From Actinomycetes bacterium (lineage in GTDB: Bacteria > Actinomycetota > Acidimicrobiia > Acidimicrobiales > RAAP-2): 34,056 nucleotides of DNA. Within the stretch, counting starts at the first letter, position 1, and every line of letters starts with the position of its first letter. Where the stretch lies: positions 1 to 34,056 of the forward strand of contig JAJYPY010000011.1 in the NCBI GenBank assembly GCA_021794995.1, read 5' to 3'. This document shows, piece by piece, positions 1 to 34,056 of the stretch. The translations under genes were made by a program, and so were the position numbers. Below the pieces are notes generated by a model. That model was not told where the DNA came from, searched no databases, and was given only the letters and a program-made list of their open reading frames with translations.

Positions 1-1
1 C

Positions 2-70
2 GCGGGCGGCGCGGGTGGCGCGGGCGGCGCGGGTGGCGCGGGCGGCGCGGGTGGCGCGGGTGGCGCGGGT
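2..70 (+). repeat. 9-bp GC-rich tandem repeat coding for Ala-Gly-Gly units
   Basis: About seven and a half tandem copies of GCGGGYGGC, nearly perfect and in frame with the tail of the first partial gene. It starts at the window edge, so its full length is unknown. Confidence 0.85.
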
Positions 71-196
71 CGAGAGCAGGAGCCCGATGTGCCCGTGCCT
101 GGTACAGGCGAGCTCGAGAGTGCAGCGGAAACGTTCGCAGCGGGTGCGTCCGATGCGACGGAGGCTGCGCCAGCGGGCGGAGGTGAGGAGCGATGA
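2..196 (+). CDS. C-terminal tail of an unidentified protein (5' part outside window)
   Basis: The frame that ends in TGA at 194-196 is open to the left edge. It reads eight tandem Ala-Gly-Gly units, then an acidic, Ala/Gly/Glu-rich tail ending in GGGEER. The stop overlaps the rplI start codon (ATGA), so the two genes are translationally coupled. In many bacteria the genes before rplI are rpsF, ssb and rpsR. The gene directly before rplI is expected to be rpsR, but an S18 protein does not normally carry such a tail, and the end lacks the DDDIPF-like tip of SSB. I therefore leave the identity open. The 9-bp DNA repeat behind the Ala-Gly-Gly run could vary in copy number by slippage. Confidence 0.6.
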   Translation, partial: AGGAGGAGGAGGAGGAGGAGGAGREQEPDVPVPGTGELESAAETFAAGASDATEAAPAGGGEER

Positions 197-642
197 AGAT
201 TCTCCTGCGCCACGACGTTCACGGTGTCGGGCGGCGCGGCGACATCGTGGAGGTGGCGGACGGCTACGCGCGGAATTTCCTCGTTCCCGGCGGCCACGGC
301 ATCGCTGCATCGAAGGGAATCGAAGCGCAGGCGCAGTCGATGCGACGCGCGAGGGACCTACGCGAGGCGACCGACCGCCAGGCCGCACAGGCCAAGGCCA
401 CCGTGCTGGCTGGGGCGACGCTGCGGGTGAGTGCCCGGGCCGGCGCGACGGGCCGGCTGTTCGGGTCGGTGGGGGTAGCCGAGGTCGTTGACGCCGTACG
501 CGAGCAGAAGGGCGTCGACCTGGACCGCCGTGCCGTCGAGCTCGCCGAGCCGATCAAAGAGGTCGGCACCTTCGAAGTGCCCGTGCACCTGTTCGGCGAC
601 ATCGCCACCTCGGTCATGGTGGAGGTCGTCCCGGCGACCTAG
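193..642 (+). CDS. rplI: 50S ribosomal protein bL9
   Basis: A 149-residue protein of the usual bL9 length. The N-terminal domain shows the family pattern: a MKILL start, the VGxxGDIVEVADGYARNFL segment that contacts 23S rRNA, then the long charged connecting helix at about residues 45-75. The C-terminal domain carries the GRLFGSVG motif at about 97-104 and ends at VVPAT. bL9 binds 23S rRNA near the L1 stalk and supports reading-frame maintenance. The ATG overlaps the stop of the upstream gene by one base, so it is probably part of the rpsF/ssb/rpsR-type operon. A 245-bp gap with DnaA-box-like sites separates it from dnaB, which may therefore have its own promoter. Confidence 0.97.
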   Translation: MKILLRHDVHGVGRRGDIVEVADGYARNFLVPGGHGIAASKGIEAQAQSMRRARDLREATDRQAAQAKATVLAGATLRVSARAGATGRLFGSVGVAEVVDAVREQKGVDLDRRAVELAEPIKEVGTFEVPVHLFGDIATSVMVEVVPAT

Positions 643-761
643 CACCCAGGTCGCCTGGCCGGCTCCCGTGGCATGGCCGGTTTCCTGGGCCCGATCGAGC
701 ACGCGACCGGGCGTCACACCCAATTGGCACGATGGCATGGTGCCCGCGCGCACTGCGTTCT

Positions 762-836
762 CTGTCCACAGCTCCCCGAGGTTGTCCACAGCCGTGTTCA
801 CAGGGTTGTCCAGGGATCAAAGGGCCGTCATCCACA
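762..836 (+). promoter_or_regulatory. Cluster of DnaA-box-like sites upstream of dnaB
   Basis: Five 9-mers resembling the actinobacterial DnaA box TTGTCCACA lie in the same orientation within 75 bp: CTGTCCACA (762-770), TTGTCCACA (782-790, exact), GTGTTCACA (794-802), TTGTCCAGG (806-814) and TCATCCACA (828-836). The last ends 51 bp before the dnaB start. Known actinobacterial DnaA boxes follow this consensus. A role in DnaA control of dnaB, or as a DnaA-titration site, is inferred. No AT-rich unwinding element or dnaA/dnaN gene is next to it, so I do not call an origin. Confidence 0.55.
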
Positions 837-887
837 CGTTTTGGGGGCTACCGATCCCCAGGCAACTTCGCCCAAGGTAGGTAGGCC

Positions 888-3266
888 ATGGTGCAGGTGC
901 TCGACGACGACCGTCCCCGCCGGATTCGGCCCGATGCCAGCCGTGGCGGCCCGGGTTCCTATGGCGAAGGGGGCCCTCCACAAGGCGTCTCCTCGATCGG
1001 CGCACGTGGTCCCCGGGTACCGCCGCACGATCTGGACGCCGAGGAGTCCCTGCTCGGGGCGATGTTGCTCTCTGGCGACGCCGTCGTCGCTGCCATCGAG
1101 ACCTGTGGCCCGGCGGACTTCTACAAGCCGGCGCACGGGCACATCTTCGCAGCCATCGTGTCGCTCTTCGAAGCCGGTGAGCCGGTCGACGCGGTCACCG
1201 TTGCCGACGAGCTCCGCCGCGCCGGCGTCCTTGATCAGATCGGCGACCCCACCGCGCTCGTGTCGCTCCAGGCGAACACCCCGTCGCTTGCGAACGCCGG
1301 TCACTATGCGCGCATCGTGGAGGAGCACGCGCTCCTCCGCCGGTTGATCGGCGTCGCGGGCGAGCTCGCAGAGCTCGGGTACTCCGTCCCCGACGACGTC
1401 ACAGCTGCAGTCGATGAGGCTGAGCGCATGGTCTTCGACCTCTCGGAACGACGGACCACCGATTCGGTCGAAGCGCTGCGGAACCTCATCGGGCCGAGTC
1501 TCGACCGGATCGAAGAGCTGTCCCACCGCAGCAGCCGCATCACCGGCGTGGCGACCGGCTACAACGAGCTGGACGAGATCCTCGCCGGGCTGCAACCGCA
1601 GAGCCTCACCATCGTGGGCGCGCGTCCCGCGATGGGAAAGGCACTTGCACTCGACACGCCGATCCCCACGCCGCAAGGGTGGACGACGATGGGGTCGCTA
1701 CGCGTGGGTGACGACGTCCTCGACGAGCACGGCTCACCCTGCACGGTGACCTACACGTCGCCGACCTTCGTCGGGCACCGGTGCTACCTCATGCGCTTCG
1801 ACGACGGCAGCACCTTGGTCGCCGATGCCGGCCATCGTTGGCTGGCGTACGACGACGAGGGGTGGACCGCCGATGGGGAGCGGTCGCCACGTCGCGCACG
1901 GATCGTTACCACCGAACAGATGCGGGCGGAGGGAGTGCGGACCCCCGACGGACGGCGACCGAACTGGTATGTCCCGCTTGCCGAGGCGATCGACGGGCCT
2001 GAGATCGACCTTGCGGTCGATCCCTATGTCCTCGGGTGCAGCGCAGCAGCGCTGACGAGTGGAACCCCCACACCTCTCACGGGCGCCGCTCCGTCGGACT
2101 CCGGCCGCTCCGCCGGCGCGCCCGGAGAAATCCCAGCGACCTGCCTTCGCGCGTCCGCCAAGCAGCGCCTCGCCCTGCTCCAGGGCCTCATGGACGTCGC
2201 CGGGGCGGTGACGGACTCGAGCGGCACCGTCGAGCTCCGCTTGGTGAGCCGGCATCTCCTCGAGCAGGCGTGGGAGCTCGTCTGCTCGCTCGGCCACAAG
2301 CCGAACCCGATCCATGCGGCCCGTGTGCGGCGTCGCGACGGCGGAATGGCCCGGGCCTGGCGGTTCTGCTGGACGCCGCGGGATCCGGTGTTCCGGACGA
2401 AGGACGCAGCGGCGCGGCTCGAGGTGGTGAGCAACTCGAGCGAGCGCGGGCGCCATACCCGGCGTGCGATCGTCGCGATCGACGAGGTGCCGAGCGTTCC
2501 CGTGCGCTGCATCGCAGTGAACTCGCCTTCACACTTGTTCCTCGCCGGACGCTGCATGACTCCGACGCACAACACGAGCTTCGCGCTTGGGATCCTCGCC
2601 CATGTGGGTACGGCGCTACGGCGACCGGCGCTCCTCTTCTCGCTCGAGATGGGTCACCTCGAGCTGACCCAGCGTCTGCTTGCATCAGAGGCGCGCGTGG
2701 ATGCCCAGCGGATGCGGACCGGCCATCTTCACGACAGCGACTGGTCCAAGGTCGGTACCGCCGTGAGCAGGCTCAGCGAGTCGACGATCTTCATCGACGA
2801 GAACCCCCACCTCACGGTGATGGACATCCGCGCCCGCGCAAGAAGGCTGAAGAAGAGTGAGGGCGATCTCGGGCTGGTGGTGGTCGACTACCTCCAGCTG
2901 ATGACCGGGCGCGGTCGCGCCGAGAACCGCCAAGTGGAGGTCGCCGAGATCAGCCGTGGGTTGAAAATCCTGGCTCGTGAGCTCGAGTGCCCCGTCGTCG
3001 CGCTCTCCCAGCTGTCACGCGGGCTCGAAGCGCGCCAGGACAAGCGGCCGATGCTCTCTGATCTGCGCGAGTCCGGGTCGTTGGAACAGGACGCCGACGT
3101 GGTGCTGTTCATCTACCGGGAGGAGCTCTACGACCCCGAGACCCCGATCGACCGGCAGGGCCTTGCGGAGATCATCGTGGCCAAGCACCGTAACGGGCCA
3201 ACCGGCTCGGCACACCTTGTCTTCCTCGGCCAGTACGCACGGTTCGACAATCTCCAGCAAGTCTGA
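888..3266 (+). CDS. dnaB: Replicative DNA helicase DnaB, intein-containing precursor
   Basis: A 792-codon frame. Residues 1-251 and 563-792 join into a 481-residue DnaB of normal length. The N-terminal primase-binding domain covers about residues 40-150 (PHDLDAEESLLGAML). The RecA-like motor follows, with a Walker A GARPAMGK/TS split by the intein after Lys251. After the insertion come the SLEM segment, a Walker B region with VVVDYLQLM, the SQLSRG motif, and the arginine-finger/C-terminal region with IVAKHRNGPTG. The enzyme is the hexameric ATP-driven helicase that opens DNA ahead of the replisome. The ATG at 888 follows AAGGTAGG and is the first good start before the conserved domain. Because the intein interrupts the ATP-binding loop, the precursor should be inactive until splicing. 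Confidence 0.96.
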   Translation: MVQVLDDDRPRRIRPDASRGGPGSYGEGGPPQGVSSIGARGPRVPPHDLDAEESLLGAMLLSGDAVVAAIETCGPADFYKPAHGHIFAAIVSLFEAGEPVDAVTVADELRRAGVLDQIGDPTALVSLQANTPSLANAGHYARIVEEHALLRRLIGVAGELAELGYSVPDDVTAAVDEAERMVFDLSERRTTDSVEALRNLIGPSLDRIEELSHRSSRITGVATGYNELDEILAGLQPQSLTIVGARPAMGKALALDTPIPTPQGWTTMGSLRVGDDVLDEHGSPCTVTYTSPTFVGHRCYLMRFDDGSTLVADAGHRWLAYDDEGWTADGERSPRRARIVTTEQMRAEGVRTPDGRRPNWYVPLAEAIDGPEIDLAVDPYVLGCSAAALTSGTPTPLTGAAPSDSGRSAGAPGEIPATCLRASAKQRLALLQGLMDVAGAVTDSSGTVELRLVSRHLLEQAWELVCSLGHKPNPIHAARVRRRDGGMARAWRFCWTPRDPVFRTKDAAARLEVVSNSSERGRHTRRAIVAIDEVPSVPVRCIAVNSPSHLFLAGRCMTPTHNTSFALGILAHVGTALRRPALLFSLEMGHLELTQRLLASEARVDAQRMRTGHLHDSDWSKVGTAVSRLSESTIFIDENPHLTVMDIRARARRLKKSEGDLGLVVVDYLQLMTGRGRAENRQVEVAEISRGLKILARELECPVVALSQLSRGLEARQDKRPMLSDLRESGSLEQDADVVLFIYREELYDPETPIDRQGLAEIIVAKHRNGPTGSAHLVFLGQYARFDNLQQV
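1641..2573 (+). other. Class 3-type intein inserted in the DnaB Walker A motif
   Basis: The 311-codon insertion begins with Ala directly after GARPAMGK and ends with Thr-His-Asn before the +1 Thr. Splicing would restore GARPAMGKTSF. Class 3 inteins lack a nucleophile at position 1 and instead carry a Trp-Cys-Thr triad. All three are present: Trp67 of the intein (block B, DAGHRW), Cys290 (block F, VRCIAV) and Thr309 (block G, PTHN), with terminal His310 and Asn311. The middle region keeps traces of a LAGLIDADG endonuclease: DPYVLGCSAAAL where a Gly-Asp-Gly would be expected, and LLQGLMDVAGAV as the second helix. The first acidic residue is lost and the region is short, so the endonuclease is probably dead. 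Splicing activity is inferred from intact splice residues. Confidence 0.9.
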
Positions 3267-3383
3267 GCCGGCGCTCCCCGCGCGAGCCCCGCCTTCGCCG
3301 CCTTCGCCGTCTACGCTCGGGGGGCAGTGGCCGAGCCGGCTCCGTCCCCCCGCAGCCGATCCCATCAACGGCGAGCGATCGCA

Positions 3384-3824
3384 ATGTCCCCCGCGCAGAT
3401 CGACGCGTTCCTCGCGGAGCCTCACACCGCGACGATGTGCACCATCAACGTCGACGGCACGATCCATGCCGTCGCCATGTGGTACGGCATCGTCGACGGC
3501 CGCCTCGCGGTGCAGACCAAGGCCAAGTCGCAAAAGGCTTGCAATCTGGCCCGCGACCCTCGCATGACGTGCCTTGTTGCGGCAGGCGAGCGCTACGAAG
3601 AGCTGCGGGGCGTCGAGCTCGTGGGGCGCGGGGAAGTCATCGACGACCCCGCGCGGCTATGGGCCGTCGGCGTCAGCGTCTTCAGCCGCTATGTCTCCCC
3701 TTACGCCGAGGACAAGCGTGACGCTGTCGAGACCATGCTGCGCAAGCGGGTGGCGATCGTGCTGCACGTGGAGCGCACGGTCAGTTGGGATCACCGCAAA
3801 CTGGCCTCAATCGCTCCCCGCTGA
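3384..3824 (+). CDS. PPOX-class (pyridoxamine 5'-phosphate oxidase-like) split-barrel protein
   Basis: A 146-residue protein with the pattern of small flavin- or F420-binding split-barrel proteins: SPAQIDAFLAEPHTATM near the start, the strand CTINVDGTIHAVAMWY (about residues 20-35), then KAKSQKACNLARDPRMTCLV (about 50-70), typical of the cofactor-contacting region, and VELVGRGEVIDDP (about 85-97). Members bind FMN, F420 or heme and include F420-dependent reductases of the Rv1155 type. The exact cofactor cannot be read from the sequence. A GTG at 3327 lies in frame behind a G-rich stretch and would add 19 residues (MAEPAPSP...), but these look unlike the family, so I prefer ATG at 3384. It stands alone, 117 bp after dnaB. 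Confidence 0.85.
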   Translation: MSPAQIDAFLAEPHTATMCTINVDGTIHAVAMWYGIVDGRLAVQTKAKSQKACNLARDPRMTCLVAAGERYEELRGVELVGRGEVIDDPARLWAVGVSVFSRYVSPYAEDKRDAVETMLRKRVAIVLHVERTVSWDHRKLASIAPR

Positions 3825-3876
3825 ATCCGCGCGGGAGGAGACGCTCCGCGCCCCGGAGCCACCCGTGGGCCGCTGC

Positions 3877-4374
3877 TCAATTCGCAGTCTTGATGTCCTT
3901 CTTGCGCCTCGACGCCTTGCGCCTCGACGCCTTGCGCTCGAGGCGAGAGAGGCGCCGCGAAGTGAGCGAGCTCACCATGAGCGTGAGGCCGATGCCCGCC
4001 AACCAGCTGTCCTTGGCGAGAGCCGTACCTTCCTGGCTGGGACGGACACTCCCTTCCCGGCGCATTCCGGGCGTCTTGGTGTACAACCCCAGCAAGCCTC
4101 CGGCGAAGGAGGAAAGGGCGAGCCCGGCGAGGCCGTCACCCACCAGCGCCGGCATCAGCAGCGCCCCCCCAAGCGCGACCTCTGAGGCGCCGAGGACCTT
4201 CCCAAACTGCTCCGGCGGCACGTTCTCGAGAAACGGATAGGCGCCCGACGCGAAGCCGTGGAGACGCTGGTGCGTCTCTTTTTCGGCTTGGAGCTTGGTC
4301 AGTCCAGAGTTCAAGATGAACGCCCCCGCGGCGGCACGGATCGGCAGGTTGACTAGGCGTGAACGATGTCGCAT
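3877..4374 (-). CDS. DoxX-like small integral membrane protein
   Basis: A 165-residue protein with about four hydrophobic segments: around residues 8-25 (LPIRAAAGAFILNSGLTKL), 62-80, 82-97 and 120-135. The GRAAAGAFILNSG-like first helix followed by an amphipathic loop and a Gly/Ala-rich second helix resembles the DoxX/DoxD superfamily. The function of such proteins is mostly unknown and I do not assign one. The C-terminus is very basic, with KASRRKASRRKK coded by a 15-bp tandem repeat (3901-3930). An in-frame GTG at 4443 would add 23 residues that do not look membrane-related, so ATG at 4374 is preferred. It converges with the PPOX-type gene. Confidence 0.6.
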   Translation of the reverse strand: MRHRSRLVNLPIRAAAGAFILNSGLTKLQAEKETHQRLHGFASGAYPFLENVPPEQFGKVLGASEVALGGALLMPALVGDGLAGLALSSFAGGLLGLYTKTPGMRREGSVRPSQEGTALAKDSWLAGIGLTLMVSSLTSRRLSRLERKASRRKASRRKKDIKTAN

Positions 4375-4506
4375 CCCTGTAACGGTACCCGTTGCGACTT
4401 CCGGCGACACCACGGCGAGAGACCTGGTGCCTGCCCGGTCCAACGGGGAGAACAGGGGGAACGGGGGACTGCCGAGTTCCGCCGGGGTGTGCAGCGGTTC
4501 GGACCG

Positions 4507-5823
4507 TCACACCAGGTAGCGGTAGATGGCGCTTCCGGGCGTGACGGGCTCGATCTGCAGCCCCGACGCGGCCATGCGTGCCATGAGCGGCCCGAGGTCA
4601 TCGCGATCGGCGAGCTCGATCCCGACGAGGGCTGCCCCATACTCACGACGGCTCTTCTTCAGAGCTTCGAAGAGTGAGATGTCGTCGTGTGGGCCGAGGC
4701 ACTCGTCAAGAAACCGGCGAAGAGATCCCGGTTGCTGAGGCAACTCGACGATGAAGTAGTGCTTCAGGCCCCGGTAGACGAGACTCCGTTCGATGATCTC
4801 GTCGTAGCGGGCGACATCGTTGTTGCCGCCGCTCAGGATGCACACGACCGTCGTGTCGACAATCTGGTCAGCCACGTCGTCGAGCGCTGCGATCGCAAGC
4901 GCACCCGCCGGCTCCGCGACGATGCCATCATCCTGGTAGAGGTCCAACAGTGCCGTGCAGACCCGACCCTCTGGGACGCAGTGGATCGCGGAGACGAGGT
5001 CGGCCGTGACCGCGACGGGAATGCGTCCGGGCGTTCGGACCACCGCACCGTCGACGAAGTCGTCTTCGATGTCGATGCTGACCGGGTGACCGACCGCGAG
5101 GGAGCGCACCATTCCAGGTGCACCCATGGGTTGGGCGCCGACCACCGTCGTGGGCGCGTCGAGTCCGTCGAGGCACGCCGCGATGCCAGCGATCAGACCC
5201 CCCCCGCCAACGGGGACGATCGCGACGTCGGGTGCAGCGCCGAGTTGCTGGATGACTTCGAGCATCACCGTGCCTTGCCCCGAGACGGTCGCAGGGTGGT
5301 CGAAGGCCGAAACGATCGTCGCACCAGCGTGCGTCGCGTACTCCTCAGCAGCGGTGGCCGCGTCGTCGAACGTCGTGCCGACGAATCGGACGTCCACCAT
5401 GTCCGCGCCGATCGCCCGGATCCGGTCCACCTTCTGCCGGGGAGTCCGCCGGGGAAGGAAGATGGTGCCGCGCACCCCGAGGTGCCGGCAGCTCCATGCG
5501 ACGCCCTGAGCGTGGTTCCCTGCGCTCGCGCAGACGACACCGGGGGTCGAGAGCTGTGCGGCGATGCCGGCGATGAAGTTGTAGGCGCCGCGAATCTTGT
5601 AAGAACGTACCGCCTGCTGGTCTTCGCGCTTCAAAAAGACGTCAGCGCGGTACCGCTCGGACAGGCGGTCGTGGTGCTGGAGCGGCGTTCGAACCCCAAC
5701 CGGTTCGAGCCGCTGGGCGGCGGCGCGGATCGTCTCGAGGTTCACGAGCGCACGCCACCATCCGGGGAACTCCGCGTCTTGACCTGCAGGCGGGGTGGGG
5801 GCGTCACTCGTTCCGGAGTCCAT
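4507..5823 (-). CDS. ilvA: Threonine ammonia-lyase (threonine dehydratase)
   Basis: A 438-residue PLP enzyme of fold type II. The Schiff-base lysine is Lys76 in RSYKIRGA, followed by the substrate loop SAGNHAQG (about 100-107) and the phosphate-binding loop GGGGLIAG (about 206-213). A C-terminal ACT-like regulatory domain begins near residue 350 (KHYFIVELPQQPGSL) and runs to the end. The enzyme converts threonine to 2-oxobutanoate and ammonia. The ACT-like domain fits the biosynthetic, isoleucine-regulated form more than the short catabolic one. The frame extends upstream to 5961, but conserved sequence begins only after MDSGTSD, and ATG at 5823 avoids overlap with the upstream regulator (5835 is a close alternative). 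It lies 103 bp downstream of the XRE-cupin regulator on the same strand. Confidence 0.93.
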   Translation of the reverse strand: MDSGTSDAPTPPAGQDAEFPGWWRALVNLETIRAAAQRLEPVGVRTPLQHHDRLSERYRADVFLKREDQQAVRSYKIRGAYNFIAGIAAQLSTPGVVCASAGNHAQGVAWSCRHLGVRGTIFLPRRTPRQKVDRIRAIGADMVDVRFVGTTFDDAATAAEEYATHAGATIVSAFDHPATVSGQGTVMLEVIQQLGAAPDVAIVPVGGGGLIAGIAACLDGLDAPTTVVGAQPMGAPGMVRSLAVGHPVSIDIEDDFVDGAVVRTPGRIPVAVTADLVSAIHCVPEGRVCTALLDLYQDDGIVAEPAGALAIAALDDVADQIVDTTVVCILSGGNNDVARYDEIIERSLVYRGLKHYFIVELPQQPGSLRRFLDECLGPHDDISLFEALKKSRREYGAALVGIELADRDDLGPLMARMAASGLQIEPVTPGSAIYRYLV

Positions 5824-5926
5824 GCCAACCCGCATCTCCGGGCTTGCCTTCACCCGACGGTCTTTTTGCAGGTGCAAGCCGTCCACACGTCCAATGACTC
5901 TAGGTGACGGCGCGGCACCCCTCGCC

Positions 5927-6553
5927 TCACGGCATGAGAATGAGGCGGACGAAGCGCGCAACGCTGCGTCCAGTGTTCACGTATGCGTACGGCGTATCGG
6001 TGGGAAGCCGGAGATAGCTCCCAGCCCCAAGCTCGTAATGCCCATCAGGATGCGTAGCTCCGGTCGCCGCCCCGGCGACCTCCACGACAAGCTGGCCGGA
6101 GTGAACGAGAAGGATCTCCTCGCTCCCCGAGGGATCCGCGTCGGCCTCGTAGCGCGCCTGGGGCATCAGCTGCCACTGCCAGAGCTCGGTGACCCGGGCG
6201 CCAGAATCGGCGTGTAGGAGCCGGGCGGTGCTACCCCGCCCGTCCTCCCAGACCGGGTCGACTGTTCGGGTCTGCTCGGGAGTCAACGGCGGGATCTGGC
6301 GCACCGCGACGAGCGTTGCAAAGTCACAGTGCAGCGCGTGCGCCAGCTTGTCCAGCGTGCCGAGGCTCACATTCGCACCGCCGCTCTCGAGCATGGTGAT
6401 CATGCGGCGGCTGACGCCCGATCGCGCGCTCAGCTCGTCGAGGGTGAGGTGGCGGTCGAGGCGCAGATGGCGGACGCGACTCCCGACAGCTCGGAGGAGC
6501 TCGGTGGCCCTGGGCGTGGCGGACCGTGTGCGCAGCGCGTGCTCGGCATCCAC
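5927..6553 (-). CDS. XRE-family regulator with C-terminal cupin domain
   Basis: A 208-residue protein. The N-terminal helix-turn-helix covers about residues 20-80 (LRLDRHLTLDELSARSGVSRRMITMLESG). The cupin_2 sensor domain covers about 120-205 (SEEILLVHSGQLVVEVAG ... GSYLRLPTDTPYAYVN). Proteins of this build usually act as ligand-responsive repressors or activators of small transport or catabolic operons. It starts with GTG at 6553 and lacks a clear ribosome site. A TATATT box on this strand (6562-6567) sits only 8 bases before the GTG, so the transcript may be leaderless. It is divergent from an EamA exporter, with 89 bp between the starts, and lies upstream of the threonine dehydratase, so an amino-acid signal is plausible but not shown. 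Confidence 0.9.
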   Translation of the reverse strand: MDAEHALRTRSATPRATELLRAVGSRVRHLRLDRHLTLDELSARSGVSRRMITMLESGGANVSLGTLDKLAHALHCDFATLVAVRQIPPLTPEQTRTVDPVWEDGRGSTARLLHADSGARVTELWQWQLMPQARYEADADPSGSEEILLVHSGQLVVEVAGAATGATHPDGHYELGAGSYLRLPTDTPYAYVNTGRSVARFVRLILMP

Positions 6554-6642
6554 TGATGGGCAATATAGTGCACTGACACGGTGCGTCGTCTCGCGGTCGG
6601 GACGACGGTCGCACCCACGGCGAGAGACGAGGCGGAGAAGTC
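6554..6642. promoter_or_regulatory. Divergent promoter region of the XRE-cupin and EamA genes
   Basis: An 89-bp shared intergenic region. It holds an AT-rich core, AATATAGT at 6562-6569, that can be read as a -10 box on either strand, and a CACTGA direct repeat at 6551-6556 and 6571-6576 that could be part of an operator. The assignment rests on position and base composition only. Confidence 0.4.
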
Positions 6643-7587
6643 ATGATGGACGGGTTGCGAAGGCGACCGCGGGTGGTCGCCGTGCTGCTGCTGCTCGTCG
6701 TTTCGACCGCCTGGGGTGCCACGTTCGTCGTGGTCAAGCACGCGATCGCCGAGACCTCGGTGATGGACTTCCTGGCCTGGCGGTTCACGCTCGCCGGGTT
6801 CTTGCTTGTCGCTCTCCGGCCACGCGCTGTCGTACGGCTGGGTTGGCGTGGCTGTGCACAGGGCGCGCTGCTGGGGTGCGTGTTGGCAAGCGGCTATGTG
6901 GCACAGACGTACGGACTGCGCTACACGCCCGCGGCGGTCTCGGGGTTCTTGACGGGACTGCAGGTCGTGTTCACGCCGTTGATCGGCTGGGTGCTCCTCC
7001 GACACCGTCCCGGCGCTCGTACCTGGGCCGCCATTCTCGTCGCGACGACGGGGCTCGCCGTGCTCTCGCTTCGCGGGGTGTCGTTCGGCGTCGGCGAGAC
7101 GCTGACCGTCGCATCCGCAGCGCTGTTCGCCCTCCAGATCGTCGGGCTTGGCCGCTGGGTCTCGGTCAAGGACGCCTACGGGCTCGCCGCGGTGCAACTT
7201 GTGACGGTGGGGCTGGTGTCGCTCGTGGCGGCCTCGCCACGCGGTGTCGGGCTGCCCGAGTCCGCAGGCATGTGGGGTGCGGTGGTGCTGACGGCCGTCG
7301 CCGCAACCGCGTTCGCCTTCGTCGTGCAGTCGTGGGCGCAGTCGCACTTGTCCGCGACCGCTGCGGCTGTCGTATTTACGACCGAGCCGGTGTTCGCCGC
7401 GCTCTTCGCCTGGATCGCGGGAGAGCGCCTGGGCTGGGCAATCGTCGTCGGAGGAGTGCTCGTCGTGGCCGCGATGCTGGTCCTCGGCCTCGGGAACGGC
7501 GTTGCGTCGGGTCGCGAGCCTCGCGCCACGACGGCGAGTGCCAGGGCGGTCAGCGAGGACCACGAGGCGGCTCGCGCCGTCGTGTAG
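6643..7587 (+). CDS. EamA/DMT-superfamily transporter
   Basis: A 314-residue protein with about ten hydrophobic segments arranged as two EamA repeats. The first repeat includes the diagnostic STAWGATFVVVKHAI (about 21-35) and ends near RGVSFG. The second begins near GETLTVASAALFALQ and includes AAAVVFTTEPVFAALFAW (about 244-261). The family moves metabolites such as amino acids, often outward. The substrate cannot be read directly. The divergent XRE-cupin regulator and the nearby threonine dehydratase suggest export of a threonine-related amino acid, an inference only. The ATG at 6643 follows GGCGGAGAAG at good spacing. The C-terminus is a hydrophilic tail of about 30 residues. Confidence 0.92.
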   Translation: MMDGLRRRPRVVAVLLLLVVSTAWGATFVVVKHAIAETSVMDFLAWRFTLAGFLLVALRPRAVVRLGWRGCAQGALLGCVLASGYVAQTYGLRYTPAAVSGFLTGLQVVFTPLIGWVLLRHRPGARTWAAILVATTGLAVLSLRGVSFGVGETLTVASAALFALQIVGLGRWVSVKDAYGLAAVQLVTVGLVSLVAASPRGVGLPESAGMWGAVVLTAVAATAFAFVVQSWAQSHLSATAAAVVFTTEPVFAALFAWIAGERLGWAIVVGGVLVVAAMLVLGLGNGVASGREPRATTASARAVSEDHEAARAVV

Positions 7588-7666
7588 GCGTGCGGGCCGG
7601 GGGAGGAAGGTCGCTCGATGAGGGACGAGGGTGCTCGGAACCGCGTTCGTGTCTCGGCAACCACTG

Positions 7667-8302
7667 CTATCGCGTGCCGGGAACGTGCGGTGAGAACGTC
7701 TCTTCGATCCAGCGTACGACCGCCTCCGCAGCGTTGACGACGTGGCGCCCCAACCCGTGATCGGCGCCGTCTATCCAGACGTGGGTCACGTGGCCGGGCA
7801 CGGCGCGGGTCGCCGACTCGAGCTCGGACGGGTCGGCGAACGTGTCCTTGGATCCAGAGACGAACAGGCACGGCACGTCGAGGGCCGAGAAGTGTGCGGT
7901 ACGCAGCCGTTCTGGCCGTCCCGGGGGATGCAGCGGATAGCTGACCAAGACGAGTCCGCCCGCACCGAGTCCTGCGGCGACGGCTTGGGAACAGATCCGG
8001 CCACCCATCGAGCGGCCGCCGAGGAGGAGCTGATCGGAGCTCACTCCGAGCCTGTGCGCCAGCTCGGCTGCCCGCGTGCGAACGGTCGCTTCGAGGACCG
8101 CCGGCGGATCCGGTCGCCGGCGTCCGGCGAGCCGATAAGGGAAATCCATCCGTTCGACGACCAGCCCTGACTGTGCCACGGCGTCTGCGAAGGCCACAAA
8201 GGCGGGTTGATCGGCGCTCGCGCCCGCCCCAGGAGCGAGGAGGATGCCCGAGATCGGCGGCCGGGCGCGCAGTGACGCCGGCGGTCGACCGTTCCGGCTC
8301 AC
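7667..8302 (-). CDS. Alpha/beta hydrolase of the KANL3/Tex30 type
   Basis: A protein of about 211 residues. SGILLAPGAGASADQP near the start is the first strand and oxyanion region. LLLGGRSMGGR (about 92-102) carries the GxSxG nucleophile elbow. SGSKDTF supplies the likely acid and GADHGLG (about 180-186) the catalytic His. This fits the small alpha/beta hydrolases often annotated as dienelactone-hydrolase-like or Tex30-like. The substrate is unknown. The frame stays open to 8653, but the extra N-terminal residues are Arg/Pro/Ser-rich and run under the promoter of the divergent secreted-protein gene. GTG at 8302 is the first start that fits, without a strong ribosome site. It converges with the EamA gene. 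Confidence 0.8.
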   Translation of the reverse strand: MSRNGRPPASLRARPPISGILLAPGAGASADQPAFVAFADAVAQSGLVVERMDFPYRLAGRRRPDPPAVLEATVRTRAAELAHRLGVSSDQLLLGGRSMGGRICSQAVAAGLGAGGLVLVSYPLHPPGRPERLRTAHFSALDVPCLFVSGSKDTFADPSELESATRAVPGHVTHVWIDGADHGLGRHVVNAAEAVVRWIEETFSPHVPGTR

Positions 8303-8502
8303 ATGGCGAGCGTACTTGCGCGACGAGTCGGGACCAGTGTCAGTTGCCTCGATGGGCGGCTCGACAGGGAGGCACCGCGACCATCCACCGCTCGCGCCTC
8401 CGTGTGGCCATACTCTTTGCATACTAAGGTACGCAATATCTACCTGCCCGGTGCTCAATCGCGCGGGCGCACGCACTATTCGGGATATCGAGAGGGGATG
8501 GA

Positions 8503-11151
8503 GTGAACGGACGCAACGTGTCCTTGGTTCTTCGCGCCGCGGCTGCGATCGGCACCGCTCTTGCGGGCTGCGCGGTGACCGCGGCGGTGCTCTCGGTGCC
8601 CGCTGGAGCGACCACATCAGTATCAACGCCGAGTGGGACCATCTCGGCCACATCGTCGCCGATGGTCCCGAGCACGGGTACCGGCAAGACAGCCGGGTCG
8701 CTGACGGTTGGGTTCAGTGCCGCGGGATCACTGGGGACAGGAGAGACGCTCCAGCTGCGCCTATCTCCGACGACTGGATCCGGCATCGTCGACTGGAACA
8801 GTTACAGCGTCTCGACGATCGGCATCACGGCCGGAACCATCGGCGCAGGTGGATCATTGCTTGGCATCGTTCTTGGGCCCAAGGCAAACGGCACCGCTGC
8901 AACCGTCAACGTGACTGACATCAAGTACACGACGTCTGGTGCCGGAGGCGACGTGACTGTCACCCCAGACCTGACGGGTGTGATGTTCTCGCCGTCGTCG
9001 GCGTCGAACGCCACGCTCGTCCAGACACCTCCGAGCGCTCCGGCGCTGAGCCTCGTGGCGTCAAGTCAGCCTCACGTGAGCATTGGCCAGAAGAGCGCGT
9101 CGGTCGGCACATGGACGCTCGCGATGACGGGCAATTCCACCTCCGGCGCAGGGTGGGCCGCTGGAGACACGTTGCTCATCACGGTGACCCCGCCGTCGGG
9201 GACGAACTGCGTCGGGAACGACTCGCTGTACTTTTCCGGGACTCCGTCCGCCTCGGTCGGTGCCACGTCGGGCATCACCGTCAGTCCCTCCCTCGCGACG
9301 TCGCTCGTAAGCAGCGGTACCTGTACCAGTGCTGAGCCGAATCGGCTCGAAATTTCGTTTACCAACGACGGCTGGTTCGACAGCGCCTCCACAGGCGGGG
9401 TGCGGATCGACGTGAGCGGTATCCACTACTCGGTGGGATCGACAACCGCAGGAGTGGGCGCCGGAGCCGTGAACGTGACCGCAACCTTCTCGGTGGCCGC
9501 GTCTTCGGTGGTCACGACCTCTGCGTCGAACGCGACGGTGGGGGGGCTCACCGTGGCGGCCGACACGCCACCCGTAAGCGTCGTGGAGAGAGCGTATGAC
9601 GCGCCGATCAGCCCTGTGAGCCTCATCGAGTCCGCAAGCGCCCACGTCGCTGCAGGCTACGTATGTCTGACGCTGACGGGGGCATCTTTCAACACCACGG
9701 CCGCTCCCACCGTGACGGTGTCCGCAGGCAACGGGGTGGCGGGCTCGACCGTCGCGTATCAGCAAACAGGGTCGACAGGAGCGGCCGCCATGCAGTTCCA
9801 GGTGTCGGTGGCGTCCACGTCGGTAGGCGAGTACACGGTCTCGGGGGCTGCGATCGACGCAGGGACAACGCCCGGCCCCGTCGACGTCACCGCGACCGAG
9901 GGTACGAGCAGCTCGTGCACCAACGACACCGAGTCGATCGGCTGGGCTGGAGCGTTCACGGTGGTGAGAACACCCGTGACCCGAATCTTCGGCTCGACAG
10001 CGGACGCGACGGCTGCTGCCGAGCTCGAGCACCAGTTCGGCGCGGTGGGAACAGCCTGCCCTGGACGGCCGGGGTCTCGCCCTGTGGTACTTGCGACCGA
10101 CGCCAATTACCCCGATGCGCTCGCGAGCGCGTACCTGGCGAGCTCGCTCGGGACTGGGGAGCTGCTCACGCCGACCGGGTCGCTGTCCGAAGCGACCGCG
10201 AACGCGCTGCGCGTCGAGGGCGTGACCAACGTGTACATCGTGGGCGGCCCGCTCGCCGTGAGCACGGCCGTCACACAAGAGCTGCAAGCGAGCCTCGCAT
10301 ACGACTGCGGCGGTGCGACTCCGATCACATCGAACGGTCCCGTCCACATTGCGGTGACCCGCATCTTCGGAGCAACCCAGTACGACACGGCGCAGTGGGT
10401 GGCCGAGTTCCCGAACGCCACCCAGGTCGGCACGCTGGATGTCACCGGAGCATACGCGGGCACCAATCGCACAGGAGGAAGTGGCAAGTACAACGACGGA
10501 GCCGGCAACGCGTCGTCCTCTCCTGCCACTTCGGCGACACTCCCGACGGCGATCCTGGCCACTGGGACTGCGTTTCAAGACGCCGAGTCGGCGAGTGTCC
10601 TCTCATATGCGGACCACCTTCCGATCTTGCTGACCACGCCCACGGCGCTCTCACCGCAAGCGACGTCGGCCATCGTCGACCTGGGAATCAAACAGGTCAT
10701 CGTCATGGGCGGGCAGCTCGCCGTCTCCGACGCGGTCGTGACATCGCTGAAGTCGCTCGGCACGTCCGTGCTTCGCGTCGCCGGGATCGATGCCACTGAC
10801 ACGGCGGCACAGTTGGCCGACTTCGAGATGGCGACCACTTCCAGTCATCTCGGTTTGGGCTGGGCAGGGAACGGCGGTACGGTCATCGCCCGCGGCGACT
10901 ACTACTCCGACGGGTTGGCCGGCGCGATCGTCGCCGCAGGTGCAGGCAGGACACATGCGCACGGTCCAGAGCCGCTGGTCCTCACCGAGACTCCCACGAC
11001 GGTCGGTCAGTACCTGGCCGCGTTCCTCTCCGAAGCGGGGAGGACAGGGATCGATCGCATGGTGGCGGACAAGGTTTCCTCCCTCACGATCCTCGGCGGA
11101 CCGTACGCCATCAGCAAGACAGCTGCCCAGGCGATGATCGCGGACCTGTAG
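8503..11151 (+). CDS. Large secreted protein with cell-wall-binding-2 repeats
   Basis: An 882-residue protein. Residues 1-37 form a signal peptide (basic MNGRNV, hydrophobic core, AGA cleavage region). An LAGC at 20-23 resembles a lipobox but lies inside the hydrophobic core. Residues about 40-480 are Ser/Thr/Gly/Val-rich with beta-sandwich character and no clear family. Residues about 490-882 hold three cell-wall-binding-2 repeats: they start with VTRIFGSTADAT, VTRIFGATQYDTA and VLRVAGIDATDTA, and each has the DALA/DAESA-type segment and a VGG/MGG/LGG ending (NVYIVGGPLAVS, QVIVMGGQLAVS, SLTILGGPYAIS). In Gram-positives these repeats anchor proteins to cell-wall polymers. GTG at 8503 follows GAGGGGATGGA. 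It is a single gene, convergent with the kelch gene. Confidence 0.88.
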   Translation: MNGRNVSLVLRAAAAIGTALAGCAVTAAVLSVPAGATTSVSTPSGTISATSSPMVPSTGTGKTAGSLTVGFSAAGSLGTGETLQLRLSPTTGSGIVDWNSYSVSTIGITAGTIGAGGSLLGIVLGPKANGTAATVNVTDIKYTTSGAGGDVTVTPDLTGVMFSPSSASNATLVQTPPSAPALSLVASSQPHVSIGQKSASVGTWTLAMTGNSTSGAGWAAGDTLLITVTPPSGTNCVGNDSLYFSGTPSASVGATSGITVSPSLATSLVSSGTCTSAEPNRLEISFTNDGWFDSASTGGVRIDVSGIHYSVGSTTAGVGAGAVNVTATFSVAASSVVTTSASNATVGGLTVAADTPPVSVVERAYDAPISPVSLIESASAHVAAGYVCLTLTGASFNTTAAPTVTVSAGNGVAGSTVAYQQTGSTGAAAMQFQVSVASTSVGEYTVSGAAIDAGTTPGPVDVTATEGTSSSCTNDTESIGWAGAFTVVRTPVTRIFGSTADATAAAELEHQFGAVGTACPGRPGSRPVVLATDANYPDALASAYLASSLGTGELLTPTGSLSEATANALRVEGVTNVYIVGGPLAVSTAVTQELQASLAYDCGGATPITSNGPVHIAVTRIFGATQYDTAQWVAEFPNATQVGTLDVTGAYAGTNRTGGSGKYNDGAGNASSSPATSATLPTAILATGTAFQDAESASVLSYADHLPILLTTPTALSPQATSAIVDLGIKQVIVMGGQLAVSDAVVTSLKSLGTSVLRVAGIDATDTAAQLADFEMATTSSHLGLGWAGNGGTVIARGDYYSDGLAGAIVAAGAGRTHAHGPEPLVLTETPTTVGQYLAAFLSEAGRTGIDRMVADKVSSLTILGGPYAISKTAAQAMIADL

Positions 11152-11194
11152 TGACCATCGACGTCCATCGACGTACGCCGACGCAAGCCCGAGG

Positions 11195-11217
11195 GAGGTG
11201 GGGGTGTCGGCCACCTC
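11195..11217. terminator. Possible hairpin terminator between convergent genes
   Basis: GAGGTGG at 11195-11201 and CCACCTC at 11211-11217 form a 7-bp stem with a 9-base loop, 43 bp after the CWB2 gene stop and before the convergent kelch gene stop. There is no T-tract, so the call is tentative. Confidence 0.3.
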
Positions 11218-11301
11218 GACTCATCGGATTGGGCGCGCGCTCCAATGAGTGCGAGTGCACCGGTGCGTGACCGACGTCAAGGAGCCGGATTCGCTCGCCG
11301 G

Positions 11302-12510
11302 TCATCCGTTCCCGAGACTGACTCGTTGGATGTCGGCGACGACGATGCCGTTGGTCTCCCCGCCGATCAGCCACGCGGATGTTCCCGAGACCGCGACGCC
11401 TGCATTTGACACGGCGACCGGCAATTGGCCGACGACCGTCGTCGCCGTGGTCTGCGGATCGAACTGCCACACTGTCGCTACTGACACGGCGCCTGTTGCC
11501 GTCTTTGCTGTGGGTGTTCCTGTCACTGTGGTCGGGAGCGGTATCCCGGGCGCGGTATCGCCGCCGGCGATGTAGAGGTGTCCCCCGAGGTCGAAAGCGG
11601 CCGCGGCCTCGACCGCTTGACTGAGATGACCAACGATCGTCACCGTGTGGCGCGCGGGATCGACGACCTGGATGTCGTCCACGGCCTGGCCGGCCAGGGG
11701 CCCTGTGACAGCCTGGCCACCGAACACGTAGATGAGGTTGCCCAGGGTCGCGACGGCGGCGTAGCGGACCGGGACCGCGAGAGGGGCCACAGTGGTGAAG
11801 GTCCTTCCGTTCGAGGTGGCGAGGACCGCGGGATCCGGCGCCCCCCCGTCGTAGCCGCCGATCACGTAGGCGGTACGACCGATCGTGACGGCCTCGTCGT
11901 CGGATCGCAGCTCTGGAAGCTTTCCCACCACCTGGGACACGGAAGGTGCACGGTTGGCACCGCGCGCGGTCGCTGCAGAGAGCGGGAACGCCTGGACTGT
12001 CGCCAGGGATGCCGACTGCCCTCCACCGAAGACGAGTGCATGCCGGCCCAGCGCAGTTGCCCCCGCGTCGTGCGTGGGAAACGCCAATGAGCCGACCGGT
12101 AGGGCCGTTCCCGTCGCGAGATTGACCACGTCGACACTCGTTGCGGTTGTCCCCGTGCCGGTCAGGCCCCCCAGGATGAGCGCCTCGTGTGGGCCCACGG
12201 TCACGGCCCCTTCGCGGCTGACGGGAGCGGGCAGCTTCGCCGGGAGGAGCGCCGTCGTGAGGACACCGCCGCTCGAGGACTTGGCCGGGGGGACCGTGGA
12301 GGAAGTCGGCGGGCTGGAGGAGCTCGTCGTGGTCTGGCTCACTGCCGGACGCCTCGCAGGGGATGCGGGGGTCCTCGCTGCCACCCAGGCGGCGATCGCA
12401 CCAAGGATCACCACGACGACCACGGTGACGGCCGCGGCGCGCCGTCGTCGGACACGTACCGACGAGCGGGTGTGCAACGGCCGGTGGGTCCGCCTGTGTG
12501 CTGGCGCCAT
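11302..12510 (-). CDS. Membrane-anchored kelch-like beta-propeller protein
   Basis: A 402-residue protein. Residues 1-28 are a strongly basic cytoplasmic head, about 27-45 a single hydrophobic helix (AAAVTVVVVVILGAIAAWVA), then a Ser/Thr/Pro linker to about residue 80. The rest consists of kelch-like repeats with recurring GG pairs: HEALILGGLTG, RHALVFGGGQS, TAYVIGGYDGG, NLIYVFGGQAV, GHLYIAGGDTA and SAWLIGGETNG, about six blades. It should sit outside the cell on a membrane anchor and bind a ligand or partner. No enzyme motif is visible. The frame extends to a GTG at 12573, but ATG at 12510 gives a typical basic N-terminus. The ribosome site is weak. Confidence 0.75.
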   Translation of the reverse strand: MAPAHRRTHRPLHTRSSVRVRRRRAAAVTVVVVVILGAIAAWVAARTPASPARRPAVSQTTTSSSSPPTSSTVPPAKSSSGGVLTTALLPAKLPAPVSREGAVTVGPHEALILGGLTGTGTTATSVDVVNLATGTALPVGSLAFPTHDAGATALGRHALVFGGGQSASLATVQAFPLSAATARGANRAPSVSQVVGKLPELRSDDEAVTIGRTAYVIGGYDGGAPDPAVLATSNGRTFTTVAPLAVPVRYAAVATLGNLIYVFGGQAVTGPLAGQAVDDIQVVDPARHTVTIVGHLSQAVEAAAAFDLGGHLYIAGGDTAPGIPLPTTVTGTPTAKTATGAVSVATVWQFDPQTTATTVVGQLPVAVSNAGVAVSGTSAWLIGGETNGIVVADIQRVSLGNG

Positions 12511-12751
12511 GAGAGGAGCACGGTAGTGGGAGGTGCTGACGTCCGCGTGACACCCCCGATCCTGCAGCTCCACGCTGTGCGTGAGGTGAGGGGGCCGGCT
12601 CAGCTCGGGCGTGTGTGAGGCGAAACGGGGTTGGCGGGAGTCGTGTCAGTCGCGGAGTCGAGGTGTGGCTGGTTGCGCGCTCGTCCAGATCCACGGGCCC
12701 TTGGGCGTGCCGGCAGGCACTGCGGCCACGAACGCGTGAACGCGGTTCGCG

Positions 12752-14926
12752 CTATGGGCCATCACTGGGCGTCGTGGTTTCCGACCCCGTGGCGTCGATG
12801 GTGCTCTGGTGGGTCTCGGTCCCGTCGTGCTCCGCGTCGGGGGTGCCGCGTAGGAGACGGCGCACCGTGTCGACACGTTCGGGGCTGGTGAGGGCGCTGA
12901 TCACGTCTCCTTCGGCGAGGGTCGTTGTCCCCGTGGCGAAGAGCAGCTCGTTGCCGTGCTGGACGGTGATGATGACGCATCCGGCGGGGAGCCCCGCCCG
13001 GCGAACGGGGTGGCCGGCGAGCGCTGAGTGTGGTCCGACCCGCTCTTCGACCGCGACCGCGTGGGCGGTGATCTGGGAGATCTTGCCCACATTGGTGTCG
13101 AGCGCCCGGCGGTACCCGCGGACGAGGTCTCCGATCGCGAGGATGCCGACGACCTGGCGGTTGTTGCTGGTCACGGTGACCCACCGGCCGCCAGCTTGGG
13201 TGAGCGCCTCGAGCCCGACGTCGAGCGTGGTGCCGATGGCCACGGTGGTCGTGGTGGCGTCGAGCACTTCGCCGATCGAGGTGGTTGCGTCGCGCTCGAC
13301 GACCGGGACCAGTCCGTCGATGTCGACCGTGCCGAGATAGATCCCGTGCGTATCGACGACTGGCGCCCCGGGAACGCGAGCAGCGAGCAGCGCCTGCAGC
13401 GCGTCAGAGGCGGTGGTGTGATCGTGCAGCACGACGGTCGGATCGCTGACCACGCTCGCCACGCTCAGGGTCGCAAGCAGCGGGAGGCCGAACTGCAGCC
13501 TGCTGGCCGCCGAGTCGGCTCGGGTCCGCAGCTGGGAGCGGTAGATGCTGTCGTCGGAGCGGCTGACGATGAACCAGGAGATGGCGACCGCGATCATGGC
13601 GGGTCCCAGCAGGGCGATGCTTCCCGTCATCTGGGCAACCATCAACATGACCGCGATCGGCGCTCTCGAAATGCCTCCGAAGACCGCCATCATCCCGACG
13701 ACGACGAACGGGGCCGGGTCGTGTCCCACGCCCGGCGCGAACGGTTCCAGCACCCGCCACACGGCCAGCCCGGTGAACGCGCCGATCACCACGCCCGGGC
13801 CGAACACCCCACCAGAGCCGCCCGTGCCGATCGACAGGCCGGTGGCGAGGATCCTGGCCAATGGCAGGGCGAGGATGATCAGCAAAGGGGTGTGGAGCAT
13901 CTCAGTGCCGAGCCCTTTTTGCACCCACCCGTAGCCGGTGCCGAGCACCTCGGGCAGTCCGAGGGCGATCAGCCCCACCAGCAGTCCACCGAGGGCTGGT
14001 CGCAGCTTCTTGGAGAAGGGAAGGCGATGGGAGAGGTGGACGATCCCGTAGAAGGACTTGGAGTACAACAGTCCGAGGCCCCCGGCCAGGGCGCCGATCG
14101 CGGCGAACCAGACGAGCTGGATCGGCTGGTGGAAGTGGTAGCCGCCGGGGATGGCGAACATCGGCTGGTAGCCGAAGACCGCGCCGAACACGGCGTAGGC
14201 GATGATCGAGGCGAAGACTCCCGGCAGCAGCGCCCCGAACTCGAAGTCGTCGCGGTAGACGATGTCAGCTGCGAGGACGGCCCCTCCGAGAGGTGCGCTG
14301 AAGATCGCGCCGATCCCCGACCCGATCCCGACCGACACCGCGATGCGGCCGTCTTCGGGCGACAGGTCGAGCAACCGGGAGAGCAGCGAACCGAACCCTG
14401 CGCTGATCTGGGCGGTGGGTCCTTCACGGCCGCCGGAGCCGCCCGACCCGATCGTGAGGGCAGATGCGACGATCTTCACGACGACGGCGCGCAAGCGGAT
14501 ACCGCGGGGGTTGTGGTGCACCGCGTCGATGGCTGCGTCGGTGCCGTGCCCCTCAGCCTCTGGAGCCCAGGTAAACACCAGGAATCCCGAGGCAAGCGCG
14601 CCCAACACAACGACCAGCGGTATCGCCCATGCCCTGGCGAAGTGGGCAGAGCCGGCGGCGTTGCCTTCTCCGGCAGGGGTCGGCACGCGGTATCCGGCGA
14701 GGACCTCGAGGAAGAGATGCGTCGAGACGCTGAGCGCCTCGTAGAACACGACCGCCCCCAACCCGGCGATGACTCCGATCACCGAGGCGAGAATCAGCCA
14801 CTTCGGCAGGTACGACATGGAATTGATTCGGGCACCGGTCGCTCCGGCGATCCGGCGCCACGGCGTCTTGGCCACCACGGACCGGATCACCCGATGCTGA
14901 TGCGGACCACCTGCCGGCAGGGACAC
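12752..14926 (-). CDS. CLC-family chloride channel/transporter with CBS pair and RCK_C domain
   Basis: A 724-residue protein. Residues about 40-470 form the CLC membrane core: GSGGSGGREGP (160-170) holds the gating glutamate Glu168, and GTGGSGGVFGP is the later anion-site motif. Where the E. coli antiporter has the Glu202-Glu203 pair, this protein has Asp221-Ile222, so the internal proton glutamate appears missing, as in many channel-type members. A CBS pair follows (about 490-610: TTASDALQALL, GILAIGDLV), then an RCK_C (TrkA_C-like) domain (about 620-692: HPVRRAGLPAGCVIITVQHGN) that can bind regulatory ligands. The GTG at 14926 has a good AGGAG eight bases upstream. ATG at 14818 is the alternative start. 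Confidence 0.92.
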   Translation of the reverse strand: MSLPAGGPHQHRVIRSVVAKTPWRRIAGATGARINSMSYLPKWLILASVIGVIAGLGAVVFYEALSVSTHLFLEVLAGYRVPTPAGEGNAAGSAHFARAWAIPLVVVLGALASGFLVFTWAPEAEGHGTDAAIDAVHHNPRGIRLRAVVVKIVASALTIGSGGSGGREGPTAQISAGFGSLLSRLLDLSPEDGRIAVSVGIGSGIGAIFSAPLGGAVLAADIVYRDDFEFGALLPGVFASIIAYAVFGAVFGYQPMFAIPGGYHFHQPIQLVWFAAIGALAGGLGLLYSKSFYGIVHLSHRLPFSKKLRPALGGLLVGLIALGLPEVLGTGYGWVQKGLGTEMLHTPLLIILALPLARILATGLSIGTGGSGGVFGPGVVIGAFTGLAVWRVLEPFAPGVGHDPAPFVVVGMMAVFGGISRAPIAVMLMVAQMTGSIALLGPAMIAVAISWFIVSRSDDSIYRSQLRTRADSAASRLQFGLPLLATLSVASVVSDPTVVLHDHTTASDALQALLAARVPGAPVVDTHGIYLGTVDIDGLVPVVERDATTSIGEVLDATTTTVAIGTTLDVGLEALTQAGGRWVTVTSNNRQVVGILAIGDLVRGYRRALDTNVGKISQITAHAVAVEERVGPHSALAGHPVRRAGLPAGCVIITVQHGNELLFATGTTTLAEGDVISALTSPERVDTVRRLLRGTPDAEHDGTETHQSTIDATGSETTTPSDGP

Positions 14927-15046
14927 GTCAGCGCTCCTGCACCGGCGGATGCGGACCGCACCTCGGCTCCTCTGGTGAGCAGAACCAGGCGTGTGGCGCC
15001 GGCCAGGGCCGTTCGGAGTGCGGCCCGGGAGCCCCGGTGCAGCCCG

Positions 15047-15751
15047 TCATGGGGACGGCTCTGCTGTGTCGCCGGTCGACTGAACGCCCCGATTGGGGTC
15101 GACGCCGGCAGACAGGGAGATGCCTTCGAGCAGGTAGCCCAAGCCCTCCGCGAACTGCTGAGGCGTGGTGTAGGCAGCCAATTGACGGGCCAGATCATCT
15201 GCGGCGTCCTCGTGACGGGCCTCGCGTGCCCGGGACGCCTCCAACGCGGCGAACCCGATGGTGTAGGTGTGGACGGCACCGTATGCCCGCCGAGCAGCGG
15301 CGTCGCTCAGGCCGGCTGCCCCCAGGACCCGCATCATCGCCTCCATGCGGGCACGCGCCGACGGCGACACGACCGGATGACCGAGGTAGACGTGCAAGGC
15401 GGCCGGTTGGCTCACGAGGAACCCTCGAAGCCTGTCCGCTGCCTCGGCGGTCCAGGCCCGCCACTCGTCCTCCCGGGCTCGAGGGCGCCACACCTCGCTC
15501 AACAACGTGTCGACCACCTCGTCGAGCAGGTCGTCTTTGTCCCGCACGTGGCGGTAGAGCGACATGGGGGACACGCCGAGCTCGCCTGCCAGACTCCGGA
15601 TCGTCATCTGCTCGTAGCCGCCGGCTCGCACCATCTTGGTCGCGGCGGTGACAACCTGACGGCGCGAGATCGTCCCCCATCGGGCCCGCCTGGCCGTCTT
15701 TCCCCTCGTCCTTCCTCGAGGTCGTCCCGGTCCGTCGCGTTCAGGGCCCAT
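15047..15751 (-). CDS. TetR/AcrR-family transcriptional regulator
   Basis: A 234-residue protein. After a basic N-terminus of about 28 residues comes the TetR helix-turn-helix (about 30-75: SRRQVVTAATKMVRAGGYEQMTIRSLAGELGVSPMSLYRHVRDKDDLLDEVVD). An all-helical ligand and dimer domain follows, of the kind found in TetR proteins controlling efflux or detoxification. The ligand is unknown. A perfect 12-bp palindrome lies 14 bp upstream of the start and is a good candidate autoregulatory operator. The neighbouring CLC gene starts 120 bp downstream on the same strand and could be a target. Confidence 0.9.
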   Translation of the reverse strand: MGPERDGPGRPRGRTRGKTARRARWGTISRRQVVTAATKMVRAGGYEQMTIRSLAGELGVSPMSLYRHVRDKDDLLDEVVDTLLSEVWRPRAREDEWRAWTAEAADRLRGFLVSQPAALHVYLGHPVVSPSARARMEAMMRVLGAAGLSDAAARRAYGAVHTYTIGFAALEASRAREARHEDAADDLARQLAAYTTPQQFAEGLGYLLEGISLSAGVDPNRGVQSTGDTAEPSP

Positions 15752-15765
15752 GCGGCAAGCTTACA

Positions 15766-15777
15766 CGTACATGTACG
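15766..15777. promoter_or_regulatory. Palindromic candidate TetR operator
   Basis: The perfect palindrome CGTACATGTACG lies 14 bp upstream of the TetR gene start. TetR proteins usually bind palindromes next to their own gene. Assignment is by position and symmetry. Confidence 0.5.
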
Positions 15778-15864
15778 CATCTACCCTTTGTCCTGGCGCC
15801 CGGGGCGAGGGCACTGACGGCAGCGAGCGTTCGAGAACGAGGACAAACGGGGACAAAGCGGAGG

Positions 15865-15889
15865 GAGAGGAGAGGAGAGGAGAGGAGAG
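15865..15889. repeat. GAGAG pentanucleotide repeat next to the tRNA fragment
   Basis: Five perfect tandem GAGAG units form a purine tract that ends at the 3' end of the tRNA-Gly fragment. Two GGACAAA heptamers (15841-15847 and 15851-15857) lie just before it. Confidence 0.8.
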
Positions 15890-15939
15890 CGGGCGACGGG
15901 AATCGAACCCGCGTTCTCAGCTTGGGAAGCTGATGTTCT
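15888..15939 (-). tRNA. tRNA-Gly(CCC), 3' fragment only
   Basis: On the minus strand the sequence reads the 3' strand of the D stem (GAAC), an intact anticodon arm (TCAGC, loop TTCCCAA with anticodon CCC, GCTGA), a variable loop, a full T arm (GCGGG TTCGATT CCCGT) and the 3' acceptor strand CGCCCGC plus T. The matching 5' acceptor strand GCGGGCG and the 5' D stem GTTC are absent: the upstream bases (GCCCGGATTACAG) do not pair. It is thus the 3' two-thirds of a tRNA-Gly and not a working gene. The break lies on the side of the adjacent integrase. Confidence 0.8.
15888..15939. other. Probable attachment site (att) of an integrated element
   Basis: Integrases that enter tRNA genes leave an intact tRNA at one end and a 3' tRNA fragment at the other. 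Here such a fragment ends 101 bp from a tyrosine integrase gene. The integrase lies on the 5' side of the fragment, the side expected for the element. The partner site with intact tRNA-Gly is not seen in this window. Confidence 0.6.
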
Positions 15940-16039
15940 ATCGCTGTAATCCGGGCATACTCCCTAGTCATCGGCCTAGAAAGTCAGCGCAACGGAGCGT
16001 CCGTGCGCGCTACGTGCGCGAAGGGACCGCGAGCCGGGC

Positions 16040-17167
16040 TCAGGGACGGCCCTCGGCAGAGCCGGCGATCGGCACCACTGGGGCCGTCGGGGCGAGCGCA
16101 GCGAGAGCGGCGGCGAGCGCCTTGTCCCGGTCACGGGTGGCGTGCTGGTAGCGCAGAGCGGCTGCCGGCGATGAGTGCCCCGCGCGGTACATCAGCTCAG
16201 CCGTGGTCGCCCCGGTAGCGGCGGCGAGCGTGAGCCCGACGTGGCGCAGGTCGTGCAGGTGCAGATCGGGTCGGCCGATGGCATTGCGAGCGTCGCTCCA
16301 CGCCTTGGAGAGCGTCACGGGCGCCAGCGGGGCGCCCTGTGCGCCGGTGAAGATGAGCGCGTCGGGCTCCGGTCGTACGAACCGCTCCAGGTGGCCCGTG
16401 AGCGCTGGTGAGATGTTGGGCGGGATACTGAGCGCCCGACGGCCAGCGGTCGTCTTGGGCGCCTTGAAGACCGATCTTCCGGTCGTGAGGGTGACCCGCG
16501 TTTGTTCGATGGAAAGCGTCCCATGCAGCACGTCGATGTCGCAGCGACGAAGCCCGAGCAGCTCGCCGCGTCGAAGCTGGCACCACGTGGCGATCAGCAC
16601 CAGGACCCGCAGCCGCTCGGGCATCGCATCGGCGAGCGCGGCGACTTCAGCAACGGTGGCGAGCGGTCGTTCCGGTGAGCGTTCAACGCCGGCGCCGCTC
16701 ACCTTGCATGGTGAGGTGAGGATGAGCCCATCGGCCACGGCGGTCTTGAGGATCGTCGAGAGGAGCCGGTACGCCTTCGCCGCGGTGATCGGATGAGCCG
16801 TCGCGAGCGCGGCGTTCCAGCCTCTGACCTTGGACGGAGAGAGTCTTGCGAGCGTGCACGCGCCGAGTTGCGGGCTTACGTGGTGGTCGAGCAGGAAGCG
16901 GTACAGCTCGACGGTGCGAATGGATAGCTCGGGGCGCCGGTCGAGCCACTGGGCTGCGTAGTCCTTGAGCGTTACCGTTCCAGAGTGCGGATCGATCCAA
17001 CCGCCTCTGTAAATGTCGGCTTCGACGGTGGCGACGTAAGCGTTCGCTGTCGCCTTCGCTGGGAACGTGCGGGGCGCGACGTGGCGCTGCCCCTCGTGCC
17101 AGTAGCTCGCCTGGTACCTGCCCGATGGGAGCTTGCGAATGTTGCCAAAAGTGCGGCGGCTTACCAT
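16040..17167 (-). CDS. Tyrosine site-specific recombinase (integrase)
   Basis: A 375-residue protein of phage/ICE integrase build: an N-terminal arm-binding-like domain (about 1-60, PSGRYQASYWHEGQRHVAPRTF), a SAM-like core-binding domain (about 65-150) and the catalytic domain (about 168-360). All catalytic residues are visible: Arg200 (LRRGELLGL), Lys238 (APKTTAGRR), His305-x-x-Arg308-His309 (HDLRH), His331 (GHSS) and the nucleophile Tyr340 (ALRYQHA). It cuts and rejoins DNA at att sites. Its position beside a tRNA-Gly fragment supports integration into that tRNA. It starts with ATG at 17167. No excisionase gene is recognised nearby. Confidence 0.95.
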   Translation of the reverse strand: MVSRRTFGNIRKLPSGRYQASYWHEGQRHVAPRTFPAKATANAYVATVEADIYRGGWIDPHSGTVTLKDYAAQWLDRRPELSIRTVELYRFLLDHHVSPQLGACTLARLSPSKVRGWNAALATAHPITAAKAYRLLSTILKTAVADGLILTSPCKVSGAGVERSPERPLATVAEVAALADAMPERLRVLVLIATWCQLRRGELLGLRRCDIDVLHGTLSIEQTRVTLTTGRSVFKAPKTTAGRRALSIPPNISPALTGHLERFVRPEPDALIFTGAQGAPLAPVTLSKAWSDARNAIGRPDLHLHDLRHVGLTLAAATGATTAELMYRAGHSSPAAALRYQHATRDRDKALAAALAALAPTAPVVPIAGSAEGRP

Positions 17168-17574
17168 GCGAGAACTTTAGCCTCGGGGTGCATCACCAGC
17201 TCGACTGGAGAAACGCGCCTGTTGTCAGGGGCCCCTCCTGGTCAAGGGCGCGAACCGCAGGGGTTCATCACTGGCGCTTCCAGAGGTGGCCGAGCCGATG
17301 GGCCGACGCACACACCGCCCAGCCCGACCGTCCCTGGCTTGGCTAGCAGCGCATCTCGCCCCCTGTGCCCTGACGGTCGAATAGGTACAACGAGAAGTCG
17401 GATTAGTGGCGCTTCGGAAATCAGCGGGGTCGAACGCTCGCGATAGTAAGCGGACGGCCCCAGCAGCGTCGGATGAGTGCCCGCCAACCGGCGGGACATG
17501 GCGACAGGCCTGACCGACCGCGGATAGGGGACGCGGCGGCTTCCACTCGTTGAGTAGAACTCACAGGTTCTGGG
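17168..17574. other. Gene-free stretch upstream of the integrase
   Basis: About 400 bp without a convincing coding frame. It contains a 10-bp palindrome AGGGGCCCCT near 17227 and a short GAACC/GGTTC hairpin near 17251, neither with a clear role. The integrase promoter must lie here. Lost element cargo is possible, but I recognise no remnant. Confidence 0.5.
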
Positions 17575-18606
17575 CTAGTTGCTGAGGTAGGCCCGTCCGT
17601 CTGCGGCCAGGCGCGCCCGTCCCCGCTCAACTCGCCTGCCGGTCGCTGCTTCCAAGGCGTGCTCGCACCGGGCCGTGTAGGCAAGCACCCAGAGTGCAGC
17701 TGCGAGTCCCGCTCGTCGCTGCACCCGGCTGAAGGCTCGGCCGGCGCCTGCCTCATAGGCGGACAGATAGGCCAGGACCTCGTCTGGCCCGGGTGCGATC
17801 GGGTCGCTGGCCTCGCCGGTAGAGCGCCAGGTGGCGGCGGCCTGGCCCACGGCCACCGATTCGGTGACCACGGCCAGGGAGTCCCAGTCGTAGACCACGA
17901 CTACTTCTTGGTCGTCGATGCGCACATTCCTGGCTGACCAATCGGTGTGGGCGACAGTGGGGACGGAATCGTCGGCGCCCCTGGCGGCCTTGGCTGCCTC
18001 GGCCAATTCGTCGATCCAGGAGGCCTCCGCGGCCCGCAAAGAGAAGTCGAAGAGGGGATTATGTGGCTGGGGGTACAACTGCCCGCTCGGCGCCCGGAGG
18101 GGATGGTGATCGCGCAGGCCCGGGTCGGTCAGTCCGCGGCACAGCGCCACCTGGCGGGAGAGGCCCCGGGCACTTGCGGCCATCTCCGAATCGCTGGTGA
18201 GCGTCCTCATGCCCGGGTCGGGCACTAGTTCCTCGACGGTGGCCAAGGCGGGTCCGGCCGACTCCGGCCCGAGGATCGGGCGGGGACAAGGGAACCCGGA
18301 TTCGGCGAGGTGCTCCTGGATGCGGCGGACCGAGGTTAGGAACGGGGTGGCCCATTGGCTCTGGTAGGCCTTGATCACGACGTGTCGGCCGTCATCGAGC
18401 ACGACGCCTGCCACGCATCCGGCAGACGAGCCGTAAAACAATGCCTCCGCCACCTTCGCTCCCAGGGCTGCGAGAGCGAAGTCCTCCATCTGGGCCGCCA
18501 CAACTTCCGGTTCAGAGCTTTTGAATACTCCTTGCTCAACGCTCGCAGCTTCCCAACGCCGGATGTGCGCATCCACGAGGTCGGCCAACGTTGGCACCGT
18601 CCTCAT
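17575..18606 (-). CDS. Kinase-fold phosphotransferase (APH/choline-kinase-like)
   Basis: A 343-residue protein. An N-lobe with GRHVVIKAY (about 99-107) supplies the likely ATP-binding Lys. The catalytic loop AHTDWSARNV (Brenner motif HxDxxxxN) lies near residue 240 and is followed by VVVVYDWDSLA, whose DWD matches the magnesium-binding motif. This is the signature of aminoglycoside/homoserine/choline-type small-molecule kinases. The substrate is unknown, and resistance to an antibiotic should not be assumed. The frame is open to 18774, but ATG at 18606 begins the protein-like sequence (MRTVPTLADLVDAHIRRWE) and avoids overlap with the methyltransferase gene 152 bp upstream. It lies inside the putative island. 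Confidence 0.8.
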   Translation of the reverse strand: MRTVPTLADLVDAHIRRWEAASVEQGVFKSSEPEVVAAQMEDFALAALGAKVAEALFYGSSAGCVAGVVLDDGRHVVIKAYQSQWATPFLTSVRRIQEHLAESGFPCPRPILGPESAGPALATVEELVPDPGMRTLTSDSEMAASARGLSRQVALCRGLTDPGLRDHHPLRAPSGQLYPQPHNPLFDFSLRAAEASWIDELAEAAKAARGADDSVPTVAHTDWSARNVRIDDQEVVVVYDWDSLAVVTESVAVGQAAATWRSTGEASDPIAPGPDEVLAYLSAYEAGAGRAFSRVQRRAGLAAALWVLAYTARCEHALEAATGRRVERGRARLAADGRAYLSN

Positions 18607-18692
18607 CGTAGTGATGGTCGCCGACTCGGAAGGGGCCGAGCATCTCGCGACCACCCGGGTGTCATGTTCGATAGCGCCTGCAGCCGGCGGTC

Positions 18693-18718
18693 GGGGGCGC
18701 AATGTCGTTCGCGCCCCC
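18693..18718 (-). terminator. Hairpin downstream of the methyltransferase gene
   Basis: GGGGGCGC at 18693-18700 and GCGCCCCC at 18711-18718 form a perfect 8-bp GC stem with a 10-base loop. It starts 41 bp past the methyltransferase stop and before the phosphotransferase start on the same strand. It lacks a T-tract. Confidence 0.4.
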
Positions 18719-18758
18719 CGATGTTCGGGGGCAGGCGGATGTGAGGGCTTCATCCCGC

Positions 18759-19670
18759 TCAATGAACGGACCACAGGTATGCGGCGGCGCGACGGACCTG
18801 TCCTTGACCCGTCTCGACCAAAGGTCGCAGATGGTCGCTCAGACGCTGCCCCTCCGCGGGAGAGAGCACTTCAGAGATCGCTTCGGCTCGCGTCGGGACC
18901 AGCGGATTGGGCGCACTGTGGAGCCAGGCTTCCCATGACGTCTGCCAGGGGCTTGCGCTATACGCCTCGATGTCCACTTCGAGGCTCAGGTGCACCTCGC
19001 TGAACCCGGCACCTTCTGCCAGCGAAAGAAGGTCGCGCTCGTCGAAGTCGAACATGGCGTCGGTCGCCTGGGGCTGGCGACTCTCGTACACCGCCTTCAC
19101 CTTGGACGCGATCTCCGCCACTGCTTCCACGTCGTAGCCGTGGAACCGGTCCGCTGGTTCTGGATGGCCGAACCGGTTGATCGGCTCGAAGAATGAAAGT
19201 CGCCCCCCTGGTCGAAGCACCCGGTGGAATTCGCCGAATGCACCGGCCTTGTCCTTCTCGTAGATGAGGACCGATCGCAGCGTCACCGCGTCGACGGAAG
19301 CGTCTTCAATGGCGGAGAGCTCGTTCGCCGACGCACGAACGAATTGGCATCGCCCGAGTACTCCCGCCGCTCGGGCGAGCTCCCGACAGCGCTCGAGCAG
19401 ATCCGATGAGACGTCGCTGAAGATCACCTCACCCGATGGCCCGACCTTCTCGAGAGCTGCGAAGGCGATGAGGCCCTCCCCACAGCCGACGTCGAGGACA
19501 CGAGCGCCTGTGGAGACGTCTGCGTTTGCAATCACCCGGTCGCGGATGGGGCCGAGGAACTCAAGCGTCTGGCGGAGGAACTCGCGATCACCGCCATGGC
19601 GCCGTTCGGCAAGCCAGGCCGCCCAGTGGTCGGTCGTATTTGTTGCCTGAGAGGCGTCTATGTCGCTCAC
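18759..19670 (-). CDS. Class I SAM-dependent methyltransferase
   Basis: A 303-residue protein with a Rossmann-type methyltransferase core: motif I VLDVGCGEG (about 58-66), the acidic end of strand 2 VIFSDVSSD (about 83-91), a motif with ANELSAIEDASVDAVTLRSVLIY (about 114-136), and post-motif FHRVLRPGGRLSFFEP (about 147-162). It resembles small-molecule methyltransferases of the UbiE/ArsM-like superfamily. The substrate cannot be read. The C-terminal 100 residues are a longer acidic cap, perhaps for substrate binding. It starts with GTG at 19670. It is on the same strand as the phosphotransferase, but a hairpin in the 152-bp gap suggests separate transcripts. Confidence 0.85.
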   Translation of the reverse strand: MSDIDASQATNTTDHWAAWLAERRHGGDREFLRQTLEFLGPIRDRVIANADVSTGARVLDVGCGEGLIAFAALEKVGPSGEVIFSDVSSDLLERCRELARAAGVLGRCQFVRASANELSAIEDASVDAVTLRSVLIYEKDKAGAFGEFHRVLRPGGRLSFFEPINRFGHPEPADRFHGYDVEAVAEIASKVKAVYESRQPQATDAMFDFDERDLLSLAEGAGFSEVHLSLEVDIEAYSASPWQTSWEAWLHSAPNPLVPTRAEAISEVLSPAEGQRLSDHLRPLVETGQGQVRRAAAYLWSVH

Positions 19671-19978
19671 GTCTCAATAGTGCCCGGCCAATGGCCCGGG
19701 GTTAGTTCGACCTGTCTCCGGACCGGCGTTTCGGGCCTATTGGAACTCTTGAGCAAGTGAGCGGTACGGGGCAGTCGTCTCGGAGTCCTACTCAAGGCTC
19801 GCCGACCCGGCCATGACCTCACTCACCGCGTCGTATTCGCTGCTCTCGAGGCGGCGGCTCGGCTCGAGCGCGAAGCTACGAAGACCAACGGACGTGGTTG
19901 ATAAAGCGGTCACCGGGCAGCTCCTCGAGGGCGGCGCCGGCCAGTCGCAGGACGGTTGGATAGGTAGGATGTCGTCCG
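19671..19978. other. Intergenic stretch with a possible gene remnant
   Basis: No complete gene is visible. A 46-codon open stretch at 19761-19901 on the plus strand ends in TGA and has protein-like composition (RRPGHDLTHRVVFAALEAA) but no start codon, so it could be the C-terminal leftover of a lost gene preceding gtrA. Confidence 0.3.
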
Positions 19979-20310
19979 ATGCCCGACCGAGCCCGGCGCC
20001 TCTGGGGTTGGCTCCGAACGCCCCCGGGGATCAGGATCGTCCGCTACACGATGGTGTCTGCCACCACGATGACCTTTTCTCTGGTCATGGTCGGGATCGT
20101 CTACGGCGTCATGCGGTTGTGGAGCCCGGTGCCGTGCACCATCTTCGCCAACGTAACGGCGGTGTTCCCTTCCTACTGGCTGCACCACAGGTGGACCTGG
20201 GGCAAGCGGGGCCGCTCGCACGTGTCCCAGGAGGTCCTCCCCTTCTGGGTGCTGTCGGCGGCGATCATCGCCTTCTCGGCCGTCGCTGCCAACGCGGCCC
20301 GCTCCCTTAG
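19979..20310 (+). pseudogene. GtrA-family membrane protein, 5' part, disrupted by IS
   Basis: The first 110 codons and two bases of a GtrA-like gene. Helices are visible at about residues 20-45 (VRYTMVSATTMTFSLVMVGIV), 52-70 (PCTIFANVTAVFPSYW) and 88-105, with the family hallmark HHRWTWGKRG at about 69-78. GtrA proteins are small four-helix membrane proteins linked to moving lipid-linked sugars for cell-surface glycans. The gene is cut at 20310 by an IS1380-type element. Removing the IS and one 5-bp duplication joins it in frame to 21940-22078 to give a 156-residue protein of normal length. As it stands, the frame ends inside the IS after 120 codons. Confidence 0.85.
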
Positions 20311-21934
20311 CCTCGATCCACCGCGTGACACCTTGAACTGAACCAGCGCGCATCCGCGGAAAATGCCTCCTGACCTGCGAGAATGGTGTTTGCGAACGCA
20401 CCATTCCGTGCAGGATCAAGGAGGCACTTCCAGTGAGTCCAGTATCGCGCGGCATCGACCGCATCGCGGTGACCTTCGATGAACCCGGTCTCGTGGCCAA
20501 CGCCGGGCTGTTGCTCATCGCCACGCTGGTGAAGCGCCTCGACCTCGAGGCGGTCATCGACAACATGGTGCGCATCCCGTCCAAGCTCGGTGGCTTTTCA
20601 CCGGGGCGCAAGGTGCTCACGCTCGTCCACGCCATGGTCGCCGGCGCCACCCACATCGACCACGCCGACGTGTTGCGCGCCGGTGCGACCGAAGAGGTCC
20701 TCTCTCATCGGGTGATGGCACCGTCGACGCTCGGGACGTTCCTGCGGGCCTTCACCTTCGGTCATGTCCGCCAGCTCGAAGCGGTCGTCGGCGAGGTGCT
20801 GCGGCGCGCATGGAGCGCCATGACCCTGCCCGCCCGTCTCGTCGTCGACGTGGACTCGAGGATCTGCGAGGTCGCGGGCAAGAAGAAGGCCGGCGCCGCT
20901 TACGGCTACACCAAGGTCTTGGGGCTGCACCCACTGCTCGCGACGCGCGCAGACACCGGAGAGCTGCTCCACGCCCGGCTGCGCAAGGGGTCGGCCAACA
21001 CCCAACGTGGGGTCAAGCGCTTCATCGAAGAGCTCGTCGCCCGCCTGAAAAGAGCCGGGGCGACCGGCGACCTCGTCATGCGCTTCGACTCGGGGTTCTG
21101 GTCCAAAGACCTCCTCTTTACCTTGGAGCGCCTCGGGGTCTCCTACACCATGGCCGTGCGGGCAGGCACCAAGGCGATCGCCCAGGTCATCGCCACCATC
21201 GCCGAGGAGGACTGGGTCCCAATCGTCTACCCAGACGGCGGTGAGGCCGCCGTCGCCGAGACGACCTACAAGGGAAGGCGCCTCGTCGTCCGGCGCACGC
21301 GGCTCATGGGACCCCAGGCGACGCTGTGGCCCGACTGGCGCCACTTCGCCTTCCTCACCGATCTGACCGGCACCGCTGTCGCCCTCGATGCCTTCCACCG
21401 CGAGCGCGCCCAAGCAGAGCTCGACATCCGCGACCTGAAGGAGGGGGCGGGCATGGAGCACTGCCCCTCGGGCAGCTTCGCTGCCAACGCCGCCTGGCTC
21501 CAGTGCGCCGTCTTGGCCCACAACCTGGTTCGCTGGACCCAACTCTTGGGCGGCCTCCACGGCCGCGACGGCCACCGTCCGGCCGTCGCACGGACCATCC
21601 GCACGCGCTTCGTGTCGCTGCCGGGTCGGCTCGTCAACCGCTCGGGGACGCCGACGTTGCGTGCACCGAGCCTCTGGCCGTGGCAGGAGCCGTTCACCCG
21701 CGCGCTTTCGAACCTGCGCGCCCTCGCAGTCGCCGTCACCTGAACCGCGGCTTCCGCGGTCAGCGCAGCCGCAGACGACCCGCATCAGTGCGCTGACATC
21801 GCGCCAACCACAAGAGTCTCTGGTCGATCACGTCCATGCTCGGGTCGCCCCGGCGTTTCAGCAGCGAGAACGAGTCCTGCGCAACCGCCCGGCCATCGGC
21901 ATGCGGTCAGCCGGCGTTACGCGGTGGATCGAGG
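20311..21934 (+). mobile_element. Complete IS1380-family insertion sequence (1624 bp)
   Basis: The perfect 16-bp terminal inverted repeats CCTCGATCCACCGCGT lie at 20311-20326 and, reversed, at 21919-21934. They match at 20 of 22 bases if extended. The element is flanked by the 5-bp direct repeat CTTAG (20306-20310 and 21935-21939), the target duplication. It contains one transposase gene. Intact ends, duplication and reading frame suggest recent insertion. Confidence 0.95.
20433..21743 (+). CDS. IS1380-family transposase
   Basis: A 436-residue DDE transposase. Likely catalytic acids lie in VVDVDSRI (about 141-148, first Asp), MRFDSGFW (about 214-221, second Asp) and ELDIRDLKEGAGMEH (about 330-344, the DDE Glu with the YREK-like region). 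Length and motif order match IS1380-type transposases (DDE_Tnp_1 fold). It moves the surrounding IS by cut-and-paste. GTG at 20433 follows a strong AAGGAGG eight bases upstream. The frame is intact, so the element may still be active. Confidence 0.93.
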   Translation: MSPVSRGIDRIAVTFDEPGLVANAGLLLIATLVKRLDLEAVIDNMVRIPSKLGGFSPGRKVLTLVHAMVAGATHIDHADVLRAGATEEVLSHRVMAPSTLGTFLRAFTFGHVRQLEAVVGEVLRRAWSAMTLPARLVVDVDSRICEVAGKKKAGAAYGYTKVLGLHPLLATRADTGELLHARLRKGSANTQRGVKRFIEELVARLKRAGATGDLVMRFDSGFWSKDLLFTLERLGVSYTMAVRAGTKAIAQVIATIAEEDWVPIVYPDGGEAAVAETTYKGRRLVVRRTRLMGPQATLWPDWRHFAFLTDLTGTAVALDAFHRERAQAELDIRDLKEGAGMEHCPSGSFAANAAWLQCAVLAHNLVRWTQLLGGLHGRDGHRPAVARTIRTRFVSLPGRLVNRSGTPTLRAPSLWPWQEPFTRALSNLRALAVAVT

Positions 21935-21939
21935 CTTAG

Positions 21940-22078
21940 TCACACGTCCCACATGGACCACTTGGGCCAGACGATACTGGTCCTCATCGCCGATGTTATT
22001 TCTTTCACTATCTTCTGGCTGCTCGAGCTCGTGGTCTTCAATCGAAGCTTCCGCGTGCACAGGTTCGAGACCGCGTGA
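21940..22078 (+). pseudogene. GtrA-family membrane protein, 3' part, separated by IS
   Basis: This is the C-terminal 45 codons of the disrupted GtrA-like gene, containing the last membrane helix (LVLIADVISFTIFWLLELVVF) and a basic tail, which matches the end of GtrA proteins. It is in the same frame as the 5' part once the IS and one CTTAG are removed. It has no start of its own that would make a stable protein. Confidence 0.8.
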
Positions 22079-22172
22079 GACCGACGGCTTGGCCCGCGTG
22101 TCGGATCGGCGTCGCGACAGATCGCTCGCTCTGATCCCAGCCACGCGTAACCCCGTCTCGGCGGTAGGCAAC

Positions 22173-22195
22173 AGGTCCTGTGCGCGCGCGGACCT
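22173..22195. terminator. Possible hairpin between convergent genes
   Basis: AGGTCC at 22173-22178 and GGACCT at 22190-22195 form a 6-bp stem with an 11-base GC-rich loop, between the gtrA end and the convergent propeller-protein stop. No T-tract is present. Confidence 0.25.
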
Positions 22196-22224
22196 TAGGG
22201 GGCGCGCTGGAGGGCGTGGAAGGC

Positions 22225-23892
22225 TCAGCTTCCCGGTGCGACGAGGCTGTAGACGGGTGCGTAGCGGGAGCCCTTCGCGGCGATGCCTCGTGAAAGGCAG
22301 ACGTCCTTCGTCGGGCAGGTGACCGACCCCATTGACAGGTAGGACTGGCCTGTGGCGTTGGGAGCTGTCGATGGGACGCTGAAGACGACCTTCGACCACG
22401 TCGAACCGCCGTCCGTCGTTCCGATGAGCACCGGAGAGCCCATGTCGACGCCGCTGCCGACCTTCTGGCCGACCTCCTCCTGGCCACCAGCCCAGCACTC
22501 TGTGGCCGTCGGGCACGAGAGGCCGTTGAGGTTCGGCGCAGGCACGTCTGTCGGCAACACGTCGGGCGTCCAGGTGAGCCCTCCGTCACGGCTGGAGGCG
22601 ATGTCGCTGACAAGTGTGACCGGTTGGCAGGTGCCCCCGGACACGTGGTACTTCGCAGCCTCTTGGGCTGCCGCGGCGGCCTTGAGCCTGGTCTCGGTTT
22701 TCGAGATGGCCGCCATCTGCGGGCTCATGGCCGGAAAGGTCGATGTACGGGCGGGCGAGGCGCGTGTCGATGCGCACTGCGCTGTCGTCTTGGCGGAGGT
22801 GTTGGGGATCGGCACGAACCCGGAGACGAAGCAGTGCGTGGAGTCGGCACAGCTGAGCTGGGAGAACTTCACGTCGAAGCCCCTCGGGAGCGAGCCGGTG
22901 CTCCAGGTGTGCCCGCCGTCGGTCGTGACCGCCGAGACGCCGACGGGGACGAGCTCGTGGGAGGAGGCGTCCGTCATCCCGACGGCCGTGCAGTCGGTGC
23001 TCGTCGTGCAGGCGAGGCCGACCATCGAGTCACCGGTGAGAATTGGCTCGTCTGCGAAGGTCGAACCCCCATCGCTCGTCACGAGGAGCGTCGCGTCGAC
23101 GGGCGCCTGTGTATGAAGTGAGCTCGAGACGAGGCCCATGCACACCCCTGTCGAAGGACATGACAGTGTGTGCAAGGTTCCGACGCCTGTGGGAAGCGGG
23201 TCGATCGTGAACGAGTGTCCACCGTCTCGGGTGATCGCGAGCACCGGTTGGTTCTTGTAGGTGGCACCAGTCGCGCACCACCGCGGGCCGCTGCACTCGA
23301 GCGGGGTCGCGGGTATGAGGCCCGAGGGGACCGGCAGCGCAGTCCAGCTGGCACCCTCGTCGGTGCTCACGTAGAGATCCTGTGAGAGGAGCGGAGCTGT
23401 CGCTACGGACGAGGGGTACCTCCCTGCGAGGTCGTAGCACGTGCCAGAGGGGGAGCACGAGAAGATGCCGGGAGGCGGGCCGTAGACGTTCTGCTGCCAG
23501 GTCCCACTCAACACCGCGTCGACCAGGTGCCAACTGCCGTGCTTCGTGGCCGCACCGCCTTGGCCCGTGGAGAGGAGCGGCCGAGCGGCCTTCCACGACG
23601 TCGTGAAGGGACGGCGCAGTCCGCCACCTCCGCCGACCCCGACCCCGACGAGCACACCGAGGAGCACGATCACCGCAGCAGCCGCGGCCACCGGCATCCG
23701 CCAGCTGCGGCGGGTGGGTCGGCGGGGCTGGCGTCCGACTTCAATCGGCCGCTCGTCTGGCTCCTCGGGCGAATTGGAGACGATTGCCTCGAACAACTCG
23801 TCGAAGACGGGATCCGCGAGCGCGCGCTCGACTGCCCCGCGGTCGACGGGATCGCTCCCCTCCAACACGATGAGCTCGTCCATGGCGCTCAT
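22225..23892 (-). CDS. Membrane-anchored Cys-rich beta-propeller protein paired with ECF sigma factor
   Basis: A 555-residue protein. Residues 1-66 are a hydrophilic cytoplasmic head, about 67-89 one membrane helix (PVAAAAAVIVLLGVLVGVGVGG), and the rest lies outside the cell. The outer part has seven exact CX5C motifs (such as CPSTGVC, CTTSTDC, CADSTHC, CPTATEC, CPTKDVC), alternating with six Asp-box/BNR-type motifs (such as TRDGGHSF, TTDGGHTW, SRDGGLTW, TTDGGSTW). This strongly suggests a propeller with about seven blades, each perhaps closed by a disulfide. The gene overlaps the ECF sigma gene (ATGA). That placement is usual for anti-sigma factors, but the head lacks the HxxxCxxC zinc motif of ZAS anti-sigma factors. 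A role in sensing and in holding the sigma factor is inferred. Confidence 0.8.
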   Translation of the reverse strand: MSAMDELIVLEGSDPVDRGAVERALADPVFDELFEAIVSNSPEEPDERPIEVGRQPRRPTRRSWRMPVAAAAAVIVLLGVLVGVGVGGGGGLRRPFTTSWKAARPLLSTGQGGAATKHGSWHLVDAVLSGTWQQNVYGPPPGIFSCSPSGTCYDLAGRYPSSVATAPLLSQDLYVSTDEGASWTALPVPSGLIPATPLECSGPRWCATGATYKNQPVLAITRDGGHSFTIDPLPTGVGTLHTLSCPSTGVCMGLVSSSLHTQAPVDATLLVTSDGGSTFADEPILTGDSMVGLACTTSTDCTAVGMTDASSHELVPVGVSAVTTDGGHTWSTGSLPRGFDVKFSQLSCADSTHCFVSGFVPIPNTSAKTTAQCASTRASPARTSTFPAMSPQMAAISKTETRLKAAAAAQEAAKYHVSGGTCQPVTLVSDIASSRDGGLTWTPDVLPTDVPAPNLNGLSCPTATECWAGGQEEVGQKVGSGVDMGSPVLIGTTDGGSTWSKVVFSVPSTAPNATGQSYLSMGSVTCPTKDVCLSRGIAAKGSRYAPVYSLVAPGS

Positions 23893-24476
23893 GCCTCCTC
23901 TTGCACGCAGCCGGGCGCGGCGCCCTCACTCCCTCTATGTCCGGCAAGGGCTTGACGTTTCGGAGGTCGGTCATCACCTGAGAGTGTCTCAAGAGCCGCG
24001 TCGAGGCGCCTCCTCGCCCGGTGCAGACGGATCCGGACCGCACCGGGTGAGCAGCCGAGGACAACCCCAGCACCTGCGGCGTCCAACCCGTCCCATCCGA
24101 CGAGCATGAGCAGCTCCCGGTCGTCGTCATCGAGGGCCCGAAGGGCAGCCAGCGCCACGATGTGTGCCTCGTCGGCTGGCTCGACCACGGTCTCGTGGTC
24201 GGTGAGGACGGCCCCGATCCGGGCCACGAGCTGGCCGTGCCTGTGGTCACGACGGACCTCGTTGGCGAGCACGTTTCGGGCCGTGACGTAGAGCCACAGA
24301 ATCGCCTGGGTCCCACCCGGCACGTCGTCGAGGCACTTCCAGGCGATGGCGAACGTCTCGGCCACGACGTCTGCCGCGGCCTCGGCGCTGCGGGTCCGGC
24401 GGAGGGCATACGCGAGGAGCCTCGGGCGCGCCGAGAGGTAGAGGGCTTGGAAGCGCTCCTGTCGCCCGTCGTCCAT
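23889..24476 (-). CDS. ECF-type RNA polymerase sigma factor
   Basis: A 195-residue protein. Region 2 spans about residues 8-75 (FQALYLSARPRLLAYALRRTRSAEAAADVVAETFAIAWK ... WLYVTARNVLANEVRR) and binds core polymerase and the -10 element. Region 4 spans about 115-165 (LRALDDDDRELLMLVGWDGLDAAGAGVVLGCSPGAVRIRLHRARRRL) and reads the -35 element. The tail of about 25 residues is hydrophilic. ATG at 24476 follows GGGGGG and starts the conserved part. The frame itself extends to 24656 without homology. It overlaps the downstream membrane-propeller gene by 4 bp. A GAAAC-type -35-like sequence lies on this strand near 24538, so autoregulation is possible but unproven. Confidence 0.92.
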   Translation of the reverse strand: MDDGRQERFQALYLSARPRLLAYALRRTRSAEAAADVVAETFAIAWKCLDDVPGGTQAILWLYVTARNVLANEVRRDHRHGQLVARIGAVLTDHETVVEPADEAHIVALAALRALDDDDRELLMLVGWDGLDAAGAGVVLGCSPGAVRIRLHRARRRLDAALETLSGDDRPPKRQALAGHRGSEGAAPGCVQEEA

Positions 24477-24716
24477 GAGCCCCCCGTCTGACGCGCTTCC
24501 CTGATCCCTCTTCCTACATGTACGAACGGTGGCCAACGTTTCACGCCCAAGCGCCGGCCGCTCACGAAGCCCCCGTGGGTGACACGCTCCCGGCGTTCGG
24601 CAACAGCGCGTGGCCATGGGAGGGCGGATGTTCGGGGACAGTCCGGGCGCCAGCATCAGCTTCTTACAGTAGCGATCCGCTCAACAGTCGCTCGAGGGCG
24701 TATCGTCGATCGAGCG
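24477..24716. promoter_or_regulatory. Divergent promoter region between ECF sigma and GNAT genes
   Basis: A 240-bp region holding the promoters of the minus-strand sigma operon and the plus-strand acetyltransferase. On the minus strand, GAAACGTT (near 24534-24541) and the 8-bp palindrome TACATGTA (24515-24522) are in the spacing range of ECF -35 and -10 elements. No strong plus-strand promoter stands out. Confidence 0.35.
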
Positions 24717-25235
24717 ATGGACGACGGGGCGCCGATGGACGACGAGGCATTGCTTACCTTCGCGCTCGCGCTCCCGCTCGCGGGCTCCGACGACGTCAAA
24801 ACCGCATCGGGACGGTTGCGGCGTGTCGAGCGCGCCGACGCCGACGTAATCGGCAACCTCTATTGGCTTGCATACCCGCCGGGGATTGCGGCGTGCGATC
24901 TGCAGGACGCGATCGCCGACATCCATGCGACCTTCGACGGAAAGTACGGGGCCTTCTGGCCGGAGGGCTCCTTCGTCGTCGAGGTCGACCGTACGGTCGT
25001 CGGCGTCGCGTTGACGGTCTGGCGCGCGCCGTGGGCCGGTACCCCCGACGGCCCCTTCGTCGTCGAACTGTTCACGGACCCCGGGCGCCGGCGGCGCGGA
25101 TATGCGAAGCAGTTGCTCGCAGCCGTCGCGACGGCCGCGAGCATGGTGGGGGAGGACATGATCGGGCTTCGGGTCGACGCGAGCAACGCTCCGGCGCTGA
25201 ACCTCTACCGCTCACTCGGGTTCCACGAGATCTGA
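24717..25235 (+). CDS. GNAT-family N-acetyltransferase
   Basis: A 172-residue protein with a GNAT fold. Strand 4 and the acetyl-CoA loop are VVELFTDPGRRRRGYAKQLL (about 115-134), where RRRRGYA matches the Q/RxxGxG/A motif, and the last part has RVDASNAPALNLYRSLGFHEI (about 152-172), the usual NxxAxxLYxxLGF ending. It should transfer an acetyl group from acetyl-CoA to an unknown amine. The ATG at 24717 is preferred. The frame extends to 24579, but that part lies in the shared promoter region. It stands between two ECF modules and belongs to neither by strand or spacing. Confidence 0.85.
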   Translation: MDDGAPMDDEALLTFALALPLAGSDDVKTASGRLRRVERADADVIGNLYWLAYPPGIAACDLQDAIADIHATFDGKYGAFWPEGSFVVEVDRTVVGVALTVWRAPWAGTPDGPFVVELFTDPGRRRRGYAKQLLAAVATAASMVGEDMIGLRVDASNAPALNLYRSLGFHEI

Positions 25236-25686
25236 CGCGGCCGGCTCCGGTCACCGCGGAGTCGGCGATCGCTTGAGACGTTTAGGGGCGACGCGGCGTC
25301 CTGGCGCTCCAGGACCTCGAGGTTGCCCGACGATGCCTCGAGGCATTGCGTCGGCGACGCCGGCCCGCCGCGCGGACGCGCATACGTCCACCGCACGCCC
25401 CCGACCCGGCGTTCTGGGCGAGGGTCGGCACCGTGGACGAGTGACGATATGGGGCGCGCGGTATGAGCAACGGTCAAGGCATCGACGGCCGTCTCGGCCA
25501 GGGCACTCGACCGACGACCGTGGCGGATGTCTTCAAGCCGGACCGAGGTAGCACTGGCTACCGTTCGGAGCGGTGGATGGTAAGGGAGGACGGCTTCCGG
25601 GTTGTTCGCAGGAGCTCTCGCGGCCGGGAGCGGCCGCCTCGCGAAAAGACCTGCAACCTTTGGGGTCAGGTGCGCATCTACATGTC
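25236..25686. other. Gene-poor region upstream of the SigE-type sigma operon
   Basis: About 450 bp without a convincing gene. A 75-codon frame at 25463-25690 (MSNGQGIDGRL...) has no recognised features and is probably not real. Near its end, GCAACCTTT (25653-25661) and CATCTACATGT (25675-25685) could be an ECF-like promoter for the sigma gene starting at 25687. Confidence 0.35.
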
Positions 25687-26166
25687 GTGAATCGGGCCGC
25701 GACGGAGGATGGCGGTACCTCCGACGTCGCCTTCGAGGGTTTCTACCGATCCCAGTGGGCACCGATGGTCCGGCTGGCTTGGCTGCTCAGCGGCAGCAGA
25801 CACGACGGTGAGGACGTCGTCCACGATGCGTTCTTGCGAGTCGAGCAACGCTTCCACGAGGTCTCAGAGCCCGTTGCCTATCTGCGGACGGCAGTGGTGA
25901 ACGGGGTCCGCATGCTCCAACGTCACCGGGAGGTCGAGCGAAGGCACCTGGAGCAGCCTGAGCCAGCAGGTGACGCCTCTGAGGCCGATGACCTCCTCGC
26001 AGCGCTCCGAGCACTGCCAAGCCGGGAGCGCCACGCGCTCGTCTTGCGCTACTACCTCGGCCTAAGCGTGGACGAGGTCGCCGCCCAGCTCACATGCCCG
26101 CTCGGGACGGCCAAGTCCCTGATCCACCGGGGAATCGAGCACGTCCGAGGGAGGTTGTCACCGTGA
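25687..26166 (+). CDS. SigE-type ECF RNA polymerase sigma factor
   Basis: A 159-residue protein. Region 2: FEGFYRSQWAPMVRLAWLLSGSRHDGEDVVHDAFLRV (about 15-51), the typical opening of the actinobacterial SigE-type ECF subgroup, followed by PVAYLRTAVVNGVRMLQRHREVER. Region 4: ALRALPSRERHALVLRYYLGLSVDEVAAQLTCPLGTAKSLIHRGIEHVRGRL (about 103-154). GTG at 25687 starts just before the conserved part and there is no clear ribosome site. It overlaps the next gene (GTGA, 26163-26166), so the two are coupled. The partner is a single-pass membrane protein, matching the layout of the other ECF module in this window. Confidence 0.92.
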   Translation: MNRAATEDGGTSDVAFEGFYRSQWAPMVRLAWLLSGSRHDGEDVVHDAFLRVEQRFHEVSEPVAYLRTAVVNGVRMLQRHREVERRHLEQPEPAGDASEADDLLAALRALPSRERHALVLRYYLGLSVDEVAAQLTCPLGTAKSLIHRGIEHVRGRLSP

Positions 26167-27200
26167 TCGACGAGCTGACCGAGCGTCGCCTCACCGAGGC
26201 ACTCAGGGCGGCGGTCGCGACCCTCCCGTCCGAGCCACCGACCTCCTGGGCGGACGCGCGCGCCCGTCGACCCGAACTGGGCTACCAGGCGCCCGAGCCC
26301 CCACGAAAGGGTCGCCGTCGGCGCGTCGGCCTCGCGATCGCGGTCGTCGGCGGGCTCGTCGGCGCAGGCACCGGGATCGCTGCGGCCGCCGGGGTGTTCT
26401 CGGCACCGACGCCCAAAGAGGTCTGGGGAGCCGCCTACAACCTCACGCTCACAGCGAACTGGACCCAGCCGACAGAGGCGACCCGCGTCGTCGCCCCAGG
26501 TCCCGACGGCGCGACCCTTCTCGTCGGGAGCTCATCTGTGCCCCAGGGCACCTGCGAGGCGCTCGCGGTGAGCGAGCCCGGATCGAAGCCCACAATCGCA
26601 GGTTCTTTGTGTCAGGGCTCTGTCCACACATCGACGACATCGCGACAACGACGCAGCTACAGCACGTCGACAGCGGCATGGACATCTCCGACAGGCACGC
26701 AGTACGCCATCTCGTTCGGGCAGGGTCCCCCAGGCACGACGTCCGTAGCCTTCGTCTCCTCCTCAGGGATCCACCTCGTGACAGGCACCGCGTCGGGCGG
26801 CTGGTACGTGATCGCCGTCCCTTCCGACGACATCGGACGCGGAAACGCGGTGACGTTCTATGCGGCGACAGGGGCATCGCTGGGCACCCGACCCGCGACG
26901 GGTTCCTTTGCAACATCGCCACAGGGCCAAGCTCCGTCGCGCAACACAGCGAAGGGATCCCACGGAGTTGCGCCCATGTACGCCGTGGGTTACGCAGGCA
27001 TCAAGTTCACGCGGACAGGACAGGCGATCTTCCTCCTCGAAAACGGGAAGTCGGTCACCGTCCCAGATCACGTGGCGGTCAAGATGCTCGAGATCCGTGC
27101 CAAGTCAGGGACACCGCCCCTTCCGGCGACGGGGACAGTGCCGCCGAAAGTGCCAGCGACAAGCGTGGTCGTGAAGACCGGTAGCGCCGGTCGAGGCTGA
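26163..27200 (+). CDS. Single-pass membrane protein paired with ECF sigma factor
   Basis: A 345-residue protein, start GTG overlapping the sigma stop by 4 bp. Residues 1-55 are a cytoplasmic head (DELTERRLTEALRAAVATLP ... PRKGRRRR), about 56-78 one membrane helix (VGLAIAVVGGLVGAGTGIAAAAGVF). The outer part of about 265 residues is Ser/Thr/Gly-rich and beta-like, with two cysteines near residues 130 and 150. No zinc anti-sigma motif and no known domain is recognised. Its place and topology suggest an anti-sigma or signal-relay role. The outer domain differs from the CX5C propeller of the other module, so it should sense something else. Confidence 0.75.
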   Translation: MIDELTERRLTEALRAAVATLPSEPPTSWADARARRPELGYQAPEPPRKGRRRRVGLAIAVVGGLVGAGTGIAAAAGVFSAPTPKEVWGAAYNLTLTANWTQPTEATRVVAPGPDGATLLVGSSSVPQGTCEALAVSEPGSKPTIAGSLCQGSVHTSTTSRQRRSYSTSTAAWTSPTGTQYAISFGQGPPGTTSVAFVSSSGIHLVTGTASGGWYVIAVPSDDIGRGNAVTFYAATGASLGTRPATGSFATSPQGQAPSRNTAKGSHGVAPMYAVGYAGIKFTRTGQAIFLLENGKSVTVPDHVAVKMLEIRAKSGTPPLPATGTVPPKVPATSVVVKTGSAGRG

Positions 27201-27211
27201 AGGGAGGTCCG

Positions 27212-28363
27212 GTGCGCCGAGCCGACAGAGAGTCGTGGAACGTGTCGATCGACGTCTCGAACGTGATGCACGTCGCCCTCTACGTCCGCGACGCCTGTCA
27301 CCTCCAGGTGCCCGAGAACCCGACCGGTCCGCCCCCGCTCGACGGCGCGGTCGTCGACCACTCCGGCGCCATGGACTCCGAGCGACATCTTCGGGCGGGG
27401 AGCCAGTGGCTCTCGTGGTGGGAGGAGATCTTGAAGTTCGAGGGGGCGAAGGACCTTCGAACCTTGCGGCTCCCCGAGGGGGTGGACCCGCTCGCGGCGA
27501 TGTCGGCCGTACACGACCGTCTCTTCGACTGGCCGACATTGGATGCGCTCTCCTCGTGGCCCGATCTCCGCGACGCCGTGCGGCAAGTCGGTGCCGAGGC
27601 AGGCCGATGGGCCGGTGACCAGAAGCGCCGCCTCACTGAGCACGGTCCTCGGCCACCGGGGCGATTGCTGAACGTGCCGATCGACGAGATCGCCGAGAGG
27701 GTCCTCGATCGGTCGGACGTTCCTCCCGGTCTCGTGCGCGCCGCGATCTTCCTGCTCGGTGTGCAAGGCGAGTGGTCAGTGCTGGTCCTGCCGGGCGTGC
27801 TGCTCTGCTCCTCGTCGCTCGCCCAAGACGCAGATCGAATGGCGGCCCTCGTCGAGGAGGCACTGGCTTCTGGCGCCGATGCCGAGGAGGTCTGCGTCGA
27901 ATACGAGCCCAAACAACTTGTGCTTCCGCCCTCGGTGCTCCCCGAACCTCTGGTGCTGTGGCGCAGGGAAGACGCGTCGCTCACCTGCAAGCGGGTGATT
28001 CCTTACAAGGACGGCTTCGAGATCGAGCTTCGGCGCCACGGCCTTGGCCCGCCACCGACTCCAGAGTGGCGAGGGCCTGGTGCACGGCGCGCCAACCCCT
28101 TTGCCGGGCTCCAAGTGCGGCTGCACTACGCCGACGGGCGCCAAGAGCTCCTCGACGACGTCGAACGCGACGACCACGAAGGACCGATCACCGTGACCAC
28201 CTTCGGACGTCGAGGATTCGGCGACGACACGTTCTGGTTGTGGGTGATGCCTCTCCCACCTCCCGGAGAGGTCCGACTGAGCGTCGAGTGGCCCGCGTAC
28301 GAAATCGGACCCGTCAGCGCGTCGTTCGACGGGGCCATGGTCCGGCCGAGAGAGGATGCTTGA
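27212..28363 (+). CDS. Protein of unknown function, third gene of sigma operon
   Basis: A 383-residue soluble protein with no signal peptide or membrane helix. It begins 11 bp after the membrane-protein gene, with GGGAGG before the GTG, so it belongs to the sigma operon. The N-terminal part is mixed alpha/beta with many Trp residues (SQWLSWWEEILKFEGAKDLRTL, about 64-85). The C-terminal part (about 285-375) is beta-rich: VRLHYADGRQEL, then FGRRGFGDDTFWLWVMPLPPPGEVRLSVEWPAYEIG. That last pattern, Gly-rich loop then WLWxxPLPPPG and a W-P-A segment, recalls uncharacterised actinobacterial proteins, but I cannot name the family. Its role in the sigma pathway is open. Confidence 0.75.
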   Translation: MRRADRESWNVSIDVSNVMHVALYVRDACHLQVPENPTGPPPLDGAVVDHSGAMDSERHLRAGSQWLSWWEEILKFEGAKDLRTLRLPEGVDPLAAMSAVHDRLFDWPTLDALSSWPDLRDAVRQVGAEAGRWAGDQKRRLTEHGPRPPGRLLNVPIDEIAERVLDRSDVPPGLVRAAIFLLGVQGEWSVLVLPGVLLCSSSLAQDADRMAALVEEALASGADAEEVCVEYEPKQLVLPPSVLPEPLVLWRREDASLTCKRVIPYKDGFEIELRRHGLGPPPTPEWRGPGARRANPFAGLQVRLHYADGRQELLDDVERDDHEGPITVTTFGRRGFGDDTFWLWVMPLPPPGEVRLSVEWPAYEIGPVSASFDGAMVRPREDA

Positions 28364-28604
28364 TCAGTCGGGGCCCCCATCACCTACCACGCGGCGAAGC
28401 TGTCCCGGTGCCGTGACTCCGCTGTGGGCATGCCTGCTGGCGCGAAATGCCACGCGCCCGGCGATCAGGGTCACAGAGGCGTCATCAACGTCTCGCGCGT
28501 TCTGGGACAGGTCGGGTATCGTCGAGGGGGCAGCGGGGCGATGAGAATCACAGAGTTCCTCCGTCTCCATGCTGAGGGATGCGACACATGAACAGGAGGG
28601 CACC

Positions 28605-29024
28605 ATGACAGGTCCGACGCCCCCGACGCCGTACATCCACTTTCCCGGCACCGCTCGGGAAGCCTTGTCCTTCTATGCCGACGTCTTCGGTTGCTCGGCT
28701 CATGTGCACACGTTCGAAGAGTTCCATCGAACCGATGGGCCTGCTGACGCCATTGCGCACGGCGGTCTTAGCGACGGCCCGGTCCGGCTCTTTGGTGCTG
28801 ATGTTGCCGGCGACGAGAAGCCAGTGCGATGCGAGGGGTTGATGCTGTCTCTGCTGGGCACCGCTACCCCCTCGACACTGAGGGACTGGTTCTCCAGACT
28901 CTCGGACGGCGGCCGGGTCGTCGATGACCTGCAGGTGCGGCCGTGGGGAGACTCCGACGGACAGGTCATCGACCGGTACGGCGTCCACTGGCTCATCGGG
29001 TTCGAGGGCGGCGACAGCAACTGA
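28605..29024 (+). CDS. VOC-superfamily protein (PhnB/glyoxalase-like)
   Basis: A 139-residue protein. PYIHFPGTAREALSFYADVFG at the start is the classic first beta-alpha unit of PhnB-like vicinal-oxygen-chelate proteins, and the end DRYGVHWLIGFEGG is the usual last strand. The middle has the substrate-pocket loop with HGGLSDGPVRLFGADV. The metal-binding and catalytic pattern is not certain, so an enzymatic activity cannot be named. ATG at 28605 has a very good AGGAGGG four bases upstream. The frame extends to 28569. It stands alone, 241 bp downstream of the sigma operon. That gap holds no recognised feature. Confidence 0.88.
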   Translation: MTGPTPPTPYIHFPGTAREALSFYADVFGCSAHVHTFEEFHRTDGPADAIAHGGLSDGPVRLFGADVAGDEKPVRCEGLMLSLLGTATPSTLRDWFSRLSDGGRVVDDLQVRPWGDSDGQVIDRYGVHWLIGFEGGDSN

Positions 29025-29123
29025 AGACTCGGCCTGCCCTCCGCTCCGGCGATCGGGGCGCATCGCGGCGCTGAACCAGCGGAGTGGTAGGGGACGGCGC
29101 TTTGCCGAAGTCGTCCAACTAGG

Positions 29124-29840
29124 TTACGACGTCACGCGCAGCGGAAACAGCGTGCGTCGCCTTCCTTCGGTTCCAAGGTCGAGCACCGCCTCGGCCACCC
29201 AGTCGCCCGGGGGGACGGCATAGCCAAGCAATCTTCGGTACGACGCCGTGCCCACGAGGATCGGTACGGTGACCGTCTCGTCCGGCAGAGCAGTGAGCCG
29301 CACGGGGGCGGCCCGCGTGTCTGCGCGCACGTCCCGGACCCAAGGAGCGATTCCTGCCCACGCGTGGGCCTCAGCGGAGGCTCCAACCACTTTTCCCGTC
29401 GCGGGATCGAGGACATGACACAATTGCGCGTCGGCGTTATCGACGAGAAGTGGGGTGGTGCCCCGGTTGCTGACGAGCAGTTCGGAGTGGATCTCGTAGC
29501 CCGAACGAACCACCAAGGGCTGAACCGGAGCGGCCTCCGCGATGCTTGGGTCGAGTAGAGGCTCCTTGGAGGCTGTCGGCGCGGAGCGGTCTGCGCCCAG
29601 TGGGTCTGTCGGTCGGGGTACGGGGTAGGGGAGAAAGCCGACGGTGAGGAGTACGTCGTTGCCGAACCGCGCGTTGAGTTCTTCAGCGACGTCGACTGCC
29701 CACGGTCTGAGCATGATTCGGAACGGCGACGCCATCTTCTCCGCTCTGGATGCTGGAGACGTCCAGAATGGCCGCGGTTCAACCGTCTCCAGGCCCCTTA
29801 GGATCACTCTGAGCTCGTCCCAACTCGTCACGCTGACCAT
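29124..29840 (-). CDS. Hypothetical protein with beta-rich C-terminal half
   Basis: A 238-residue protein of unknown function without signal peptide or membrane helix. The first half is mixed (SWDELRVILRGLETVEPRPFW, FRIMLRPWAVDVAEELNARFG). The second half (about 110-238) looks like an immunoglobulin-type beta sandwich: SELLVSNRGTTPLLVDNADAQLCHVLDP, then GYAVPPGDWVAEAVLDLG, the last pattern often seen in secreted or surface Ig-like modules. The frame runs up to 30212, but the upstream part overlaps the divergent GNAT gene, and ATG at 29840 is the first sensible start. Convergent with the VOC gene. Confidence 0.65.
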   Translation of the reverse strand: MVSVTSWDELRVILRGLETVEPRPFWTSPASRAEKMASPFRIMLRPWAVDVAEELNARFGNDVLLTVGFLPYPVPRPTDPLGADRSAPTASKEPLLDPSIAEAAPVQPLVVRSGYEIHSELLVSNRGTTPLLVDNADAQLCHVLDPATGKVVGASAEAHAWAGIAPWVRDVRADTRAAPVRLTALPDETVTVPILVGTASYRRLLGYAVPPGDWVAEAVLDLGTEGRRRTLFPLRVTS

Positions 29841-30030
29841 TGTCGCCGAAGTGGGCGAAGTCGAAATTGGCGGAGCCACCCCGTGAAGGGCATCCCGCGT
29901 CCCGGCGTTATGCGCGAGCAAGGTCGGACCTTCGCGGGCGCTTCGGGGACATGCCGGCCGCTGTAGCAGCTGTACTCCTTTTGGGCTCTTGGACCGGCTG
30001 GTGGCACTTCCGGAGTAGCAGCGGCAGGCT

Positions 30031-30468
30031 ATGCCGATGAAGATCCGGCGACTTGGCCCGGGTGACGAAGCGATTGCGGAGGCGGCGTGTCGGGTCTTTG
30101 GAGACGTGGGGCCCATGAACGCTGGACGGTTCCTGGCCAGTGCCAAGCACATCTTGTTGGTGGCCGAGGAAGCCGGAGAAGTGAGCGGCTGGGTGTACGG
30201 GCACGAACTCATTCATCCGGACGGGGAGGCGACGACGCTCCTCTACGCGTTGGACGTAGTCGAGAGGGCCCGGCGGCGTGGAGTGGGAGCTGCGCTCGTT
30301 GCCGCCTTCGTCCATGAGGCTCGTCTGGCGGGCTGCACTGAGGTCTGGGTCCTCACTGACGACTCGAACCCTGCGGCCCTGGCGACCTATAGGACTGCGG
30401 GAGGCGTACGCGATGCCGTTCCTCAAGTCATGTTCAGTTGGCGCTTGGCCGAGCGCCGGCACTCATAG
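30031..30468 (+). CDS. GNAT-family acetyltransferase, AAC(3)-I-like
   Basis: A 145-residue protein. KIRRLGPGDEAIAEAACRVFGD at the start and LYALDVVERARRRGVGAALVAAFVHEA (about 71-97, with the RRRGVG acetyl-CoA loop) follow the pattern of GNAT enzymes related to aminoglycoside 3-N-acetyltransferase I. The C-terminal VWVLTDDSNPAALATYRTAGG fits the usual Y-containing helix. Resemblance to resistance enzymes is only at family level. The natural substrate is unknown. The start is ATG at 30031, with ATG at 30037 equally possible. It is divergent from the hypothetical gene at 29124-29840 and convergent with the zinc-finger gene. Confidence 0.85.
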   Translation: MPMKIRRLGPGDEAIAEAACRVFGDVGPMNAGRFLASAKHILLVAEEAGEVSGWVYGHELIHPDGEATTLLYALDVVERARRRGVGAALVAAFVHEARLAGCTEVWVLTDDSNPAALATYRTAGGVRDAVPQVMFSWRLAERRHS

Positions 30469-30494
30469 CGGGCGTTCGGGGCGAGCGATGGCGA

Positions 30495-30514
30495 CCGATC
30501 GTCACGACGATCGG
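30495..30514. terminator. 20-bp palindrome between convergent genes, likely bidirectional terminator
   Basis: CCGATCGTC (30495-30503) and GACGATCGG (30506-30514) are perfect 9-bp inverted arms separated by two bases, in the 78-bp gap between two genes that end toward each other. Opening one pair gives a 4-base loop. The outer GGCG and CGCC could extend the stem with bulges. No clear T-tract. Confidence 0.5.
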
Positions 30515-30546
30515 GGACGCCCCCGGTCGGCAACTGGCGACGGCGT

Positions 30547-31047
30547 CTACTCCACTCCCGCTTTTCCGAACCGTTGACGGGTGGCATCGACGCTCAGGCC
30601 GGCCGCCTCGGCGATGGTGTGCCAGGCAACTCCTCGCTCCCTCAAGCGGTTGATCGAGGTGGCCAACTCGAGCTCCACCCGGTCGGCACTCATGACCAAG
30701 GCGGGGAGCATCGTGAGCAGGTCCTCGGTGGAGGGGTCCTGGCGCGCAGCTCGCCAGCGAGTTGACTCCTCAGGCGTCGCGCTGGCCGCATCCTCGACGA
30801 CCACGAGGGCCAGTTCGACGCACTCGTTGCAGATGAAGACACCCGGACCGGCGACGAGCCGCTCGACTGCCGTGTTCGGCTTGCCGCAGAACGAGCAGGA
30901 CGTCGTCATGCCCTCAGTTGAAAGAGCATTGGTAGACATGCGGGTCTCCTGTTCTTGACGGATGTTCCGCAGGGCGGTGGCATAGGGCTCACCGGTCTGA
31001 GCAGCACGCGACCTGACAAGACGCTTGAGGTGCTTGTTCGTCGTCAT
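30547..31047 (-). CDS. ClpX-type C4 zinc finger protein with C-terminal HTH-like region
   Basis: A 166-residue protein. A basic N-terminal helix pair ([25 protein letters not shown], about 6-30) is followed by a C4 zinc finger as in the ClpX N-domain: Cys51-x2-Cys54 ... Cys73-x2-Cys76 (CSFC, CNEC). There is no AAA+ domain. The C-terminal part (about 120-166: [41 protein letters not shown]) reads as a helix-turn-helix. In ClpX this finger dimerises and binds substrates or adaptors. Here it could bind a partner and DNA. The function is unknown. ATG at 31047 keeps the conserved N-terminal helices. Confidence 0.82.
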
Positions 31048-31320
31048 CCGGTCTCACGCACTCCGATCGGCACCCCAGCTGCACCCTCGGAATGGGTTGA
31101 CGGACAACGACCCGAGGACATGATCCCCTTTTCCTCCAAGTGCCGGCTTGCTGGGGTAGCCGGCGGAGGGGGGCGCGGAACTCGCCGGAGCCATGGTGCC
31201 CTGGGCGACGAGGCGAGTCAAGCAGCGTCCTGCCGACCCGGCGTTCGGCAGCGCTTCTCGAGTACACGAGCGCCGCATTCGGGGACAGAGGAAGGGGGCG
31301 TCTCTCCCGGGCGGAGCGAC

Positions 31321-31358
31321 TTGACCTACTACGGGCTAACGCTAGAGTTAATAGCGTT
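31321..31358 (+). promoter_or_regulatory. Leaderless promoter with overlapping operator for the GntR gene
   Basis: A TTGACC -35 box (31321-31326), a 16-bp spacer and a TAGAGT -10 box (31343-31348) place the transcription start at or next to the ATG at 31359, so the mRNA is probably leaderless. The perfect inverted repeat AACGCTA (31338-31344) / TAGCGTT (31352-31358) overlaps the -10 box and abuts the start codon, an ideal autorepression site for the encoded GntR protein. Confidence 0.65.
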
Positions 31359-31754
31359 ATGGACGCGAGTCGCCGACCTACCCGGAGCACCGAAGAGGCT
31401 CGCCTGCGTCTCGCTGCTGTCGATCGCAGCGACCCAATGCTCCTTCACGAGCAAGTGGCTATCGAGCTGCGCAGAGCGATCGCTGAGGGAGAAGCGAAGC
31501 CAGGCGAGCGGATGCCGCAGGCAAAGGATCTCGCCGCGGTGCTGGGCGTGAACACCAACACCGTCTTCAAGGCGCTCCGGCTCTTGCGGGATCAGGGGCT
31601 CTTGGAGATCGGCAGAGGTCGTGGCATCAAGGTGGCAGGCACCCCAGAGCGAACCGCGTTCATCGAGCGGACGACGGAGCTGCTCGAACTTGGACGCCGC
31701 AACGGCTTCCGACGAGACGACCTGATCGCCCTGCTTCAGAGCTTTCCGAACTGA
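31359..31754 (+). CDS. Short GntR-family (YtrA-like) regulator
   Basis: A 131-residue protein. The winged helix-turn-helix covers about residues 25-95 (LLHEQVAIELRRAIAEGEAKPGERMPQAKDLAAVLGVNTNTVFKALRLLRDQGLLEIGRGRGIKV), followed by a short helical C-terminus of about 35 residues. Short GntR proteins of this YtrA type usually repress operons for membrane transport or envelope proteins, including their own gene. The frame runs upstream to 31140, but ATG at 31359 sits exactly after the inverted repeat and -10 box. The next gene, for a membrane protein, starts 9 bp after its stop, so the two are one operon. Confidence 0.9.
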   Translation: MDASRRPTRSTEEARLRLAAVDRSDPMLLHEQVAIELRRAIAEGEAKPGERMPQAKDLAAVLGVNTNTVFKALRLLRDQGLLEIGRGRGIKVAGTPERTAFIERTTELLELGRRNGFRRDDLIALLQSFPN

Positions 31755-31762
31755 GGTCGGAG

Positions 31763-32908
31763 ATGTACGTGCTCGAGAAGCCTCCGCCGTCGGTTCGTGA
31801 CCATCCACCGCGGTCCCCGGAGGTCATCATCCCCGAGGCCCGCCAGCGAGAGACGCGACGCCGGTCTTTCATCGGCCTCGTGATCGCGCTCGTCCTCGCA
31901 TCGGGCCTCGGGATTGGCATCGGTGTTGGGGGCGGACAGGGCGCAGGACACGGCCAGGGCTCGGTCTCGGGAGCCGGCGGCGTTGGCGCCGCACACGGTC
32001 CGACATCGCCCGCGCACTCCGTTCTGGCCGACGTGGGGATCACGCCCGCCGGTTGGGCAGCGGTACCGCTGACAGGGATCCAGGTGTCGGTTCCCGCCTC
32101 CTGGCAGGTCGAGCCTCCGGGCGAAACCGTCTGCGGGCGGATCAACGGCGTGGTGCTCTTGGGACGGGGTCTCCACCTACCCGAACGCGGTTGCACACAA
32201 CGTTTCGCCGTTGCCAACGTTGTCTCGCTTCGCGCTACCAACGGTCCTGCGCCGTCGAGTGGCAGACAGGTGCTCATTCATGGTCTGAAGGTGACGCTCA
32301 CGAGCGATCACCGCACCGAGACCGAGTTCGCGCGGGTGACAGGGATGACCATCGCGGCGACGGGTCCGCTTGCGACGACGATCGTCCGGACGATCACGCA
32401 CTCGCCCAGGTCGGTGGTCCTCGGACCATACCGGGTGTCCGTGCCGAGGGCCTGGCGGCACCTGGCCTTCGGCGGGCTCAGCTTTTCGGTGCCCAAGCGA
32501 TGGACCACTGAGAGGGTCATATGGATCGGCGGATGCCCCTTCAACATCGCCCGATCGACGCTCCTCCTCTCGGGGGCACGATCGATCTTCGCGCCCTCGT
32601 GTATGCCACCGCCGAACACTGCGGGCTACATGGCCGCGCGCCCAGGGATGAAGGTCTTCGCCGGATCAAAGGTCCTTGTTACACAAGCCCAGCTGCACGG
32701 AACGGAGTGCCGCTCCCTCAACGGGCTCCGTGTCTGCGTCCAGCCCTACAGACTTGCAGGGGGCTACTCGGCCACAAACTACCCGGGTCTTTTGACGGCG
32801 GACGTGTACCTTCCCGGGCGCACTCGTCCTGACCTCGTCGAGATCGGCCTCAGTGGAACAGGGATGACGCCGCTTCGAATCTTCGACTCTCTCCAGCCCA
32901 GTCGCTGA
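31763..32908 (+). CDS. Single-pass membrane protein of unknown function, GntR operon
   Basis: A 381-residue protein. Residues 1-34 are a basic cytoplasmic head, about 35-55 one membrane helix (FIGLVIALVLASGLGIGIGVG), then a Gly-rich linker (GGGQGAGHGQGSVSGAGG) and an outer part of about 300 residues. The outer part seems to have two related halves, each opening with a similar stretch (TGIQVSVPASWQVEPPG near 104 and GPYRVSVPRAWRHLAFGG near 220), and contains several paired cysteines. No known domain is recognised. It follows the GntR gene by 8 bp with GGTCGGAG before the ATG, so the regulator likely controls it. Its topology resembles the two sigma-linked membrane proteins. Confidence 0.72.
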   Translation: MYVLEKPPPSVRDHPPRSPEVIIPEARQRETRRRSFIGLVIALVLASGLGIGIGVGGGQGAGHGQGSVSGAGGVGAAHGPTSPAHSVLADVGITPAGWAAVPLTGIQVSVPASWQVEPPGETVCGRINGVVLLGRGLHLPERGCTQRFAVANVVSLRATNGPAPSSGRQVLIHGLKVTLTSDHRTETEFARVTGMTIAATGPLATTIVRTITHSPRSVVLGPYRVSVPRAWRHLAFGGLSFSVPKRWTTERVIWIGGCPFNIARSTLLLSGARSIFAPSCMPPPNTAGYMAARPGMKVFAGSKVLVTQAQLHGTECRSLNGLRVCVQPYRLAGGYSATNYPGLLTADVYLPGRTRPDLVEIGLSGTGMTPLRIFDSLQPSR

Positions 32909-33022
32909 GTGCGTTGCCCCGGGCCGGCGATATCGGGCAGTCGAGCCTCCAGAGTGCGGCGGGGTTAGGGGACGGTTCGCCGTCGATACGGATAGAACCC
33001 CGCCGACCCTACGATCGGATGG

Positions 33023-33685
33023 ATGCGACGAGTGTCGAACGACTACGACGCCGACCCTGGGCGGTGGCGCTCACACGACAGCGGATGGCTGCGGGCGGAC
33101 CCGTTCGCGCCAGTCGCCGAGCGGATCACCTCGCTCGCCGCCCGCCCCGTGCTCGACGTCGGTGGAGGGGCCGGGGCGCTCGGGCGAGCGCTCCCGGAGG
33201 ACTGGCCGGTCATACTCGTCGGCAACTCGCCTACCCAACTGCGAGGGGCCCCGGCTCCCAAGATCCGGGCGAGCGCGCCCGCGCTGCCCGTGGCCTCATC
33301 GTCGGTCGGCGCGGTGGCGATGCTGTGGTTGCTCTACCACCTCGACGATCCCGAACAAGCAATCGCAGAGGCACGCCGCGCTCTGTGCGATGACGGACTG
33401 TTCGTCGCCGCCACTGCGAGTCGGACGAGCGATCCCGAGCTGACCGACGGCTATCCGCCCACGACGTTCGACGCCGAAGAGGCGCCACGGATTGTCGCTC
33501 GGGTCTTCGATGATGTGGACGTGGTGTCCTGGGACGCGCCACTCACCGTCCTTCCCGACCGAGCGGCGGTGCTCGCCTTCTGTCGCTCTCACTTCCTTCC
33601 GCCAGAGGCTGCCGACCGGGTGACGCCGCCCGTAACCCTCACCAAGCGCGGGTGTTTCGTCTACGCGAGGAAGCGCGCTCGGTGA
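33023..33685 (+). CDS. Class I SAM-dependent methyltransferase (small)
   Basis: A 220-residue protein. Motif I PVLDVGGGAGALGRAL (about 42-57) is a Gly-rich SAM-binding loop. ALPVASSSVGAVAMLWLLYHLDDPEQAIAEARRAL (about 86-120) is the motif III/post-I region of the UbiE-like superfamily, followed by LFVAATASRTSDPEL. Expected to transfer a methyl group to a small molecule, substrate unknown. ATG at 33023 is preferred. A weak GGATGG precedes it. It stands alone, 114 bp after the GntR operon. Confidence 0.85.
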   Translation: MRRVSNDYDADPGRWRSHDSGWLRADPFAPVAERITSLAARPVLDVGGGAGALGRALPEDWPVILVGNSPTQLRGAPAPKIRASAPALPVASSSVGAVAMLWLLYHLDDPEQAIAEARRALCDDGLFVAATASRTSDPELTDGYPPTTFDAEEAPRIVARVFDDVDVVSWDAPLTVLPDRAAVLAFCRSHFLPPEAADRVTPPVTLTKRGCFVYARKRAR

Positions 33686-33800
33686 CGCTCGGCAACTGCC
33701 GAACTACGGTGGTTCGCGCCGACGGAGGAGACAAAGCCGCCCCTCTCCCGGCGTTCGGAGACGTGGGAAGGCAGCCGCCTGCTCGTGATTATGGGCGGCC
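33686..33800. other. Short intergenic stretch
   Basis: 115 bp between convergent methyltransferase and PIN genes. Nothing recognisable beyond short GC-rich inverted sequences. Confidence 0.4.
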
Positions 33801-34056
33801 TCAGACGCGTTCGATGCGGACGCTCTTGGCGTACGACGCGAGTGCCCCGAGATCCTCGACGCCACCGGAGAGGATGATGCCTCCCGGCTCGGCGCTGGCG
33901 ACGACGATCGCGTCGACCGCGGAGCCACGGCGGGCGCGGTGGCGGAGTTCGCCTGCTCGGCGAGCGAGCGGCACTGGCAGTTCTTCGCTGACGTCGCAGG
34001 TCTTGAGCAGTCTGTTGACCGCTGCGTCGTCGCGCTGACGTCCCGAAACGGACTCG
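33801..34056 (-). CDS. PIN-domain protein (VapC-like), C-terminal part, cut by window edge
   Basis: The frame that ends in TGA at 33803-33801 is open to the right edge and gives 84 residues. NRLLKTCDVSEELPVPLARRAGELRHRARRGSAVDAIVVASAEPGG matches the middle of actinobacterial PIN-domain nucleases, with Asp in AVDAIVV as the conserved metal ligand. The next strand reads ILSGGVEDL where many relatives have a TSDxxDL pattern, so one usual acidic residue is replaced. VapC toxins are site-specific RNases neutralised by a VapB antitoxin, whose gene would lie outside the window. Toxin activity cannot be judged from this part alone. Confidence 0.8.
   Translation of the reverse strand, partial: ESVSGRQRDDAAVNRLLKTCDVSEELPVPLARRAGELRHRARRGSAVDAIVVASAEPGGIILSGGVEDLGALASYAKSVRIERV

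Follow-up and report, generated by a model that had tools for sequence, protein, structure and literature searches.

The closest described counterpart of the locus reported here is the dnaB region of mycobacteria. According to the accessible text of PMC7738170, DnaA binds upstream of dnaB (the Rv0057 region) in Mycobacterium tuberculosis and M. smegmatis, and both in vitro and in vivo it is one of the five leading DnaA regions there. With DnaA I282T, binding upstream of dnaB is weaker and dnaB is under-expressed (same source), which suggests activation by DnaA. Work cited in the part of PMC8203912 that is accessible likewise points to activation in Caulobacter crescentus, where dnaB belongs to the DnaA regulon and has predicted DnaA boxes upstream. 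A damage-responsive promoter type is also relevant. The PafBC/RecA-NDp consensus is given as tTGTCRgtg-8nt-TannnT in the available portion of PMC5656591, and M. tuberculosis variants include TGTCAC-10N-TA-3N-T in that of PMC8151990. The latter source also describes M. tuberculosis dnaB as mitomycin C-induced in a partly PafBC-dependent manner and links a putative LexA box to the gene, so PafBC is not the sole candidate regulator there.

The rplI-dnaB gap examined here resembles the mycobacterial region in that an actinobacterial dnaB is preceded by DnaA sites outside oriC; its own boxes are co-oriented, phased and contained in a small ORF, while the accessible mycobacterial text gives neither the box layout nor the promoter at dnaB. 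Because DnaA binding upstream of dnaB is already published for mycobacteria, DnaA acting at dnaB is a known kind of control and the leader anatomy is the new part; a cluster outside the origin, which an earlier sequence-only reading said would be notable, is not new in itself. Autoregulation of dnaA, datA and DARS in Escherichia coli likewise involve DnaA boxes outside the origin that affect expression or the state of DnaA, but at other genes and in another layout. Caulobacter differs in being an unrelated lineage, and a leader ORF is absent from the description in the accessible part of PMC8203912. The promoter-like block shares with PafBC/RecA-NDp promoters a TGTCA-type element and, 10 bases after TGTCAC, A-N3-T (PMC5656591 and PMC8151990, as far as accessible). 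It departs from them in that most family dnaB loci have C or G at the start of the -10 hexamer, and in that the promoter seems leaderless, with a small ORF and DnaA boxes downstream. A phased one-way array in a coupled small ORF behind a PafBC-type promoter was not found in the literature searched, most subscription papers lying outside it. Within their accessible text, dnaB was not found in PMC3193534 or in PMC6789036 and PMC8223512, which cover RecA-NDp, and nothing on the dnaB-leader question was found in PMC11804915.

With a probability of roughly 55%, the gap is a composite control leader of dnaB, in which a leaderless promoter of the damage type would be followed by a translated leader that contains the DnaA array and is translationally coupled to dnaB (Table 1). 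The window, meaning the whole 34,056-nucleotide stretch analysed, is contig C5 from end to end in a 2.64 Mb draft assembly of 231 contigs. The contig break falls in the Gly-Ala repeat encoded by the C-terminal part of rpsR (1-90), and this left end repeats the right end of contig C205 (rpsR), on which dnaA sits. Provided that C205 and C5 join, about 22.8 kb would separate box 782 from the start of dnaA; the rplI-dnaA distance is 20 to 25 kb in ten relatives. In dnaB itself, the Walker A motif is directly followed by a large in-frame insert (about 1645-2570) whose ends are intein-like; Pfam DnaB_C is split into two matches, and the Pfam scan gave no match to an intein model in DnaB at E 0.001.

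Table 1. Features of the rplI-dnaB region, in window coordinates
Feature	Position	Strand	Basis or remark
rplI (ribosomal protein L9)	193-642	+	ORF; Pfam L9 N and C domains
CGTCACACC, upstream element of promoter-like block	712-720	+	relatives mostly TGTCACACC; TGTCACA enrichment, register
CACGAT, -10-like hexamer (xAnnnT)	728-733	+	A17/T21 near-invariant in aligned rows
Small ORF, GTG 740 to TAG 878-880, 46 codons	740-880	+	ATG 737 in frame; presumed leaderless
DnaA-box-like CTGTCCACA	762-770	+	9-mer match; genus comparison
DnaA box TTGTCCACA, exact, anchor	782-790	+	at most 1 mismatch in 10/10 genus loci
DnaA-box-like GTGTTCACA	794-802	+	12 bp past the anchor box
DnaA-box-like TTGTCCAGG	806-814	+	another 12 bp beyond GTGTTCACA
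DnaA-box-like TCATCCACA	828-836	+	AATCCCCA at the same place in nine other genus loci
Weak sixth box-like CGATCCCCA	852-860	+	3 mismatches
TTCGCCCAAGGTAGG, small-ORF stop overlapping presumed dnaB ribosome-binding site	867-881	+	mean column identity 0.95, 10-locus genus alignment
dnaB	888-3266	+	ORF and Pfam; large intein-like insert after Walker A

The sequence-only reading had reported one exact and four near DnaA boxes in a single orientation within the gap, at 762-836, and all five 9-mers were found. Their clustering exceeds chance: five same-strand matches with at most two mismatches to TTGTCCACA fall in 75 bp, against a maximum of three in 500 dinucleotide shuffles of the window. Across the 2.64 Mb assembly there are 5 exact copies of TTGTCCACA and 7 of a reversed-pattern control; since the count is not above the control, a lone 9-mer is uninformative and the cluster is what counts. 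Around the remaining four exact copies, at most one additional site (up to two mismatches) lies inside 150 bp.

Loss of the 9-mers in close relatives had been named beforehand as the outcome that would speak against the proposal; the comparison did not show such a loss, although conservation is uneven from box to box. Across 10 same-genus loci, box 762 is present with at most two mismatches in all ten (at most one mismatch in 1/10), box 794 in five and box 806 in six at the two-mismatch level. Box 828 is kept in a single locus, the relatives carrying AATCCCCA, so as a DnaA box it is peculiar to the source genome. Boxes 782-814 form a module, TCCACAG-N4-GTTCACAG-N3-TGTCCAG-N-G, which at up to three mismatches is present in 10 of 13 same-genus genomes, each time as a single copy and at rplI-dnaB; its reversed-pattern control has 0 matches. 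In the other three (58-71% complete) rplI was not matched, and one of them, G077 (L162/L322), has a leader with the promoter-like block, the ORF and a TTTTCCACA box, the module being more diverged.

The pattern extends to the family. A search for rplI in 100 family genomes succeeded in 93 (96 matches), from which 90 loci were taken, omitting G098, G088, G070, G079 and the second matches of G019 and G053. In seven of these no dnaB was found (L027, L033, L036, L046, L104, L106, L111) and two carry it on the opposite strand (L126, L135), leaving 81. Up to 300 bp before dnaB, at no more than one mismatch to TTGTCCACA/TTATCCACA, these loci contain 100 boxes against 6.2 expected from shuffles, 96 of them forward and 4 reverse. 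At least one box occurs in 62 of the 81 and two or more in 24; the loci are related, so such counts are not independent. Box positions peak at -120 to -80 relative to the dnaB start, and spacings between forward sites (at most two mismatches) are most often 11-12, 20-21 and 32 bp, or about one, two and three helical turns.

Whether such a cluster marks a replication origin was considered because the dnaA-dnaN gap of the source genome (L012:17566-17887) has no DnaA box within one mismatch of the usual consensus, so that the boxes at rplI-dnaB are the better ones. The relatives' GC skew nevertheless puts oriC in the dnaA-dnaN gap, and the origin reading, dropped on that basis, is extremely improbable. 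The check, which the sequence-only reading had proposed for the whole genome, was run on 40-kb stretches of 10 relatives: the skew minimum falls within the dnaA-dnaN gap or at most 160 bp from it in six, and 0.6 to 5.5 kb past dnaN in the other four, never at rplI-dnaB, where an origin would have it. For three of those four it comes close to where the stretch ends, and the real minimum could be still farther along. In 400 kb of one relative, G026, where dnaB does not come next after rplI, the minimum is about 6 kb past dnaA and 27 kb from rplI. The origin boxes at dnaA-dnaN may be degenerate in the source genome; box-like sites also occur ahead of dnaA and are common to the genus.

A datA/DARS-like role is another way to read the array. 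The site would then lower or reset free DnaA after the passage of replication, by titration or DnaA conversion, with secondary effects on dnaB. Phased same-strand box arrays suit cooperative ATP-DnaA binding, and a site some 23 kb from dnaA, if C205 and C5 join, would be duplicated soon after initiation. Against this, the boxes keep their position relative to the start of dnaB from genus to genus (peak -120 to -80), good boxes are few, and a conserved DnaA-box palindrome beside parB offers an alternative candidate, which makes this role quite unlikely; the titration site put forward by the sequence-only reading found no specific support in its pure form. The palindrome, AATCCACAACGTCATGCACAGGTTGTGGA with flanks, lies at the parB 3' end (C205:26559-26587, L311), in a gap between what appear to be convergent genes, parB having been recognised by eye; dnaA is about 7 kb away. 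It is present in all 11 genomes scanned, the source and ten relatives, three of which have a second, different match, and in 4 of 198 genomes class-wide at up to three mismatches. It is a candidate DnaA titration or reset site and unlikely to be a promoter.

The boxes are preceded by a conserved block, GTCACA-N10-A-N3-T-N6-[A/G]TG. TGTCACA is the second most enriched 7-mer before dnaB, in 38 of 81 loci against 1.8 expected. When the 39 full-length rows are aligned on TGT[CT]ACA, A stands at position 17 in every row and T at 21 in 38, with T at +29 in 22 and G at +30 in 23. A looser form, NGT[CT]AC[AT] with A17 and T21, is found in 60 of the 81 family loci and missing from 21. Among the 60, [A/G]TG falls exactly at +28 in 40, against 1 to 10 at each of the offsets 22-27 and 29, and nine have no start codon at offsets 27-29. 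The leaderless actinobacterial promoter is typically an xAnnnT hexamer that ends right before the start codon. A scan of 600-960 gave no sigma-70 promoter.

In its elements and spacing this block looks like a PafBC promoter, and it probably works like one. Positions 713-733 carry the TGTCR-type element and the A-N3-T spacing of PafBC/RecA-NDp promoters, with C rather than T before GTCACA (CGTCACA). The first -10 base is not the T of TAnnnT (CACGAT here; almost every family locus listed has C or G), so the full definition of a PafBC promoter is not claimed for dnaB. The source genome's recA does carry the full RecA-NDp consensus, TGTCACAC-N8-TACAGT. A fused PafB-PafC protein is encoded in the same genome (L340:697-3063, G000:C167), with Pfam HTH_PafC, two WYL and two WCX domains; it matches PDB 6sj9 at E 6e-41, the Arthrobacter protein there being likewise fused.

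The block also recurs elsewhere in these genomes. Across 21 genomes, it has 70 matches with C or G as the first -10 base against 5 in the reversed control, and 36 with A or T against 0. Eighteen of 25 distinct matches inspected open an ORF of at least 113 codons. Eight genes behind such blocks were scanned: an HNH protein and an RNase T-type exonuclease in the source genome, an IS200-like transposase and a YgjP-like peptidase in relatives, and four with no Pfam match. The motif appears to be a leaderless promoter class in the order (for example G000:C10:20352, C37:1420, C54:1649 and C61:15110) and possibly marks a PafBC regulon.

Two other identities for the block were weighed. An MtrA box, two GTCACAgcg-like repeats as described in the accessible part of PMC4285127, was considered but put aside: a near-invariant A-N3-T with a start codon at a constant distance fits a promoter, and no well-kept second repeat was seen in the aligned rows. 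An RNA regulatory element, such as a riboswitch or ribosomal-protein leader, could account for sequence conservation that directly precedes a start codon where transcription is likely. Rfam has no match up to E 1 in window 1-3300, however, and the consensus fold of 10 loci is no better than column shuffles (z +0.7), nor is its covariation term, so this identity is very improbable.

The start codon of the block opens a small ORF that runs through the boxes. From a start near +28, the frame is 3 to 62 codons long in 56 loci and at least 18 in all but one. In a scan from 40 bp before the block, all 56 forward boxes found lie after the presumed RNA start, 55 of them within the ORF. Of the 51 loci with the strict block, 41 have the stop between -9 and +4 relative to the dnaB start (44 if +17 is counted), against only 5 and 8 in the other reading frames of the same loci and a mean of 16.3 in 300 trials with shuffled middles (sd 3.0, maximum 24). 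An open frame that ends at the ribosome-binding site of the next gene thus occurs here beyond chance. Genera differ in the start-to-dnaB distance modulo 3, and the stop is displaced accordingly, in most cases to -5, -6 or -7. By genus, the rule holds in 7/9 loci of g1, 7/7 of g7, 9/11 of g9, 6/6 of g15 and 3/3 of g6; in the small genera it holds in 2/2 each for g18 and g21 and 1/1 each for g2, g8 and g13. In g4 and g5 it holds in only 1/4 each, three g5 loci stopping at +17, and the ORF stops early in G064 and G059, from the same genus as the source.

The peptide encoded by the ORF shows no such constraint. In 17 close pairs, differences are spread 94/94/104 over the three codon positions, with 38 synonymous and 172 non-synonymous codons, whereas dnaB, as the control, gives 28/13/190. 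A conserved leader peptide of the attenuator type is ruled out by these counts. Since the peptide is unconserved and stop placement is kept, what is conserved is an open stretch with its end at the ribosome-binding site of dnaB. Between the likely RNA start and the first box, at 738-755, lies a terminator-like stem with a T-rich run behind it (1 found, 0.2 expected); the composite-leader reading leaves it unexplained.

A simpler account is a plain DnaA-controlled dnaB promoter region as in mycobacteria, with the GTCACA block and small ORF incidental. Fifty loci from the phylum (the 30 best PF00772 matches plus 20 picked by hand) contain 46 boxes against 4.2 expected on either strand, with at least one in 18. 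Named loci give forward boxes before dnaB in 20 of 22 from the family, 21 of which are already within the family set, and in 28 of 41 other actinobacterial loci, one titled Acidobacteriota; neither count has a shuffle control. These 63 named loci include the 21 duplicates (L157-L178 except L162), and L231 (5 bp) was dropped. In Bacillota/Armatimonadetes, 0 of 16 loci have a forward box and five have a reverse one. The recurrence of boxes in distant Actinomycetota, together with the looser block plus start codon in just 10 of 108 further loci and the published mycobacterial binding (PMC7738170, accessible text), favours the simpler account. The family block and ORF stop, far above chance and in fixed register to the start codon, argue against it, and it appears somewhat unlikely. 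In six of those 10 loci the ORF stops exactly 7 bases ahead of the dnaB start candidate. One record titled as a Bifidobacterium breve MAG (L194, CAMAQM010000007.1) has a DnaB 60% identical to the one here, with two forward DnaA boxes ahead; its label looks doubtful.

In the composite leader favoured here, transcription would begin at a PafBC (RecA-NDp) damage-type promoter with its elements at 712-733, giving an RNA whose 5' end lies at or beside GTG 740, with no leader. The small ORF would be translated first, its open frame and stop position mattering and its peptide not; as it ends on the dnaB ribosome-binding site, dnaB translation would be coupled to it. DNA damage would raise dnaB transcription through PafBC. 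Past the start point, DnaA would assemble on the co-oriented, helically phased boxes inside the ORF, and bound DnaA would set dnaB output, its likeliest role being that of a downstream roadblock whose braking strength follows the amount of active DnaA. Boxes downstream of the RNA start suggest such a roadblock and favour a brake only slightly, at about even odds. An activating role is possible at lower odds and fits poorly with boxes beyond the start point; an array with no effect on dnaB transcription would be less probable again. The proposal of the sequence-only reading that DnaA may set dnaB expression is thus supported, by conservation here and by mycobacterial binding (PMC7738170, as far as accessible), while its account overlooked the promoter block and the small ORF.

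A sharper form of the composite leader is tentative: a two-input leader in which a PafBC-type damage promoter would produce a leaderless RNA and a phased DnaA array in a content-free ORF would gate elongation. If true, the ORF exists just for translation, coupling dnaB and pushing RNA polymerase through the DnaA array, and helicase supply senses the state of replication initiation and DNA damage at one spot. It would also be a candidate mechanism behind two mycobacterial findings, DnaA bound upstream of dnaB and partly PafBC-dependent dnaB induction. DnaB loading is the committed step in replication initiation and restart, and a leader at which the initiator DnaA and the damage regulator of actinobacteria meet would account for the adjustment of helicase supply to the two of them.
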